NCBI RefSeq assembly: GCF_900112255.1
Contig: NZ_FOLE01000006.1
Span: 1-64,000, forward strand
Reading direction: 5' to 3'
Source of the DNA: Flexibacter flexilis DSM 6793
GTDB taxonomy: Bacteria; Bacteroidota; Bacteroidia; Cytophagales; Flexibacteraceae
DNA length: 64,000 nt
Notes under the pieces: model-generated
What the model was told of the DNA's origin: nothing
The model's database searches: none
Seen by the model: the letters and a program-made list of their open reading frames with translations, nothing else
Shown here: positions 1-64,000 of the stretch, piece after piece
Position numbering within the stretch: position 1 is the first letter of the stretch
How the letters are laid out: each line of letters starts with the position of its first letter
Made by a program: the position numbers and the translations under genes

Positions 1-86
1 CCCCACCCCGACACAAAACCCCACCCCGACACAAAAACCCCACCCCGACACAAAAACCCCACCCCGACACAAAACCCCACCCCCGA
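1..86. repeat. Tandem repeat, 18-19 bp unit, four copies plus a partial
   Basis: Four head-to-tail copies of CCCCACCCCGACACAAAA (third-position A-run varies between four and five A) occupy 1-18, 19-37, 38-56 and 57-74, with a partial fifth copy at 75-86. The array runs off the left edge of the window, so its true length is unknown. No sensible protein is encoded. It is strongly C-rich on this strand and unlike the surrounding DNA. Confidence 0.9.
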
Positions 87-107
87 CCCCTCCCCAGTGG
101 GGAGGGG
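87..107. repeat. Perfect GC-rich hairpin next to the tandem repeat
   Basis: CCCCTCCCC at 87-95 pairs perfectly with GGGGAGGGG at 99-107 around a 3-nt AGT loop. It abuts the tandem array directly. It could terminate a gene lying left of the window, but no T-run follows on the plus strand; it may instead be a dispersed repeat of this genome. Confidence 0.75.
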
Positions 108-470
108 AAGAAAACAGAGACGCGCTGATGAAAAAGATACACGCAAAAAAGACACGCATTGAAATACGTGTCTATGGGAAATAAAATAAATGATACGCAC
201 CAAGGCAATTTTAATGTTTGTGGTAAAGCAGTGATTTTTAGTGCCTGCACATCCAATACTCATTGATTGCTTTTATATCATTATAAAATAACTTCTTATA
301 TTTATCTGATGGATAAATGTAAAGTGTGCCAAAAAAAATCATCCAATATTATTGATAGTAAGGCGATTACGAAGCATAATTTAGGCTTAATATAACCACA
401 AAATCAAAAACATATATTTGGCGATTATAGAATAATCTATTTGTATAACGTACTGTTTTTGAATCTTCTT
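108..470. other. Intergenic stretch before the first TonB receptor
   Basis: AT-rich and without a credible gene. It holds a small imperfect hairpin (GACACG at 151-156 pairing with CGTGTC at 167-172) and a candidate -7 promoter element close to its right end; nothing else was recognised. Confidence 0.5.
413..420 (+). promoter_or_regulatory. Candidate -7 promoter element for the TonB receptor
   Basis: TATATTTG matches the Bacteroidota -7 consensus TAnnTTTG and lies about 50 bp before the preferred ATG at 471. No good TTTG/TTG element stands 17-23 bp upstream, so only the -7 part is supported. Confidence 0.4.
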
Positions 471-2684
471 ATGAAAAAAATCTTACTTTTTGTTTTTATT
501 AGCATGATGTCTGTTTCGGCACTTGCACAAATTGTTCCTACAGCCGAAGACACGATGCGTTATGAGAACTTGTTAATGCTATCGCTGGAAGAGCTCATGA
601 ATATAGAGGTCTCTACCGCATCCAAAAACAATGAAAAATTGGGCGATGCGCCCGCCATTTTTTCCATTATCACCCAAAACGATATTCAAAGCTATGGGGC
701 AAACAATATTTTGGATTTGCTTGACCGCGTAACGAGTGTTTATTCTATGGGTTCGGCTTTGCTGCCCGACAATGTGGTTTCGATACGCGGCGATGCTACT
801 ACGCATTACAATAACCATGTGTTGGTGCTTATCAATGGCCGACCTTTTCGCGATAACATTGGTGGTGGTATCCGCATGGCCTTGTACTTGATGTACCCGT
901 TGGCGCGTATTACTCGCATCGAAATCATTCGCGGACCAGGTTCGGTGCTATACGGAACGGGGGCTTATACGGGCGTAATTAATATTATTACTAAAGAAGC
1001 CGACAAACAAAATTCGACGGTTTCCGCATCGGTGGGCGGCTTTGGTCGTTCGCAGATTTCGGCTGTAACAGGCAAAAAGTTTGGTCATTTTGCCATTAGT
1101 GGCGGCGTTAATGCGTTACAAGAAAAAGGTTGGGATTTTACAGCTTCCGACAATGGCTATTTTGGTTCGTCTCCACGTGTTACGCGCACCATCAAAATGC
1201 TACAAGAAGGTATCGGGGCAGATTTGAATATGAAATACAAAGACCTGACAGCCAGTGCATATTATGGCAACAGTAAGCAACGCGCCATGTACTTCCCGCA
1301 ATCGTGGTCGAGCTACACAAGCATTACCAAAAATGGCGATACGTCACAAGTGTACAAAGATTATAACGCCATCAACGAAGTGTTTTTTGGGGATTTGGGC
1401 TACCGCAAAGACATTACCAAAAACTGGAACTTGGCTGTAAACGGCACTTTCAACCGCACCAAACTCACCGAAGCCAGCGAAGACGCCAACGATGATATTG
1501 CCGTTTCGACTTCTACCGACTGGATTGGCGAATTTACTAACACCTTCAAACTTGGCACAAAAGGTAATTTGTTGGTTGGCGGCCTCGCCAACGGCATTAG
1601 CGGCGAACAAACTTTTCCGATTAGCCTCAAAAAAGACAAAACAACTGCCGCGCCTTATCAAGCCGTTGGATTTGGTAGTTTTAATATCTACAACGATCAT
1701 TTGGGCAAAAACCCTGACGCGCCGTATATCATTGAGCCTTACGAGGAAGTTTGGTATTCGGGCTACGTGCAAGCCGACTACAAAGTATTGCCCGAACTTA
1801 AATTAGTGGCAGGTGGCCAAGTGAATAAAGTCCCCAAAATCAAAGCCGATTTTGTGCCGCGTTTGGGTGCGATTTATAATTTTTCGGACGAAATCGGGAC
1901 TAAAATTTTGTATGGAGAAGCTTTTCGGGTAGGCTCATCCTCGGAGCGATTTATTAAGGTTGATTTTGTTTTTGGAGATAAAAATTTGAAACCCGAAAAA
2001 ATTCGTACAACGGAAATAATGCTTTTCTTCAAAGATAAAAACAATAAATTTAACTCATCGCTGACCTATTTCCATAGCGACCAAAACAACCTGATCAACC
2101 GCTCGGCACAAGCGGCCATAGATGCCCATTTGCCTACAAGTGAACTGATTATCAATACGGGTAAGCGTATTTCGCAGGGTTTAGAGTTTGATTTTGTGTA
2201 TAATTTGAACCGTTATTTTAATATGCAAGGTTCGTTTACGGCCATGAGCAGCCTCGACAAGGTAAATGCAAAAACAGCGGCTCATACGGACACTATTTAT
2301 GAAGTAAGCGACTATCAGGCTACGCCACAAAGCATGGCCAAAGCGGGTATTACTTACAATGGAAATGGTATAATGGTTGGTATTTTTGATAGCTTCTTTC
2401 AAGGAACATTGCGCACAAACCAATACGGCACGGCTCTAATGCCTCGCCTGAATCCTGCTATCCAGTCGTTTCATTGGCTTTCGGCGCAAGTGCAATTAGA
2501 TTTGTACCGAATATTGAATGGCAAAGCCTTAGAAGGCTTACAATTAGGCGTTTATGGCAAGAATCTTTTGAATGAAAAAGTCATGATGGCGGACCCTCAA
2601 TTTGGAATCAATTCAATGCCTGCGCGTGGTGGCCGCCAAATTATGTTTTCGATAAGTTATACTTTCGACCGCATGGGACAGTAA
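471..2684 (+). CDS. TonB-dependent outer membrane receptor
   Basis: An outer membrane active-transport channel driven by TonB; the FepA/CirA-like plug suggests a small ligand such as a siderophore or cobalamin, but the substrate cannot be read from sequence. I chose the ATG at 471 over an upstream in-frame TTG at 441 because it opens a clean signal peptide (MKKILLFVFISMMSVSALAQ). A plug domain follows directly, with the RIEIIRGPGSVLYGTGA motif and an LMNIEVSTASK segment in place of the carboxypeptidase-like domain seen in many Bacteroidota receptors. The rest is a 22-strand-type barrel. It ends a few residues past an aromatic beta-strand. No SusD-like partner or siderophore gene is adjacent, so it is a solitary receptor. 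Family is secure; the ligand is not. Confidence 0.93.
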   Translation: MKKILLFVFISMMSVSALAQIVPTAEDTMRYENLLMLSLEELMNIEVSTASKNNEKLGDAPAIFSIITQNDIQSYGANNILDLLDRVTSVYSMGSALLPDNVVSIRGDATTHYNNHVLVLINGRPFRDNIGGGIRMALYLMYPLARITRIEIIRGPGSVLYGTGAYTGVINIITKEADKQNSTVSASVGGFGRSQISAVTGKKFGHFAISGGVNALQEKGWDFTASDNGYFGSSPRVTRTIKMLQEGIGADLNMKYKDLTASAYYGNSKQRAMYFPQSWSSYTSITKNGDTSQVYKDYNAINEVFFGDLGYRKDITKNWNLAVNGTFNRTKLTEASEDANDDIAVSTSTDWIGEFTNTFKLGTKGNLLVGGLANGISGEQTFPISLKKDKTTAAPYQAVGFGSFNIYNDHLGKNPDAPYIIEPYEEVWYSGYVQADYKVLPELKLVAGGQVNKVPKIKADFVPRLGAIYNFSDEIGTKILYGEAFRVGSSSERFIKVDFVFGDKNLKPEKIRTTEIMLFFKDKNNKFNSSLTYFHSDQNNLINRSAQAAIDAHLPTSELIINTGKRISQGLEFDFVYNLNRYFNMQGSFTAMSSLDKVNAKTAAHTDTIYEVSDYQATPQSMAKAGITYNGNGIMVGIFDSFFQGTLRTNQYGTALMPRLNPAIQSFHWLSAQVQLDLYRILNGKALEGLQLGVYGKNLLNEKVMMADPQFGINSMPARGGRQIMFSISYTFDRMGQ

Positions 2685-2710
2685 TTTTCCACGCACAATT
2701 TTTCCATAAA

Positions 2711-2752
2711 AAGAAACCCTATAAAGTGATGAGCCTTATAGGGTTTCTTTTT
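2711..2752. terminator. Bidirectional terminator between convergent genes
   Basis: AAGAAACCCTATAA (2711-2724) pairs with TTATAGGGTTTCTT (2736-2749) and is flanked by A- and T-runs on the two sides. It separates the TonB receptor from the convergent glycogen synthase and can serve both. Confidence 0.85.
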
Positions 2753-2757
2753 GGGAG

Positions 2758-4599
2758 TTAATTCTTTGCGCCGACGCGCTCCAATGCCACATCGTAGGCT
2801 TTGTTATAATAAGTTACTAAGTTTTGCCAATCAAAATCACTGGACGAACGCTCTACGCGGTTGCGCAGCTCAATGCGGTCGCGGCGCGAGAGTTGCACAA
2901 AATCAAACATGATTTCGGCCATTTGCTCGGCGGCTTCATAGAAACCCCTGTCGCGGCGATGAATCATATAAATGCCTTTGTCGTCGTGGTCGGGCATGGC
3001 TTTTTCTACATAATCCCCGAAACCCGCCAAATCGCTGGTAATGGTTGGTACACCACTGGCAATACATTCGAGTGGCGTATAACCCCATGGCTCGTAGTAA
3101 CTTGGGAAAACACCCAAATGGCAACCGCGCACAAACTGGCCGTATTCCATGGCAAAAAGTGGATTGGTTGGAGCAATAAAATCGGGGTGATAGACGATTT
3201 TTACGCGGTCGTCGTAGTGATTCACCAGATTGGATTTGCGCAAAAACTGCAAAATTTCGTCATGATCGCTATTCTCCAAATCGTGCGTAACCACTGAGGG
3301 CAACTGCTGCGACTTCCAAGACTGAATCGTACGGCGCAAACGCAGTTTCCAGTAATCGTCCACAAACTCATTAAGGTCGGGCAGCTTGGTTTCTTGGCTG
3401 GCCGCCGCCGTATGAAATAATTTTGTACCCACTTGTTTTACAATCGCCTCGCAATCTTGGCGTATTTCCTCCATCACGGCGCGAGAGTGCAAAGCCTGCG
3501 AATTGATAGAACGGAACGGCTGTTTGGTAATAAAAAACATTACGACAGTCGTGTCTATGCCCGCGTGTTTCATTTTCCAGTTGAGCCGCGCGAGAGCTTC
3601 GAGCGTGAGGTCATAACCTTTATTACGGTACTCAAAACGGCCAGATGTGAAAAAGTAAAGCGTATTGTCCAAATCAAAAGAATAGCTTTGGAAAAAATGC
3701 CCCATCACAAACTGATTGATTTGCTCTTTGAAACGCTGATGCAATACCTGAAATTCATGTAAAGCTGTAAACCGCTCAATATTAAGGCCATTTGGTAATA
3801 TTACGTCGGGTTTTCTTCCTAAGAAATGAATACATTCTTGCGCTGTTACCTCGCTTACAGTCGTGAAGACGTGCGCACCATGTGCGGCGGCGCGTTCGGT
3901 TTTGGCAATGGCTATTACGTTGAAGCGTTGCGCTTCTTCGTACCAATTAATATGAGATAGTCGGTCGTAAAAAAACGGATCGTTCATGGCCACATAACGC
4001 CCCAATAGTGTGGCGTGTGTGGTGAATAGCAAACCCATACGCGTATTTTGGCGGCGTAGGTCAGGGATTGGCATGGCGGCCATCCATTCATGGAAATGCG
4101 CTAAAATATTGCAGTCGGCGGCCAACGGCGAATGTTCGAGGGTTTGCAAAAAGACTTTGGTCAAATACCCAAAAGCCACCACCTGACTGAACAAGTCGTC
4201 GCCTTCGGGCGATGCAATATCGTGATGCTCCCAAAGTTCGTATTTGAGTGCGCCGAGTTTGTTATAAATACTAAATGGATTGAAAAGTACCACACGAGGC
4301 CGCCCCGTTACTAACCAAGTGCCGTAATGTACCTCAAAACCAGCCTCGCGCATACGTTGTACGGCTTGGCCATACACGCCGCTCAAATCGTCGGTTGGTT
4401 CAAATTCTGCCGAAACGTTTTTATGTAAATAAGTCCCGATAAGGCAATAGTCATCGCCCCATTTTTCCATCATCGTAGGAGCTTTAGAGCGAATAACGGT
4501 ATAAATGCCGCCGAGTTGGTTGCAAACTTCCCACGCCACTTCTACAAGCAAGTTGCGACGCGAGTTGGTTTGGGTGGTTGGTGTAAGGCTGTTTTGCAT
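2758..4599 (-). CDS. GT3-family (eukaryote-type) glycogen synthase
   Basis: Transfers glucose from a nucleotide sugar to the non-reducing end of glycogen in the cytoplasm. The protein of 613 residues follows the animal/yeast GYS family throughout: EVAWEVCNQLGGIYTV near the N-terminus, AHFHEWMAA and FTTHATLLGRYV in the acceptor domain, NKGYDLTLEALARLN, and FPSYYEPWGYTPLECIASG at the nucleotide-sugar site. Near the C-terminus (about residues 572-584) the arrangement RRxRxxxRxRxxR matches the arginine cluster that binds glucose-6-phosphate in the eukaryotic enzymes. The long phosphorylated tails of animal enzymes are missing. It is a single-gene unit with a terminator behind it. GT3 enzymes are established in Bacteroidota, so this need not be recent transfer. 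Confidence 0.93.
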   Translation of the reverse strand: MQNSLTPTTQTNSRRNLLVEVAWEVCNQLGGIYTVIRSKAPTMMEKWGDDYCLIGTYLHKNVSAEFEPTDDLSGVYGQAVQRMREAGFEVHYGTWLVTGRPRVVLFNPFSIYNKLGALKYELWEHHDIASPEGDDLFSQVVAFGYLTKVFLQTLEHSPLAADCNILAHFHEWMAAMPIPDLRRQNTRMGLLFTTHATLLGRYVAMNDPFFYDRLSHINWYEEAQRFNVIAIAKTERAAAHGAHVFTTVSEVTAQECIHFLGRKPDVILPNGLNIERFTALHEFQVLHQRFKEQINQFVMGHFFQSYSFDLDNTLYFFTSGRFEYRNKGYDLTLEALARLNWKMKHAGIDTTVVMFFITKQPFRSINSQALHSRAVMEEIRQDCEAIVKQVGTKLFHTAAASQETKLPDLNEFVDDYWKLRLRRTIQSWKSQQLPSVVTHDLENSDHDEILQFLRKSNLVNHYDDRVKIVYHPDFIAPTNPLFAMEYGQFVRGCHLGVFPSYYEPWGYTPLECIASGVPTITSDLAGFGDYVEKAMPDHDDKGIYMIHRRDRGFYEAAEQMAEIMFDFVQLSRRDRIELRNRVERSSSDFDWQNLVTYYNKAYDVALERVGAKN

Positions 4600-5042
4600 A
4601 TTGTATGGTAAACTGTTGAGCTATTGTGTCTTTTGATAAATATCAATTTAGTTTAAATGCTTTTCCAATAATGATTTGTACGTCAAATACATAACGTTTC
4701 TTTTTATTGGATAACTTTTTTTAATGAATAAACTGCTGTCTGGCAGACACCGCAAAACGTAATCTGAAATTACAAGTTTGGATGGTGTGTAGTGGCAATA
4801 TATCAAAAAAATGTTAGCTTATCCAAACAGAAAACAAAAACACTGTTTCGGTAATATGTACAATATACCAATGCCGCAGTAATTGCTTTGTGTACATAAT
4901 GTTGCGGGGTGGAGTGCTGTGTTTTTACAAAACTTTTTCATCTGCTTAGGCCAAAGGCTTTTTTTTACGAGAAAATTTCTAAGATTTGCAAATAGTTGCC
5001 ATTGGCACAAATACTATTTTGTTAATCTTTCTTTTCGTAGCA
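4600..5042. other. Divergent intergenic region, no gene seen
   Basis: This AT-rich stretch lies between the divergently transcribed glycogen synthase and aminopeptidase genes and must hold both promoters. I found no full TAnnTTTG match in either orientation and no convincing gene. Near misses occur just before the aminopeptidase start. Confidence 0.5.
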
Positions 5043-6332
5043 ATGAAATATTTACCAATTGACTCCAAGTTATTTATAGATAATCGTAAACGCTTTGCGG
5101 CGCAACTCAAGCCCAAATCCGTTGCCTTTTTCCATTCTAACGACATCATGCCGACCAACGCCGACGGCACGATGCTTTTCCGCCAAAACAACGATTTGCT
5201 TTACCTTTCGGGCATCGACCAAGAAGAATCTATTTTGGTGTTGTTCCCCGACGCGCACGAGCCGCAATACCGCGAAATGCTTTTTTTGCGCGAAACCAAC
5301 GAATACATCGCCGTTTGGGAAGGCCATAAATTCACCAAACCAGAAGCCCGCGAAACTTCTGGTATTCAGACGATCTACTGGCTTTCGGACTTTGAAAAAA
5401 TATTGCCAATTCTGATGAGTGAGGCCGAAAATGTGTACCTCAACACCAACGAACACACGCGTGCGGTGATAGAAGTAGAAACACGTGATGCCCGTTTTAT
5501 CAAATCGTGCCAAGCACGTTATCCGTTGCACCGCTACGAACGCAGCGCACCGATTATGCACCGCCTCAGAGCCATCAAATCGGATATAGAAGTGGGATTG
5601 ATTCAGCAGGCTTGCAACATCACGGAAAAAGGTTTCCGCCGCTTGCTGGGTTTCGTAAAACCAAACGTAACCGAATACGAAATCGAAGCCGAACTTATCC
5701 ACGAGTTTGTACGCAACCGTTCCAAAGGTTTTGCGTATTCGCCGATTATCGCTTCGGGCGCGAATGCTTGCGTGCTTCATTACATCGAAAACAATCAGAT
5801 TTGTAAAGATGGCGATTTGATTTTGTTGGACGTAGCCGCCGAATATGCCAATTACGCTTCAGACCTAACGCGTTGCGTACCTGCGAACGGTCGTTTTTCG
5901 CCACGCCAAAAAGAAGTGTATAACGCCGTGTTGCGTGTGATGCGCAAGTCTATCCAACGCCTCGTGGTGGGTAACAATTGGATTGATTATCACAAAGAAG
6001 TAGGCGCGTTTATGGAAGAAGAATTAGTGAATTTGGGCTTGATTAGTTTGCAAGACATCAAAAACCAAAACCCTGACGTGCCCGCCTACAAAAAATATTT
6101 TATGCATGGCGCGTCGCACCATTTGGGCTTAGACGTGCACGACGTGGGCAGCAAATACCACACGTTCGAAGCAGGCATGGTGTTTACTTGCGAACCAGGC
6201 ATTTATATTCGTGAAGAAGGCTTAGGCGTTCGCATCGAAAACAATATCCTGATTACGCCAGACGGCAACCGCGATTTGATGGCTTCTATTCCTGTGGAAG
6301 TGGACGAAATCGAAGATTTGATGAATCGTTAA
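5043..6332 (+). CDS. pepP: Xaa-Pro aminopeptidase (aminopeptidase P, M24)
   Basis: A cytosolic dimetal exopeptidase that removes an N-terminal residue preceding proline. The ATG at 5043 gives MKYLPIDSKLFIDNRKRF, the normal N-terminus of the family; an earlier in-frame start would add an unrelated hydrophobic stretch. The N-terminal half is the aminopeptidase-P accessory domain. The pita-bread catalytic domain follows, with predicted metal ligands D263 (LLDVAAEY), D274 (ASDLTR), H359 (HGASHHLG), E384 (CEPGIYIREE) and E399 (VRIEN). At 429 residues it has standard length. It is transcribed alone and shares a bidirectional terminator with tamL. Confidence 0.93.
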   Translation: MKYLPIDSKLFIDNRKRFAAQLKPKSVAFFHSNDIMPTNADGTMLFRQNNDLLYLSGIDQEESILVLFPDAHEPQYREMLFLRETNEYIAVWEGHKFTKPEARETSGIQTIYWLSDFEKILPILMSEAENVYLNTNEHTRAVIEVETRDARFIKSCQARYPLHRYERSAPIMHRLRAIKSDIEVGLIQQACNITEKGFRRLLGFVKPNVTEYEIEAELIHEFVRNRSKGFAYSPIIASGANACVLHYIENNQICKDGDLILLDVAAEYANYASDLTRCVPANGRFSPRQKEVYNAVLRVMRKSIQRLVVGNNWIDYHKEVGAFMEEELVNLGLISLQDIKNQNPDVPAYKKYFMHGASHHLGLDVHDVGSKYHTFEAGMVFTCEPGIYIREEGLGVRIENNILITPDGNRDLMASIPVEVDEIEDLMNR

Positions 6333-6341
6333 TCTGAAACA

Positions 6342-6380
6342 AAAATGCCGATACGCGTAAATGTTGCGTATCGGCATTTT
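6342..6380. terminator. Bidirectional terminator between pepP and tamL
   Basis: A perfect 15-bp stem, AAAATGCCGATACGC (6342-6356) with its complement at 6366-6380, sits between two convergent genes and ends in A/T runs on both sides. Confidence 0.9.
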
Positions 6381-6382
6381 GT

Positions 6383-8836
6383 TTAAAATGGATAACCAAT
6401 CCCCACGTTAAGCAACGTTTGGCCTTTGTCGCGCCATTTGTGCAGCACCCAACGTTTGTTGAGCGTCTCGGCAGGGTCGTAGGTTTTTGCACTTACATCG
6501 AAGCGCACAATCATAAACGAGAAATTCAGGCGCAAGCCAGCCCCAACACCCAATGCGATTTGTTCCCAGAAACGCGTAGCACGAAATTGCGCTCCCGCAT
6601 TTTGTTCTGATTCCGTCAGTGCCCATGTGTTGCCAGCGTCCGCAAACAAAGCCGTTTCCACAAAACCAAACAGCTTTTGACGCAATTCGATATTGGCTTC
6701 CATGATGATATTGCCTGCTTGTTCGTACTGATAAGTAGCTTTGCCCGAAGCGTCGCGGTAGGTGTACGAACCCAGCCCCAAACGGCGCGGAGCCCAAGCA
6801 CGCACACTGTTACTTCCTCCACTAAAAAAATATTTTTCCCAAGGCAAAGTAGCGGTAGAGCTACCCGCAAACTGTCCAATAGGAACGGCAGCCCCTGCAT
6901 TGAGGCGGGCGGCAATCATAGTAGATTTGGAGGCAGGCTGATAAAATCGGAAGTCCGCATTCACTTTTACATAGCGATAGTATTGCAACTTGAAAAGTTC
7001 TTCGCTATTATTCTTCAAAATTGTTTTGTTCAGAAAACTGGGCAGCAAACCACCAATTTCAGCATTTACTCTAAAATATTTAGAACGCTTGTGCGAACCT
7101 GTTTGGTTGGTATTGTGCATATAATACGCCCCGAAACTAGTAACTAGCGAATTATTGAAGCTCATTATCAGGCTGTTGCCATTAATGGCCTGTGTTATCA
7201 GAAAATCTCGAAAATCTGTATCAATGTTTCTGGTATGGTTCACGCTTACATCTATGGGCGTAACACCAATCTGTGAATAAGGTGTAGTTTGAATGGTATA
7301 AGTAAGCGAGGCTTTAATAATGTTACGAGCATATTCGGGGCGCGTAACAGAGGTATAACCACCAATAAAACGCGTGCGCGGCGAATACGGATTTAGTTCT
7401 TGACTGAGCTTGGAAGGCAAAAGCGCATTAGGGAACGAAAGAGATGCATTAAAGCCCCATTCCGTTGCTCTGTAAATCCTATCTGACTGAAAGGCACTGA
7501 GTTGCCCTTCTTGCGAATAGCGTCCGCCCAATTCAAAAATTCCTAAATATCGAAAAACATTACGTACTTTAAACGTCCCATTTACAAACGGGCCTGGCGC
7601 ACCCTGACTCACCACCAAACCCAATTCGTCCGAGACTTGGTAACGAGGCAAACGGCTCGTAAAGATGTTTAGTTTGAGTTTGCCGCCTGTACTGTCAAAA
7701 TTAAAATTCACGAATTTGTAAATGTCCATGCTGGCCAATTGTGCCTGCGAATTTTGGATTTTGGAATAGCTGTACCATTCGGGCGGGTGCTGCAAAATCT
7801 TGGTATCTACTATTTTATCCGAAAAATCTCTTTCGTTTGTTTTATAAAAAACCTGATTATACGTCCACGTCGTGTCGGGGGCTGTGCCTCTGTCGTTGTC
7901 TATAAAAAATCGTATATTATTGATCCTGTATGGCTTATGTCGGCCGTTGGCGGGGTTTTGAATCAAAAATTTAAGACTTGTTCCGTAAAATTTCTGGCGC
8001 AAAGTATCAGGCAAAGCCGTATCAGCTACCACACTGATGTATTTGCGGCTAAAAGCAAAATAGCCCGAATTACGAAGTAGTCTGTCGATGCGGTCGCGTT
8101 CGGAGATAAGGTTATTTTGTTTATAAATTTCGTCGGGCTTTACGGACACTTGCTTGGCTGTACTGTCCAACAAATGTTGTATGCGTGCGTCGTCGGTAAC
8201 GTACTGAACTTTATAAATCTTGTGGGGTTCGTTTTCTGTAATCTGGTAAGTAATCGTGATTTTGCGAAATCGCTCTTTGAAGCTGTACGAAACCCGCGCG
8301 TCAAAATATCCTTGATTGAACAAATATGTTTGGATTTCGTGCGCCGTTTTTTGGGTTTGGAGCGTATCCAACACTACGGGCGGTTCGCCTACTACGCGCA
8401 TCATCCAGTTGCCTTCGTCGAGTTTGGTTTGGAGCTTTTGTAGTTTCTTGTCTCGTTTGGCCTCCAGCTTCGTTACACGCTTTACGTTTTGGGTGTCGGC
8501 ATGAATTTTGGTGGCATAGCGCAACTTTGTTTTTTCGATGTCTTCCTTGATTTTTTCGGGTTTGTAGAATTTTTTCCCCGCAAAATAAGCGTACAGATAA
8601 GGCATAGACTCCAATACCTTACGGTTGCCTTTTTGTTGAAAAAGCATTTCTATTTCTTCTTGTGAGTTGTGTTTGTTGCCTTTCACTACTTGCCGCGTGA
8701 GCAAATATTTATCTTTCTCCAAAAAAGTAGCACTCACACAACCCGACAAAAAACAAGCCAGTACACACACGTGGGTCAGCGGATTTTTGCCCAGACGGTT
8801 TACCCAAATATAAATACAACAAAAATGGCGCATCAA
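6383..8836 (-). CDS. tamL: TamL-like lipoprotein: POTRA and Omp85 barrel
   Basis: A BamA/TamA-superfamily (Omp85) outer membrane protein of 817 residues. In Bacteroidota the TamA counterpart is a lipoprotein (TamL) thought to work with TamB in outer membrane protein or lipid delivery. The sequence shows a lipobox LSGC with the acylated Cys at residue 33. POTRA-like repeats follow in the first half (segments around YLFNQGYFDARVSY and LLRNSGYFAF), then a C-terminal 16-strand barrel ending in GIGYPF. The FFSGGSNSVRAWAPRRLG segment is the conserved Omp85 VRGF/Y-type motif. No tamB gene lies next to it; the neighbours are pepP (convergent) and rfbA. The n-region before the lipobox is unusually long, and no alternative start is evident. 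Confidence 0.85.
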   Translation of the reverse strand: MMRHFCCIYIWVNRLGKNPLTHVCVLACFLSGCVSATFLEKDKYLLTRQVVKGNKHNSQEEIEMLFQQKGNRKVLESMPYLYAYFAGKKFYKPEKIKEDIEKTKLRYATKIHADTQNVKRVTKLEAKRDKKLQKLQTKLDEGNWMMRVVGEPPVVLDTLQTQKTAHEIQTYLFNQGYFDARVSYSFKERFRKITITYQITENEPHKIYKVQYVTDDARIQHLLDSTAKQVSVKPDEIYKQNNLISERDRIDRLLRNSGYFAFSRKYISVVADTALPDTLRQKFYGTSLKFLIQNPANGRHKPYRINNIRFFIDNDRGTAPDTTWTYNQVFYKTNERDFSDKIVDTKILQHPPEWYSYSKIQNSQAQLASMDIYKFVNFNFDSTGGKLKLNIFTSRLPRYQVSDELGLVVSQGAPGPFVNGTFKVRNVFRYLGIFELGGRYSQEGQLSAFQSDRIYRATEWGFNASLSFPNALLPSKLSQELNPYSPRTRFIGGYTSVTRPEYARNIIKASLTYTIQTTPYSQIGVTPIDVSVNHTRNIDTDFRDFLITQAINGNSLIMSFNNSLVTSFGAYYMHNTNQTGSHKRSKYFRVNAEIGGLLPSFLNKTILKNNSEELFKLQYYRYVKVNADFRFYQPASKSTMIAARLNAGAAVPIGQFAGSSTATLPWEKYFFSGGSNSVRAWAPRRLGLGSYTYRDASGKATYQYEQAGNIIMEANIELRQKLFGFVETALFADAGNTWALTESEQNAGAQFRATRFWEQIALGVGAGLRLNFSFMIVRFDVSAKTYDPAETLNKRWVLHKWRDKGQTLLNVGIGYPF

Positions 8837-8911
8837 GAATATTTTTTCAGATGAACGAATTAGCTACAAAATTGGCAGGATTACAAGTGTTTTTCTATTC
8901 GATTAACGAAA

Positions 8912-8946
8912 AAAACCCCAAGCCATTATTGCGGTTTGGGGTTTTG
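8912..8946 (-). terminator. Terminator of rfbA
   Basis: AAAACCCCAA pairs with TTGGGGTTTT around a short loop; on the minus strand the stem is followed by a run of T. It lies 20 bp beyond the rfbA stop. Confidence 0.8.
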
Positions 8947-8967
8947 TATCAAATTTCGTGCAGCAAA

Positions 8968-9834
8968 TTACTTGCCCTCGGCCAATTCTACCAAATATTT
9001 GCCATAGCCACTTTTTACGAGAGGTTGCGCAATTTTGCGCAATTGGTCGGCATCAATGTAGCCCATACGGAACGCCACTTCTTCGATACAGCCGATTTTC
9101 AGCCCCTGACGCTCTTCGATTACCTGTACAAAGTTGCCAGCCTGCATCAAAGAAGTAAAAGTACCAGTGTCGAGCCATGCCGTACCTCTATCCAACACGC
9201 CTACTTTGAGTTTGCCGCGTTCGAGATATACCTTGTTTACGTCGGTGATTTCAAGTTCGCCGCGTGGACTTGGCTTGAGGTTTTTGGCAATATTTACTAC
9301 CTCATTATCATAAAAATAAAGGCCTGGTACAGCAAAATTTGATTTCGGATTCAGCGGTTTTTCTTCAATAGAAATCGCTTGATTATCTTCATTAAATTCT
9401 ACTACGCCATAGCGTTCGGGGTCTTGTACGTGGTAAGCAAACACTACGCCACCGTCTGGGTCGCTATTGGCTTGCAGTAGCTTGGGCATACCCGAACCAT
9501 AAAAAATATTATCGCCCAAAATCAAGGCTACTTTATCGTTGCCAATGAACTCTTCTCCAATGACAAAGGCCTGCGCCAAACCGTCTGGACTTGGTTGGAC
9601 GGCATAGCTAAACGAACAGCCCAAATTTTTACCGTCGCCCAACAATTTTTGGAAATGTGGCAAATCGTGCGGTGTAGAAATAATCAGGATTTCGCGAATG
9701 CCAGAAAGCATCAGTACCGACAAAGGGTAATAAATCATGGGTTTATCATAAACAGGCATAAGCTGTTTACTTACCGCTAACGTAAGCGGGTGTAGGCGCG
9801 TACCCGAGCCGCCAGCCAGAATAATTCCTTTCAT
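8968..9834 (-). CDS. rfbA: Glucose-1-phosphate thymidylyltransferase
   Basis: Makes dTDP-glucose from glucose-1-phosphate and dTTP, the first step of dTDP-L-rhamnose synthesis for surface polysaccharide. The 288-residue protein begins with the nucleotidyltransferase signature [16 protein letters not shown]. It then shows the family segments [28 protein letters not shown], the sugar-binding EEKP segment and TAWLDTGT. Length and sequence are typical of RmlA. The rest of the rhamnose pathway (rfbB, C, D) is not in this window; the gene is monocistronic with its own candidate promoter and terminator. Confidence 0.96.
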
Positions 9835-9857
9835 AAATAATACAATATCGTTTTTTG

Positions 9858-9865
9858 CAAAACTA
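9858..9865 (-). promoter_or_regulatory. Candidate -7 promoter element for rfbA
   Basis: Read on the minus strand this is TAGTTTTG, a match to TAnnTTTG, placing transcription start roughly 17-20 nt before the rfbA ATG. A weak TGTG lies 19 bp upstream in place of TTTG. Confidence 0.5.
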
Positions 9866-9915
9866 AGTAATCTAAAATGCTTTTCACAGACTATGAGCGA
9901 ATATTTAGCATAAAA

Positions 9916-9949
9916 AAAAGCCGCTCAAGTATAAATTTGAACGGCTTTT
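9916..9949 (-). terminator. Terminator of the bamD-rpoZ operon
   Basis: AAAAGCCGxTCAA pairs with TTGAxCGGCTTTT; on the minus strand it is followed by a T-run. It lies just beyond rpoZ, showing that the operon ends there. Confidence 0.85.
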
Positions 9950-9970
9950 CACTAAAAGAAAAACTTACAA

Positions 9971-10351
9971 TTATTTCTTTGCTGTTGGGGCTGCTTCTGC
10001 GTCAGGTTCTGGATGACGGAAATACACCTTGCCGTCCAAAAATTCTTCAATAGCAACCAACGTTGGTTTTGGAAGTTTTTCGTAGTATTTCGAGATTTCG
10101 ATTTGCTCGCGGTTCTCAAATACTTCTTCCAAGTTGTCCACCGTAGAAGCAAAATCAGCTAACTTAGAGTTAAGCTCATCTTTCATCGCAGAAGAAATCT
10201 GACGAGCGCGTTTGCCGATGATGTTCAAAGACTCATAAACGTTGCCTGTTGGTTCGCTAAACTTTACCATGTTGCGGGTAACGATAGACGAAGGCACAGC
10301 GTCGCCAACGCTTTTTGTTTTGGAATTGTTAGAACGTGCAGTAGCTGCCAT
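9971..10351 (-). CDS. rpoZ: RNA polymerase omega subunit
   Basis: The small subunit that helps fold and stabilise beta-prime in RNA polymerase. The protein of 126 residues has the RpoZ/Rpb6 core around GNVYESLNIIGKRARQIS followed by helical segments, and resembles the longer Bacteroidota form of omega. It starts 31 bp after bamD on the same strand, an arrangement known in Bacteroidota where coaBC usually follows; here a terminator follows instead. Identification rests on the core motif and on the neighbour. Confidence 0.82.
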   Translation of the reverse strand: MAATARSNNSKTKSVGDAVPSSIVTRNMVKFSEPTGNVYESLNIIGKRARQISSAMKDELNSKLADFASTVDNLEEVFENREQIEISKYYEKLPKPTLVAIEEFLDGKVYFRHPEPDAEAAPTAKK

Positions 10352-10382
10352 TTTTTATGTGAAATTTATATTAAAAACCTAA

Positions 10383-11198
10383 TTATTTCTTCTCTGTAGG
10401 GGCGGTTCTGGCCGTTGCGTTGTCGTACATTCGTTCGGCATCGCGCACAAATTTACTCTTCGGATAGCTATCTACGAAATTTTGGTAAAATTTTATTACT
10501 TGGGCATAACGTTCTGGCTGCTTGGCCGCCACGCTATTACGCGCCAACAAGTATGCCGATTCCACTTTTAAGTAGGTAACTTCTTCGTTATGAGCTGATT
10601 CAGGGAAATCTTTTTTGAAGTTATCAAACGTAATGATAGCCGCCTTAAAATCTTCTTTTTTCAGGTACAATTTAGCATTTTCGTAGGCTTTGCGCTCTAA
10701 TTTCTGACGCAAATTCTCGGTCAGTACGCTGCAAGTATCTTTGTACGAAGATTCTGGATACTGCATCATAAAGTTATGCAAATTCTCGATAGCCGAATAC
10801 GTGGACGTTTGGTCGAGGTTGTAAGGCGCAGAATCTTGATACTCAGAAAGTGCCTGCATAAATGCCGCTTCTTCTACAAACTGGCTACGCGGATAAGTTT
10901 CCACAAAGCTCTTGAAGTAAAACGCACTCAAAATCAAATCGCCCTGATAATAATTACAGTACGCAAACGTCAATTGAGCTTGTTCGGCGCGTTCTGTTCC
11001 TTTGAGTACAGGAATTAACTCTTCCAACAGCACAGAAGCCCTGAAAAAGTCATCTTTTTCGTAATATTTCATAGCCGCATCGTATTTCTCTTCCACAGAG
11101 CCTTCGCGTTGCAACTTCTGAAATTTACTACAAGCTCCCAGCACCACAAGCAGGAGCAAAGCCATGAAAAAACTACTTATTTTTTTCGGATTAAGCAT
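10383..11198 (-). CDS. bamD: Outer membrane assembly lipoprotein BamD
   Basis: A periplasmic TPR lipoprotein of the Bam complex that inserts beta-barrel proteins into the outer membrane. The 271 residues begin MLNPKKISSFF, then a hydrophobic stretch ending in the lipobox VLGAC (Cys at about 23). TPR-like repeats follow (YDAAMKYYEKDDFFRASVLLEE, FAYCNYYQGDLILSAFYFKSF, FVETYPRS), as in BamD/ComL. I kept the first ATG because the second (residue 12) would lose the positive charges of the signal peptide. It heads an operon with rpoZ and has a promoter whose start point almost coincides with the ATG. Confidence 0.92.
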   Translation of the reverse strand: MLNPKKISSFFMALLLLVVLGACSKFQKLQREGSVEEKYDAAMKYYEKDDFFRASVLLEELIPVLKGTERAEQAQLTFAYCNYYQGDLILSAFYFKSFVETYPRSQFVEEAAFMQALSEYQDSAPYNLDQTSTYSAIENLHNFMMQYPESSYKDTCSVLTENLRQKLERKAYENAKLYLKKEDFKAAIITFDNFKKDFPESAHNEEVTYLKVESAYLLARNSVAAKQPERYAQVIKFYQNFVDSYPKSKFVRDAERMYDNATARTAPTEKK

Positions 11199-11206
11199 AA
11201 TGAGGA

Positions 11207-11235
11207 CAAAGGTACGATTTTTAATACAAAATCAA
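11207..11235 (-). promoter_or_regulatory. Promoter of bamD-rpoZ
   Basis: On the minus strand a TTG (11233-11235) stands 18 bp before TACCTTTG (11207-11214), the Bacteroidota -33/-7 pair. The predicted start point is only a few bases ahead of the bamD ATG at 11198, so the transcript would have almost no leader. Confidence 0.65.
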
Positions 11236-11277
11236 GAACCCAACACCGCAATTATCTGCCGTATGTTGGGTTTCTTG
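11234..11277 (-). terminator. Probable terminator of the rlmI-type gene
   Basis: CCCAACA (11239-11245) and TGTTGGG (11264-11270), extended by AAGAA/TTCTT, form a stem with a long loop between the rRNA methyltransferase gene and bamD. It overlaps the bamD -33 element. Confidence 0.55.
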
Positions 11278-11320
11278 GCTACATTATATCGAAATCGATG
11301 GTCAGTTTATTGTGTGGGCT

Positions 11321-12517
11321 TTATTCCACGTACAAAACCAAACCTTTCAAGTATTCGCTTTCGGGGTGATAAATATTGACGGGGTGGTCGGAAGGCTGGT
11401 GCAATTGGTGCAAAATACGCACGTTGCGACGCGCGTCGGCGGCTGCCCCAAACACGATTTTGCGGAACAAATCCGTGTCGATGTGTTGCGAGCATGAGAA
11501 CGTAAAAATCAAACCTCCGCTTTTTATCTTCCTGAATCCCATTAAGTTAAGTTCTTTGTAGCCGCGTGTGGCGTTCGGTACAGAACGGGCATTTTTGGCA
11601 AATGCGGGCGGGTCGAGTACCATAATGTCGTATTGCTCGGTGCAACGTTTGAGGTAGTCAAAGCAATCTTCGGCAAACGAAGCGTGCGGCGCATTTTCTC
11701 CAAAATTAAGCATTACGTTTTGGTCGCAAACGGCTACGGCATCTTTGGAAATATCCACCGAATCTACTTTCGTAGCTCCGCCAGCCAACGCATACACACT
11801 AAAACCGCCAGTATAACAAAACGCATTCAATACTTTTTTGCCAGCCGAATAATAGCGCAACAACTCGCGGTTGTCGCGTTGGTCGAGGAAAAAGCCTGTT
11901 TTTTGACCTTTTTCAAAATCAATCAAAAACTTAACGCCATTTTCCAACACCTCGATTTTTTGCTCAGGATTTTTATCGTCCGAAAGCCAGCCGTTAGACA
12001 ATTGCACGTCTTCGAGCCACTCGGTATTTTGTTTATTTTTCAAATAAATTTTGTCGTAACCGATGCGGCGAATGCCTTCAATCAAATAATCTTTGATTTT
12101 TTCCGTGCCTTTGATAAGTACTTGCAACACCACCACCGAGCCGTACACGTCGGCAATCACACCAGGCAAAAAGTCGCCTTCCGCGTGCAATAACCTGAAA
12201 CAGTCAGTTGGTTTTGGGCTGGTTTCCAGCACAAATTTCTGGCGAAGTGTATAAGCATTTTGCACTTTTTCTATCCAGTAATCGGCTGTATCAAAGCTTT
12301 TGGGCTGTGTAGTATATTCAAAAACACGGCAACTAATTTGGCTTTGAGAAGAGAAAAACCCGTAGCCCAACAATTTGTGGTCGTTGTCGCAAACGGCTAC
12401 AATGTCTCCGTTTTCGGCTTGTGGTAACGTTTTGATTGCCCCCGAAAAAATCCAAGGGTGACGCAATATCATGGCGCGGTCGCGGCCAGATTTTAAGATA
12501 AGTTTGGGATACTCCAC
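11321..12517 (-). CDS. rlmI: RlmI-like 23S rRNA (cytosine-C5) methyltransferase
   Basis: SAM-dependent methyltransferase of the RlmI/YccW family, which makes m5C1962 in 23S rRNA in E. coli. The 398 residues comprise an N-terminal PUA domain (about 1-75; HPWIFSGAI, GDIVAVCDNDHKLLGYGFF), a central beta-hairpin domain and a C-terminal Rossmann domain. That last domain holds the SAM-binding VLNAFCYTGGFSVYALAGGA, the catalytic-region motif DPPAFAK and FSCSQHI. Length and domain order fit the family. It lies 52 bp downstream of the ABC transporter gene on the same strand and may be co-transcribed; position specificity is inferred from family only. Confidence 0.88.
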   Translation of the reverse strand: MEYPKLILKSGRDRAMILRHPWIFSGAIKTLPQAENGDIVAVCDNDHKLLGYGFFSSQSQISCRVFEYTTQPKSFDTADYWIEKVQNAYTLRQKFVLETSPKPTDCFRLLHAEGDFLPGVIADVYGSVVVLQVLIKGTEKIKDYLIEGIRRIGYDKIYLKNKQNTEWLEDVQLSNGWLSDDKNPEQKIEVLENGVKFLIDFEKGQKTGFFLDQRDNRELLRYYSAGKKVLNAFCYTGGFSVYALAGGATKVDSVDISKDAVAVCDQNVMLNFGENAPHASFAEDCFDYLKRCTEQYDIMVLDPPAFAKNARSVPNATRGYKELNLMGFRKIKSGGLIFTFSCSQHIDTDLFRKIVFGAAADARRNVRILHQLHQPSDHPVNIYHPESEYLKGLVLYVE

Positions 12518-12569
12518 TTTATTTTTTATTGAAAAGAATGCTAAAAAAGGCTTGTATGTCAGGCTCTTA

Positions 12570-15500
12570 TTAATATTTTTCTTTGCGGAAAAGTCTCAAG
12601 TTGATGAGCTTGCGCAACCAACCAAAATACAAAGCCCAGTACAAAAATAGCGACATTGACCAAATTGCCACAATATTAAAATATAGCGTTGGGAAATAAC
12701 GACCTGCAAAATACTTTGTTGGGGCAAAGAAATGAGAGCTAAAATCAAAGAAATGTGTGTGTTCTTTGGGATTTACGTACACAGGATAAATTTTTTGTAC
12801 CAAACGGCCATTGTACTCCACAATGCGTTTTTCGATGCTAGAACCTGTAACCAAGGTTTTAACCGTTTCGTTATGGTTTTTTTGCTGTAAAGCAATGAAT
12901 TGGGCGCGTAACTCATCGGTTTTGGTACGTTCATAAATCAGGGCATCGCGCTGCGAAGTGGCTGTGTTATATTCTTTTACATAATTTTTGCGCACCTCGT
13001 CCAGATAGGTTTTAAATGCCACTACCGAATTTTCTCCGAATTTATCCGCATCAAGCAACACCAAATCAGGCATTTTAATACTTGGGTGTAAGGGCTGTTC
13101 TAATTGTAATTCTGTACGCAAAACCGCCAATTTATCCAGATATTCAGGGCTTTTGCATTTGCCTTCTTGCGCCCAATTGTGGCACATTTCCAAATAACTC
13201 ACCAGCTCAGGTATATAATACGTCTTCTTATATTCAGCAGAATAGAGTTTTTGTTCTACGTTATAAAAAAGTTCTTCGTAAGGATTTTCTTTAAAAGTAG
13301 TAACGGCTAAAGCCTCAAAAGCCCAACGCGAAGCCATCAACTCGCCTACAATTGGCACTTTTCCTTGTCCAGCAACGCTTGGATTTATTTCATCAAATTT
13401 CACTACGATTCCACCCAAAATCAGTTGTGGAATGAGTAAAATTGGAATCAAAATGTAAATGGTAACGACCGAATTGAACGTAGCAGAAATGTTGAGACCC
13501 AGCATATTAGCAAAGCAAGAAGCCGAAAACAGCACTAGCCAGTGCGAAATAATTATTTCTGTATCCGAAATACCCACCACCCAGTTGCCTATCCATATAT
13601 AACATAGCGTTTGAATGGCTGAAAATGTAAATAAAATGGCTGTTTTGGAAAGAAAATAACTGTGTTTGCTCAAATTCAGGAAGCGTTCGCGTTTCAGGAT
13701 TTTGGCATCGCGAATAATTTCTTCGGCACTGATAGTCAAGCCCATAAAGAGTGCGATAATCACACTCATAAACAAGTAGGACGGAATGTTTACGTTTTCG
13801 CCGAACAGATAGCCGTTCTCTTGGTCGGGGCGATAAAAGCGCACGATAAACGACAAAATAATAGCCAACGCAGGAGCTTCCAGCAAATTAATCGTCAAAT
13901 ATTGCGTATTGTTTAGCTTGGCTTTTAGGTCACGTGTAACAAAAATTAACCATTGTTTCAGGTGATTGGGTACATCTAGCGTGTTGTCAGGTTTTTCTAT
14001 AACTCGCTGAACCGTAGGTGTTTTTATATTTTCTAAAAAAGATTGATACCATTTTTCGGGCGAAGTGCGTCGCAAGTTGGTCATGTTGCCAAACTCATCA
14101 ACGACTTTATTTTCGATAATATTAAAAATCTGTTCGGGGTTTACGTTACCGCAGGCACTACACGCGCCTTCTTCCTTGGTTATTTGGTTGGCCAATTTCT
14201 TAAAATACACTACGGCTTCTACTGGGTTGCCGTAGTAAATCTGATAACCTCCTGAATCTAAGATAATTAACTTGTCGAACATTTTGAACAAATCCGAAGA
14301 AGGCTGATGTATTACTACAAAAATCAGCTTGCCCGTCAGTGTTAGTTCGCGCAATAAGTCCAAAATATTTTCTGAATCGCGGGAAGAAAGCCCAGATGTC
14401 GGCTCGTCCACAAACATAATGGAAGGCTCGCGTAAAAGCTCCAAACCGATATTGAGGCGTTTGCGTTGCCCACCGCTGATGGTTTTTTCCAACACATTCC
14501 CCACTTTCAAATCCTTGATTTCGTAAAGACCCAAATTGTTGAGTGTTTGCAAAACCAATTGGTTCAACTCGCCTTCAGTGGCTTTGCCAAAGCAGAGTTT
14601 GGCTGCGTAATAAAGGTTTTGATAAACCGAAAGTTCTTCTATAAGTAAGTCGTCCTGAGGTACATAGCCGATTACGCCTTGTACTTCTTCACTATTTTCG
14701 TAAATGTCTATGCCATTGATAAGCACTTGGCCTTGTTGCGGACGTACCGTGCCGTTCAGGGCGTTGAGTAGCGTGGATTTGCCCGAACCACTCGCACCCA
14801 TCAGGGCAATAAGTGTCCCCGATTCTTCGGCAATATTTACGTGTCTTAGGCCTCTTTTTCCGTTATTAAAATAATAAGAAATATCGCAAGCCTCAAATGT
14901 AATCCGCTGACTATTATCGCCTTTCAGGAAGCAGTTGATTACTTCGCTGTAATAGATTGGTTCGAGTTTGTCGCCACGTATTACACTCCCGTTGTTGAGC
15001 AAATACAAATGATCTTCGCGCAGAATATCGCCGTTGAGATAAAGATCTTCGTAAGCGTAAGGATCTATCACGCGCAAAAAGTACATTTCTATTCCCGTCA
15101 GGTGCAAAACAGCTATTTCGCTTCGCAAATGAGGTTTATAAAAATGTTTAATATCTGTTTCTGGGCGACGTTCATCTCCATCTATAAGCAGCAAATTTGG
15201 CGATGAAATTGAGCGAAAACTATCGGCCATCATAAATTCTTTAATAGCCTCGTATTTGCTTTCGTGAATGTTGAACGATTTGCAAATCAATTGCATAAAA
15301 TCTTCTTCGCCTTCGCTCAAACTATGGTCAGAAAGTACCAATTCCGTCAGGCGCAGCAGAATAACGGTTTTTTGCTTGATAGAAAGTTCCTGATTGATTT
15401 GCGTGCAAATGCGTACTATTTCTTCGCCACCCAAATTATTCGCCGACGAAAACTCATCAAATAGCTTCAAATATGCACCTACTGCCGTATCGTTGAGGTT

Positions 15501-15608
15501 GTCGTTCAGGAATTTCTGAATCAACTGCCTTTCTTTTTCCGACACACCATCTACTCTTGCAATGATGGCCAGTAATTTGATAATGGCTTGTAGTATTTGT
15601 GCATTCAT
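12570..15608 (-). CDS. ABCG-type ABC transporter with N-terminal TerB-like domain
   Basis: A 1012-residue single-chain transporter. Residues 1-130 look like a TerB-like helical domain (IIKLLAIIARVDGVSEKERQLI, repeated as LRLTELVLSDHSLSEGEEDF). A linker follows, and then an ABC ATPase: Walker A GASGSGKST (271-279), signature ISGGQRKRL (377-385), Walker B IMFVDEPTSGL (397-407) and H434. A CSAC pair (483-486) marks the boundary to the membrane domain, which carries about six membrane segments and a large soluble insertion (roughly residues 750-930). The NBD-TMD order and signature are those of the White/ABCG family. The substrate is unknown. The long insertion and the TerB fusion set it apart from plain ABCG half-transporters; similar large fusions occur in Bacteroidota. 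Confidence 0.85.
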   Translation of the reverse strand: MNAQILQAIIKLLAIIARVDGVSEKERQLIQKFLNDNLNDTAVGAYLKLFDEFSSANNLGGEEIVRICTQINQELSIKQKTVILLRLTELVLSDHSLSEGEEDFMQLICKSFNIHESKYEAIKEFMMADSFRSISSPNLLLIDGDERRPETDIKHFYKPHLRSEIAVLHLTGIEMYFLRVIDPYAYEDLYLNGDILREDHLYLLNNGSVIRGDKLEPIYYSEVINCFLKGDNSQRITFEACDISYYFNNGKRGLRHVNIAEESGTLIALMGASGSGKSTLLNALNGTVRPQQGQVLINGIDIYENSEEVQGVIGYVPQDDLLIEELSVYQNLYYAAKLCFGKATEGELNQLVLQTLNNLGLYEIKDLKVGNVLEKTISGGQRKRLNIGLELLREPSIMFVDEPTSGLSSRDSENILDLLRELTLTGKLIFVVIHQPSSDLFKMFDKLIILDSGGYQIYYGNPVEAVVYFKKLANQITKEEGACSACGNVNPEQIFNIIENKVVDEFGNMTNLRRTSPEKWYQSFLENIKTPTVQRVIEKPDNTLDVPNHLKQWLIFVTRDLKAKLNNTQYLTINLLEAPALAIILSFIVRFYRPDQENGYLFGENVNIPSYLFMSVIIALFMGLTISAEEIIRDAKILKRERFLNLSKHSYFLSKTAILFTFSAIQTLCYIWIGNWVVGISDTEIIISHWLVLFSASCFANMLGLNISATFNSVVTIYILIPILLIPQLILGGIVVKFDEINPSVAGQGKVPIVGELMASRWAFEALAVTTFKENPYEELFYNVEQKLYSAEYKKTYYIPELVSYLEMCHNWAQEGKCKSPEYLDKLAVLRTELQLEQPLHPSIKMPDLVLLDADKFGENSVVAFKTYLDEVRKNYVKEYNTATSQRDALIYERTKTDELRAQFIALQQKNHNETVKTLVTGSSIEKRIVEYNGRLVQKIYPVYVNPKEHTHFFDFSSHFFAPTKYFAGRYFPTLYFNIVAIWSMSLFLYWALYFGWLRKLINLRLFRKEKY

Positions 15609-15716
15609 ATCGTACGATTAAAAAAGCAAATCAGTAATTAGAGTTATTTCAGACAGGAATTTTCTAAAAAGATGCAATTTATACATAAATTATGTGTTTT
15701 CGTATTTTATCCAATA

Positions 15717-15760
15717 AAAAAGGCCGAAAATCTATAATAACATAGACATTCGGCCTTTTG
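15717..15760 (-). terminator. Terminator of the lipoprotein gene
   Basis: AAAAGGCCGAA (15717 onward) pairs with TTCGGCCTTTT, with an inner TCTAT/ATAGA extension. On the minus strand it follows the lipoprotein stop codon and ends in T-rich sequence. Confidence 0.85.
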
Positions 15761-15786
15761 TAAGGGATTTAAAATGCAACAAATAG

Positions 15787-16677
15787 TTAGCTTACGATTT
15801 TGTTACGAATTTCTTTTACTTTGGCTGCAATCGGCGCGATGGTAGTATCGTCGAGTACCATATCGCCTTTATTTTCTTTAATTTTTTGAGACAAATTCAA
15901 AGAAGTATAGGCTTGTTGAAGCTCTTCCAATTGTTTTTTTAGATCATCAATTTCCGCCGAAGCTGGCACAGTACCCAATAGTTTTACAAGGTCGGCCAAT
16001 GGTTTTTCTTGGTCGGCAACCGTGCGCACCAATTGCGTAAGCACACCGCTGCGTACTTCTTTAGGCAAATCTTTCGGATATTTTTCGGCAACACTTGTCG
16101 CCACATAAAGGCCTTCTACAAATCCGCCCACAACCACCAACGCCGCTACGTTGTGTTGTTGGTTTTCTTTCAAATATTTATCAGAAACTGCAATCGTCTG
16201 ATTTACAATACTAATCAAAGAATCTTTATTCGATAAATTTGATTCTACGCGTTTTTGTACCGCTTCCACGTTAGGCGTAACTACGCCGATGTGTTGCGCC
16301 AATTTTTGAGCTGTTTTGATGTACGATAACGCATCTTGCGCCTTGTCGTACACACACAAATACGATAAATCTGCCGCATAAACACCCAAATTCAAGGCTG
16401 CTTTGCCCGTAGTAGTCGTATAGCTCGACTCTTTCGACAAAGGATTGGCTAATGTAGCGTTATACTCCGCGCCTGTGCTTTCCAATAATGCAGGGATTTC
16501 CGAAGCCGTCGGCAACTCGTCAATAACAGTTTCTACATTTTTTTCGTAAGTGGCAGCTTGGCTGGCCGTATCCGTTGGCGTTGTTGTTTCAGCACTTTTC
16601 GTAGCACTGTCTCCACACGCACTGAAAGTGGCTGCAATGGCTACGACTGCAAACCATTTTACTGTTGGCTTAATCAT
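15787..16677 (-). CDS. Conserved lipoprotein of unknown function
   Basis: Not recognised as a named family. The 296 residues begin with a lipoprotein signal peptide ending FSAC (Cys at about 21), then a Thr/Ser/Ala-rich linker (residues 22-45). The rest is a mostly helical soluble domain with short coiled-coil-like segments (LKKQLEELQQAY) at the end. It carries GKAALNLGVYAADLSY and AALVVVGGFVEGLYVA, which look like conserved helix-packing segments. It is probably anchored to the periplasmic face of a membrane. It has a strong promoter and its own terminator, so it is a single-gene unit; neighbours give no functional hint. Confidence 0.75.
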   Translation of the reverse strand: MIKPTVKWFAVVAIAATFSACGDSATKSAETTTPTDTASQAATYEKNVETVIDELPTASEIPALLESTGAEYNATLANPLSKESSYTTTTGKAALNLGVYAADLSYLCVYDKAQDALSYIKTAQKLAQHIGVVTPNVEAVQKRVESNLSNKDSLISIVNQTIAVSDKYLKENQQHNVAALVVVGGFVEGLYVATSVAEKYPKDLPKEVRSGVLTQLVRTVADQEKPLADLVKLLGTVPASAEIDDLKKQLEELQQAYTSLNLSQKIKENKGDMVLDDTTIAPIAAKVKEIRNKIVS

Positions 16678-16723
16678 ATCGAAAGGTTTAATATTTTTGA
16701 CTTGATAGTAATTTTTTGGAAAA

Positions 16724-16754
16724 CAAATCTACCTAAAAATAACAATCTGCCAAA
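16724..16754 (-). promoter_or_regulatory. Promoter of the lipoprotein gene
   Basis: On the minus strand TTTG (16751-16754) and TAGATTTG (16724-16731) are separated by 19 bp, a full match to the Bacteroidota consensus. The leader would be about 40 nt. Confidence 0.8.
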
Positions 16755-16784
16755 AAACGACCTCGTTAATTTTGGCCGTGCTGC

Positions 16785-16811
16785 TTGCTGCCCACAATTT
16801 GACTACCTTTG
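16785..16811 (+). promoter_or_regulatory. Promoter of the methyltransferase-helicase pair
   Basis: TTG (16785-16787), 16 bp, then TACCTTTG (16804-16811). The predicted start point near 16818 lies downstream of an apparent earlier start codon at 16809 and therefore supports the ATG at 16842. Confidence 0.65.
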
Positions 16812-16841
16812 TGCCTTCTGTGCCAACATATTATTCTTCTA

Positions 16842-18023
16842 ATGCAACCCGACAATAACATTTCTAAATTTATACAGAATCTCGAAAAAAGCCTTACAGA
16901 AAACCACTTCGTCAAGGCTTCTTTGGGAAACTACAAAGGCACTACGCCCGATTTGAAAAATATTTATATCAAAAAAATTCTTATCAAATCCGCCGAAAAA
17001 CTCAGTTTTACGTTTCGGTACCAGACCAGAGATATTGTAAAAAACTACGAAACCGCTCAAGCCGCCCAGCTGCTGCAAGAATGGTTTACTGATGGTTTTC
17101 GAGCGGCACACTTGGCCACCACCCAAGCCGATTGGCAATTGGATATAGCCAAGAAAACGACTTTAAAACAAACGCCTGCGAGCCAAACCAACAGCATTTC
17201 GGTGGCGCACAACCGCGAGAAAAAACGCCTCATCACGCCACAAGCCAACAGCTATTTGTTTGAGTTAAAACTCGCCGATGAGCAAGGCAATGTTTTCAAA
17301 AATAGCCAAGACAAATACAAGCAAATAAACCATTACATCGAAATCTTGCGTCCGTTGCTGGAGGCTACCCCAAAACACCCTACTTTTAGGGTGGCAGACA
17401 TGGGTTCGGGTAAAGGTTATCTCACGTTTGCGCTGTACGATTATTTGCAAAACACGCTGCACCAAAACAGCCACGTAACAGGCGTAGAATACAGGCCAGA
17501 CATGGTAACACTCTGCAACCAGATTTCGCAAAATGTCGGTTTTGCGGGGCTGGAATTTGTACAAGGAACAATACAAGACTTTGACAGTGAGGGAATAAAT
17601 ATGCTTGTGGCTCTGCACGCCTGCGACACGGCCACCGACGATGCTATCCAAAAAGGCATTGAAGCCGCAGCGAATTTGATAGTAGTTGCGCCGTGTTGTC
17701 ACAAACAAATCCGCCGACAAATAGAAGCGGCCAAGCCCCAAAACGCACTGGAAAGCGTGCTCCGACACGGTATATTTTTGGAACGCGAATCGGAAATGGT
17801 AACCGACACTATCAGGGCGTTGGTGCTGGAATATTTTGGTTACAAAACCAAAGTTTTTCAGTTTATTTCTGCCGAACACACCGCCAAAAACGTGATGATT
17901 ACCGCCGAAAAACGCCAAGACGCAACAGCCCGAAATCCAGAAGTTTTACACAAAATACAACAGCTCAAAAGTTATTTTGGGATAGAATTTCACCAATTAG
18001 AAAAACTTTTGAACTTGATTTAA
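16842..18023 (+). CDS. SAM-dependent methyltransferase, METTL25-like (Methyltransf_32)
   Basis: A predicted cytosolic methyltransferase of 393 residues. An N-terminal helical region of about 150 residues precedes a Rossmann domain with the SAM motif RVADMGSGKGYLTFALYDYL. It continues VTGVEYRPDMV, LVALHACDTATDDAI and VVAPCCHKQIRRQI. The HACDTATD and PCCHKQ pair is the hallmark of the Methyltransf_32/METTL25-type family; the two adjacent cysteines may bind metal or take part in catalysis. The start at 16842 is chosen because the promoter overlaps the upstream alternative. It ends 20 bp before the helicase gene and is very probably co-transcribed with it. The substrate is unknown; RNA is a guess from family and partner. 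Confidence 0.82.
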   Translation: MQPDNNISKFIQNLEKSLTENHFVKASLGNYKGTTPDLKNIYIKKILIKSAEKLSFTFRYQTRDIVKNYETAQAAQLLQEWFTDGFRAAHLATTQADWQLDIAKKTTLKQTPASQTNSISVAHNREKKRLITPQANSYLFELKLADEQGNVFKNSQDKYKQINHYIEILRPLLEATPKHPTFRVADMGSGKGYLTFALYDYLQNTLHQNSHVTGVEYRPDMVTLCNQISQNVGFAGLEFVQGTIQDFDSEGINMLVALHACDTATDDAIQKGIEAAANLIVVAPCCHKQIRRQIEAAKPQNALESVLRHGIFLERESEMVTDTIRALVLEYFGYKTKVFQFISAEHTAKNVMITAEKRQDATARNPEVLHKIQQLKSYFGIEFHQLEKLLNLI

Positions 18024-18043
18024 TTTTTTGAACAAAATAAAGA

Positions 18044-19948
18044 ATGTCCTCTTTTCCTGCTATAACCCAATTGCTCCAGTGGCTCGAAGCCGAAGAAGCC
18101 TCCGAACGCGCCCAACACGAAGAAACTTTACAAAAAGTACCGCTTTCGGAACGCCGTAAAACAGGTATTTCGTGGTATCCGATTCAGATTCGGGAAAGCT
18201 ATTACGACCGCGCCGAGCGGCTCACTTTGGAAGTAGAACGCCCACAAAACCGCGACGTAAGCCACCAATTCCAAAACGGACAAGCGGCAATGCTGTTCAG
18301 TACGCGCGAAAACGACCCAAGCCACAGGATTCGGGGCATCGTGTCGGCGGTGCGCGACAACCAATTGCGCATTACGTTGCAGGCCGACGAACTTCCCGAA
18401 TGGGCAGAAAACGGCAAATTGGGCATTGATGCGCTGTTCGATGAAGTGAGTTTTAAGGAAATGCGCCAGACGCTCAAAGCCGTAACTGAAGCCAAAAGTA
18501 ACCGTTTGGCACATTTGCGCGACGTGCTTTTGGGCGATAAAATGCCTGAATTTGAGAAAGATAATAACTTTGTAGTTCCTGCCAACCTCAACGCGGCGCA
18601 GGCGCAGGCTGTGCAGAAAATTTTGCAGGCCAAAGACATAGCCATCGTACACGGCCCTCCTGGTACTGGCAAAACCACGACCATCACCGAAGCCATTGCG
18701 CTGTGTTTGGCTGCCAAGCCCGACGCGCAAATTTTGGTATGTGCACCCAGCAACAACGCGGTAGATTTGCTAACGGCCAAGCTCCACGAAAAAGGCTTGC
18801 GCGTGTTGCGTTTGGGCAATCCTGCCCGCATCAGCGAGCAAACGATTCAGCACACACTCGATCAAAAAATCACACAACACCCAGAATACAAGCGAATTAA
18901 CGAATACAAAAAACAAGCTGCTGCGTTTCGGAACATGGCTTCGCGCTACAAACGCAACTTTGGCCGCGATGAGCGAAACCAACGCAAATTGTTGTTTGAT
19001 GAGGCGTATAAACTCCTGAACGAGGTTCAGAAAACGGAAGAATACATCGTGGGCAACCTGACGGAAAAAGCGCAAATTATTACTTGCACGCCCGTAGGCA
19101 GTACACACAAATCGCTGTCGGACAAGATGTTTGACTGGGTTTTTGTGGACGAAGCCGCCCAAGCCTTAGAGCCGTTGTGCTGGATTCCGATACAAAAAGC
19201 CCAACGCGTAGTGCTGGCGGGCGACCACAAGCAACTGCCGCCAACCGTCAAAACCGACCAACCTGAAGCAAGGCAAGGTTTGAGCATTACGCTGTTTGAA
19301 AAAGCCATTGCTTTGCAGCCGCAAGCCGCCGTGATGCTCGATACGCAATACCGTATGCACCAAATGATTATGGGTTTTTCGGGCGAATATTTTTATCAAA
19401 ATAAATTGGCGTGTGCGCCATCGGTGCAGCAACGCAAGCCATTAGCCGCCCAACCTTTTGAGCTAATAGATACGGCAGGTTGTGGATTTGAGGAAAAAAA
19501 TACACCCGAAGGAAGCGGTATTTTCAACCCCGAAGAAGCGCAATTGCTCCACAAGATTTGGCGAAATCTCCAAAACGAAATTCCCAATATTGGACAATGT
19601 TCTGTGGGCGTTATCTCACCGTATCGGGCGCAGGTAGAGCATTTGCGGCAAGTGTTTGCAGACGATTTGTTAAGCAATAAAAAACTGACAGTAAACACGA
19701 TAGACGGTTTTCAGGGACAAGAACGCGACATTATTCTGATTAGTTTGGTGCGCAGCAACGACCGCCAAGAAATTGGCTTTTTGGCCGACTATCGACGCAT
19801 GAACGTAGCCCTAACCCGTGCACGCCATAAACTCATCGTGCTGGGCGACAGTGCTACTTTTGCAGCAGACGCGTTTTATGGTGGCTTATTGGCATATTCC
19901 GAAGCACAAGCAGCGTACCGCAGCGCGTGGGAGTTTGTGGCCGATTAA
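18044..19948 (+). CDS. SF1B helicase of the SMUBP2/Upf1-like family
   Basis: A 634-residue superfamily-1 helicase. The N-terminal 150 residues form a beta-rich 1B-type domain. Then come motif I HGPPGTGKTTTITEA, motif Ia APSNNAVDLL, motif II FVDEAAQALEP, motif III LAGDHKQLPPTV, motif IV/V NTIDGFQGQERDIILISLVRS and motif VI MNVALTRARHKLIVLGD. This matches IGHMBP2/SMUBP2, which unwinds RNA or DNA 5' to 3' in eukaryotes. The C-terminal R3H and zinc-finger domains of the mammalian protein are absent. It follows the METTL25-like methyltransferase by 20 bp, which suggests a joint role in RNA metabolism. Confidence 0.9.
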   Translation: MSSFPAITQLLQWLEAEEASERAQHEETLQKVPLSERRKTGISWYPIQIRESYYDRAERLTLEVERPQNRDVSHQFQNGQAAMLFSTRENDPSHRIRGIVSAVRDNQLRITLQADELPEWAENGKLGIDALFDEVSFKEMRQTLKAVTEAKSNRLAHLRDVLLGDKMPEFEKDNNFVVPANLNAAQAQAVQKILQAKDIAIVHGPPGTGKTTTITEAIALCLAAKPDAQILVCAPSNNAVDLLTAKLHEKGLRVLRLGNPARISEQTIQHTLDQKITQHPEYKRINEYKKQAAAFRNMASRYKRNFGRDERNQRKLLFDEAYKLLNEVQKTEEYIVGNLTEKAQIITCTPVGSTHKSLSDKMFDWVFVDEAAQALEPLCWIPIQKAQRVVLAGDHKQLPPTVKTDQPEARQGLSITLFEKAIALQPQAAVMLDTQYRMHQMIMGFSGEYFYQNKLACAPSVQQRKPLAAQPFELIDTAGCGFEEKNTPEGSGIFNPEEAQLLHKIWRNLQNEIPNIGQCSVGVISPYRAQVEHLRQVFADDLLSNKKLTVNTIDGFQGQERDIILISLVRSNDRQEIGFLADYRRMNVALTRARHKLIVLGDSATFAADAFYGGLLAYSEAQAAYRSAWEFVAD

Positions 19949-19971
19949 ATATCGCGTTGGTAATCTGTGGC

Positions 19972-20002
19972 TTTGTTCTTACCTTCGCAGCCCTTAAATT
20001 TG
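19972..20002 (+). promoter_or_regulatory. Promoter of folA
   Basis: TTTG (19972-19975), 19 bp, then TAAATTTG (19995-20002): a perfect consensus. The start point would fall within a few bases of the GTG at 20013. Confidence 0.8.
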
Positions 20003-20012
20003 AAATTGACTT

Positions 20013-20519
20013 GTGAAAATATCCATGATAGTGGCCGTGTCCAGCAATGGCGTGATTGGCCACGAAAATCGTTTGCCGTGGCACTTGCCTGCCGATTTGA
20101 AGTTTTTTAAGCAAAAAACCCTGAATCACTGTATCGTGATGGGGCGCAAAACTTACGAGTCTATCGGCAAACCTTTGCCCAAACGCACGAATATCGTGCT
20201 GACTACCAACGCCAATTGGCAAGCCGAAGGCGTGGAAGTGGTGCATAGTTTGGCGCAAGCCATTGAGCTGGCCAAACAAAAAGGCGAAACCGAACTTTTT
20301 GTAATTGGTGGCGCAGATATTTTCAGACAAGTGTTGCCTTTGGTGGAAACCATTTATTGGACAAAAGTAAAAACCCACGTACAAGGCGATGCGTTTTTGG
20401 AACAGCCCGACGCTGTGCAGTGGGAGCAGGTTTCGGAAGAAAGTTTTGAGGCAGACGAACAAAACACTATTCCTTTTGCGTTTGTGTGCTACCAAAGAAG
20501 AAAACAAGAACAATTATAA
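20013..20519 (+). CDS. folA: Dihydrofolate reductase
   Basis: Reduces dihydrofolate to tetrahydrofolate with NADPH. The 168 residues show the family pattern: KISMIVAVSSNGVIGHENRLPWHLPADLKFFK with the active-site acidic residue in the PADLKFF helix. It continues VMGRKTYESIGKPLP (NADPH binding) and LFVIGGADIFRQ. I prefer the GTG at 20013 to the ATG at 20025 because the first beta-strand (ISMIVAV) needs the extra residues when compared with E. coli FolA. Its own promoter separates it from the helicase gene; ribF follows 25 bp later and is probably in the same transcript. Confidence 0.95.
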   Translation: MKISMIVAVSSNGVIGHENRLPWHLPADLKFFKQKTLNHCIVMGRKTYESIGKPLPKRTNIVLTTNANWQAEGVEVVHSLAQAIELAKQKGETELFVIGGADIFRQVLPLVETIYWTKVKTHVQGDAFLEQPDAVQWEQVSEESFEADEQNTIPFAFVCYQRRKQEQL

Positions 20520-20544
20520 CTACTATAAACCAGCCCGTAGTATC

Positions 20545-21492
20545 GTGAAAATCATCAATGGTTTAGAGGAAATACAGCCCATTCCGTATGCCGTCGTAAC
20601 GGCTGGCACGTTTGATGGCGTGCATCTGGGGCATCAGAAAATATTGAAACGCTTGCGCGAAATTGCCGACGCTTGCGGAGGACAAACCGTGTTGATTACT
20701 TACTGGCCACACCCGCGCATTGTGTTGAGTGGCGGCACGGATACGGGTTTGCGTTTGCTTTCTTCTTACGAAGAGAAAATACATCGTCTGGAGCAATTCG
20801 GGCTTGATTATCTAATTGTATTGCCTTTTACGAAAGAATTTGCGGCCTTAAGTTCGCAAGATTTTATTCAACAAATACTCATCGAAAAGCTCCACACGCG
20901 CAAGTTAGTGATTGGTTACGACCATCGTTTTGGCAAAAATCGCGAAGGTTCGTTTGAGCATTTGCAGGCCAATGCCGCCGCGTATGGCTTTGAGGTAGAG
21001 GAGATTCCGCGTCAAGATGTGGACGAAGTGGGCGTAAGTTCTACGCGCATCCGCAAAGCCCTCGAAGCGGGTGACACGGACACGGCCAATCATTATTTGG
21101 GTGCGCCGTATCTGTTTGTGGGCGAAGTGGTGCACGGCCAACAAATTGGCCGCGTTATTGGCTTCCCGACTGCAAATATTGCCATTGCCGACCCGTACAA
21201 ACTTATTCCTGCAAGGGGCGTTTATGCGGTGCGTCTGATGCTCCCTGACGGACGTTTGTTTGGGGGAATGATGAGTATTGGGGTTCGCCCGACGGTGGAC
21301 AATAGTGGCGTGCAAAGCATTGAGGTAAATATTTTTGATTTTGCAGAAGACATTTACGGCCAATCGGTGACGGTGGAAGTTATTGCGTTTATGCGCTGGG
21401 AAGAAAAATTTGCCAATTTGGCGGCTTTGCAAGTGGCTCTTTATGCCGACAAAGAAAATGCGCTCGAAATTTTGGCGGCGATTAGCAAATAA
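20545..21492 (+). CDS. ribF: Bifunctional riboflavin kinase / FAD synthetase
   Basis: Converts riboflavin to FMN and FMN to FAD. The protein is 315 residues long if started at the GTG at 20545, giving MKIINGLEEIQPIPYAV; earlier in-frame starts lie inside folA and add unrelated sequence. The N-terminal nucleotidyltransferase domain has TFDGVHLGHQKIL and the later SSTRIRKALEAGD. The C-terminal riboflavin kinase domain has VVHGQQIGRVIGFPTANI and GVYAV, with GVRPTV and FIRWEEKF-type closing segments. Length is normal for RibF. It sits 25 bp behind folA, so two cofactor genes share a transcript. Confidence 0.94.
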   Translation: MKIINGLEEIQPIPYAVVTAGTFDGVHLGHQKILKRLREIADACGGQTVLITYWPHPRIVLSGGTDTGLRLLSSYEEKIHRLEQFGLDYLIVLPFTKEFAALSSQDFIQQILIEKLHTRKLVIGYDHRFGKNREGSFEHLQANAAAYGFEVEEIPRQDVDEVGVSSTRIRKALEAGDTDTANHYLGAPYLFVGEVVHGQQIGRVIGFPTANIAIADPYKLIPARGVYAVRLMLPDGRLFGGMMSIGVRPTVDNSGVQSIEVNIFDFAEDIYGQSVTVEVIAFMRWEEKFANLAALQVALYADKENALEILAAISK

Positions 21493-21523
21493 ATAATAGA
21501 AGTACAGATATTTTACTTTTTAT

Positions 21524-21570
21524 ACAAGCCAATTCTTGCAGGTTTTAGAAGCCTGAGAGAATTGGCTTGT
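21524..21570 (+). terminator. Long hairpin after ribF
   Basis: ACAAGCCAATTCT (21524-21536) pairs perfectly with its complement at 21558-21570; a second small stem (CAGG/CCTG) can form in the loop. No strong T-run follows, so its strength as a terminator is uncertain. Confidence 0.6.
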
Positions 21571-21989
21571 CTGATTTTCAGATTGTTGCGATTTTATAAA
21601 ATGACTTTTACCTTATTCAAAATAAACTAAAATACGTGCAGTTCGTTGTTGGATTGGTGGTCGAGATGTTGTCTGTTGGTAAATTTGCGCCAGTTCAAAA
21701 TGAAGAAGGTCAATCTTTTAGCCCAAATGATGACCGATGTTTTTGCCTGCAAAGTAGGAAACAGCGGAGTATATTTATTGGTAATGCTCGAAATAAATAA
21801 GATACATTTTGTTGTAAATGGTTGATTTATAGTAAAGTAGTGTATTGTTTTTTGAAGCGACATTCATTTTGCATTTGCTTGCAGTGTAAGTAGTTGTGAC
21901 TTATGTTTTTTAACTATTACAGTAAGAGTGGTACACTTTTTTCTTGCCTCTGCTGTGGTAAAGTCTTCGGTATCGTAGCGTGGATTTAC
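21571..21989. other. Intergenic region, no convincing gene
   Basis: About 420 bp of AT-rich DNA between the ribF hairpin and the promoter of the UbiA-like gene. A 78-codon frame on the minus strand (21627-21863) has low-complexity, aromatic-rich content with no recognisable motif and no promoter; I do not call it. Confidence 0.5.
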
Positions 21990-21997
21990 TACCTTTG
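21990..21997 (+). promoter_or_regulatory. -7 promoter element before the UbiA-like gene
   Basis: TACCTTTG matches the consensus. The start point would lie near 22003, leaving a leader of about 47 nt before the ATG at 22051. A 25-codon frame begins right at this start point. No clear -33 element. Confidence 0.55.
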
Positions 21998-22004
21998 TAA
22001 AACT

Positions 22005-22082
22005 ATGAGCAAAAAGTGGCATAGTTTATCCTATTTCAATTTGTTAGCGAATGTCATTACTGAAAATCCTCCAATACCTTAA
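22005..22082 (+). other. Possible leader ORF overlapping the UbiA-like gene start
   Basis: An ATG at 22005, practically at the predicted transcription start, opens a 25-codon frame (MSKKWHSLSYFNLLANVITE...) that stops at 22082, overlapping the start of the next gene by 32 nt in another frame. It may be chance; nothing but its position supports translation. Confidence 0.2.
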
Positions 22083-22893
22083 CTTTGATGTCGTACTGGG
22101 TGCAATCCTAAGTCTGTTAATGGTTCAGCATTTATCGGACGTATTGCCGCAGTTGAGTGTATCGGTGTGTTTGGCATTGGCAGTGTTTGTGGTGTATAGT
22201 ACGGATCGTCTTTTAGATGTATTTGGTAATAAAGAATCAGATATTCTTACAACACGCCACCGTTTTTATTTTAAGCATTTTGGGGGATTGGCTCTACTGA
22301 CGGCGCAGGCTATTTGGGTTGGTGGGGTAGTGGCTTGGCAATCTTTGCCCAATACGGTTTGGATTTTTGGCTTACGTCTTTCCGCAGCGGTGGTAGCATA
22401 CTTGCTTTTGGTACAAATTTTACCCAAACCCATCAAAATATATTTTCCTAAGGAAGTTCTCACTGCTTTTGTTTATTGTGCTGGTATTTGGGGCAGCGTG
22501 AAAGCGCAAGGCGCACAAACTTCTATGGCATGGTATTGGGCTGCTAGTGTGTTTGGGCTTATAGCCTTGCTCAATCTATTGTTGTTTACTTACTATGAGT
22601 ACGACCGCGACCTCAAACAGCAACAAGCTGCATTGTTTCATCGGTGGGGGAAGAAAAAAATAAAGCTAATTTTTAATGTTTTAGCAGTAATAATATTGTT
22701 ATCCGTGGTTATGCTTATGTGGCAAAAGCATACGCCTCATATTTGGCTTTGGGTAGAAATGACAGAAATGGCAATGGCATTATGGCTTGTATTGGTCATG
22801 TATCAACCCAAACTTTTTAGAAGGGCTTCGCGGTATAGGTTTGCTGCTGATGCCGTGTTTTTGTTTCCAGCTTGGGTATTATTTTTGAATTAA
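22051..22893 (+). CDS. Polytopic membrane protein, UbiA-superfamily-like
   Basis: A 280-residue integral membrane protein with about eight hydrophobic segments. The pattern VYSTDRLLDVFGNKESD (Asp at 52, 56 and 64) and a second acidic segment YYEYDRDLKQQ near residue 190 resemble the two Asp-rich motifs of UbiA prenyltransferases, but the canonical NDxxD is missing. An intramembrane aromatic prenyltransferase-like fold is a reasonable inference; activity and substrate cannot be assigned. It stands alone between ribF and scpB with its own -7 element. Confidence 0.6.
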   Translation: MSLLKILQYLNFDVVLGAILSLLMVQHLSDVLPQLSVSVCLALAVFVVYSTDRLLDVFGNKESDILTTRHRFYFKHFGGLALLTAQAIWVGGVVAWQSLPNTVWIFGLRLSAAVVAYLLLVQILPKPIKIYFPKEVLTAFVYCAGIWGSVKAQGAQTSMAWYWAASVFGLIALLNLLLFTYYEYDRDLKQQQAALFHRWGKKKIKLIFNVLAVIILLSVVMLMWQKHTPHIWLWVEMTEMAMALWLVLVMYQPKLFRRASRYRFAADAVFLFPAWVLFLN

Positions 22894-23023
22894 AGTGCTT
22901 ACTGACAGTTACTTGTTTGTATTTAACCCCAAAGATTTTCAATGGGAAATTGCTAAAGTAAATTAGTTTTTGCTTGTGTGCGTTTATTGTTTTAAACCCA
23001 AAACAATTGAGCTCCTTTTTTTT

Positions 23024-23031
23024 TATTTTTG
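23024..23031 (+). promoter_or_regulatory. Candidate -7 element for scpB
   Basis: TATTTTTG fits TAnnTTTG and ends 4 nt before the scpB ATG at 23036, so transcription would start almost at the start codon. It lies in a T-rich stretch, which raises the chance of a random match. Confidence 0.4.
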
Positions 23032-23035
23032 CCGC

Positions 23036-23614
23036 ATGGATTTTCTTCACAAACACATCGAAGCCCTGATTTTTTGTAGTGCCGAGCCGCTCAGCGTGGC
23101 CGATATGCGCCGTTGTCTGTCGGAAATGCTCAACACCGACGTGCCCGAAGCCCACATCAATAAGGCCATTGCAGTGCTTACCGAAAAATATCAGGCCGAC
23201 GAATACGTCTTTGCGATTGCCAAACTTTCGGGCGGCTATCAGTTCCTGACCAAACCCGCATATCAGACGAGCATCAATATTTTATTACAACAAAAATCGA
23301 AAAAACGGCTTTCTACGTCGGCACTCGAAACGTTGGCCATTATCGCCTACAAACAGCCCGTTACCAAAGCCCAAATCGAACAAATCAGGGGCGTAAACTG
23401 CGATTATGCACTCCAAAAATTGCTGGATAAAGAATTGGTAGCCATTCAGGGCAAAGCCGACACAGTTGGCCGCCCGTTGCTGTATGGCACAGGTACGAAG
23501 TTTATGGAACATTTTGGCCTTAATTCCTTGCGCGATTTGCCGCAACTCAAAGACATTGCCGCCGAACAAAACGACAACGAAATCGGGACGGCCACAGACA
23601 ATACCGAAAACTAA
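23036..23614 (+). CDS. scpB: Segregation and condensation protein B
   Basis: A subunit of the SMC-ScpAB condensin complex, needed for chromosome compaction and segregation. The 192 residues form two winged-helix domains: MDFLHKHIEALIFCSAEPLS at the start, and the conserved LETLAIIAYKQPVTKAQIEQIRG-type segment in the second. GRPLLYGTGTKFMEHFGL follows, typical of ScpB. The ATG at 23036 is preferred over an earlier in-frame codon because the family begins there. scpA is not adjacent. The C-terminal tail is short and acidic. Confidence 0.93.
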   Translation: MDFLHKHIEALIFCSAEPLSVADMRRCLSEMLNTDVPEAHINKAIAVLTEKYQADEYVFAIAKLSGGYQFLTKPAYQTSINILLQQKSKKRLSTSALETLAIIAYKQPVTKAQIEQIRGVNCDYALQKLLDKELVAIQGKADTVGRPLLYGTGTKFMEHFGLNSLRDLPQLKDIAAEQNDNEIGTATDNTEN

Positions 23615-23843
23615 ACTTTTGACATAGACAACTGACATTTTGTCGGATTCTGGGTTTTGAAAAAGTGTAGGCATTGTTTTTGTTTTTAGGCAAAAAGATA
23701 GATTAAACGATTGTTTTAACATTTTTTAACAGAAAAAAACAGGCGAATATTCAATAAATGCACAATTATTGCGGTTAATAAGCCAAAAGCACTTGATTGA
23801 GGCTTTTCTGAAATCGTCAAAAAAACATTAGAACTTTAAGTTT

Positions 23844-25322
23844 ATGAAAAAACACTTGCCTTTGGTGGCTTCTGCTATAGTAGGGAGTGCCATCACTTTA
23901 GGAGCGTATCAATTCATGCCACAGCGCACAGGTGTGGTGATTCGCGAAACCCAAACATCTGCGCCGATACTCACTTCCGCACACGGCACTGCCGAAGCTG
24001 CGCCGCTGGATTTTTCGGCCACAGCCGAGCGCGTAACCCCTGCGGTAGTTCACATCAAATCCACGATTGGCGTACAAAAGCCACAGGCTTCAGCCCAACA
24101 AATTCCTGATGCTTTCCGCGACTTTTTTGGCGGTGGCGGCAATCCGTTTTTCTTTGGCGAACCGATGCAGCAAGCCCCACAACAAAGCACGGGTTCGGGT
24201 GTAATTATTAGCTCAGATGGCTACATCGTAACCAACAATCACGTAATTGACCACGCCGACGAGTTGGAAGTAACACTCCACGACAACCGCACTTACAAAG
24301 CCAAAGTCATTGGTACAGACCCTTCTACGGATTTGGCCGTGATTCAGATAAAAGAAAAAGATTTGCCGACATTGGGTTTTGGAAACTCTGATGCCGTGCG
24401 CGTAGGCCAATGGGTTTTGGCCGTCGGCAACCCGTTTAACCTTTCTTCGACCGTAACGGCGGGCGTAGTAAGTGCCAAAGGCCGTAACTTACGCATCGTA
24501 AAAGACAAAGCCGCCATTGAGTCGTTTATCCAAACCGATGCAGCCGTAAACCCTGGCAACAGCGGCGGCGCGTTGGTGAGTTTGGATGGCGGTTTGGTGG
24601 GAATCAATACTGCAATTTATTCACAAACAGGCTCTTATGCGGGATATGCTTTTGCCGTTCCGTCCAAGATTGTTGAAAAAGTAACCGAAGACCTGATTCG
24701 TTATGGCGTAGTGCAACGCGGATTTTTGGGTATTACGATTCGTGACCTGAACAGCACTTTGGCCAAAGAACACGACCTCGAAATTACGGAAGGTGTGTTA
24801 GTGGACAGCCTCACCAAAGAAAGCGCAGCCAAAGAAGGCGGCGTAAAAGCGGGTGACGTAATCGTGAAAGTAGATGGCCACGAGGTGAAAAGCAGTGCGC
24901 AATTGCAAGAAGCCATTGGCCGCCACCGCCCAGGAGATAAAGTGGCTTTGGTGGTAAATCGCGAAGGCAAAGAAAAAGATTTGACCGTAACACTCAAAAA
25001 CCAAGCAGGCAACAAAGAAATTGTGAAAAAAGAAAAACAAGAAGTGTTGTCGTCGTTGGGGTTGGAGTTGGAACAAGCCAGTAGCAAAGAATGCAAAAAA
25101 GCTGGTGTCGAGTCAGGCGTGAAAATCAGCAAGTTACTTGCAGGCAAATTGCGCCAACAAACCGATGTTCGCGAAGGATTTATTATTACCAAAATAGACA
25201 AAACACCTGTTAAGTCTGTGAAAGACGTAACCGACTTGCTCAACAGCAAAACAGGCGGCGTAATGATGGAAGGCGTTTATCCTGATTACCCTGGTACGTA
25301 TTACTACGCATTTGGTTTATAA
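23844..25322 (+). CDS. degP: DegP/HtrA-family periplasmic serine protease
   Basis: A Do-family protease/chaperone of the periplasm. The 492 residues begin with an uncleaved anchor or signal peptide (MKKHLPLVASAIVGSAITLG). The trypsin-like domain has catalytic H133 (TNNHVID), D163 (STDLAV) and S240 (NPGNSGG), with a Gly/Phe-rich LA-loop region (DFFGGGGNPFFFGE). Two PDZ domains follow, the first around RGFLGITIRDLN to VKVDGHEVKSS, and the second about 405-475. The C-terminus (YPGTYYYAFGL) is family-typical for Bacteroidota. Single gene, strong terminator behind it. No recognisable promoter element; a near-palindrome TTAAAC/GTTTTAA lies at 23703-23719. Confidence 0.94.
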   Translation: MKKHLPLVASAIVGSAITLGAYQFMPQRTGVVIRETQTSAPILTSAHGTAEAAPLDFSATAERVTPAVVHIKSTIGVQKPQASAQQIPDAFRDFFGGGGNPFFFGEPMQQAPQQSTGSGVIISSDGYIVTNNHVIDHADELEVTLHDNRTYKAKVIGTDPSTDLAVIQIKEKDLPTLGFGNSDAVRVGQWVLAVGNPFNLSSTVTAGVVSAKGRNLRIVKDKAAIESFIQTDAAVNPGNSGGALVSLDGGLVGINTAIYSQTGSYAGYAFAVPSKIVEKVTEDLIRYGVVQRGFLGITIRDLNSTLAKEHDLEITEGVLVDSLTKESAAKEGGVKAGDVIVKVDGHEVKSSAQLQEAIGRHRPGDKVALVVNREGKEKDLTVTLKNQAGNKEIVKKEKQEVLSSLGLELEQASSKECKKAGVESGVKISKLLAGKLRQQTDVREGFIITKIDKTPVKSVKDVTDLLNSKTGGVMMEGVYPDYPGTYYYAFGL

Positions 25323-25340
25323 TATTGGGTTGAGTAAATA

Positions 25341-25386
25341 AAAAAGGTTGCGCCTCTGTCAATTCTGACAGAGGCGCAACCTTTTT
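25341..25386. terminator. Perfect 21-bp-stem bidirectional terminator
   Basis: AAAAAGGTTGCGCCTCTGTC (25341 onward) pairs perfectly with its complement ending at 25386 around a 4-nt loop, with A-run on one side and T-run on the other. It separates convergent degP and the methyltransferase gene. Confidence 0.95.
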
Positions 25387-25401
25387 ACAACCATTCATAA
25401 A

Positions 25402-26070
25402 TTACAATTTTTGAAGCAGCAGCACGCCAAAAGTGCGTTCTACTTTTTGGCCGATGTTACTAAATGTTTCTTCGGTATAATGCTTTTGTTCAAGATGTTG
25501 ATGCGGAATATTTTTAACCAAATTCAAAATACCTTCGGTGTCATAAAGCGAAAAACCGTATTGCGTGAAAGCCAGTTTTTGCATCGAGTCTTTTTCAACA
25601 AAACTCAAACACAAATAGCCTCCACTTTTTAATACACGGCCAATTTCACGAATATAGTTCACAGGATTTTGCCAAAAATAAACCGTATTCACCGAAAAAA
25701 TAATGTCAAAATGTGCATCTGGCGCAGGAATGTGAGTGCCGTCGGTGAGCAAAAAACGCGCTTGCCCTGCGGCAATGGTTTGCGCGTTTTCTTTTTGAGC
25801 TTCCTCGTACATTGTTTGGGATACTTCCAAGCCAACATACTGAATATTAGCTGCTTTGTGGAGAAATTCGGGCAGATGATGTGCATTTCCATGTCCAATT
25901 TCCAGCACTTGCGCACCGTCTGTAATCGGCAAAGACTCGATAGTTTTCCGAATCATGTTATCATTGGTAACATTCATACGCTTGCCCAACTGTACGCCGT
26001 CCTCTCCTTTGGGGTGGCTAAGTTGTTGGGCTAATGCCTTGAGTTGTTCTTCGGAAAGTTGCTGCGCCAT
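25402..26070 (-). CDS. Class I SAM-dependent methyltransferase, UbiE-like
   Basis: A cytosolic methyltransferase of 222 residues with the SAM motif VLEIGHGNAHHLPEF, followed by VGLEVSQTMYEEAQ, ARFLLTDGT and FDIIFSVNTVYFWQNPVNYI. A closing EIGRVLKSGGYLCLSFVEKD segment fits the Methyltransf_11 type. In the SAM motif the usual second/third Gly pattern is GHGN. The substrate is unknown. It begins 5 bp after the dtd stop codon, so it is the last gene of the M20-dtd-methyltransferase operon. Confidence 0.85.
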   Translation of the reverse strand: MAQQLSEEQLKALAQQLSHPKGEDGVQLGKRMNVTNDNMIRKTIESLPITDGAQVLEIGHGNAHHLPEFLHKAANIQYVGLEVSQTMYEEAQKENAQTIAAGQARFLLTDGTHIPAPDAHFDIIFSVNTVYFWQNPVNYIREIGRVLKSGGYLCLSFVEKDSMQKLAFTQYGFSLYDTEGILNLVKNIPHQHLEQKHYTEETFSNIGQKVERTFGVLLLQKL

Positions 26071-26075
26071 TAGGT

Positions 26076-26528
26076 TTATTTTTTATTTTGAGAATCAATA
26101 ACAATAGTTACGGGGCCATCATTGAGCAAAGAAACTTTCATGTCTGCCCCAAAAACACCTGTTTGTACAGGCTTGCCGAGCAAACCGCCAAGTTCTTGTA
26201 TCATTTGTTCGTACAAAGAAATGGCAATTTCTGGCCGCGCCGCTTCTATAAACGAAGGCCTATTTCCTTTTTTGGTAGAAGCCAACAGCGTAAATTGACT
26301 GATAAGCAAAATATTGCCGTTTATGTCTTGTACAGATTTATTCATTTTGCCTTCTTCGTCAGAAAAAATACGCATGGCCGCAATTTTGGCGGCAAGCCAC
26401 TGTACATCGTCGGCAGTGTCAATAGTGGCAATGCCAAGCAGCACCAACAAACCCGCCTCAATTTGGCCGTTTACGTGGCCATCTATGCGCACGGCGGCTT
26501 CCGTAACGCGTTGAATTACAGCTACCAT
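26076..26528 (-). CDS. dtd: D-aminoacyl-tRNA deacylase
   Basis: Removes D-amino acids (and glycine mischarged on tRNA-Ala) from tRNA. The 150 residues show the whole family: [16 protein letters not shown] at the start, the [17 protein letters not shown] catalytic segment, and the GPVTIVIDS end with the cross-subunit proline motif NDGPVT. The start codon overlaps the stop of the upstream M20 gene by one base (TAATG), indicating coupled translation. Confidence 0.96.
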
Positions 26529-27727
26529 TATTTGCTACTAAGTTCTGTTACAGCCAACCAAGCCATTAGTCCCGCTCCTATTTCCAAAGCGGCTTCATCT
26601 ATGTCGAACGTCGGCGTATGTACGCCCGACGTAATGCCGCGCGTTTCGTTGCGTGTGCCGAGTCTGTAAAAACAGCCGTCCATTTGTTGCGTGTAATACG
26701 AAAAATCTTCGGCAGCCATCCAAATATCCAAGTCCACTACTTTTTCTTCTCCCAAATATTCCACAGCCGCCGAGCGCATACGCTGCGTGAGTTCTGGGGC
26801 ATTTTTCAGAAATGGATAGCCGTGCATAATCGTAAACTCGCACGAACCGCCCATACTTTCGGCGATGCCTTCGGCAAGTTTTTTCATGCGGGCGTGTGCT
26901 TCGCCGCGCCATTTTTCGTCTAAAGTACGGAATGTTCCTTCCAATTTTACTTCATTCGGAATAACGTTGGTTGCGCCATTGGCAATTACTTTTCCGAAAG
27001 ATAAAACGCTGGGAATACGCGGATTAGCCATGCGGCTCACTACTTGCTGCAATGCTACAATGATATGCGAAGAAATTAGAACAGGGTCAATGAACATTTC
27101 GGGCATGGCACCGTGTCCACCTTTGCCGCGCACGGTTACATAAATTTCGTCGGTGCTGGCCATGTACAAACCTTCCCGAAAACCAACCATACCCGCTGGC
27201 AGCATCGGCATTACGTGCTGGCCAATAATGGAGTTAGGACTTGGATTTTCCAGTGCGCCATCTTTAATCATCAGCGAAGCACCACCCGGAATTACTTCTT
27301 CTCCAGGTTGAAAAATGAGTTTCACCGTACCCTCAAACTCGTCTTTATGTGCAAAAAGGAGTTGTGCAGCCCCAAGCAACGATGCCGTGTGTGCATCATG
27401 GCCGCAAGCGTGCATAACTCCTTCTTTGGTGGATTTATACGGTACGTCATTCGCTTCTACGATGGGCAGCGCGTCCATGTCGGCACGCAAAGCCACCACT
27501 CTACTATCAGGATTGCGGCCTTTGATGAGGGCAACCAATCCCGTATTGGCAACGCCTTCTTGGGGTTCTATCCCGATTTGGCGCAAATAATTGGCAATAA
27601 ATTTAGCAGTTTCAAATTCCTGAAAAGAAAGCTCAGGATTTGCGTGAATCTGGCGGCGTGCCGCCACTACTTGTGGAGCAATGGCCGTAGCCATTTGTTG
27701 CAATTTTTCTTTAAGCGAATATTCCAT
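26528..27727 (-). CDS. M20-family amidohydrolase / N-acyl amino acid hydrolase
   Basis: A dimetal amidohydrolase of the IAA-amino-acid/hippurate hydrolase subfamily (M20D). The 399 residues show [15 protein letters not shown] (ligands C108, H110), [15 protein letters not shown] with the catalytic and ligand Glu pair at about 143-144, and [14 protein letters not shown] dimerisation domain begins at [29 protein letters not shown] closes the site. The natural substrate is uncertain. First gene of an operon with dtd and a methyltransferase; promoter TATCTTTG lies 32 bp upstream. Confidence 0.9.
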
Positions 27728-27758
27728 AAATCATGCAAAAGCATTGTGAACAGTTCGC

Positions 27759-27766
27759 CAAAGATA
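27759..27766 (-). promoter_or_regulatory. -7 element of the M20-dtd-methyltransferase operon
   Basis: TATCTTTG on the minus strand, matching TAnnTTTG, about 32 bp before the ATG at 27727. The -33 element is not clear. Confidence 0.55.
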
Positions 27767-27782
27767 AGCATTAGAACTTTTG

Positions 27783-28175
27783 TTAGTTCACATCTTGCCC
27801 CGTAAGTTCAAATTCGAGCTGGTCGGCCACTTGTGCCACTTCGCTCATAATGTCGGAAAGCTCTTCGTCGGTGGCTCTGGCGGCAGGAATAGCGGCGGCC
27901 ACTTGCACAATGCCTTCATGTATCACCACTTTGCAATAACAAAGCTCGTGATTAAGTTCTAACAAGGCGACATGGTCTATGTATTCGTTGGCTGGGCACA
28001 CTTTGGACAAAAACTCAATTACTGAGCGTCCGTTGCGTACCACTTGATACACGCCTACGTTCTGAAAACGACTGGCACCCAAACTCACCGTAACCACATC
28101 TACTGTGTCGGTGTATTCGATGAAGGAGTTACGAGTACGCTCCGCGTAGTCCCGTAAGAATTGTTGGAGATTCAT
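27783..28175 (-). CDS. YbjN/T3SS-chaperone-like small protein
   Basis: A 130-residue cytosolic protein without signal peptide. The alternation of helix, beta-meander (VDVVTVSLGASRFQNVGVYQVV; CYCKVVIHEGIVQVAAAIP) and closing helix (DEELSDIMSEVAQVADQLEFEL) resembles the YbjN / type III secretion chaperone-like fold. This is fold-level resemblance only, and no function is claimed. Single gene; the M20 operon promoter begins just downstream. Confidence 0.6.
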   Translation of the reverse strand: MNLQQFLRDYAERTRNSFIEYTDTVDVVTVSLGASRFQNVGVYQVVRNGRSVIEFLSKVCPANEYIDHVALLELNHELCYCKVVIHEGIVQVAAAIPAARATDEELSDIMSEVAQVADQLEFELTGQDVN

Positions 28176-28388
28176 GGCTAAACTAAATTAAAGGTGATAC
28201 GAATAGTTTAGTTAGTTGTTTATGTAAAAATGGAGCGGTTTGGCTTGTTGTAAAGATAGCAAAAGTTTTGAAGCTAAAATAATTATTCCAAGCCCAAAGA
28301 TGAAAATAGCCACAAGTAACAATATTTTTTAAAATACAATTATTGGTTACAGACAATTTTCTACTCTTTTATTACTTAATATCTGCTT

Positions 28389-28844
28389 TTAAGAAAAAGT
28401 AAGTATGCCGTTTACCCATTCAGGGTCGAATTGTGCGCCAAATTTGCGGTAAAAGTTTAACGCGGGTTCGTTCCATTCGAGTACTTGCCAAGTCATGCGC
28501 TTACAACCTTCGTCTTTGGCGTGTTGTATGGTTCTTTCAAAAAGCTGATAACCAATATTTTGTCCGCGCATTTTTTCGGTAACGATAATATCTTCCAAAT
28601 ATAAAACCTTGCCTTTCCAAGTCGAATACCGATAATAATACAAGGAAATGCCCACAATTTTATTTTCTTGCTCGGCCACAAAAAAACCAAAAATCGGATT
28701 TGCGCCGAAGCCGTCTATTTCCATTTGCTCGACCGTATTTTCTACTTCGTGGGCGGCTCGCTCATATTCGGCCAACTCTTTTACCAATTCTAAAACTTGC
28801 GGCAAATCCCCGATTTGACCTTTACGAATTTCAATCTTGCTCAT
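28389..28844 (-). CDS. GNAT-family N-acetyltransferase, SSAT-like
   Basis: An acetyl-CoA dependent N-acetyltransferase of 151 residues. The GNAT fold is visible: IEIRKGQIGDLPQVLELVKELAEYE, VGISLYYYRYSTWKGKVLYLEDI (strands 4-5), the acetyl-CoA loop MRGQNIGYQLF (Q/RxxGxG/A-like), and LEWNEPALNFYRKFGA. The YSTWKGKVLYLEDI stretch is characteristic of spermidine/spermine (or thialysine) acetyltransferases, so a polyamine-like amine is a plausible substrate. Divergent from queA. Confidence 0.88.
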   Translation of the reverse strand: MSKIEIRKGQIGDLPQVLELVKELAEYERAAHEVENTVEQMEIDGFGANPIFGFFVAEQENKIVGISLYYYRYSTWKGKVLYLEDIIVTEKMRGQNIGYQLFERTIQHAKDEGCKRMTWQVLEWNEPALNFYRKFGAQFDPEWVNGILTFS

Positions 28845-28902
28845 ATTTTGTTTTGAAATTTGAAAAAACGCCGCAAAAATGCCGTTTTCAGTTGGTTTTG
28901 GC

Positions 28903-28910
28903 TAAGTTTG
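28903..28910 (+). promoter_or_regulatory. -7 element for queA
   Basis: TAAGTTTG fits the consensus and gives a leader of roughly 60 nt to the ATG at 28978. No good -33 element at the usual distance. Confidence 0.5.
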
Positions 28911-28977
28911 CAGGCCGTTTGTTTTGCTACAAACGTATTATTTTTCCCGAATTTTACTAAAAAAGCGGTTTGTAATT

Positions 28978-30186
28978 ATGTTAGACCCCATTCGTAAAGA
29001 GGATTTTCTTTACACGCTGCCCGACGAAAAAATAGCTCGTTTTCCGCTGCCCCAACGCGATACCGCCAAATTGTTGGTGTATCGTCAGGGCCAAATCCAA
29101 CACAGTCAATTCAGGCATTTGGGCGAGTTTTTGCCGCCAGATAGTTTTTTGTTTTTTAATAATACGAAAGTAATTGCGGCGCGTATGGCTTTCCAACGCG
29201 ACACAGGCGCACACGTCGAAATATTTTTGCTCAATCCCACAGAACCTACGCCTGTGGTGGCTTTGGCCATGCAGCAAACAGGTTTTTGCGTTTGGCATTG
29301 CATGATTGGCAACAAAAAACGCCTCAAAACCAACGAAATTTTAACCAAAAATATCCAAACCGAAACAGGCCAGAGCCTCCAACTTCGCGCCCAACTCATT
29401 GATTTAGAAAATATGTTGGTGCGTTTTGAGTGGTCGCCTGCCGATATTTCGTTTGCACAAGTAGTGGAACAAGCTGGCCAAATGCCATTGCCGCCTTACC
29501 TGAAACGCAGCGAGGAAGCCGCCGACAAATTGCGTTACCAGACTGTTTATGCCCAAAATGAAGGCGCGGTAGCTGCTCCTACGGCGGGGCTGCATTTTAC
29601 GCCTGCGGTTTTTGAGGATTTGCAGCAGCGCGGCATGGCGCACGATTATGTTACGTTGCACGTAAGTGCGGGCACGTTCAGGCCCCTACAAGCCGACAAC
29701 GTACTCGAACACGAAATGCACGCCGAGCAGCTTATTTTTTCGGTCAAAAATTTGGAAAATCTGCTGGCCAACGAACGCATTATTGCTGTCGGGACTACGT
29801 CCATGCGTGCACTGGAAAGTTTGTATTGGTTTGGAGTAAAGCTCTTGAAAACCAACGATAAAGATTTTAGAATAGACCAATATTTGCCCTACCAATTCGA
29901 GGCCGCAAGCCTGCCCACACGTGCGCAATCGCTTACGGCTGTTTTGGATTTTATGAAAGAAAATAATTTGGAGGAGTTGGGCGGCCAAACACAAATTTAC
30001 ATCGTGCCCAGCTACGAATTTAAGATTTGCAAAGGCATTGTTACGAATTATCACCAACCCGAAAGCACGCTAATTTTGTTGGTAGCGGCTTTTGTGGGCG
30101 AAAATTGGCGCAAAATCTACGACGAAGCCCTTAACAACGATTATCGCTTTTTGAGCTTCGGAGATTCGTCGTTGCTGCTGCCCTAA
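28978..30186 (+). CDS. queA: S-adenosylmethionine:tRNA ribosyltransferase-isomerase
   Basis: Adds the ribosyl part of SAM to preQ1 in tRNA to make epoxyqueuosine. The 402 residues start at 28978 (MLDPIRKEDFLYTLPDEKIA); the upstream in-frame ATG lies close to the promoter and adds non-family sequence. Conserved segments are FFNNTKVIAARM, QMPLPPYLKR, RYQTVYAQNEGAVAAPTAGLHFT, VTLHVSAGTF, AVGTTSMRALES and TNYHQPESTLILLVAAF. Its TAA shares bases with the TAG of the convergent wcaF gene. Confidence 0.96.
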   Translation: MLDPIRKEDFLYTLPDEKIARFPLPQRDTAKLLVYRQGQIQHSQFRHLGEFLPPDSFLFFNNTKVIAARMAFQRDTGAHVEIFLLNPTEPTPVVALAMQQTGFCVWHCMIGNKKRLKTNEILTKNIQTETGQSLQLRAQLIDLENMLVRFEWSPADISFAQVVEQAGQMPLPPYLKRSEEAADKLRYQTVYAQNEGAVAAPTAGLHFTPAVFEDLQQRGMAHDYVTLHVSAGTFRPLQADNVLEHEMHAEQLIFSVKNLENLLANERIIAVGTTSMRALESLYWFGVKLLKTNDKDFRIDQYLPYQFEAASLPTRAQSLTAVLDFMKENNLEELGGQTQIYIVPSYEFKICKGIVTNYHQPESTLILLVAAFVGENWRKIYDEALNNDYRFLSFGDSSLLLP

Positions 30187-30725
30187 ACGCGTTGGCGTTT
30201 GGGTTGTGCGGGGTTGCCCTGATACACGGTGTAGGCTTCGAGCGAATGCGTAGCCACCGAGCCAGCCGCCAAAACGCTATGCGATTTGCAAACCACATTG
30301 GGGCAAACGACGGCTTTTGCCCCAACCCACGCGCCTTCTTCGAGCGTGATTTCGCCTGTGAGCAAATCGAAAGTTTCTCGTTTGTAGTCGTGGCTTCCCG
30401 TCAATAACATCGCGCCTTGCGAAACGCACGAATTATCGGCCAGCCGCACCATCACCAAATTATCTATCCAAACCTCTTCGCCAATCCAAACATGGTTGCC
30501 TACTTCCAAAAGCCAAGGATATTTGATATTTACCGAAGGTTTTATCACGACACCCGCGCCCACTTTTGCGCCAAAAAGTCGGAGCAATCGCACTTTCAGG
30601 CCGCTGACAGGATTCAGGGGATTAATAAAAAACAAAGCATTGCAGAAATACCAAAGCAAACGCTTCGGCGCGGAAGCCTTCGGGCTATACCAGTCGTTAT
30701 TAAATTTACTTAGATTTACGTTCAT
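30183..30725 (-). CDS. wcaF: WcaF-like hexapeptide acetyltransferase
   Basis: A left-handed beta-helix O-acetyltransferase of 180 residues, related to the colanic acid enzyme WcaF, expected to acetylate a surface polysaccharide precursor. The N-terminal segment NPLNPVSGLKVRLLRLFGAKVG is family-typical. Hexapeptide repeats run from there through VIKPSVNIKYPWLLEVGNHV to VVCPNVVCKSHSVLAAGSVA, with the catalytic-region His in TGSHDYKRETFDL. The start lies inside the end of the upstream polymerase-like gene (20-nt overlap), so the two are one operon. Confidence 0.9.
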   Translation of the reverse strand: MNVNLSKFNNDWYSPKASAPKRLLWYFCNALFFINPLNPVSGLKVRLLRLFGAKVGAGVVIKPSVNIKYPWLLEVGNHVWIGEEVWIDNLVMVRLADNSCVSQGAMLLTGSHDYKRETFDLLTGEITLEEGAWVGAKAVVCPNVVCKSHSVLAAGSVATHSLEAYTVYQGNPAQPKRQRV

Positions 30726-32061
30726 ACCAAAAAACTTCTTTTAGTTTGTAATGGCTCAGCAAGCGCACCAGCGCAAACGGAAACATCAGATACACAAATA
30801 GTTCGACTTGTTGCGGCAAATATCCGCGCGTAATAATCTGAAACATAAACGCCGTGCAGCAGAGTTTCCAAGCCAAATAAAAATCGCCTTCGGGCAAATG
30901 TGCGAGCCTGCCCAACAGCCAACCCACCAGCGCAGCCAACACAATCAGCCCAATCCAACCAAACGACAAATAATATTCTTCCCAGTCCGTAATTGCTCCC
31001 GTGCGCGGCGGTTGCCCTGCTTCGGGCGTGCCTTGTGCTGCCCACTGCCATTCTAATAATGGAGGAAAAGGTTTTTTGTTATTTGGGAAAAATTGCGAAG
31101 GAATAGCGCGGTAATAGGTTTGCAAGAACATGGTACGTCCCCAATCCAGCGGCATTTGATGTTCGTCGCGATAGCGCAACATTAACATAAATACTTGGCT
31201 GTTGATAGTTTGTTCGGTGAGTAGTTTTTCGTCGAAGCGGCGCAAATCCAGTGTTGTTTCTGAGCCGATGCGTTTGGCGATGGCCATACGATTCAGCGTA
31301 AGCAACATTATTCCCAACACACAAACAATAATTACTAACAAAGCCTTCCAATAGTCTTGTGGTCGCCAACGCAAATTATACCAAAAATAGCCAGCCGCAC
31401 CCACCATCAGCATAATAATTCGGTATCGCCAGCCCGACAGCAAGAAAAAATAGCCGCAAACCACCACCAAAGCCCACCACCAAAGGCGCGGCATTCGGTA
31501 CACCAAAAACATGATAAGTATGCTAATGAGCGTATTGATTAAGGCTTCCAAATACCTATACTCAGGGTGTGGAGCTGTAAGGGAATATAAAAAAACAACA
31601 CCTTGTTCTTCTCCTGTTGTATTACTAAAGTCGAATAAGAGCATCCAATTCATAAAACCAGCCTTGTATAAATTGTAAACAATTGCTACCCAACACAATA
31701 CAAACAACACCGAAAGCACTACCAACGGACTACGCCAGTCATCATAGGTCAAGAGTTTGCGATACGGACGAGTTGGGCGCAAATGCACGCTGCTCCAATA
31801 CCCGAACGTAAAAGCAGCCAAACCGACCACATACACGCCCATTGCTTCGGGGAAATACGCGCCATAATCTATTCCGTATAGACTATTTACGCCCGTATAA
31901 AAATTGATAGCTGGCGTAACGCCCACATAAAAAAAGTAAACGAACAGCGAAAAGCAATACGCCAAATGCCGCGAAACACCTCCCCAACGAAGCACTTGCA
32001 AGAGATTGAAAATAAACATGATGGCCAGTGCCCCAAATGCCAAGTGTACAAACCACTCCAT
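30706..32061 (-). CDS. Polytopic membrane protein, Wzy-like polysaccharide polymerase
   Basis: About 451 residues with ten or more hydrophobic segments and a large soluble loop (about residues 270-370 with RRFDEKLLTEQTINSQVFML and WGRTMFLQTYYRAIPSQFFP). This layout is that of O-antigen/oligosaccharide repeat-unit polymerases; the loop motif around the polymerase site is the usual clue but sequence identity in this class is low. The start is ambiguous: an ATG at 32061 gives MEWFVHLAFGALAIMF, whereas the ATG at 32130 lies only about 9 nt after the predicted transcription start and adds 23 residues. Overlap with wcaF supports a role in surface polysaccharide. Confidence 0.65.
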   Translation of the reverse strand: MEWFVHLAFGALAIMFIFNLLQVLRWGGVSRHLAYCFSLFVYFFYVGVTPAINFYTGVNSLYGIDYGAYFPEAMGVYVVGLAAFTFGYWSSVHLRPTRPYRKLLTYDDWRSPLVVLSVLFVLCWVAIVYNLYKAGFMNWMLLFDFSNTTGEEQGVVFLYSLTAPHPEYRYLEALINTLISILIMFLVYRMPRLWWWALVVVCGYFFLLSGWRYRIIMLMVGAAGYFWYNLRWRPQDYWKALLVIIVCVLGIMLLTLNRMAIAKRIGSETTLDLRRFDEKLLTEQTINSQVFMLMLRYRDEHQMPLDWGRTMFLQTYYRAIPSQFFPNNKKPFPPLLEWQWAAQGTPEAGQPPRTGAITDWEEYYLSFGWIGLIVLAALVGWLLGRLAHLPEGDFYLAWKLCCTAFMFQIITRGYLPQQVELFVYLMFPFALVRLLSHYKLKEVFWYERKSK

Positions 32062-32144
32062 TACGATAAGGTCAAAAATTTCTGTCAGGTAGATGATAAA
32101 CAAAAGGCCTTCACCCTCACGGCAGGCCATTTTGAAATGAAGGG

Positions 32145-32174
32145 CAAAGGTAAATAAATTTTTGGGGCTGCAAA
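32145..32174 (-). promoter_or_regulatory. Promoter of the polymerase-wcaF operon
   Basis: On the minus strand TTTG (32171-32174), 18 bp, TACCTTTG (32145-32152): full consensus. Confidence 0.8.
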
Positions 32175-32418
32175 GAGGCCTTTTTCTGGCTCTAAAATGT
32201 TACGGAGAGTTTTATAAAAAGTTATTTGTCAGTGGGTTAGTGGGCTTTGGTGTAGCCAAATTGTTAGCCAAAAGTTAGAGAAATAAACTTTTCTTATTTA
32301 AAGATAAAATCAGCAGCACAAATTTCATTTTTCTAACAAAACAATTTAATTCTTTCACAAAAACCGCTTGACTATCAGGTAATACACCAAAAGTAACTTA
32401 GCAGAAAAAGAACGACAC

Positions 32419-33243
32419 ATGGATTTCAAGAGAAAACCTCAAATCGTTGTTATCAGCGACACACACTTAGGTACTTACGGCTGCCATGCCAAAGAGTTAC
32501 TGCAATATCTCAAATCCGTTCAGCCTGAGTTGTTGATTCTCAACGGCGACATTATCGACATTTGGAATTTGAGTAAAAGTTATTTTCCTGCCTCGCACAT
32601 GGACGTGCTGCGCCGCATTATGAAAATGGCCAGCAAAGGCACAAAAGTAGTCTATATCACTGGCAATCATGATGATATGTTGCGAAAATACACGGATTTG
32701 GAAATGGGAAATCTGGAAATTGTGGACAAATATCTGTTGCGCATCAACGGCAAAAAAGCGTGGTTTTTTCATGGCGATGTGTTCGACAACACTACCAAAG
32801 GTTGGGCTAAATTTTTGGCCAAACTCGGCGGCAAAGGTTACGACTGGCTTATTTTACTGAATCGCCTCATCAACTGGATTTTGGAGCGATTGGGCAAAGA
32901 AAAAATGAGTTTCTCGAAACGCGTAAAAGATAGCGTAAAAAAGGCCGTAACGTGGGTCAATAATTTTGAAACGACGGCGGCAGAATTGGCTATCGAAAAA
33001 GGTTACGACTACGTGATTTGCGGCCATATTCACAAACAACAAATTCGCGAAATCCAGACCGAAAAAGGCAAAGTTCAGTACCTGAACAGCGGCGATTGGG
33101 TCGAAAATCTCACGGCCTTAGAGTTCGACAATGGCCAGTGGAGCATTTACGAACATACGCTTGATTACCAAGAAGTAGCACCGTTTGCGGTGTCTGCCGA
33201 AGAGGTAGAACTTGACTTTTTGAGCAAAATATTAGCTTCCTAA
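32419..33243 (+). CDS. LpxH-like UDP-2,3-diacylglucosamine diphosphatase
   Basis: A calcineurin-type metallophosphoesterase of 274 residues, closest in pattern to LpxH (lipid A pathway, hydrolysing UDP-diacylglucosamine). Metal-binding motifs in order: SDTHLG (13-18), NGDIID, TGNHDD, FHGDVFD and CGHIHKQ. An amphipathic helical insertion (ILLNRLINWILERLGKEKM) between the last two is the membrane-facing cap seen in LpxH. It is longer than E. coli LpxH by about 35 residues. It is followed 38 bp later by a glycosyltransferase gene on the same strand. No full promoter consensus is visible in the 288 bp before it. Confidence 0.85.
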   Translation: MDFKRKPQIVVISDTHLGTYGCHAKELLQYLKSVQPELLILNGDIIDIWNLSKSYFPASHMDVLRRIMKMASKGTKVVYITGNHDDMLRKYTDLEMGNLEIVDKYLLRINGKKAWFFHGDVFDNTTKGWAKFLAKLGGKGYDWLILLNRLINWILERLGKEKMSFSKRVKDSVKKAVTWVNNFETTAAELAIEKGYDYVICGHIHKQQIREIQTEKGKVQYLNSGDWVENLTALEFDNGQWSIYEHTLDYQEVAPFAVSAEEVELDFLSKILAS

Positions 33244-33281
33244 ATTTCTCCAACACACTTACTACAAACGCTCCCAAACTT

Positions 33282-34295
33282 ATGAAAATCTTTTATGCTG
33301 TGCAGGCCACTGGCAACGGGCATTTGAGCCGCGCTTCGCAATTGTATCCGTTTCTGAAAAAATACGGTGATGTTGATTTTTTTGTAAGTGGCTGTAATTC
33401 AAATATTGATTATGCCTTTCCCGTCAAATACAAAAGTCGGGGTTGGAGCTTGCACTACAGCAAAACGGGCGGTTTGGACTATTGGGACATTTTCAAACAT
33501 ACCAGCCCGCGCCAAATGTACAAGGACGCGGCGGCACTGCCACTCAAGCAATACGACGTGGTCATTAACGATTTTGATTTTATTACCTCGCTGGCTTGCC
33601 AAACGCAAGGTGTTAGCTCCGTGCAATTTGGGCATCAGGCCAGTTTCCAGAGCAAACACACTCCACGCCCCGACAGCACGAATTTATTAGGAGAAATGAT
33701 TTTGCAGAATTTTGCACGCGCCAACCAATACATTGGCCTGCATTTCGAGCAATACGACAAATTTATTTTTCCGCCCATCGTCAAGCAGGAATTTATCCAA
33801 GCCGACATCACCGACGAAGGCCACGTAACCGTATATCTGCCCGCTTTCATGCGCGAAAAGTTACTGGCCAATTTTTCGCAACTGCCGCACATTCGTTTTC
33901 ATTGGTTTTTACCCGAAATAAAACAGCCGTTTACGGAAAAAAATATTAGTTATTATCCAGTCAATCAACAACTTTTCAACGAAAGTTTGCGCACTTGCAA
34001 AGGCATCATCACGGGGGCAGGATTTGAAACGCCTTCGGAGGCTTTGTACATGAACAAAAAAGTGTTGGCCGTGCCAATTCAGAAACATTATGAGCAAGAA
34101 TGCAACGCGGCAGCCATGCAGCGCATGGGCGTTTGTGTAGTCAAGAAAATAGATGATTTGTTTGCTCACAAAATAGCCAAATGGTATGCCAGCCCTCAAA
34201 CGCAAACGAGTGTTGCGGCCAATAACATCGCCGAAACACTCGCTTATTTATTCGATACATATCCGTATGCCAAAACGCGCCGCCCAATGGCTTAG
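33282..34295 (+). CDS. Glycosyltransferase, MurG/UGT-like GT-B fold
   Basis: A 337-residue GT-B glycosyltransferase of the Glyco_trans_1_3 type. It begins MKIFYAVQATGNGHLSRASQL (the GxGHxxR motif seen at the start of UGT-like enzymes), and the nucleotide-sugar side has GIITGAGFETPSEALYMNKKVLAVP with the closing QECNAAAMQRMG. The acceptor and donor are unknown. It probably forms an operon with the LpxH-like gene, pointing to envelope glycolipid synthesis. Its stop codon overlaps that of convergent purD by two bases. Confidence 0.82.
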   Translation: MKIFYAVQATGNGHLSRASQLYPFLKKYGDVDFFVSGCNSNIDYAFPVKYKSRGWSLHYSKTGGLDYWDIFKHTSPRQMYKDAAALPLKQYDVVINDFDFITSLACQTQGVSSVQFGHQASFQSKHTPRPDSTNLLGEMILQNFARANQYIGLHFEQYDKFIFPPIVKQEFIQADITDEGHVTVYLPAFMREKLLANFSQLPHIRFHWFLPEIKQPFTEKNISYYPVNQQLFNESLRTCKGIITGAGFETPSEALYMNKKVLAVPIQKHYEQECNAAAMQRMGVCVVKKIDDLFAHKIAKWYASPQTQTSVAANNIAETLAYLFDTYPYAKTRRPMA

Positions 34296-35614
34296 TAGGC
34301 ACTGTGGCTCAGGTATTTTTTGAGGTCGTTGGCTACATCGCGGCGGAAATAACGGTCTTGCCACTGAATCGTTTCGGCGGCTTTCATGGCTTTGGCTTGC
34401 GCTTCTGGCAACGAGTCGGCTAAGGCCGTAACCGCAATTACGCGGCCTCCGTTGGTTAAGGTTTGTCCTTCGGCGGCTTTTGTTCCTGCCTGAAACACCA
34501 ACACATCGGCTTGCTGTGCAGCCTGCTCAATCCCCGAAATCACATGACCTGTTTGGTGCTGCACGGGGTAGCCGCCAGCCGCCAACACCACCGTTACGGC
34601 GGTTTGCGGGTTGAGTTTAAAATCCACTTCCTGCAAACGTCCTTGCGCAGTAGCCGTGAACACTTCTACCAAATCTGAGGTAATGCGCGGCACTACGGCT
34701 TCGGTTTCGGGGTCGCCCATGCGTACATTGTATTCTATCACGTAGGGTTTGCCCGCCACATTCATTAATCCAATAAAAATAAAACCTTTGTAGTCGATGC
34801 CTTCCGCCGCAAGTCCCGCGATGGTTGGCTCTATAATTGTTTTCTCGACTTGCTCCATAAAGGCCGCATCTACGAAAGGCACAGGCGAAACCGCCCCCAT
34901 GCCGCCCGTATTCAGGCCAGTGTCTCCTTCGCCAATGCGTTTGTAGTCTTTGGCTTCGGGCAAAATCTTGTAGTTTTTGCCATCGGTCAGCACAAAAACT
35001 GATACTTCGATTCCATCCAAATATTGTTCAATGACCACTTTGCTACTGGCCGCCCCAAATTGTTGTTCGAGCAACATTTGGCGCAATGCTTCGGTGGCTT
35101 CTTCGTGTGTTTGGGCAATAATTACGCCTTTGCCTGCGGCCAAACCATCGGCTTTGAGCACTACGGGCAAGCTGTGCGCGGCCACGTATTCGAGGGCTTG
35201 CGGCCATTGCTCCGCCGTGAAAGTCTGGTAAGTAGCCGTCGGGATAGCGTATTTTTGCATAAAGTTTTTAGAAAAATCTTTGCTTCCTTCCAGTTGTGCG
35301 CCTTTGGCCGAAGGCCCCACGATAAGAATCTGAGAGAGTGCAGGTTGTGCCGCAAAATAATCTACAATTCCTTCCACCAATGGCACTTCTGGCCCCACGA
35401 CCACCAACGAAATTTGGTGCTGAAGGCAGGCCGCTCCCAAAGCCTCGAAATCCGTCACGGCAATAGGCAAATTGGTGGCGAGGCTGGCCGTTCCTGCGTT
35501 GCCGGGGGCGACAAACAAACGGTTACAAAGTGGGCTTTGGCTCAAATGCCACGTAAAAGCGTGTTCGCGTCCGCCGTTGCCGACGATAAGGATATTTTGC
35601 TTTAGATTTTCCAT
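34292..35614 (-). CDS. purD: Phosphoribosylamine-glycine ligase
   Basis: Second step of purine synthesis: ATP-dependent joining of phosphoribosylamine and glycine. Start at 35614 (MENLKQNILIVGNGGREHAFTW) is the family N-terminus; a longer frame upstream adds low-quality sequence. The 440 residues show GNGGREHA, VVVGPEVPLVEGIVDYF, the ATP-grasp LPVVLKADGLAAGKGVIIA, NTGGMGAVSPVPF and the catalytic EYNVRMGDPETEAVVPR. Typical length. Monocistronic. Confidence 0.96.
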   Translation of the reverse strand: MENLKQNILIVGNGGREHAFTWHLSQSPLCNRLFVAPGNAGTASLATNLPIAVTDFEALGAACLQHQISLVVVGPEVPLVEGIVDYFAAQPALSQILIVGPSAKGAQLEGSKDFSKNFMQKYAIPTATYQTFTAEQWPQALEYVAAHSLPVVLKADGLAAGKGVIIAQTHEEATEALRQMLLEQQFGAASSKVVIEQYLDGIEVSVFVLTDGKNYKILPEAKDYKRIGEGDTGLNTGGMGAVSPVPFVDAAFMEQVEKTIIEPTIAGLAAEGIDYKGFIFIGLMNVAGKPYVIEYNVRMGDPETEAVVPRITSDLVEVFTATAQGRLQEVDFKLNPQTAVTVVLAAGGYPVQHQTGHVISGIEQAAQQADVLVFQAGTKAAEGQTLTNGGRVIAVTALADSLPEAQAKAMKAAETIQWQDRYFRRDVANDLKKYLSHSAY

Positions 35615-35720
35615 AATATCTTTTTGCTCAATGAGTTGTAAGGAAGATAATATTGTTTGAAGCTGCAAGCTATACAAAAAAAGCCTGATTTTGAAGGTAT
35701 TTTTGAGCAAGTAAAACAAA

Positions 35721-35749
35721 GCGGCGCAGCCCCGTTGGGGCTGCGCCGC
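35721..35749 (-). terminator. Terminator of the FKBP gene
   Basis: GCGGCGCAGCCCC (35721-35733) pairs perfectly with GGGGCTGCGCCGC (35737-35749) around GTT. On the minus strand it is followed by TTTGTTTT. It lies between the FKBP gene and purD. Confidence 0.9.
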
Positions 35750-35775
35750 ACACAATTGAATTATTTCAAAATAAA

Positions 35776-36204
35776 TTATTGACCGATAGCCACTAATTCT
35801 ATTTCAAAAATAAGGTCTTGGCCTGCCAATGGGTGGTTTGCGTCCAATACCAAAACCTCGTCCGTTACTTGCGCCACTACCACAGGCAAAGGCGAACCGT
35901 CAGGCTGTTGCAACATCAATTGCATCCCAACTTCTGGGTTAAGGTCGGCTGGTACTTCGTCCAAACGGAAAGTAATGAACATTTCTTCGCTACGTTGGCC
36001 ATAGGCCTCATTTGCATCAATTACGGCTTCTTTTTTGTCGCCGATGTTCATGCCATGCACGGCAGCATCAAAACCCGGAATCATTTGTCCGCTTCCCAAC
36101 TCGAAAGCCAAAGGCTCGCGGCCTTCTGAGCTGTCGAACGTAGAACCATCGCGCAAACGACCTGTATAATGAACCTGTACGAAATCTCCTTTCTTGGCAG
36201 TCAT
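35776..36204 (-). CDS. SlyD-like FKBP peptidyl-prolyl isomerase
   Basis: A cytosolic proline isomerase and chaperone of 142 residues. FKBP core: GDFVQVHYTGRLRDGSTFDSS, then the IF-chaperone insertion (about residues 72-125; EEMFITFRLDEVPAD to DANHPLAGQDLIFEIEL), as in SlyD. The His/Cys-rich metal-binding tail of E. coli SlyD is missing; the protein ends just after the core. It has a long leader of about 90 nt and a full promoter. Confidence 0.92.
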   Translation of the reverse strand: MTAKKGDFVQVHYTGRLRDGSTFDSSEGREPLAFELGSGQMIPGFDAAVHGMNIGDKKEAVIDANEAYGQRSEEMFITFRLDEVPADLNPEVGMQLMLQQPDGSPLPVVVAQVTDEVLVLDANHPLAGQDLIFEIELVAIGQ

Positions 36205-36303
36205 CTTAATTTTTTATTTTTTGGTTAGAATAAATTTTTGCAACCAAAGAAAAGATAAAATACTGGAAAAGAGTATTTTATATTATTCGTTGGTTCTGAT
36301 GGA

Positions 36304-36333
36304 CAAAGGTAAGGAAATATCCAAACCACCAAA
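36304..36333 (-). promoter_or_regulatory. Promoter of the FKBP gene
   Basis: TTTG (36330-36333), 18 bp, TACCTTTG (36304-36311) on the minus strand: full consensus. It stands between the end of the RND operon and the FKBP gene, so the latter is not dependent on read-through. Confidence 0.8.
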
Positions 36334-36376
36334 CATTATACTTATAAAACATTTGTTTGGATACTGCCGCCTATTT

Positions 36377-37792
36377 TTATTTCCAACCACCGCCCAAAGC
36401 TCTGTACAGTTCCACAGTGGCTTGCAACTGCTGCAACTTATCCGAAACGCCGTTGAGCTGCGCGGTAAGCAAATTTTGCTCGGCGGTCAGTACGTCGGTG
36501 TAGTTGGTGCTGGACGTGTATTTGAGCAATTCTTTGGTAAAATCCGAAGCCTTTTGCAACGACTCTATTTGCGTTTTGCGCATTTGCTCTTTTTCGATGG
36601 CCACCTGATACGAGTACAACGCATTGCTTACTTCTTGGCCTGCCGTGAGCACTGTTTTTTGGAAAGTAAAATACATTTCCTCTTGTGTGGCTTTGGCTTT
36701 GCGCAAACGCTGCTTGTTAATTCCCTGATTAAAAATCGGTTGGGTAAGTCCGCCGATGATATTTCCGTAAAATGTATTCGTGAAAAAATTCTGTACGCTA
36801 TTGGCCGTATTCCAGCCCGCCGTTGCCGAAATGGTCAGGGACGGATAAAAATACGTGCGCGCCATATTGGTCAGCTCAAAGGCATTGCGAAAACCGTGTT
36901 CGGCTTGCTGCACGTCTGGGCGGTTGGCCAGCAATTGCGCAGAAACTCCCGTTTTCAGTTCCACACTGATTTGTTGAGCAGCAAAATTACCCCGCAAAAT
37001 ACTATCCGAAGGCAAAGCCAACAAGGTACTCAAGGCATTTTCCGACTCGCGGCGGCTCTGCTTAATCACGGGTATTTGCAACTGTGCCGCGTACAAATTC
37101 GCTTCGCTGTTGGCCAAATCCGCTTTGTTCAGTACGCCGTTGGCTTTCAGTACTTTGGCCGTTTCTATTTCTTTTTTCCGAATCGCTACGGTTTCCTCCA
37201 CAATGCGAAGTTGTTCGTCGTAGGCCAATAATTGATAATAATTCGTGGCGATTTGGGCTACCAATTGCGTCTGAACGGCGCGTTTGTAGGCCTCACTTTG
37301 CAAATAGGCCGCCACATACGAACGCTTACTGCTGCGCAATTTGCCCCACACATCCAACTCCCAACTGGCACTGCCAAACAATGCGTAAATGTCATTGGAC
37401 GGAATGCTCGTAACATTGATACCGTTGGCGCGTGCGTTGGCCGTAGAAGGCTTGGAGTGCGTTACCTGCGCGGTAGCCGACACGGTTGGTAGCAAAGCTA
37501 ATTTGCTTTGTTGCAGGTTGGCCGAAGCACTGTTCATACGCGTTACGGCAATTTTGAGGTCATAGTTTTGCGCCAAACCTTTCTGAATCAGGTTGCGCAA
37601 AGCCTCATCAGCAAAAAGCTGTTGCCAAGGCAAAGCCGCCATGCTGGCCGTATCGGAGGTAGTTTGCCCCCGATACAACTTGCTGGTTTGTTGGTCTTTG
37701 AGTGGACTCTCGTATTTGCGCGTAATGCCGCAAGCCGTAATTAACCACGCCCCCAAACCCGTAATGACTATATTTTTGATAAATGGTCTCAT
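36377..37792 (-). CDS. RND efflux outer membrane lipoprotein (NodT/OprM)
   Basis: TolC-type outer membrane channel of a tripartite efflux pump. Start at 37792 (MRPFIKNIVITGLG) gives a lipoprotein signal with lipobox LITAC. The 471 residues hold two OEP repeats with long alpha-hairpins (RMNSASANLQQSKLALLPTVSATAQV; KADLANSEANLYAAQLQIP; LLANRPDVQQAEHGFRNAF, the standard NodT motif ANRPDVQQAE). It is the third gene of the RND operon, 30 bp after the pump gene. Confidence 0.94.
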   Translation of the reverse strand: MRPFIKNIVITGLGAWLITACGITRKYESPLKDQQTSKLYRGQTTSDTASMAALPWQQLFADEALRNLIQKGLAQNYDLKIAVTRMNSASANLQQSKLALLPTVSATAQVTHSKPSTANARANGINVTSIPSNDIYALFGSASWELDVWGKLRSSKRSYVAAYLQSEAYKRAVQTQLVAQIATNYYQLLAYDEQLRIVEETVAIRKKEIETAKVLKANGVLNKADLANSEANLYAAQLQIPVIKQSRRESENALSTLLALPSDSILRGNFAAQQISVELKTGVSAQLLANRPDVQQAEHGFRNAFELTNMARTYFYPSLTISATAGWNTANSVQNFFTNTFYGNIIGGLTQPIFNQGINKQRLRKAKATQEEMYFTFQKTVLTAGQEVSNALYSYQVAIEKEQMRKTQIESLQKASDFTKELLKYTSSTNYTDVLTAEQNLLTAQLNGVSDKLQQLQATVELYRALGGGWK

Positions 37793-37822
37793 GATTTTGA
37801 TTGAATTTTGCTGCAAATGATT

Positions 37823-40800
37823 TTAGTCTTCGATGACTTTGGGTGGGCCGCTTACTTTTTCTTGCAAACCTTGGAAAATCACAAACAGAATAGGAATGAA
37901 AAATACACCCAACAGCGTACCCGTTAGCATGCCACCAATCGCCCCAACGCCAATGGCAATGTTTCCGTTTGCTCCTGCGCCCGTCGAAAACATGAGCGGC
38001 ATGAGGCCAAACACAAACGCTAACGAAGTCATCAGAATCGGACGCAAACGCGCTTCCGCTCCTTCGATGGCCGCCTCCAAAAGCGACAACCCATGTACGC
38101 GCCGCTGCAAAGCAAACTCGACAATCAGAATGGCATTTTTGGCCAACAAACCAATGAGCATTACCAGCGTGATTTGTACATAAATATTATTGTCCAAACC
38201 CCACAGATTCACGAACAAAAACACACCACTCAAACCAATCGGCAAAGAGGCAATCACGGCCAACGGCAACAAATAACTTTCATATTGCGCACTCAACAAG
38301 AAATACACAAACACCAAACACAAACCGAAAATATACACCGACTGCGTTCCGCTTTTTTGTTCCTCGCGGCTAATGCCCGAAAACTCATAGCCATAACCCG
38401 CAGGCAGCGTTTGCGCGGCTACTTCTTTGATGGCGTTGAGGGCTTCGCCCGAACTGTAGGCGGGGTCTGGCGAACCGTTCACGGCCATAGAGCTAAACAA
38501 GTTGAAGCGCGAAATACTTTCGGGGCCATAGACTCTTTTCAGGCTGATAAACTCGGTAATCGGAGCCATATTTTGGCCGTCGTCGGTGCGCACATATATC
38601 GAGTTGAGGCCTTCGATGTTGGCCCTGTAATTCGTGTCGGCTTGCACCATTACGCGGTATTGTTTCCCAAACTGATTGAAATTACTCGCATACGATGCTC
38701 CATAATATACTTGCATCGTGTTGAGCAAAGAACTAATACTAATGCCAGCTTCCTGACATTTGGCCACATTCACATCCATTTGGTATTGTGGGAAATTGGG
38801 GTTGAAAGACGTGGCCGCAAACTGAATTTCGGGGCGTTGATTAAGGGCAGCCAAAAAGTTTTGGGAAACTTTATAAAACTCATCTACTGAGTGGCCGCCC
38901 TTGTCTTGCAACTGGAATTCAAAACCGCCACTCATACCAAAGCCCGTAATCGTAGGCAAGGATATAATCATCACACGCGCATCGGTAATGGGTGCAAATT
39001 TTTGGCGAAGTTTTTTTACAACGTCTTCATTGGTTACACCTTTGCGGTCGTCCCAATGTTTGAGTTCGAGTATTTCCATCGCGTAAGCACTACCGCTTCC
39101 CGCAATAAAGTTTTGACCCACCATGCGCAAAGCGTTATTTACTTCTGGAATGGTTCGGGCAATACTGTCGATGCGGTTGGCCACTTCGGTGGTTCTTTCC
39201 ATGGAAGTGGCAGGCGGAAGGCTAATGTTGATAAAAAGAGCTCCCATGTCTTCGTTTGGCACAAAGCTCGATGGCGTGGTTTTCATCATATAATAAAACC
39301 CGCCACTAAACATGGCAATCGCGGCCACCGTAATCCATTTGCGCACCGCCAAAAAGTTTACAATGCGTTTGTATTTGCCCAAAAGTCCATCATAAGAAGC
39401 ATTGAACGCCACCCCAAAACGATACATAAAACCTTTGTTGCCTTGAGCGGCGGCGTGTTCGTTGGCGTGTGCGGGTGGTAGCAAAAACAAGGCAGCCAAC
39501 GCAGGACAAAGCGTAAGTGCATTTACTGCCGAAATAATAATGGCAATGGCAAGCGTAATACCAAATTGTTGGTAGAAAACCCCCGTAGAGCCACCAATAA
39601 ACGCCACAGGCACGAACACCGCCGACATCACCAACGTAATAGACACGATAGCCGTCGAGATTTCGGACATGGCATCTATGGCCGCTTTGCGCGGAGACGT
39701 GTAGCCGCTTTCCAGTTTGGCGTGTACGGCTTCCACCACCACAATCGCATCATCCACCACAATCCCGATGGCCAGCACCAACGCAAACAGCGTGAGCAAA
39801 TTGATACTAAAACCAAAAACGTAGAGGAAGAAAAACGTACCACAAATCGCCACTGGCACGGAAATCCCGTGAATAATCGTACTACGAAAATCTTGTAAGA
39901 AGATGAAAATCACCAAGAACACCAACAAGAAACATTCTATCAGCGTATGAATTACTTTACTAATGGATGCGTCCAAAAACTTGTTTACGTTTACCAAAGT
40001 GGCATTATGCAAACCCGTAGGGTAGCTTTGCGATATTTCGTCAAACACCTTTTGCGCTTCTGCAATTACTTCTTGGGCGTTAGCTCCCGCCACCTGATTG
40101 ACGGCAATGTTTACAGTCGGTTTGCCATTAATCACGGTTTTGGAATTATAACTTTGTGCGCCAAGTTCCACACGTGCCACATCTTTCAGGCGCAACAATT
40201 GCCCTTTGCCTACGGATTTGATAATGATGTTTTCAAATTCGGTAACCGACTGCAACTTACCTCTGTATTTGATTACGTACTGAAAACTTTGTCCGCCATT
40301 TTCCCCAAATTTCCCTGGTGCAGCCTCAATATTTTGTTGGTCGAGGGCGGCGGTAATGTCTTGCGGCACTAAACCGTACACCGACATTACGTTGGGTTTG
40401 AGCCAAATACGCATCGAATAATTGCGCTGACCAAACGCCGACGCATCGCCCACGCCTTTGATGCGTTTCAGGCGCGGAATAATATTGATTTCGGCATAGT
40501 TTTGTAGAAAATTCTGGTCGTAAGCGGGGTTATCGCTATAAACCGCCGTGATGAGCAAGTTACTACTCTGTCTTTTGCGCACCGTAACGCCTGCTTTGGT
40601 TACTTCTTGCGGCAACAAACTCGTAGCCGTCGAAACGCGGTTCTGGACATTGACCGCCGCCATGTCGGGGTCTGTTCCTACTTCAAAAAATACGCTAATC
40701 GTTGCGCCGCCTTCGTTGGTGGCCGTCGAAGTCATGTAGGTCATGCCTTCTACTCCGTTGATTTGCTCTTCCAACGGCACAATAACACTTTTGAGCACCA

Positions 40801-40984
40801 CATCGGCATTTGCTCCCGTATAAGAAGTGGATACTTGCACGGTGGGCGGCGTAATGTCTGGATATTGGGCTACTGGCAACGAAACCATGCCCAAAATACC
40901 CAGCAATACGATGATGACAGAAATCACCGTACTGAGTACGGGTCTGTCGATAAAGACTTTTAAAAATGTGCTTCCCTTTTGCAT
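37823..40984 (-). CDS. RND multidrug efflux pump, HAE1/AcrB family
   Basis: Proton-driven inner membrane pump of 1053 residues. Visible features: N-terminal cytoplasmic FIDRPVLSTVISVIIVL, porter domain repeats (PVAQYPDITPPTVQVSTSYTGA; QNRVSTATSLLPQEVTKAGV), and the proton-relay segment IGIVVDDAIVVVEAVHAKL in TM4 with the paired Asp of AcrB. TM10-12 carry LLAKNAILIVEFA (Lys of the relay) and GAEARLRPILMTSLAFVFGLMPL. Full length and intact. It lies 3 bp after the adaptor gene, so the two are translationally close. The substrate range is not readable. Confidence 0.96.
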   Translation of the reverse strand: MQKGSTFLKVFIDRPVLSTVISVIIVLLGILGMVSLPVAQYPDITPPTVQVSTSYTGANADVVLKSVIVPLEEQINGVEGMTYMTSTATNEGGATISVFFEVGTDPDMAAVNVQNRVSTATSLLPQEVTKAGVTVRKRQSSNLLITAVYSDNPAYDQNFLQNYAEINIIPRLKRIKGVGDASAFGQRNYSMRIWLKPNVMSVYGLVPQDITAALDQQNIEAAPGKFGENGGQSFQYVIKYRGKLQSVTEFENIIIKSVGKGQLLRLKDVARVELGAQSYNSKTVINGKPTVNIAVNQVAGANAQEVIAEAQKVFDEISQSYPTGLHNATLVNVNKFLDASISKVIHTLIECFLLVFLVIFIFLQDFRSTIIHGISVPVAICGTFFFLYVFGFSINLLTLFALVLAIGIVVDDAIVVVEAVHAKLESGYTSPRKAAIDAMSEISTAIVSITLVMSAVFVPVAFIGGSTGVFYQQFGITLAIAIIISAVNALTLCPALAALFLLPPAHANEHAAAQGNKGFMYRFGVAFNASYDGLLGKYKRIVNFLAVRKWITVAAIAMFSGGFYYMMKTTPSSFVPNEDMGALFINISLPPATSMERTTEVANRIDSIARTIPEVNNALRMVGQNFIAGSGSAYAMEILELKHWDDRKGVTNEDVVKKLRQKFAPITDARVMIISLPTITGFGMSGGFEFQLQDKGGHSVDEFYKVSQNFLAALNQRPEIQFAATSFNPNFPQYQMDVNVAKCQEAGISISSLLNTMQVYYGASYASNFNQFGKQYRVMVQADTNYRANIEGLNSIYVRTDDGQNMAPITEFISLKRVYGPESISRFNLFSSMAVNGSPDPAYSSGEALNAIKEVAAQTLPAGYGYEFSGISREEQKSGTQSVYIFGLCLVFVYFLLSAQYESYLLPLAVIASLPIGLSGVFLFVNLWGLDNNIYVQITLVMLIGLLAKNAILIVEFALQRRVHGLSLLEAAIEGAEARLRPILMTSLAFVFGLMPLMFSTGAGANGNIAIGVGAIGGMLTGTLLGVFFIPILFVIFQGLQEKVSGPPKVIED

Positions 40985-40987
40985 AAC

Positions 40988-42163
40988 TTATCGTTGGGTA
41001 TGGTAAACAGTCTGCGGACTTACTAACACGGGCTTAATCGCCATGCTATCTTTTAGGTTAATAATGCCACTGACCACCACTTTATCACCTGCATTAAGTC
41101 CTTGATTTACAATAAAAAATTGGCCGTCGTTGGTCGGTGTCGTCTTGATGGCGCGGCTCACTACCTTGTTGTCTTGGGTGAGTACATACACCAAGCGTTT
41201 GTCTTGCAACTCATACGTGGCATTTTGAGGAATAGACAAAGCATTCGTTTCATTGCGCGGCACACGTACCGAAGCACTCGCCCCACTTTGCAACAAATTT
41301 TCGGGGTTGGGGAAAGTGGCACGCAGGTTAGAAGAACCCGTCGCGGTGGTAAGCAAGCCGCTTGCCGTTTCTACTTTGCCCGTTTGGTCGTATAGCGAAC
41401 CATCGGCCAACACGAGTTGCACGGCTGGCAGTTGTTTGAGTTTTTCCTGAAGCGTGCGGCCTTTGTAAGTGCGACTAAAGTCTAACAATTGCTTTTCGTT
41501 GAGGGCAAAATACGCGTACATACTTTTGTCGGCGGCCAACGTAGTAAGCGGATTGGCCGATGAGCCACTGACCAAACTTCCTTTTTTGTATGGAATAGTG
41601 CCTATCACGCCATCGGCGGGACTGCTTACCAACGTATAACCCATATTGGCGCGAGCGTTGGCCAACGTGGCTTGGGCTTGGGCTAAAGTCGCTTTGCGGG
41701 CTTCGAGAGTGTATTCTGCCGACTCCAATTCAAACTGACTCACAATTTCTTTTTCTACCAAAGCCTTTGCCTTCGTTACGGCGATTTCGGCGGTTTTGAT
41801 GTCGGCTTGGGCCGTTTTGATACCTGCTTCCGCACTCCGTAACTCTTGGGCGTATTGCGGGCTGCTAATACGGAAAAGTTTTTGACCACGACGAACACTT
41901 GCCCCTTCATCCACGTACAATTCTTCCAAATAGCCTTCTATTTTCGGACGAATTTCTATGACCTCTTGCCCCTGCAATTGCGCGGGATAATCCGTGTAAA
42001 CGCTTACCGTTTGCGGGCTTAGTGGCAATACATTGTATTCTTGAATGGCAGCCGCCCCCATCGGAGGCATTTGTCCTTGTTTGCCTTTGCAGCCTCCGAG
42101 CATAGCGGCAATACCGATGGCACACATAGAGGCGGAGCTTAGTATTCTGATTGTACGTGTCAT
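40988..42163 (-). CDS. RND efflux periplasmic adaptor lipoprotein
   Basis: Membrane-fusion protein (AcrA/MexA type) linking pump and channel. Start at 42163 (MTRTIRILSSASMCAIG) gives a lipoprotein signal with lipobox MLGGC; earlier in-frame codons add a spurious hydrophobic stretch. The 391 residues follow AcrA: lipoyl-half VEIRPKIEGYLEELYVDEGASVRRGQKLF-type segment, coiled-coil hairpin (KTAQADIKTAEIAVTKAKAL; EARKATLAQAQATLANARA), second lipoyl half VSSPADGVIGTIPYKKGSLV, beta-barrel and membrane-proximal domain. First gene of the operon. Confidence 0.95.
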   Translation of the reverse strand: MTRTIRILSSASMCAIGIAAMLGGCKGKQGQMPPMGAAAIQEYNVLPLSPQTVSVYTDYPAQLQGQEVIEIRPKIEGYLEELYVDEGASVRRGQKLFRISSPQYAQELRSAEAGIKTAQADIKTAEIAVTKAKALVEKEIVSQFELESAEYTLEARKATLAQAQATLANARANMGYTLVSSPADGVIGTIPYKKGSLVSGSSANPLTTLAADKSMYAYFALNEKQLLDFSRTYKGRTLQEKLKQLPAVQLVLADGSLYDQTGKVETASGLLTTATGSSNLRATFPNPENLLQSGASASVRVPRNETNALSIPQNATYELQDKRLVYVLTQDNKVVSRAIKTTPTNDGQFFIVNQGLNAGDKVVVSGIINLKDSMAIKPVLVSPQTVYHTQR

Positions 42164-42488
42164 ATACGATGCGTTGTTTCTTTTATTCACGTACAAAAAA
42201 AAGAAATGAATCTTTCCGAAAATAAAGCAATAGACAGAGTAAAAAAGGCAGCCGACAAATTCCATTTTACAACCGACCAACCCCCACATTTCTATCTACG
42301 AATGCCATTTGAGGGCTTGGTCGGTCAAAAAGTACTGTTCATAGATTCTTAGGGCGGGTTGAAAGATTGTATTGTGCAACATACGCGCCAGCAGACTAAA
42401 CTTGTAAGGCTTTTTCGTAATATTGATTTAAAACCCTATGGCTATGCCCCTCATTTTACGATAAAGCACACCTAAAAACATTTGTCTC
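42164..42488. other. Divergent regulatory region between RND operon and LytS gene
   Basis: 325 bp between the adaptor gene and the sensor kinase gene. It carries an inverted repeat ACCGACCAA (42272-42280) / TTGGTCGGT (42317-42325) separated by 36 bp, a candidate operator or RNA stem. No full TAnnTTTG was found; AACATTTG (42477-42484) is one base off and lies directly before the kinase start. Confidence 0.5.
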
Positions 42489-43547
42489 ATGCAAAATTCT
42501 TTATCATTTAATCCATACCTCAATTTTCTGTTACACCTGCTCGGCTGGTCGCTGTTGGGTTTTATGATATTGCTCTACATTCCGCTGAGTTGGGATGTAA
42601 AACTTCCGTATGAGTTTTGGGCGTGGCAAACCCTGAACCTGTTTGTCATGGTCGCGCTGTTTTATGGAAACGCCAAAATCATTGTTCCGCAAACTATTTT
42701 CAAAGGAAAATTCAGCCTTTTTGTGGGCTGGATAATCGCCGTGCTGGTTCTTACGCAACTGCTTTCTTACGTCTATCATTCTTATACGGGGCTGCACGCC
42801 AAAATGGCCACAGTACTTTATTTCAAAGCCAAAAAAGCAACCAATTTCAACCAATTTGTTTTTACGGCGATGCTTTTGGTGCTGGCTTTAAGCACGAGTT
42901 GGGCGATGCTTCAGCATTGGCAGCGCACCGCCAACTACCGCCAACAACTCGAACACGACAAGACCATGACCGAATTGGCTTTGCTCAAAACCCAAATCAA
43001 TCCGCACTTTTTCTTTAACTCCCTCAACAGCATTTACGCACTCACGTACCTAAACGTCGAGGATTCGCGCCAAGCCTTGCACACGCTCAGCCGCATGATG
43101 CGTTATTTGCTTTACAGCACCGAAGACGAAAATACAACCTTGTTCAAAGAGGTGAATTTCCTCAAAGATTACATTGCTCTCATGCGCCTGCGCTCCACCG
43201 ACAAACTCAAAATCAATACGTTTATTCACGAAAACCTGCAAGATATGCCCATCGCGCCGATGTTGCTTTTGCCTTTCGTGGAAAACGCCTTCAAACATGG
43301 GGTCAATGCTACCCAAACTTCCAGTATCGATATACAACTCTATCAGCGAAATGAAAAACTTCATTTTGAGGTAGTTAATTCTATTTTTGTAGAAAATAAC
43401 AACAACTCCGAAACCGCCGAAGGAGGCATAGGCCTTACCAACACGCGCCGCCGCTTGCAACTGCTTTACCCGAACAGACACGAGTTGGCCGCAGGTACAA
43501 ACCACGCGGGCAAATACGAAGTTTCACTACAACTTGATTTAGTATGA
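42489..43547 (+). CDS. LytS/YehU-type sensor histidine kinase
   Basis: A membrane sensor kinase of 352 residues: four hydrophobic segments (about 13-35, 42-65, 75-100, 120-140), a short coiled coil, then the His_kinase domain with QINPHFFFNSLNSIYALTY (phospho-acceptor His within NPHFFFN). The ATPase part has LLPFVENAFKHGV and the G-box GGIGLTNTRRRLQLLYP. No extracellular sensor domain is present. It overlaps the response-regulator start by 4 nt (ATGA). Divergent from the RND operon, which it may control. Confidence 0.92.
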   Translation: MQNSLSFNPYLNFLLHLLGWSLLGFMILLYIPLSWDVKLPYEFWAWQTLNLFVMVALFYGNAKIIVPQTIFKGKFSLFVGWIIAVLVLTQLLSYVYHSYTGLHAKMATVLYFKAKKATNFNQFVFTAMLLVLALSTSWAMLQHWQRTANYRQQLEHDKTMTELALLKTQINPHFFFNSLNSIYALTYLNVEDSRQALHTLSRMMRYLLYSTEDENTTLFKEVNFLKDYIALMRLRSTDKLKINTFIHENLQDMPIAPMLLLPFVENAFKHGVNATQTSSIDIQLYQRNEKLHFEVVNSIFVENNNNSETAEGGIGLTNTRRRLQLLYPNRHELAAGTNHAGKYEVSLQLDLV

Positions 43548-44275
43548 TGCGCCTCAAATGTATAGCCATCGACGACGAACCGCTGGCACTCAAACTCGTT
43601 GAGACCTTTGTCCAACAAACGCCTTTTTTGGAATTGGTCGGTACTTGCGACAGTGCCGTCAATGCCATGAATTTATTGCAAGAGCAACCCGCCGATTTGC
43701 TTTTTCTGGACATCAATATGCCCAATTTTAGCGGCATGGAGCTGGCACGCTGGATGCACCAACAAAACACACCCATGCCCAAAATCATCTTTACCACCGC
43801 CTACAACCATTTTGCCATAGAGGGTTATAAAGTAAATGCAGTGGATTATTTGCTCAAACCCTTCAATTACGAGGAGTTTCTCCGCGCCGCCGCCAACGCC
43901 CTGCAACTCACGCAAGCCGCCGCCTCTTCCGTTCCCAACACGCAACCCGAAGACGACTATATTTTCATTAAGGTAGAATACCAATGGGTGCGCATCAACT
44001 ACAAAGACATTCTTTTTATAGAAGGGCTAAAAGATTACGTCCGCATTCACCTCAACACCCCCGAAAAAGCGATTTTGTCGCTTACCTCGCTCAAACAACT
44101 GGAAGAACGCTTGCCCACGACTAAGTTTTTGCGCGTGCATCGTTCGTTTATTGTGTCGCTGGACAGCATCACGGCCATCAGTAAAAATTCTTTGTTTGTG
44201 GGAAAAGATGAAATCGTGGTGGGCGAACAATACCGCGAGGCCTTCAAAGCCATTATGCAAAAATGGTTGATATAA
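43544..44275 (+). CDS. LytTR-family response regulator
   Basis: A two-domain transcription regulator of 243 residues. The receiver domain (1-120) has the acidic pocket AIDDEP, phospho-acceptor D56 (LLFLDINMP) and the KPF motif (VDYLLKPFNYEEF). The LytTR DNA-binding domain (about 135-243) has YIFIKVEYQWVRI, DILFIEGLKDYVRIHL, LEERLPTTKFLRVHRSFIV and the closing VVGEQYREAF. Such regulators bind short direct repeats of about two helical turns spacing. Cognate partner of the overlapping LytS kinase; candidate targets are the RND operon and the deacetylase gene behind a 21-bp repeat array. Confidence 0.94.
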   Translation: MMRLKCIAIDDEPLALKLVETFVQQTPFLELVGTCDSAVNAMNLLQEQPADLLFLDINMPNFSGMELARWMHQQNTPMPKIIFTTAYNHFAIEGYKVNAVDYLLKPFNYEEFLRAAANALQLTQAAASSVPNTQPEDDYIFIKVEYQWVRINYKDILFIEGLKDYVRIHLNTPEKAILSLTSLKQLEERLPTTKFLRVHRSFIVSLDSITAISKNSLFVGKDEIVVGEQYREAFKAIMQKWLI

Positions 44276-44309
44276 ACACAGATCCGCACGGCGGTGTGTA
44301 TCTTTTACT

Positions 44310-44450
44310 ATTTGCAACAAACAATTAGGCTATTGCATCGAACAATCTATCATTTGTAATGAACAATTAGGCTATTGCATCGAACAATCTACTATTTGAA
44401 ACAAACAATTAGGTTATTGCAACGAACAATCTTTCATTTGTAAAGGAACG
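44310..44450. repeat. Phased 21/42-bp repeat array before the deacetylase gene
   Basis: Three tandem 42-bp units start at 44310, 44352 and 44394, with a partial fourth at 44436. Each contains two AACAAT hexamers; the six exact copies start at 44320, 44341, 44362, 44383, 44404 and 44425, always 21 bp apart (two turns of DNA). Two flank types alternate, one with TTAGGCTATTGCA and one with a CATTTGTAA-like tail. The array is interrupted by stops in the frames I read and is likely non-coding. It ends about 60 bp before the deacetylase ATG. Confidence 0.9.
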
Positions 44451-44509
44451 TACGTGCTGTTAGCTGTATCCTCTATCCAAATATTCAATATCTTTCGCCT
44501 AAAATCTTT

Positions 44510-45484
44510 ATGAAAAAGTGGAATTTGCTCCTTATTGGGCTGTTGATTTATGGCCAAAGCCTTACGGCTCAGACATTGCTGAGTAATTATGTCAAATATT
44601 TCGGGACGGCCACTTACGCCACCAAACAACTAATTCTCACGCGCCAATTTCAGCGCAACGACAGCCTTTTTTATGTCTGCATCAACCCCCAAAACATTGA
44701 TACATACATTCTCCCAGCCCAACAATTAACCAACCAACAAGCCTCCACATGGCCGCTATTAGTACAAACCTTCAAACAAAGCGCGTATATCCAAGCCATT
44801 GAAGCCGCCTACAACAACGCGAAGATGTTGCAAGATGCGGGCGTAAAACACGGCGACCAACAAGACAAAGGCATTTCGCTTACCATAGATTTGTGTCCTT
44901 CGCACAAGCCATTAGACCGCGTGATTTTTTCTTCTCTCATCAATGAGTTTAAAAATATACAAAAACCTGTTCCCGTAGCCCTTTCGCTTACGGGACGCTT
45001 TTTGCTCACGCACAGCGAAGACATCGCGTGGCTCAAAAATTTGGAAAAAATGGGAGATATCAACATCACGTGGATAAACCACACCTATAATCATCGGTGC
45101 AGCCCAAACATTCCTTTGCGCGAAAACTTTTTGTTAGAACCCAACACCGACGTAAATTTTGAAATATTAGGTACAGAAGTCGCCATGATTCAGGCGGGTT
45201 TGTTGCCGTCGGCTTTTTTCCGATTCCCTGGGCTGGTTTCCGACCAAAAGGTTTTGGATAAAGTGATTTCTTACGGATTAATTCCAGTGGGTAGTGACGC
45301 GTGGTTAGCCAAAGGCCAAGCCATTCACAACGGCAGCATCGTGCTCATACACGGCAACGGTAACGAACCCGTAGGCGTAAAGGATTTTATCAAATTGCTT
45401 CAAACCGAAAAAAAGAAAGTACTTCAAAAGCAATGGCTTCTGTACGATTTGCGCCAAAATCTGGAACAGGAATTTGAACAATAA
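44510..45484 (+). CDS. Polysaccharide deacetylase-like (NodB fold) secreted protein
   Basis: A secreted 324-residue protein with signal peptide (MKKWNLLLIGLLIYGQSLTA) and a NodB-type domain from about residue 120. The metal motifs are ISLTIDLCPS (D127; the usual TFDDG has two Asp, here the pair is D-L-C), then NHTYNH (H191, H195) and FFRFPGL (R238-P240). GSDAWL and VLIHGN complete the later motifs. The atypical first motif (one Asp, then LC) occurs in a subset of this family, so I read it as probably active on an N- or O-acetylated glycan, with moderate confidence. The N-terminal 110 residues are an unassigned domain. Preceded by a phased repeat array and followed by a strong terminator; monocistronic. 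Confidence 0.82.
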   Translation: MKKWNLLLIGLLIYGQSLTAQTLLSNYVKYFGTATYATKQLILTRQFQRNDSLFYVCINPQNIDTYILPAQQLTNQQASTWPLLVQTFKQSAYIQAIEAAYNNAKMLQDAGVKHGDQQDKGISLTIDLCPSHKPLDRVIFSSLINEFKNIQKPVPVALSLTGRFLLTHSEDIAWLKNLEKMGDINITWINHTYNHRCSPNIPLRENFLLEPNTDVNFEILGTEVAMIQAGLLPSAFFRFPGLVSDQKVLDKVISYGLIPVGSDAWLAKGQAIHNGSIVLIHGNGNEPVGVKDFIKLLQTEKKKVLQKQWLLYDLRQNLEQEFEQ

Positions 45485-45492
45485 ACCACGTA

Positions 45493-45534
45493 ACCAAAAG
45501 AGCACGTCCAATCGCTTGAACGTGCTCTTTTGGT
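45493..45534. terminator. Bidirectional terminator, deacetylase / aspS
   Basis: ACCAAAAGAGCACGT (45493-45507) pairs with its perfect complement at 45520-45534. It lies between convergent genes. Confidence 0.9.
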
Positions 45535-45556
45535 ATTATAAAATCGTAGTTGCAAC

Positions 45557-47344
45557 TTAGGCCACTGGCAATTTTACGGCGATGGCCAATTCGTTGAGTT
45601 GTTGCTCTGCGATTGGCGAAGGCGTATCTATCATCACGTCGCGGCCTGCGTTGTTTTTTGGGAAGGCGATAAAGTCGCGGATAGAATCCGAACCGCCAAA
45701 CAACGAACACAAACGGTCGAAACCAAACGCAATACCACCGTGTGGCGGCGCACCGTACTCGAAGGCTTCCATCAAGAAACCAAACTGTTTGCGTGCTTCC
45801 TCTGGCGTAAAACCCAAACGGTCAAACATCAACTCTTGTACTTTGCGGTCGTGAATACGAATAGAACCGCCGCCCACTTCTACGCCATTGATTACCAAAT
45901 CGTAAGCGTTGGCACGAATCGCGCCTGGGTCAGTTTCCAAGAACTGCATATCTTCAGGCTTAGGCGAGGTGAACGGGTGGTGCATGGCAAACCAACGGTT
46001 TTCGTCTTCGTTCCATTCCAACAACGGGAAGTCCAACACCCACAACACCGCATATTTATTTTTGTCGCGAAGGCCTAAACGGTTGCCCATTTCCAAACGC
46101 AATTCGTTGAGTTGCTTGCGTGCTTTGTCGGTTTCGCCCGAAAGAACGAGCATCAAATCGCCAGGTTCTGCGCCCATGCGTTCTGCCCATGCTTTCAAGT
46201 CGGCTTCGCTATAAAATTTATCTACCGAAGATTTTAATGTTCCGTCTGCACCATAACGCACATAAATCAAGCCTTTTGCGCCGATTTGCGGACGTTTCAC
46301 AAAGTCGGTTAGTTCGTCGAGTTGCTTGCGTGTGTATTCGGCACAACCTTTGGCACAAATACCCACCACAATTTGCGCATCTTCAAACACTTGAAAGTTT
46401 TTGCCCGAAACCAAATCGCTCAATTCTTGGCCATAACGCACAGGCGATTTTAGCTCTACGAATTTCATTTCAAAACGCAAATCTGGTTTGTCCGAACCGT
46501 AAAACTTCATGGCATAATCGTAAGAAATGCGTTGAACACTTTCTAAATCAATGCCTTTGATTTGTTTGAATAAATGGCGTGTAAGTCCTTCAAACGTATT
46601 TAAAATGTCTTCTTGTGTAATGAAAGACATTTCGCAGTCTATTTGTGTAAATTCTGGTTGGCGGTCGGCGCGTAAATCTTCGTCGCGGAAACATTTCACG
46701 ATTTGGAAATAACGGTCGAAGCCCGACACCATCAACAATTGTTTGAAAGTTTGGGGCGACTGTGGCAAAGCGTAAAATTCCCCTGCTTGCATACGGCTCG
46801 GCACAACAAAATCGCGTGCGCCTTCTGGCGTAGATTTGATAAGTACAGGCGTTTCTACTTCCAAAAAGTTTTGGCTGTCCAAGTAGCTGCGCACGGCTTG
46901 CGCCATTTTGTGACGAAGCTCAAGGTTACGACGTACCACACCACGACGCAAATCTAAGTATCTGTATTTCATGCGAATATCGTCGCCGCCGTCTGTCTCG
47001 TCTTCGATAAGGAAAGGGGGCAATTTGGCAGGATTCAGCACATTGATTTCTTGTGCTTGTATCTCGATATGGCCTGTCGGAATTTTGTCGTTTTTGGAAG
47101 CGCGTTCCACTACTTTACCCGAAACCGCTACCACAAACTCGCGTCCAAGTTGGCGAGCCGCCTCCACGATGGGAGTAGGTGTGTAGCTTTCATCTAAAAT
47201 AATTTGAGTAATCCCGTAGCGGTCGCGTAAGTCTATCCAAATCAAGCCGCCTTTGTCGCGTATTTTCTGAACCCAACCACAAAGCGTAACGGACTGGCCG
47301 ATATGTTCGGGGCGCAACTGGCCGCAAGTATGAGTGCGTAGCAT
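45557..47344 (-). CDS. aspS: Aspartyl-tRNA synthetase
   Basis: Charges tRNA-Asp. The 595 residues show the bacterial type: N-terminal OB-fold ([23 protein letters not shown]), class II motif 1 ([22 protein letters not shown]), motif 2 ([23 protein letters not shown]), the bacterial GAD insertion, and motif 3 ([11 protein letters not shown]). Length matches bacterial AspRS. No Asn-ladder enzymes are adjacent, so discriminating or non-discriminating mode cannot be told. Monocistronic, with a -7 element about 80 bp upstream. Confidence 0.97.
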
Positions 47345-47425
47345 CGAATGTATGTATTTTTTGTTAGAATAAAAGTAACTGAAAATGTGAGCTTTGGAAG
47401 TTTGAATTTAGTTTCCAAAGGGCTG

Positions 47426-47433
47426 CAAATATA
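47426..47433 (-). promoter_or_regulatory. -7 element of aspS
   Basis: TATATTTG on the minus strand, about 82 bp before the ATG. No clear -33 element. Confidence 0.5.
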
Positions 47434-47493
47434 ATAAAATCCTGAAGAAAGTTTAATGTTGAATTGCTTTCTAAAACAGAGATTTTTGGCCAA

Positions 47494-47527
47494 CAAAAAA
47501 GCGCAGACACCCGAAAGTATCTGCGCT
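47494..47527 (-). terminator. Terminator of the second TonB receptor gene
   Basis: AGCGCAGA (47500-47507) pairs with TCTGCGCT (47520-47527) with a short extension; on the minus strand it is followed by TTTTTT. Confidence 0.85.
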
Positions 47528-47557
47528 CAATAGGATAGCATTTAAAAGCTGTTGTTT

Positions 47558-49837
47558 TTAGAACGTAAAGTTCGCGCCAATGGCTGGCAAAATCGGCAAT
47601 TGGTTTTTGCGCGAATAGCTTACGCGGTCAAAATAGAACAAATTTTTGCGGTCGTACACGTTGGTAATGCTGGCCACAACTTCTAAGTTAGTATTTTTCG
47701 AGAACTCAAATTTCTTTTTGGCCGAAACGTCTAAGCGATGATAATACGGCAAACGGCCTTTGTTGAAATCGGCCATCGTACCATAATAAATACCTAAGTT
47801 GCCATTGCTTGTACCAATATTGGTATTGATACCGTCTGGCATACTTTGGTTTTCATAGTAGGCTTGTGTTTGGGTGAAGGGGAAGCCCGAACCGAAATTC
47901 CAGCGTACATCAAACTCCAAATCTTTTTTGCGGCCAGTGGTGTACGAAGCCAACAAGTTGATGTTGTGGCGGCGGTCAAAGTTCGGATTGTAGGTTACGT
48001 TACCAAAAGTTCTATCCACTTTGGCATAGGAGTAAGCACCTTGAAAATAAAACCTATCGTAGTCGTATTTTACCATTACGTCTATACCACGCGCTTTACT
48101 TTTTTCCATGATAAAGTCAGGATCAGAGGTATAAAGTTTGTTGCGGTTTACGTTGATATATTGGTTAAAATCTTTGATATAAGGCTCAATATCAACGGTT
48201 AAGTTTTCATTCAAGTCAATTTCTACACCACCAATAAGATGTCTGGCCAACTGCAAATTTTTGTTGATGGTATTGCCGTTGCCGTCCACCACAGTAGTCG
48301 GAGAGGAGATGAAGCCATAGAACAAATTCACTACGTCGCGGTCAGATTGTGCCGAAAATAAGTTTTGGCTATACAAACCTGTGGCTGCTTTCAAGCGAAT
48401 TTTATCCGTGAAATTATACTTCACACCCAAGCGCGGTTCTGGCGAAATCGTATTAAGCGATGAATAATATTGTACACGGAAACCCATGTCTATTACATAG
48501 CGTGTCTTTACGAAGCGATACTTGGCATAGCCAAACATTTCGGTATTGTATTCGGTATCCAAGCCCGTAAGTGTTGTGTTATTTCCCAACACCCCGAAAC
48601 CATACTTCATCTCACTGCGGTCAATGAAATACGAAAAATCAAGGCCGCCATTAAAACCACCAACCGTACTTTCGCGCGTGAGCGCACCTGTTTGTTTTAC
48701 TTTGTATTGAGAATAAGCAAAATTACCGCTGATAAGCGTAGAAGTACCTGGAGGTAAAAGGATAAAGTTTGTACCGCCTCCCGATGAGTTCCAGTTGTAG
48801 TCAGCATTGTTTCCCAAAGATGATTTATCCGTGAAATTGAATCCAAACAAACTGATTTTGCTACCATTGCCTGCGGCAAAAGTCGTTTTTCCGTAAATAT
48901 CTGTAAATCCGAAAGGCAAGCCTTCGTTTTTGTCGCCTGCGTAAGGGTAAAGAGCTTTAGAGCTTTTATCTAAATAAGAAGTACGGGCACTGAGCACAAA
49001 AGAAGAGCTTCCGCCTTCTTCGGTGGCATTGTCTTTCGCTTTTACAATCGGGCCTTCGAGCATCAACTTAGCTGTAAAGGGGTTGAGCGACGCTTTTCCG
49101 CCAAAACGCTTTTTGTTACCGTCGTTGGTGCGCACGTCCATTACGGCAGAAGCTCTTCCGCCATAGTCTGCGCCAAAACCGCCAGTATAAATGTCGGCGT
49201 TTTTGATAATGTCTGTATCAAAAACCGAAAACAAACCAATGGAATGGAAAGGATTGTAGATAACCATACCGTCAAGTAGTACCAAATTTTGCACGGGCGA
49301 GCCGCCTCGAATATACAATTGGCCACCTTGGTCACCCGTCGAAACTACACCAGGGAGCGTTTGGAGGTATTGTGCCAGGTCAGGCTCTGCGCCAACTGAT
49401 GGCAAAATCTTGATTTCGCGCGGTGTAACTTTGGTTACAGAAGTATTAATAGTAGTCTGACGCGCTTGTTTTTGCTTGTTTACGACTACTTCTACGGCAG
49501 TAAGCTCTTTGATGTGCTCTTTGATACGGAGTTTTTTTGTCAAAATCTCACCAGCTTTAAGCGTAATGGGAATTTGGACAGTATCATAATTTAATGCAGT
49601 AGCCATGAGCACATAGTTTCCCGCAGGAATTTTATTGATAGAATAAAAGCCGTTTACGTCGGTAGTTGCGCCATAACGTGTGCCTTTCAGATACACATTA
49701 GTAAAAAGAATTGGCTCTTCGCTGGCTGCGTCGAGCAAAAAGCCGCGTACTTCAGCATTTTGAGCAGATAATGTTTGGCCAAACATTATCATCGCTACTA
49801 AGCCGAAGCCAAGCAATCGTAGTTTTTGAATCAACAT
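47558..49837 (-). CDS. TonB-dependent receptor with carboxypeptidase-like domain
   Basis: Outer membrane receptor of 759 residues. Signal peptide ending at LSAQ, then a CarboxypepD_reg-like domain (about 28-115; VRGFLLDAASEEPILFTNVYLKG, GFYSINKIPAGNYVL), a plug (LPSVGAEPDLAQYLQTLPGV, QLYIRGGSPVQNLVLLDGM, YTGGFGADYGGRASAVMDV) and a barrel ending in IGANFTF. This three-part layout is the common Bacteroidota form. No SusD homologue is adjacent, so it is not a polysaccharide-utilisation pair; the ligand is unknown. Confidence 0.94.
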   Translation of the reverse strand: MLIQKLRLLGFGLVAMIMFGQTLSAQNAEVRGFLLDAASEEPILFTNVYLKGTRYGATTDVNGFYSINKIPAGNYVLMATALNYDTVQIPITLKAGEILTKKLRIKEHIKELTAVEVVVNKQKQARQTTINTSVTKVTPREIKILPSVGAEPDLAQYLQTLPGVVSTGDQGGQLYIRGGSPVQNLVLLDGMVIYNPFHSIGLFSVFDTDIIKNADIYTGGFGADYGGRASAVMDVRTNDGNKKRFGGKASLNPFTAKLMLEGPIVKAKDNATEEGGSSSFVLSARTSYLDKSSKALYPYAGDKNEGLPFGFTDIYGKTTFAAGNGSKISLFGFNFTDKSSLGNNADYNWNSSGGGTNFILLPPGTSTLISGNFAYSQYKVKQTGALTRESTVGGFNGGLDFSYFIDRSEMKYGFGVLGNNTTLTGLDTEYNTEMFGYAKYRFVKTRYVIDMGFRVQYYSSLNTISPEPRLGVKYNFTDKIRLKAATGLYSQNLFSAQSDRDVVNLFYGFISSPTTVVDGNGNTINKNLQLARHLIGGVEIDLNENLTVDIEPYIKDFNQYINVNRNKLYTSDPDFIMEKSKARGIDVMVKYDYDRFYFQGAYSYAKVDRTFGNVTYNPNFDRRHNINLLASYTTGRKKDLEFDVRWNFGSGFPFTQTQAYYENQSMPDGINTNIGTSNGNLGIYYGTMADFNKGRLPYYHRLDVSAKKKFEFSKNTNLEVVASITNVYDRKNLFYFDRVSYSRKNQLPILPAIGANFTF

Positions 49838-49873
49838 TGTAAATGAGAAGGTGTTAGTAAATAAACTTAGCTA

Positions 49874-49881
49874 CAAAGTTA
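49874..49881 (-). promoter_or_regulatory. -7 element of the TonB receptor gene
   Basis: TAACTTTG on the minus strand, about 37 bp before the ATG at 49837. No clear -33. Confidence 0.5.
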
Positions 49882-50004
49882 ACCAAAAAATATAAATGTT
49901 ATTTTAATCTGCGCATTTTAAAACGTTGCAAGAATACTCAAATAATAAAAATAGATTAAAAAAGAAGTGGTTGGTTAGCTATATTTTGTATTTTATAAAT
50001 ATTT

Positions 50005-50034
50005 TTTGAAAATAGCGCAGTTCGGCTATCTTTG
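50005..50034 (+). promoter_or_regulatory. Promoter of the GT4 glycosyltransferase gene
   Basis: TTTG (50005-50008), 18 bp, TATCTTTG (50027-50034): full consensus; leader about 44 nt. Confidence 0.8.
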
Positions 50035-50084
50035 GAGAATCAAATTTTTGGTTAATACAATCTCCTACTAACCTTCCGATTGCT

Positions 50085-51410
50085 ATGCAGCAGACAAACC
50101 CGTTACGCGTTTTAATGTTGGGTTGGGAATATCCGCCCATTGTGGCTGGAGGTTTGGGTATGGCGTGTTATGGCCTTACCAAAGCCTTGAGCCAGTACGT
50201 ACACATTACCCTAATTCTGCCGCGCAAAGAAATTGTAATGCCTACCCCTTCTCACGTAGATATTATTGGGCTTAATACTATTGGGCTTGCGCCTGAAGCT
50301 ACGCCAACAAATCCTATTTGTTACGAAGAAATTACTCAAGAAGTATATTATGCTGCTGCCCCCGACGACCTGAATCCGTATCCCGTAAGTATTGGTTACA
50401 CGGAAATAGTACAGCCCGAAGCACTGCCTTTCACCGACTTTTCGCAGGTACGTGCGCTTTACAATACACCCGAACCTTACGGAGCCAACATTATGGAGAA
50501 AGTCGCCACTTATACAGAAATCGTTACGCAGTTGGCCGCAGACAAGCAGTTTGACGTGATACACGCCCACGACTGGATTACTTATCCCGCCGCTATGCAG
50601 ATACACGAGGCAACAGGCAAGCCCTTATTTTTGCACGTACATTCTTTAGAAACCGACCGCATCGGCACGCAAGCCAAATACGAGTACGGCCTTAATGCCG
50701 TTTATGACATCGAACGCCAAGCCATGCACAAAGCGACGCTTATATTTCCTGTCAGCAATTACACAAAACAATGCGCTATGGCACATTATGACGTTCCTAC
50801 TGACAAATTTCGTGTGGTTTATAACGGCATAGATGCGCACACATTCCCTACTCGAAGCGGCAATAATCATTCTACCAAAGAAAAAACAGTGCTGTTTTTG
50901 GGGCGAATTACTTACCAGAAAGGCCCTGTTTTCATGGCAGAAACCGCGATGAAAGTATTACAAAAATACCAAAATGTGCGGTTTGTGGTGGCGGGTATCG
51001 GCGACAAATTAGACGAGTTAAAACAAATCACGGAAACTTGTGGTATCGCCGACCGCTTTGTTTTTACGGGTTTTTTACCCAAAGAAAAAGTAGCCGAAGT
51101 CTTGGCCGAAACCGATGTATATTTTATGCCGTCTGTTTCTGAGCCGTTTGGGTTGTCGGCACTGGAAGCCGTGCAAGCAGGCATTCCAAGTGTACTTTCG
51201 CGGCAGTCGGGCGTGGCCGAAGTATTGCCGCATACGCTCCAAGCAGATTATTCGGATACCGACCGTTTCGCCAACTATATTTATGCGTTGCTCAACTATG
51301 GCGCATTGCGTATGGAATTGTCTAGAGCTTCTGCCGCTGATGCCAACCAATTAAGTTGGAAACGTGCCGCGTATAATGTGTTACGGGCTTATGCAGAAGT
51401 ATTGAGTTGA
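50085..51410 (+). CDS. GT4-family glycosyltransferase, starch-synthase-like
   Basis: A cytosolic GT-B retaining glycosyltransferase of 441 residues. N-terminal motif VLMLGWEYPPIVAGGLGMACYGLTK resembles the KxGGL region of starch/glycogen synthases, followed by FDVIHAHDWIT and PLFLHVHSLETDR. The donor-side has VLFLGRITYQKGPVFMAETA, FVFTGFLPKEKV and the retaining-enzyme EX7E pattern in MPSVSEPFGLSALEAVQAGIP. Alpha-glucan synthesis is a fair guess given the N-terminal motif, and a GT3 glycogen synthase lies elsewhere in this window, but the genes are not adjacent. Single gene with full promoter and a terminator. Confidence 0.85.
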   Translation: MQQTNPLRVLMLGWEYPPIVAGGLGMACYGLTKALSQYVHITLILPRKEIVMPTPSHVDIIGLNTIGLAPEATPTNPICYEEITQEVYYAAAPDDLNPYPVSIGYTEIVQPEALPFTDFSQVRALYNTPEPYGANIMEKVATYTEIVTQLAADKQFDVIHAHDWITYPAAMQIHEATGKPLFLHVHSLETDRIGTQAKYEYGLNAVYDIERQAMHKATLIFPVSNYTKQCAMAHYDVPTDKFRVVYNGIDAHTFPTRSGNNHSTKEKTVLFLGRITYQKGPVFMAETAMKVLQKYQNVRFVVAGIGDKLDELKQITETCGIADRFVFTGFLPKEKVAEVLAETDVYFMPSVSEPFGLSALEAVQAGIPSVLSRQSGVAEVLPHTLQADYSDTDRFANYIYALLNYGALRMELSRASAADANQLSWKRAAYNVLRAYAEVLS

Positions 51411-51561
51411 AATTGGTAATATTATATTTATTTCAAAAATCAACAAGTTGTGAATGTGATTTTTGATTATTTCATTGTGTGTAAGTCTATGATTAAGAAA
51501 AACAACAATCTTATTTGTGGCAAAATCACAGATTGAATAGGAGGAGGGCGGGAGCAGAATA

Positions 51562-51601
51562 AAAACGGGGTTCGGTACAATCAAGCACCGAACCCCGTTT
51601 T
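51562..51601. terminator. Bidirectional terminator, GT4 / M13 peptidase
   Basis: AAAACGGGGTTCGGT (51562-51576) pairs perfectly with its complement at 51587-51601; convergent genes on both sides. Confidence 0.93.
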
Positions 51602-51622
51602 ATTTATCTAAAAACCAGCCAA

Positions 51623-53680
51623 TTACCAAATAACGGCGCGGTCTTTTTCTGGCTTAAACATGGCATCGCCTTCTTTTACGCCGAAAGCATCATAAAACTG
51701 CTTCATGTTCGACAACGGCCCCAACACACGGAATTTGCCTGGTGAGTGTGGGTCGGTGCGTACCTGTTGGCTCAAATATTCTGGTGTTGCATTGTTTGCC
51801 CACACCTGCGCGAAACCAATAAAGAAACGTTGTTCAGGCGTGAAACCGTCTATCTTTTTGTGTTCTTTACCTTTCAAAGAAAGTTGGTAAGCTTCATAAG
51901 CAACCGTAAGGCCACACAAATCGGCAATGTTTTCGCCCAAAGTCAATTCGCCGTTTACGTGCAAGCTATCCGATATTTTGAAGTCGTTAAATTGTTTTAC
52001 CAAAATAGCTGTTTTTGCTTTAAACTTCTCGTTGTCAGACTTATTCCACCAGTTTTTCAAGTTGCCGTCTTTGTCGAATTGGCTACCTTGGTCGTCAAAA
52101 CCGTGCGAAAGTTCGTGACCAATTACCGCCCCGATAGCACCGTAGTTGGTTGCGTCGTCGGCTTGTGGGTCGAAGAATGGCGGTTGCATGATGGCCGCAG
52201 GGAACACGATTTCGTTCAACAACGGATTGTAATACGCGTTTACGGTTTGCGGTGTCATGCCCCATTCGGTGCGGTCGATAGGCTTGCCCCATTTCGCTAC
52301 TTGGAACTCATGCTCTTTGTAAGCAGTGTTCAGGTAGTTGCCCCAATACGCATCAGGTTTGATTTGCAAATCCGAATAATCGCGCCATTTGTCTGGGTAG
52401 CCCAGTTTGCGCGTAAACGAAGCCAATTTTTCTTGTGCTTTGACTTTGGTCGAATCGCTCATCCAATCCAATTTCTCGATACGCACTTTGAAAGCTGCCG
52501 TCAGGTTGTCCACCAACTCATTTACGCGTTTTTTAGACTCTGGCGTAAAGGCGCGTTTCACGTATTCTTGCGCTACCAACTCGCCAATTTGGTGGTTCGC
52601 TGAGCTGATAACACGCTTCCAACGTGGTTTCATTTCTTTTGTACCCGAAAGAACGGTTTCATAGAAATAGAAATTTTGCTTTTCTAAAGCTGCCGTAAGT
52701 TTGTTGGCTGCGCCGTCGAGCAAATGCCATTTCAAGTACGTTTGCAAATCAGCCACAGGAACGGTTTTCACGGCTTTGTTCAAATGCTCCATGAAAAGCG
52801 GCTGCGCTACTACGATTTCTTGCAAATTTTTCAATCCCAAACCATTGAAATATGCATCCCAATTCAGATTTGGGGTGCTTTTCTTAAAGTCTGCGAAAGT
52901 TTTTTTGTTGTATTGTTTTTCGATGTCGCGCAATTCTACCGCACCCATCGACACTTTGGCCAATTCTGTTTCAAACGCTAAAACGGTTTTGGCGTTGGCT
53001 TCTGCGGTTTTGGCATCTGTACCCGCCAACTCAAACATTTTGGCGATGTGCTTCACGTATTCAGCGCGGTATTTTTTGGATTCAGAATCTTGGTTAAGAT
53101 AATAATCCTTTTCGGGTAAGCCCAAACCGCCCTGACCGATGTAGGTAATGTAACGGTCGCTTTGTTTTACGTCTTGCTCCACATACGCGCCCCAAAGTCC
53201 GCCGATGCCGTGCGAGTGCGCAAAGGCCAACCAATTCATCACGTCGTCTGGCGTTTTGATGGCCGCGATTTGGTCAAGTTGTGGCTGTATTGGGCTAATG
53301 CCTAATTTTTCGCGCAAAGTTGTGTCCATAGACGCTTTGTAGAAATCGCCTACTTTTTGCGTAACCGAACCAGCCGCCGCGTTTTTGTCGGCTGCCGCTT
53401 CTTCAAGGATAGAACGCAAAAGCGTTTTGTTCGATTCATCGATGGCGTGGAAACTCGTCCAGCTACTTTCGGTGCTTGGTACAGGATTGTTTTTTACCCA
53501 ACCGCCGTTGGCAAACGTATAAAAATCGGTACGAGGCGAAACAGTCGTGTCCATGTTGGCCAGCGCAACGCCTTTGGTAGTGGCTGCGGTTTCCTCTTTT
53601 TTCTCCGAAGGGCTACAAGCCGCCATGGCGAAGGCCAATGCCGCTACCCAAATTTTGTAATTAGTTGTGCTATGATTCAT
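51623..53680 (-). CDS. pepO: M13 (neprilysin/PepO-like) zinc metallopeptidase
   Basis: An exported zinc endopeptidase of 685 residues. The signal peptide ends at a possible lipobox (AMAAC, Cys22), although position -3 is not canonical. The N-terminal M13 domain begins PRTDFYTFANGGWVKNNP. The catalytic domain has NAYYNPLLNEIVFPAAIMQPP, HELSH (522-526) with GFDDQG after it, GENIADLCG (third ligand E583) and the terminal KDRAVIW, matching the CxxW-type end of neprilysins. All catalytic residues are present. Single gene. Confidence 0.94.
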   Translation of the reverse strand: MNHSTTNYKIWVAALAFAMAACSPSEKKEETAATTKGVALANMDTTVSPRTDFYTFANGGWVKNNPVPSTESSWTSFHAIDESNKTLLRSILEEAAADKNAAAGSVTQKVGDFYKASMDTTLREKLGISPIQPQLDQIAAIKTPDDVMNWLAFAHSHGIGGLWGAYVEQDVKQSDRYITYIGQGGLGLPEKDYYLNQDSESKKYRAEYVKHIAKMFELAGTDAKTAEANAKTVLAFETELAKVSMGAVELRDIEKQYNKKTFADFKKSTPNLNWDAYFNGLGLKNLQEIVVAQPLFMEHLNKAVKTVPVADLQTYLKWHLLDGAANKLTAALEKQNFYFYETVLSGTKEMKPRWKRVISSANHQIGELVAQEYVKRAFTPESKKRVNELVDNLTAAFKVRIEKLDWMSDSTKVKAQEKLASFTRKLGYPDKWRDYSDLQIKPDAYWGNYLNTAYKEHEFQVAKWGKPIDRTEWGMTPQTVNAYYNPLLNEIVFPAAIMQPPFFDPQADDATNYGAIGAVIGHELSHGFDDQGSQFDKDGNLKNWWNKSDNEKFKAKTAILVKQFNDFKISDSLHVNGELTLGENIADLCGLTVAYEAYQLSLKGKEHKKIDGFTPEQRFFIGFAQVWANNATPEYLSQQVRTDPHSPGKFRVLGPLSNMKQFYDAFGVKEGDAMFKPEKDRAVIW

Positions 53681-53886
53681 TTATGAAATGAAAAGGGTTT
53701 TGTTGTTATTTTGAATAGACTATTCGATAATAGTTTGCAAAATAATGAAAAACCCACACAGCAAAATATTATTTGGCCATTAGCGGCAAAAAAAGGGTAT
53801 AAGCGGCATTTTTCATGGGAAATTGGTTTTTCTGTAATCGCCTGTTGCACAAAGTATTGTATTTTATTTAATAAGAATATTTAAAA

Positions 53887-53924
53887 TATGTGTACTTATT
53901 ATTTGAATATAATAAGTACACATA
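53887..53924. promoter_or_regulatory. Palindromic operator over the MarR-operon promoter
   Basis: A perfect 16-bp inverted repeat, TATGTGTACTTATTAT at 53887-53902 and its complement at 53909-53924, with a 6-nt spacer. A third half-site ATAATAAGTG lies at 53939-53948, 30 bp beyond the second. The repeat embraces the -33 element and the promoter spacer, so a bound protein would block RNA polymerase. Expected ligand: the MarR protein of the same operon. Confidence 0.8.
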
Positions 53925-53933
53925 ATATATTTG
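53902..53933 (+). promoter_or_regulatory. Promoter of the SRPBCC-EVE-MarR operon
   Basis: TTTG (53902-53905), 20 bp, TATATTTG (53926-53933). The leader is about 40 nt to the ATG at 53979. The right arm of the palindrome lies wholly between the two elements. Confidence 0.75.
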
Positions 53934-53978
53934 TATATATAATAAGTGATAAAACAAAAAAAACAAACAACTAAAATT

Positions 53979-54398
53979 ATGTGGACAAAATCGTATAGCA
54001 CCGTAACGAACGCCGTAACAAAAGAACAAATTTGGAAATTGTTTGCCGACGTGGACAACTGGCACACATGGGACGAAGGCGTAGAATTTGCCAAACTTCA
54101 TGGCCAATTTCAGGAAGGAACTTTCTTTACTTTGAAACCAAAAGGAGGCCCGAAAGTAAAAATTGAGTTGGTGCAGGTAGAAGAAAATAAAGTTTTTATG
54201 GATTTGACGCGTTTCCCGTTGGCCAAAATGTACGGAGAGCACACGTTTGAAGATACGCCCGAAGGCCTGAAAATCACGATTACGATGCGTGTGGAAGGTT
54301 TGCTCAAAGCCTTATGGATAAAATTAGTGGCGCAAGATATTGTGAATAACTTGCCGAAAGATGTTGAAAATCAGACAAAAGCAGCCAGTAAATTATGA
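53979..54398 (+). CDS. SRPBCC (polyketide cyclase/START-like) protein
   Basis: A small cytosolic protein of 139 residues with the SRPBCC helix-grip fold: SYSTVTNAVTKEQIWKLFADVDNW at the start, curved sheet segments (GTFFTLKPKGGPKVKIELVQVE; HTFEDTPEGLKITITMRVEG), and a long C-terminal helix. Such proteins bind hydrophobic ligands. Start at 53979 (ATG) rather than 53946 because the upstream codon is nearer the promoter and adds Lys-rich sequence. Its TGA overlaps the ATG of the EVE gene (ATGA). Confidence 0.85.
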   Translation: MWTKSYSTVTNAVTKEQIWKLFADVDNWHTWDEGVEFAKLHGQFQEGTFFTLKPKGGPKVKIELVQVEENKVFMDLTRFPLAKMYGEHTFEDTPEGLKITITMRVEGLLKALWIKLVAQDIVNNLPKDVENQTKAASKL

Positions 54399-54838
54399 TT
54401 TCTACCGAAAAACAAAACCCTAAATATTGGGTAGCCGTCGTGTCGCAAGAACACACGATGCGCGGCGTGGCAGGCGGTTTTATGCAAGTCTGTCATGGCA
54501 AAAAATCCCCTTTGCAACGAATGCGCGAAGGGGATTGGCTTTTGGTTTATTCGCCCAAAATACAAATGGAAGGCGACGAAAAATGCCAAGCCTTTACGGC
54601 CATCGGGCAAGCCGCCGACGGCGCAGTTTATCAGTTCCAAATGTCGGAAGACTTTATTCCGTTTCGCAGAAATATTCGCTTTGAGCCATGCCAACAAGTA
54701 GCCATTGCGCCACTGATTGCGGAGCTGGATTTTATTCAAAACAAAAAATCGTGGGGTTATCCGTTCCGTTTTGGTTTCTTTGAGATTTCGGAGAAAGACT
54801 TTACTTTTATTGCCTCAAAAATGTTAGAAAATGAGTAA
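54395..54838 (+). CDS. EVE-domain protein
   Basis: A 147-residue protein consisting of an EVE domain, a PUA/YTH-related fold that binds modified bases in DNA or RNA. YWVAVVSQEHTMRGVAGGFMQVCHGKKSPLQ-type beginning, GDWLLVYSPKIQMEG, and CQAFTAIGQAADG are conserved. A helical tail ends KSWGYPFRFGFFEISEKDF, also typical. The aromatic cage cannot be verified by eye. Overlaps both neighbours (4 nt upstream, 8 nt downstream), so it is translated as part of one operon. Confidence 0.87.
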   Translation: MISTEKQNPKYWVAVVSQEHTMRGVAGGFMQVCHGKKSPLQRMREGDWLLVYSPKIQMEGDEKCQAFTAIGQAADGAVYQFQMSEDFIPFRRNIRFEPCQQVAIAPLIAELDFIQNKKSWGYPFRFGFFEISEKDFTFIASKMLENE

Positions 54839-55289
54839 TTCCGACAATACATTTAGCTTTGAAGAGGCAGAAGATAGCGCAGGTTTTTTGCTTTGGCAAG
54901 TAACGAATCTGTGGCAAAGAGAAATTCGCAAAGCTTTAGAGCCGCACCAACTCACGCATTCGCAATTTGTGCTAATGGCCAGCATTCATTGGCTTACGCT
55001 TCACAATCAAGAAGTTACGCAAGTTGTTTTGTCCAATAACACCAAAATTGACCCGATGACGACTTCCACTGTTTTGCGCACGCTACAAACGAAAGGTTTG
55101 GTAGAACGTCACGAACACAGCACCGACACACGTGCCAAAGTGGTTCGGCTGACGGCGCAAGGCACAGCAATCGTAAAAGAGGCTGTGGTTACGGTCGAAA
55201 ATTTTGATAGAACATTTTTCGCTTCGTTGGGCGTGGACGCGCAATTTTTTAATCAAAAACTAAAAACATTGCTCAAATTTGAATCCTAA
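54831..55289 (+). CDS. MarR-family transcription regulator
   Basis: A 152-residue winged-helix repressor. Features: helical dimerisation N-terminus (AGFLLWQVTNLWQREIRKALEPHQL), LTHSQFVLMASIHWLT, recognition helix region KIDPMTTSTVLRTLQTKGLVER, the wing HSTDTRAKVVRLTAQG, and a C-terminal helix. Third gene of the SRPBCC-EVE-MarR operon, 8-nt overlap with EVE. Autorepression through the palindrome at 53887-53924 is inferred. Confidence 0.92.
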   Translation: MSNSDNTFSFEEAEDSAGFLLWQVTNLWQREIRKALEPHQLTHSQFVLMASIHWLTLHNQEVTQVVLSNNTKIDPMTTSTVLRTLQTKGLVERHEHSTDTRAKVVRLTAQGTAIVKEAVVTVENFDRTFFASLGVDAQFFNQKLKTLLKFES

Positions 55290-55342
55290 AACAAGCGTTT
55301 TTTGATTGAGGTAAAAAATCAATATTACAATTCCGTAAAAAT

Positions 55343-55374
55343 GCAGAAACCCAAGCAATTGCTTGGGTTTCTGC
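55343..55374. terminator. Perfect 32-bp palindrome, terminator of rpoB and the MarR operon
   Basis: GCAGAAACCCAAGCAA (55343-55358) is followed without gap by its exact complement (55359-55374). On the minus strand it runs into ATTTTT, a good rpoB terminator; the plus side is less T-rich. Confidence 0.88.
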
Positions 55375-55407
55375 GTATTATGAACAGTTTTGATTTGTTC
55401 TGTGTGA

Positions 55408-58400
55408 TTAGTCCATCGTAATTTCGAGAGCCAAACCGCGTAATTCGTGAACCAATACGTTGAATGATTCTGGAATGTTTGGTTTCGGCATATTCTCGCC
55501 TTTAACGATAGCTTCGTAGGCTTTGGCACGGCCTACTACGTCATCGGACTTCACAGTCAAGATTTCTTGGAGGATATGCGACGCGCCGAATGCTTCCAAC
55601 GCCCACACTTCCATTTCCCCGAAACGCTGACCACCGAACTGCGCTTTACCACCCAACGGTTGTTGTGTAATAAGCGAGTATGGCCCGATAGAACGCGCGT
55701 GCATCTTGTCGTCCACCAAGTGGCCCAGTTTCAGCATGTAAATTACACCTACTGTAACTGGTTGGTCGAAACGTTCGCCAGACAAACCATCGAACAAATA
55801 AGTACGTCCGAATGCAGGCAAGCCAGCTTCGTTGAGTTCGGCCACTACTTGTTCTTCCGTTGCACCATCAAAAATTGGTGTAGCGTATTTGCGACCTAAT
55901 CTCAAACCTGCCCAACCTAACACGGTTTCGTAAATTTGTCCCAAGTTCATACGTGAAGGTACACCCAGAGGGTTCAACACGATGTCCATTGGCGTTCCGT
56001 CTTCCAAGAATGGCATATCTTCGTCACGTACAATACGGGCAACAACCCCTTTGTTACCGTGGCGACCCGCCATCTTATCACCCACTTTAAGTTTACGTTT
56101 CTTAGCGATGTAAACTTTAGCCATTTTCACAATACCTGCTGGTAACTCATCACCTACTTCCAACGTGAAACGGTCGCGTTTGAAGCGGCCAGTAATCTCG
56201 TTACGTTTCTTGTTGTAGTTTTTCACAAGTTCCGTAACCATTCCATTGATGCGGGCATCGTCTGTCCAGTTGTCCAATACCACGTCCGAAATAAGGTTTA
56301 CTTCTTCAGGTACGTTGTAAGAACTTTCGTCGCGATAGCGGCTTGTTTCTGGGAACAAGTTTTCGGAAATATTACGACGGTTGAATTTCACGCCTTTAGA
56401 AATCAACTCATCACCGAATTTATGTTTTACACCTTGACTTGTTTTGCCGTCGAGCAATGTTGCGAGTTTGTCTATCGCCACGTTGCGCACTACGGTCAAG
56501 TCTTTGCTGTATTTATTTTTCAAACGCTCTACTTCTTGTTTCGATTTAGAACGTAAGTCTTTGTCTTTTTTCGGACGCGAGAAAAGTTTGGTATCAATTA
56601 CCACACCTTTAAGCGATGGCGGTGCCTTCATCGAAGCATCTTTCACATCGCCAGCTTTGTCGCCGAAGATGGCACGCAATAGTTTTTCTTCTGGTGTTGG
56701 GTCGGTTTCACCTTTAGGCGTTACTTTACCAATCAGAATATCACCTTCGCGAACATCAGCACCTACGCGGATAATACCGTTTTCGTCGAGATGTTTTACA
56801 GCTTCCTCGCTTACGTTCGGGATTTCAGAAGTAAGTTCTTCTTCGCCGCGTTTGGTATCACGCACTTCCAATTCAAACTCTTCGATGTGAATAGACGTGA
56901 AAATATCGTCGCGTACAACACGCTCAGAAATCACAATCGCATCTTCGAAGTTGTACCCTTGCCAAGGCATGAACGCCACTTGCAAGTTACGGCCAAGAGC
57001 TAACTCGCCGTTGTTGGTTGCGTAACCTTCGCAAAGTGGTTCGCCTTTTACCACACGTTGTCCTTTACGTACGATTGGGCGCAAGTTGATACAAGTGTCT
57101 TGGTTGGTACGGCGGAACTTGATAAGGTTGTATGTTCTTAATTCGTTATCAAAATCAACCAATAATTGGTCGTCTGTAAGGTCATAACGAACCACGATTT
57201 TGTTGGCATCTACATAATCAATTACACCATCTTCTTCGGCAGCTACCAAAGTACGAGAGTCCATTGCTACACGGTGTTCCAAACCAGTACCTACGATTGG
57301 AGCTTGAGGGCGCAAAAGTGGTACGGCTTGGCGTTGCATGTTCGAACCCATCAACGCACGGTTGGCATCATCATGTTCCAAGAAAGGAATCAAAGAAGCA
57401 GCCACCGAAACGATTTGGTTTGGCGCAACGTCCATGTATTTAAGTTCTGTTGGCTCAGCCAATGGGAAGTCGCCTTCGTAACGAGATTTAACTCTTTCTA
57501 CCAAGAACTTACCAGTCTCGTCGAATGGCGCGTTAGATTGAGCGATATAGTAACCGTCTTCTTCTTCAGCAGTCAAATAAACAACATCTTGAGCTACTTT
57601 TACTTTACCTTCTTCTACCGTGCGGTAAGGCGTTTCGATAAAGCCCATGCTATTTACTTTGGCGTGTACGCAAAGCGAAGAAATAAGACCGATGTTTGGC
57701 CCTTCTGGCGTTTCGATAGTACACAGACGACCGTAGTGCGTATAGTGAACGTCACGAACCTCAAAACCTGCACGTTCGCGAGACAGACCGCCTGGCCCAA
57801 GAGCTGACAAGCGACGTTTGTGCGTAATCTCTGCCAATGGGTTGGTTTGGTCCATGAATTGCGAAAGCTGGTTTGTACCAAAGAATGAGTTAATTACCGA
57901 CGAAAGCGTACGGGCATTAATCAAATCTACTGGTTTGAAGTCTTCGTTGTCGCGAACGTTCATACGTTCTTTGATAGTACGCGCCATACGCGCCAAACCT
58001 ACACCAAAGTTGGCGTAAAGTTGTTCGCCTACGGTACGCACACGACGGTTGCTCAAGTGGTCAATATCATCGACGATTGCTTTTGAGTTAATAAGCCCGA
58101 TGAGATATTTAACGATGCTCACGATGTCTTCTTCCGTAAGAACACGTGTGTCCATACTGATAGAAAGATTGAGTTTTTTGTTGATACGGTAACGACCCAC
58201 ATCACCCAAATCGTAGCGTTTTTCACTGAAGAACAAGCTGTGAATACTGTCACGAGCGGTTTGTTCGTCTGGAGCATCCGAGCCGCGCAATTGCTTATAG
58301 ATGTATTCTGCCGCTTCTTTCGTTGAGTTTGTACTATCTTTGTTGAGCGTACTATAAACGATGTCGTATTCGTTGGTGTTGGCCTCGTCGCGGTGAAGAA

Positions 58401-59280
58401 TCACAGATTTTGCACCCGAATCCAAGATTACTTGAATATCTTCTTCGTTGATGATAGAATCACGTTCCATCACTACGGTGTTACGTTCCAACGATACTAC
58501 TTCGCCAGTATCTTCATCCACGAAGTCTTCCATCCACGACTTAAGTACGCGGGCGGCTAACTTGCGGCCAACTGATTTTTTAAGATTTGCTTTTGTAGCA
58601 GCTACTTCTTCCGACAACCCGAACAAGTCAAGAATGTCTTTATCCGTACCAAAACCGATTGCACGTAACAAGGTAGTTACAGGCAATTTTTTCTTACGGT
58701 CAATGTAAGCGTGCATTACGTTGTTTACGTCGGTGGCAAATTCTATCCAAGAGCCTTTGAATGGAATGATACGCGCCGAGTAAAGTTTCGTACCGTTTGT
58801 ATGTTTGCTTTGCGCAAAAAACACACCCGGCGAACGGTGCAACTGCGATACAATCACACGTTCCGCACCATTAATAACGAAAGAGCCACGAGGTGTCATG
58901 TATGGGATATTTCCCAAGAAAACCTCTTGCTCAATGGTTTGGAAATCTTCGTTGTCTGTATCATTGCACTCCAAACGCAACTTAGCTTTCAATGGCACAG
59001 AGTAAGTAAGGCCGCGGTCAATACATTCATCAACTGAATATTTTGGCGGATCTACTAAGTAGTCAATGAATTCAAGTTTGAAGTTCTCACGGGAATCTGT
59101 GATAGGAAAGTTCTCCTCGAAAACTTTGTAGAGTCCTTCTTTTGTACGATTTTCGGCTGGTGTTTCCAACTGAAAAAAGTCCATAAAGGACTGCAACTGA
59201 ACATCTAAAAAGTCTGGGTATTCCAACGCCGACTTTACTGATGCGAAACTTCTTCTGTCAGTTTTATTTTTCGTAGCCAA
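55408..59280 (-). CDS. rpoB: RNA polymerase beta subunit
   Basis: The beta subunit of RNA polymerase, 1290 residues. Conserved regions run in order: rifampicin region [18 protein letters not shown] followed by [83 protein letters not shown] and the C-terminal [16 protein letters not shown]. The rifampicin-pocket residues equivalent to D516, H526 and S531 of E. coli are wild type, so susceptibility is expected. It is complete at both ends. Unusually, neither rplJ/rplL precedes it nor rpoC follows; it has its own candidate promoter and terminator. Confidence 0.97.
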
Positions 59281-59317
59281 GGCTCTTTGACATTTAAGTT
59301 GAAATTATAAAAGGACG

Positions 59318-59325
59318 CAAATATA
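59318..59325 (-). promoter_or_regulatory. -7 element of rpoB
   Basis: TATATTTG on the minus strand, 37 bp before the rpoB ATG; identical to the aspS -7 element. The -33 element is missing or atypical. Confidence 0.55.
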
Positions 59326-59474
59326 ATAGTTTTTTGCAAGAAAAGATTTAATATTTCAAAAAAAATGTTAAATGCTCCTCGCGAGACGTATTATGCACAA
59401 TGTTAAGTTGATTACTTTTTATTTAAAGCAAGATAAATCCTAAAATTTTAAGTAAATACCTAAAAATCAATTCG

Positions 59475-59482
59475 TATCTTTG
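59475..59482 (+). promoter_or_regulatory. -7 element of the small barrel protein gene
   Basis: TATCTTTG, 45 bp before the ATG at 59528. No -33 element. Confidence 0.5.
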
Positions 59483-59527
59483 TTACTCGTAACAGTTTAT
59501 TAACCGTCATCGAAATCTTTTGTGTGT

Positions 59528-60106
59528 ATGTCTTATCGCTATGTGAAATGTATATTGTGTGGCTTATTGGCCTTTTTGCCGATGTCCGTGCTATTTGCTC
59601 AAAATGCTTCGGATACCATCTATGTGGCAGAGCAAGACTCCATATTGCATGAGGAAGTGGCGTTGTCGCGTTGGTATAAGGGTGGAAACCTGACCGTAAG
59701 AGTCGGAGACCCTACTTATATAGATGTATCACCACTGTTGGGTTATCGGTTTTCTGCCAAGCTTTCGGCTGGTGTAGGCCTGACCTATATGTATTACAGT
59801 CAAGGTACTGGGGCAAAAAAGGAAACTAGTAGCGTGCTGGGCGGCAGGCTTTTTTCGCGCTATTATTTTATGCAAACGCTTTTTGGTCATGCTGAATATG
59901 AAACGCTCCGCAGCCCTTATTATAATGAGTCGCAGCAAACTTATCGCTATAAATGGGTGGGTGCGCCAATGCTTGGGCTTGGCTATTCGCTGCCTGTTAG
60001 TGATGGAGCGGCCATAACTTTTGTGGGACTTTATAACCTCAACTTCAAACCAACTTATTCGCCTTATAATAGTTCTTTTGTAGTGCGTGCAGGTTTTGTT
60101 TTTTAG
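59528..60106 (+). CDS. Small outer membrane beta-barrel protein, function unknown
   Basis: A 192-residue secreted protein with a signal peptide (MSYRYVKCILCGLLAFLPMS, cleavage near AQ). A short acidic spacer follows, then alternating amphipathic strands (YIDVSPLLGYRFSAKLSAGVGLTY, MLGLGYSLPV, FVVRAGFVF) ending in Phe, consistent with an eight-stranded outer membrane barrel. I start at the ATG 59528; a GTG at 59522 is also in frame. No family name can be given. Divergent from rpoB. Confidence 0.75.
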   Translation: MSYRYVKCILCGLLAFLPMSVLFAQNASDTIYVAEQDSILHEEVALSRWYKGGNLTVRVGDPTYIDVSPLLGYRFSAKLSAGVGLTYMYYSQGTGAKKETSSVLGGRLFSRYYFMQTLFGHAEYETLRSPYYNESQQTYRYKWVGAPMLGLGYSLPVSDGAAITFVGLYNLNFKPTYSPYNSSFVVRAGFVF

Positions 60107-60120
60107 TGTATTAAAATAGC

Positions 60121-60157
60121 TCAAGCCTTACAGGCTTTGAAATCCCATAAGGCTTGA
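60121..60157. terminator. Hairpin between convergent genes
   Basis: TCAAGCCTTA (60121-60130) pairs with TAAGGCTTGA (60148-60157) between the barrel gene and the LptF/G gene; flanks are AT-rich. Confidence 0.7.
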
Positions 60158-60181
60158 AGTATATTTTTAGGCCAAGATATG

Positions 60182-61261
60182 TTAGCGCGGCACAGTTTTG
60201 TAAAGAAATACGCCAATAAGTGAGAACACAATATTGGGCAACCAAGTAGCCAAAAGCGGGTCTATTGAGCCAGTTTGGGCAATACTGCGGCTCATAATAA
60301 AGAAAATGATGTAGATAAATGCCAGCAAAAAGCCCAATGCAATTTGTAGCCCAGCACCTTCGCGGGTTTTTCGTGCTGAGAGGATTACACCTATCATCGT
60401 CAGGATAATGATGGCAAATGGGTAAGTGAAGCGAATATATTTTTCGATAATATAAATCTCCAAATCGTCTGCTCCTCTGCTTTTGGCTTCGGCGATATAG
60501 TCGTTAAGCTCTGGGTTGGTAAAAGTCTCGTACAAATGGTGTTGGCTTTCAAAGTCTTTGGGATAAAGATTTAAAACCGTATCCATTTTTGCCACCGCCC
60601 CAACGTGTTCTTTGCCTTTCGTGTCCCAGAAACGAATATCGCAGTTTTCCAAACGCCAAGATTTGGTCGAATCTTGCCAAATGATTTTTTCAGCTTTTAC
60701 TTTCTTGAGCAGTTGGCGATTCTTGATATTTTCGATGGTAAACTGATAACCAGTGTGTATGGTGTTATTGTAGCTTTCCATGTACACAAAGGTTTCTGGG
60801 CCAATTTTGATGTGTACGTTGCGGCCATTAAAATAAAATTTATTTTTAATGTATTGAACCTCAAAAGCTACGCGGGTTTTGTTGGCATTAGGAATAACCC
60901 AGCCCGTCAGGAAAAACGTAATAACAGCCACCAATGCCGAACCCATAATATAGGGTACTAACATTCGGACGAAGCTCACGCCACTGCTCAAAATCGCGAT
61001 AATTTCGGTACGTGCCGCCATGCGAGCGGTTACGAAGACGGTGGCTATAAAAATCGTAATTGGGCTAATCATGTTAGCCAAATACGGGATATAATTCAGA
61101 TAATAATCAAAAAGAATGGCGTGTAGGCCAGGTTGTGTCTTGATAAAATCGTCATTTTTTTCGGTAAAATCAATGACACAAATCACGGCACAAAGCAAAA
61201 GCACCACAAACAAAAAAGTTACTAAGAACTTTTTGATAATAAACTTATCTAATATTTTCAT
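60182..61261 (-). CDS. LptF/LptG-family lipopolysaccharide export permease
   Basis: An inner-membrane permease of the LPS transporter, 359 residues from the ATG at 61261 (MKILDKFIIKKFLVTFLF). Three N-terminal membrane segments, a large periplasmic beta-jellyroll domain (about 130-260; YIKNKFYFNGRNVHIKIGPETF, AEKIIWQDSTKSWRLENCDIRF) and three C-terminal membrane segments (ILTMIGVILSARKTREGAGL). The KILDKFIIKKFL start and the layout match YjgP/YjgQ. Which of LptF or LptG it is cannot be decided. The partner permease is not in the window. Confidence 0.92.
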   Translation of the reverse strand: MKILDKFIIKKFLVTFLFVVLLLCAVICVIDFTEKNDDFIKTQPGLHAILFDYYLNYIPYLANMISPITIFIATVFVTARMAARTEIIAILSSGVSFVRMLVPYIMGSALVAVITFFLTGWVIPNANKTRVAFEVQYIKNKFYFNGRNVHIKIGPETFVYMESYNNTIHTGYQFTIENIKNRQLLKKVKAEKIIWQDSTKSWRLENCDIRFWDTKGKEHVGAVAKMDTVLNLYPKDFESQHHLYETFTNPELNDYIAEAKSRGADDLEIYIIEKYIRFTYPFAIIILTMIGVILSARKTREGAGLQIALGFLLAFIYIIFFIMSRSIAQTGSIDPLLATWLPNIVFSLIGVFLYKTVPR

Positions 61262-61316
61262 TGATATAAAAAGAATACCCACCGCTTAGGGGGCGGCAAT
61301 TTAGCGAAAATCTTCA

Positions 61317-61324
61317 CAAATTTA
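61317..61324 (-). promoter_or_regulatory. -7 element for the LptF/G gene
   Basis: TAAATTTG on the minus strand, overlapping the stop codon of the upstream gene; gives a leader of about 50 nt. The element is AT-rich and may be chance. Confidence 0.4.
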
Positions 61325-62077
61325 TTCGCTGCGTTTGATACCATAATACCAAGTCAGATAAGCCGACGTAAAAACGTTTTTGTTTTGCGAAGGCATAATC
61401 ACGATGTCTTTGGGGAAAACTTCGGCCAAAACTCCGGCTTCAATCCCAATCACGCTATTGTTAAAACGCCCAAATTCAAAACTAAGGCCAGCTTTGAGAT
61501 GCGCCCCTGCTTTAACTTGGATGTCGCTTAGCCCGTCCGTAAAAGAACCTGTACCTTGTATTTTGCTTTGGTCGCTGTACAAATTTGGGTCGTAAGGCAC
61601 GCTTACGGTGTTGGTTATGTTATTCGGATTTTCTGACCATAGAATATAATACGGTTTGGTCAGGCCTAAAGACAGGCCGCCAGCTACAATCGCATTTAAG
61701 TGTACGCCTTGTTCGGGTGCTTTGCGGAACAATATGTATTCGCGGCCATATTGCGGACGCACTACAAATAAGTAATTGATTTTGTTATAAATATAGGAGT
61801 TGCCTGTGGCGCGACTCACGTATCGAATTTCTTTGGGGTGCTTTACTTTCACAATTTCCAAAGCATAACATCTATAGACGTTTTCTTTCTTTCCTTGCTT
61901 GCTGTATTTGAGGTAGCCGCCACCAATAAGTCCTGCATTGGTATTGAAATTGATGCCGTAGTCAAACTCTGTTTTGTAGTCAAACTCGTCATCTTTGTCT
62001 TTTTTTTGGGCAAAAGCACTTGTCAATGAGCTGATTAACAAAATGATAATGCCACAAGCTAGCCTACTGTTTTTCAT
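61322..62077 (-). CDS. Secreted or outer membrane protein of unknown function
   Basis: A 251-residue protein with signal peptide (MKNSRLACGIIILLISSLTS, then AFAQ) and an acidic KKDKDDEFDYKTEFDYG segment. It continues with beta-rich sequence (NTNAGLIGGGYLKYSK, YLFVVRPQYGREYILFR, LNAIVAGGLSLGLTKPYYIL, VFTSAYLTWYYGIK) that looks like a small outer membrane barrel. I start at 62077 because the promoter TACATTTG at 62093-62100 places transcription start at about 62086, after the alternative ATG at 62089. No named family. Upstream of LptF/G on the same strand. Confidence 0.72.
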   Translation of the reverse strand: MKNSRLACGIIILLISSLTSAFAQKKDKDDEFDYKTEFDYGINFNTNAGLIGGGYLKYSKQGKKENVYRCYALEIVKVKHPKEIRYVSRATGNSYIYNKINYLFVVRPQYGREYILFRKAPEQGVHLNAIVAGGLSLGLTKPYYILWSENPNNITNTVSVPYDPNLYSDQSKIQGTGSFTDGLSDIQVKAGAHLKAGLSFEFGRFNNSVIGIEAGVLAEVFPKDIVIMPSQNKNVFTSAYLTWYYGIKRSE

Positions 62078-62092
62078 TTTTTTTGACATGAG

Positions 62093-62100
62093 CAAATGTA
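62093..62100 (-). promoter_or_regulatory. -7 element deciding the start of the secreted protein
   Basis: TACATTTG on the minus strand. The start point would be near 62086, leaving a leader of about 9 nt to the ATG at 62077. No -33 element. Confidence 0.5.
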
Positions 62101-62276
62101 ATTTGTACTTATTGGTTAGATTAGGATAGTCATTTTTTATCTTTGAATAAAGGCGCATTTGTTTGGTATCTCAAACGAATTTAGTGAAAGTACTCGCTTA
62201 TTTTTAGCAAAAAATCTTTTACCTTACGCCCTCATTCCTACGAAATCAGAACTACAACGTAAATATAGCATAAAAA

Positions 62277-62681
62277 ATGCCAACAATACACGCAAAATAC
62301 TTGGGCGGCTTGCGCACGGAAGCTAAACACTTACAATCTGGAAATGTTATTATTACCGACGCTCCTACCGACAACAACGGCAAAGGAGAAGCATTTTCGC
62401 CCACAGATTTGGTTTGTGCCGCTTTAGCCAATTGCATGATGACTTTGATGGGGATTGCGGCCAATCGCGACAATATCGCCTTAGAAGGAACTGAATACGA
62501 AATTACTAAATTTATGCAGGCAGACCCACGTAAAATTGCTAAAATCGAAATCATATTTCGTTTTCCTGCGCTTAATCTAACAGAACGTCAGCAAACTATC
62601 TTGCGCAATACGGCCAAAACGTGCCCTGTCGCTTTGACTTTGAGCGAAGATGTCATTGTAGATACTAAATTTTTGTTCTAA
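62277..62681 (+). CDS. OsmC/Ohr-family peroxidase
   Basis: A 134-residue thiol peroxidase of the OsmC family, which reduces organic hydroperoxides or handles other thiol chemistry. It has FSPTDLVCAALANCMMTLMG with the first reactive Cys (ANCMM) and AKTCPVALTL with the second Cys (TCPV); their spacing is normal. The family is clear, the oxidant preference is not. The gene precedes the permease by about 40 bp on the same strand. Confidence 0.92.
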   Translation: MPTIHAKYLGGLRTEAKHLQSGNVIITDAPTDNNGKGEAFSPTDLVCAALANCMMTLMGIAANRDNIALEGTEYEITKFMQADPRKIAKIEIIFRFPALNLTERQQTILRNTAKTCPVALTLSEDVIVDTKFLF

Positions 62682-62722
62682 GAAATTAAGAGCCAATAGT
62701 CATTGATTGGGAGATGCCGCCT

Positions 62723-64000
62723 ATGAAAAAAGATTACGAATTGCATACATCTGGACTGGTGCGTCGCTTGGGATTATTCTCGGCGGTGATGCTCGTGGTC
62801 AGTGCCATGATTGGCTCTGGCGTTTTTAAGAAAGTAGCTCCGATGTCTGCGGATTTGCACGCGCCGTATTGGGTGTTATTGGCTTGGGGAATTGCGGGTG
62901 TGATTAGTTTGTTTGGTGCGCTGACCAATGCAGAAGTAGCGGGTATTATCGCCGAACCAGGCGGACAATACGCGTATTTCCGACAAATGTACGGGCGAAT
63001 GTTTTCGTTTTTGTATGGCTGGACGAGTTTTGCCGTGATTCAATCGGCTACGATTGCTTCAGTGGCTTACGTTTTTGCCGAATCCGTCAATACGCTTTAT
63101 ACACTGCCAACTTTGCCCGAATCTTGGACGCAAATCTCCCTACTTGGTTTGCAGCCCTTTGATAATTTTGGTGTAAAACTCACGGCAATTGCATTGATAA
63201 CACTACTTACAACACTGAATTACAGGGGTGTAGAATATGGCAGTAGCGTTGGTAATATATTTTCGTCGGCGGTGGTGGTGTGTATTTTCTGCATTATTTT
63301 TCTGGGTTTGTTTTGGAGTAATGGCAGCGTAGAAAATATTCGGACTGTATCCACTACACGGCCACCATTAGAAAGCATGAGCCTTTTCGGGGCAATGTTT
63401 ACGGCCATGATGAGTGCTTTTTGGGCGTACGAAGGCTGGAACAACTTGGGTTTTATGGGTGGAGAAATCAAAAACCCGCATCGTAATATTCCGTTAGGAC
63501 TGATGTTTGGTGTTGGTTTCGTGATGCTCGTGTACGTGTGCATTAATTTTACATACTTGTATGTGTTGCCGATAGACAAACTCATAGAGGTACACGAACA
63601 ACAAAACACCATTGCGGCTATTGCCGTCGTGAAAGAATTTATGGGACAAGGTGGCGTACTATTTATTACGGGTTTGATCTTGATGGCTACGTTTGGCAGC
63701 ACTAACAATACGATTATGTCCGCGGCACGCATTTATTTTGCGATGGCCAAAGACAAGCTATTTTTTGAACGTGCCGCCGTTTGCCACGATACTTATCGCA
63801 CACCCAGCAATGCGCTGATTATGCAGGCCGTATGGGCGACAGTGCTTGTCATTTCGGGAACTTTCGACCAACTAACCGATATGCTTATTTTTGCTTCGTT
63901 CTTATTTTATGGAGCGGGTGCGTATGGCGTTTTTGTGTTGCGCAAAAAATTTAAGGAAGTGCCACGCCCTTACAAAGCTTTTGGTTATCCGTATATTCCA
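62723..64000 (+). CDS. APC-superfamily amino acid permease (3' end outside window)
   Basis: An amino-acid/polyamine/organocation transporter, at least 426 residues; the reading frame is open to the last base, so the C-terminus is missing. It has SAMIGSGVFKK (unwound TM1 motif), AEPGGQYAYFRQMYGRM, AFWAYEGWNNLGFMGGEIKNPHRNIP (TM6 and the EIKNP loop typical of LAT/YkbA-type exchangers) and RPYKAFGYPYIP at the cut end. Starts at 62714 and 62723 are both in frame; GGGAG at 62709-62713 is spaced suitably for 62723. Substrate unknown. Confidence 0.9.
   Translation, partial: MKKDYELHTSGLVRRLGLFSAVMLVVSAMIGSGVFKKVAPMSADLHAPYWVLLAWGIAGVISLFGALTNAEVAGIIAEPGGQYAYFRQMYGRMFSFLYGWTSFAVIQSATIASVAYVFAESVNTLYTLPTLPESWTQISLLGLQPFDNFGVKLTAIALITLLTTLNYRGVEYGSSVGNIFSSAVVVCIFCIIFLGLFWSNGSVENIRTVSTTRPPLESMSLFGAMFTAMMSAFWAYEGWNNLGFMGGEIKNPHRNIPLGLMFGVGFVMLVYVCINFTYLYVLPIDKLIEVHEQQNTIAAIAVVKEFMGQGGVLFITGLILMATFGSTNNTIMSAARIYFAMAKDKLFFERAAVCHDTYRTPSNALIMQAVWATVLVISGTFDQLTDMLIFASFLFYGAGAYGVFVLRKKFKEVPRPYKAFGYPYIP

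Follow-up and report, generated by a model that had tools for sequence, protein, structure and literature searches.

Mirrored PamR-type sites in the promoter of an SRPBCC–EVE–MarR operon of Flexibacter flexilis and its putative autorepression

Which protein would bind the large palindrome in the promoter of a three-gene operon of Flexibacter flexilis DSM 6793, and is the palindrome itself the unit that would be bound? We addressed this question in the first 64,000 nucleotides of contig NZ_FOLE01000006.1; this whole stretch is called the window below. A first-pass annotation of the same letters had read the palindrome as one large operator, with repression of the operon by its own MarR protein as the simplest explanation.

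The operon and the palindrome in its promoter

The three genes lie on the forward strand. The first encodes an SRPBCC protein (Polyketide_cyc2) of 139 aa (53979..54398; Pfam match 8.4e-13), with its start placed at 53979 by a conserved Met-Trp beginning. The second encodes an EVE-domain protein (NF002616) of 147 aa (54395..54838; Pfam match 5.5e-17). The last gene of the operon encodes a MarR-family regulator of 152 aa (54831..55289; Pfam match 2.7e-7; PF01047, 30.8 bits vs a cut-off of 24.6), which is the proposed binder of the sites S1 and S0 described below. The overlapping arrangement reported for the trio was borne out by these domain matches and by overlaps of 4 nt between the SRPBCC and EVE genes and 8 nt between the EVE and MarR genes. 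Another palindrome with 16-bp arms (55343..55374, assigned to neither strand) is located between the MarR gene and a convergent rpoB-like gene, named rpoB by eye from the sequence, and may act as a terminator.

The nearest solved structure to the SRPBCC protein is SMU.440 (3IJT). It was matched in sequence with an E value of 1.9e-20 and was the first structural match of the predicted model (pLDDT 96.7), with a TM of 0.84 and 23% identity over the fold alignment. The model also matched TcmN-type aromatase/cyclases, and it suggests that the protein resembles binders of aromatic ligands. The EVE protein scored above the NF002616 cut-off, as did a protein of the B. subtilis control genome, presumably YdcG. 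The EVE model (pLDDT 79.6) matched the UPF0310 proteins PH1033 and MJECL36 and then, more weakly, ASCH and YTH domains; the EVE Pfam match and the model both point to an EVE/YTH-like fold, and reading of modified bases is predicted. MarR proteins with an OhrR-type thiol switch have a reactive N-terminal cysteine. The window MarR protein contains no cysteine, and a switch of this type was ruled out. The trio fits a ligand-responsive module, as had been suggested. The operon is patchily distributed, since none of 10 other genomes of the family to which the window belongs gave a MarR match with more than 40% identity.

The perfect inverted repeat occupies 53887..53924 and has no strand of its own. 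Its arms, TATGTGTACTTATTAT (53887-53902) and ATAATAAGTACACATA (53909-53924), are complementary at 16/16 positions and flank the spacer TTGAAT, which confirms the 16-bp repeat with a 6-nt spacer that had been described. Arms of 16 bp were reached by 0/3000 first-order Markov shuffles of the 298-nt intergenic stretch, where the longest were 15. The 64-kb window contains 17 perfect inverted repeats (arms of at least 10, spacers of up to 20), and among these two have longer arms than the palindrome and one has equal arms. Long repeats of the window lie at 25341-25386, 2708-2752, 45493-45534, 51562-51601 and 6342-6380, several of them terminator-like by eye. The 28-bp core of the palindrome (GTAC to GTAC) occurs once in the 4.25-Mb genome with up to 3 mismatches allowed, and a looser form with half-sites 8-14 bp apart is likewise single there. 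A putative −33 element, TTTG (53902..53905, forward strand), and a putative −7 element, TATATTTG (53926..53933, forward strand), are separated by 20 bp, which we take to fit the Bacteroidota promoter consensus; the same type of −7 box follows the site in relatives. In agreement with the earlier description, TTTG lies at the palindrome centre, its first base in the left arm and the other three in the spacer, and the palindrome stops at 53924, 1 bp before the −7 box.

An 18-bp site and a 15-bp step in relatives

The palindrome can be divided into two putative operator sites of a known type. Operator scores were based on the published B. subtilis sequence. Once the relatives had been seen, the second base was permitted to be A or T, and variant −7 boxes were accepted in the register count. 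The putative site S1 (53910..53927, forward strand, TAATAAGTACACATAATA) scores 12/14 to the 18-mer TWATAAGnnnnCTTATWA. It corresponds to the right arm of the palindrome plus three bases, and its two last bases, TA, open the −7 box. The putative site S0 (53884..53901, forward strand, AAATATGTGTACTTATTA), also 12/14, is a mirror copy of S1 and corresponds to the left arm plus three bases; it lies just upstream of the −33 element and 26 bp upstream of S1, centre to centre. A possible further site, S-1 (53869..53886, forward strand, TAATAAGAATATTTAAAA, 12/14), is found exactly 15 bp upstream of S0. The chance of a score of at least 12 in this AT-rich stretch is 0.00034 per position, and three of the seven such sites in the 64-kb window are in this promoter. 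A weak position, S2 (53925..53942, forward strand, 9/14), lies 15 bp downstream of S1. It is not significant alone, the chance of a score of at least 9 being 0.067 per position, and most relatives have a better second site at this position. The third half-site of the first-pass annotation is present 30 bp further on (ATAATAAGT, 53939..53947, forward strand), but it is only a lone half-site that scores 10/14 as a whole site, and about two whole sites scoring at least 10 would arise by chance in DNA of the same length and composition. In the window, S-1 pairs with S0 and S1 with the weak S2, and the palindrome arises where S0 and S1 face each other.

MarR relatives were gathered from genomes (26 loci in one set, more from further genome searches). 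There were 73 loci with a MarR match of at least 90 bits, the window included, and 39 of them had an SRPBCC gene upstream of MarR. The near-duplicate L126 was dropped, leaving 38 SRPBCC–MarR loci. L127, whose SRPBCC frame is broken, stayed in this set and counts as a miss; the 34 MarR relatives without SRPBCC were scored apart. The best score of the 18-mer was at least 12/14 in 33/38 loci vs 1.4% of shuffled upstream regions, and 14/14 (second base A or T) in 10/38; the figures for these 38 loci are partly in-sample. In 28/28 Bacteroidota loci besides the window, the end of the site coincides with the leading TA of a TAnnTTTG box or a near variant, and S1 shares this register. A TTGAC −35 box precedes the first site of the pair by 8-11 bp in 7/8 Bacilli-class loci, the eighth (L127) being without a site. 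When the score was slid around the best site, the dominant peak was at +15 (mean 10.66 vs 5.78 for shuffled sequences, z 18.6), with a smaller peak at −15 (z 9.5). A mate at 15 bp scored at least 9 in 37/38 loci (7.0% in shuffles) and at least 10 in 33/38 (1.0% in shuffles). L127 was the sole locus among the 38 that had neither the site nor the 15-bp mate.

The large palindrome behaved differently. The position 26 bp upstream of the best site scored at most 8/14 in the 36 scorable of the 37 other loci, and the position 26 bp downstream scored at most 7/14 in 37/37, so that one 38-bp operator was rejected as the conserved unit. The earlier reading of the palindrome as the operator unit was not upheld: its 38-bp form is absent upstream of orthologous operons, and what is conserved is one 18-bp site with a mate 15 bp away. 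The window promoter has this conserved pair only in weak form and the 26-bp mirrored pair instead. The half-site ATAATAAGT, which had been proposed as a handle for searching other genomes, is a fair proxy, but the palindrome itself is not. As far as its sequence tells, the 38-bp palindrome is a local arrangement of two sites of a known type and not a new kind of operator, and among the SRPBCC–MarR loci examined such a palindrome, with putative sites 26 bp apart, is peculiar to the window promoter.

The site is present from Bacteroidota to Bacilli and in one archaeal MAG. The EVE gene is less constant. An EVE match was found in 11/38 loci only and was missing from 27/38; therefore SRPBCC–MarR is the core and EVE is optional. 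EVE as an essential part was rejected on this count, and among four new loci with SRPBCC adjacent to MarR, two have EVE. In Chitinophaga niastensis (L049:3851-3995), fragmentary EVE matches between SRPBCC and MarR are a sign of EVE loss. A MarR tree of 43 rows, from which L003 was left out because it is too short and has a stop within the MarR frame, did not settle the position of the window, and the EVE distribution on it was patchy. In the literature searched, which covers few subscription papers, we found the operator described only for B. subtilis and no mention of the 15-bp step; as far as that literature shows, the apparent conservation of the site and its 15-bp step across phyla is new.

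Relatives were also found in 18 plasmid records, and 10 regions were examined. On three Priestia plasmids (L128, L133, L135) the sites are mirrored at a centre-to-centre distance of 22 bp; two of the three gave near-perfect palindromes of 46 and 48 bp when measured. A Pantoea plasmid has sites 15 bp apart within an imperfect 45-bp palindrome. Because mirrored site pairs occur on these Priestia and Pantoea plasmids, large mirrored palindromes are, on the sites predicted here, one recurring way to build an operator of PamR type, with spacing that differs. On plasmids of Lactococcus lactis, Lactococcus garvieae and Protochlamydia, the sites are accompanied by a second one 15 bp off. No convincing PamR-type site is present on the Arthrobacter, Acinetobacter and Moritella plasmids (L131, L136, L137), whose best scores are 8 to 11. 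Two pattern scans of viral contigs for a viral home found no relative.

The surroundings of these copies varied. The Priestia palindromes precede EVE and MarR genes, a hypothetical gene is also listed in L128 and L135, and group II intron genes lie on either side of L128. The L. garvieae plasmid (L134, 10 kb, typed mobilizable) has the order polyketide cyclase–MarR–EVE, two sites 15 bp apart and an ISS1N transposase nearby. In the Protochlamydia plasmid pPNK (L129), the MarR relative lies directly before a dihydrofolate-reductase-family gene, so the partner is not SRPBCC; its sites score 13 and 11 at 15 bp. Other palindromes were seen by eye near the related MarR operons of L131, L136 and L137, and the one in Arthrobacter (L131) has 13-bp arms and an 11-nt spacer, which is the spacer length of the VOC-clade operator described in the last section.

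The binder of the site and the working of the promoter

When 395 genomes of the phylum were searched with the SRPBCC profile, matches came from 7 genomes, with 7 places outside the window. All four new SRPBCC genes adjoining MarR had the site, with scores of 11, 13, 12 and 12, together with a mate 15 bp off that scored 10 or 11, whereas 0/3 new SRPBCC genes lacking any MarR match within the 3.4-kb locus had it (8, 8 and 9); this comparison, like the plasmids, is not in-sample. Among the 34 MarR relatives without an SRPBCC neighbour, none reached 12 and the best score was 11/14; thus the site goes with the SRPBCC–MarR pair. One MarR subgroup of Bacilli-class genomes (L106-L119, L121, L122; genomes mostly of 6-8 Mb) is 49-55% identical to the Cohnella MarR and has no SRPBCC or EVE match nearby and no site. 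The conservation of the site before SRPBCC–MarR operons, its linkage to that pair and the binding of this sequence by PamR in B. subtilis together support autorepression by MarR well. In these respects the first-pass annotation stands: MarR is the likely binder, and with a putative site in the promoter that is tied to the SRPBCC–MarR pair, autorepression is still the simplest reading.

The site does not seem to mark a large regulon. In 32 genomes holding the system, a strict scan for the consensus in the promoter register, with at most one mismatch, gave 24 matches in 20/32 genomes, 19 at the operon and 5 elsewhere vs 10 for the reversed pattern, and three of the five off-operon matches are one homologous, unrelated locus. 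The strict pattern recovered the operon's own site in 18/32 genomes and missed it in 14, the window's among them (S1 has two mismatches), so the scan excludes an excess of strong further targets, not of weak ones. In the window genome, the consensus with at most two mismatches occurred at 32 places vs 79 for the reversed pattern, and a large regulon was rejected on these counts. The only strict-pattern match in the window genome is a 14/14 site in the −7 register upstream of an S8 peptidase gene (L075:1448-1465; G000:C4:63447-63464). By its sequence this promoter is a possible second target; it is a single case, not above chance in number, and by our rough estimate about one strict site of this sort per genome is due to chance.

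We consider it likely that the SRPBCC–EVE–MarR operon is autorepressed by its own MarR protein through PamR-type sites and released by a ligand. A MarR dimer would bind the 18-bp PamR-type sites. A dimer on S1 would block RNA polymerase, as this site is placed between the two promoter elements and reaches the −7 box. S0, the mirror copy just upstream of −33, would also be bound, and occupancy of both S1 and S0 would close the promoter, with S-1 and S2 perhaps adding further dimers. MarR would leave the DNA in response to a small molecule of probably aromatic or polyketide-like nature. The SRPBCC binding protein, the EVE protein and MarR would then rise together, and newly made MarR would reset the switch. 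Binding by the window MarR protein, the number of dimers, the ligand and the jobs of the SRPBCC and EVE proteins are all points that we infer. Taken alone, the window promoter would be an ordinary case of MarR autorepression.

It may be asked whether both halves of the palindrome matter. S1, on the −7 side, might be the only working site, and S0 and the palindrome might be by-products of a local duplication that hardly influence repression. Nothing corresponds to S0 at −26 in the 36 scorable of 37 other loci, and a 37-nt direct repeat (73%, step 41) spans the same stretch, as a duplication would leave. However, the mirrored identity of 16/16 is beyond chance in the shuffles described above, and mirrored pairs recur on the Priestia plasmids (centres 22 bp apart) and the Pantoea plasmid (15 bp apart). 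We regard this reading as rather unlikely.

The trio might also be a resistance or detoxification unit, in which an aromatic antibiotic would be both the compound sequestered by the SRPBCC protein and the signal that frees MarR, with the EVE protein handling modified bases. The SMU.440 and TcmN-type matches of the SRPBCC model and the copies on plasmids point in this direction, as do, in the portions of the two reports available to us, the class heading used by Bell 2020 (PMC7641849) and the proposal of the SMU.440 authors (PMC2749211). On the other side, EVE is missing from 27/38 loci, and the available part of the B. subtilis study describes mutants with unaltered sensitivity to the agents tested (PMC5730154). 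We hold this idea only tentatively. It refines the autorepression explanation and does not oppose it.

We consider a bolder version improbable. In it, the operon would protect by itself from aromatic natural products that modify bases or intercalate, and it would have moved across phyla and into plasmids together with its own portable promoter-operator. The SRPBCC protein would bind the compound, the EVE protein would bind the altered base and MarR would sense the compound. The operator in the window would have been rebuilt from the 15-bp pair into a doubled array (S-1, S0, S1 and weak S2), on which up to four dimers might wrap the promoter and sharpen the switch.

It is very unlikely that some other regulator, whose gene lies outside the operon, recognises the whole palindrome as a single unit, with MarR acting at another place. 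A 38-bp palindrome does exceed one MarR site; however, the site was found in 4/4 SRPBCC loci with a MarR neighbour vs 0/3 without, its range takes in Bacteroidota, Bacilli and one archaeal MAG, and in the available part of the B. subtilis report it is a MarR protein, PamR, that binds this sequence (PMC5730154). A DNA or RNA hairpin, as terminator or attenuator, is hardly credible: the perfect arms could pair, but they are AT-rich, relatives keep the site and not the long arms, and the palindrome is upstream of the putative −7 box and so would not be transcribed from this promoter.

With MarR autorepression as the preferred reading, the lone palindrome becomes a testable rule, which consists of an SRPBCC–MarR core, an optional EVE gene and a portable operator with a 15-bp step. 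The surrounding promoter elements change between Bacteroidota, Bacilli and one archaeal MAG, but the operator is retained. With this rule such modules can be looked for, and it provides a reporter for seeking the ligand, a question raised by PamR of B. subtilis as well.

Comparison with a paralogue and with known systems

The window genome also has a VOC–MarR pair (G000:C4; L074), whose MarR protein is 46% identical to the window MarR. Its operator, TTGTTGTCGCA-N11-TGCGACAACAA, lies at the −7 box (G000:C4:22157-22189; L074, L145) and occurs once in the window genome, the −7 box running from the spacer into the right arm. The pattern was found in 6/6 loci of the VOC-type MarR clade with at least 18/22 matches; five of the six have a VOC match, and L085 has none. 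The 11-11-11 arm-spacer geometry of this clade is that of the outer half-sites of L054. The VOC–MarR module and the window operon are alike in being small units with a MarR gene and paired half-sites centred on the −7 box, but they differ in operator sequence and in the residues of the probable recognition helix (DPMTTSTVLR vs DRMMVSKVLR between the two MarR clades). The data fit two insulated autorepressors, both putative, that share one layout.

Rv2887 is the best-scoring solved MarR protein for the family of the window MarR. According to the available part of the report, it was crystallised on DNA as two dimers that cover 15 bp each on nearly opposite faces (PMC5526998). This is consistent with the conserved 15-bp step, and on this analogy the step most likely represents two dimers side by side. 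Rv2887 differs in that the same text describes GC-rich DNA, a proposed indirect readout and another target gene (PMC5526998).

In SMU.440–SMU.441 of Streptococcus mutans, as far as the available text goes, the SRPBCC gene overlaps the MarR gene by 4 nt, the SRPBCC structure has been solved (3IJT) and the authors propose resistance to a polyketide-like antibiotic (PMC2749211). The window shares the SRPBCC gene with a MarR neighbour, and SMU.440 is the best sequence and fold match to the window SRPBCC protein. For this pair, neither an EVE gene nor an operator is described in that portion of the paper (PMC2749211); in the window, MarR is two genes on, with EVE between.

The closest operator is that of PamR (YdcH). 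In the part of the study available to us (PMC5730154), PamR binds TAATAAGnnnnCTTATTA between the −35 and −10 elements of B. subtilis ydcFGH in gel shifts, where two complexes are seen, and PamR deletion strongly derepresses the promoter. Exact repeats of the TAATAAGnnnnCTTATTA type were not found elsewhere in the B. subtilis genome, and loss of PamR changed many genes, mostly indirectly in the authors' opinion (PMC5730154). YdcF has 97 aa and no similarity reported there. No antibiotic or stress tested had an effect on the promoter, the sensitivity of mutants to the agents tested was unaltered, and ydcF and ydcG mutants raised expression only 3- to 12-fold, which argues against partners that are essential to sensing (PMC5730154). 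As described in that text, ydcFGH resembles the window operon in being a three-gene operon with EVE in the middle and MarR last, and in having an 18-bp repeat of the TAATAAGnnnnCTTATTA type between the promoter elements together with a second copy (PMC5730154). The likeness rests on gene order, EVE family and operator sequence, and the window repeat is 12/14 and not exact. The first gene is YdcF there and SRPBCC in the window. A second copy is found in the window as S0 (and S-1), but in another layout: it overlaps the start site in B. subtilis, whereas S0 is 26 bp upstream. The window promoter is also of the Bacteroidota type.

The SRPBCC–EVE–MarR trio itself is already in print, in Bell 2020, in SMU.440–SMU.441 and in ydcFGH. 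In the available part of Bell 2020, MarR–EVE with SRPBCC or VOC forms three-component operons, placed under the class heading 'putative ligand-activated antibiotic resistance' (PMC7641849). By gene content, the window has the same three gene types in one putative operon. That text gives the gene context without an operator; our analysis adds the putative operator and its spacing, and finds EVE dispensable.
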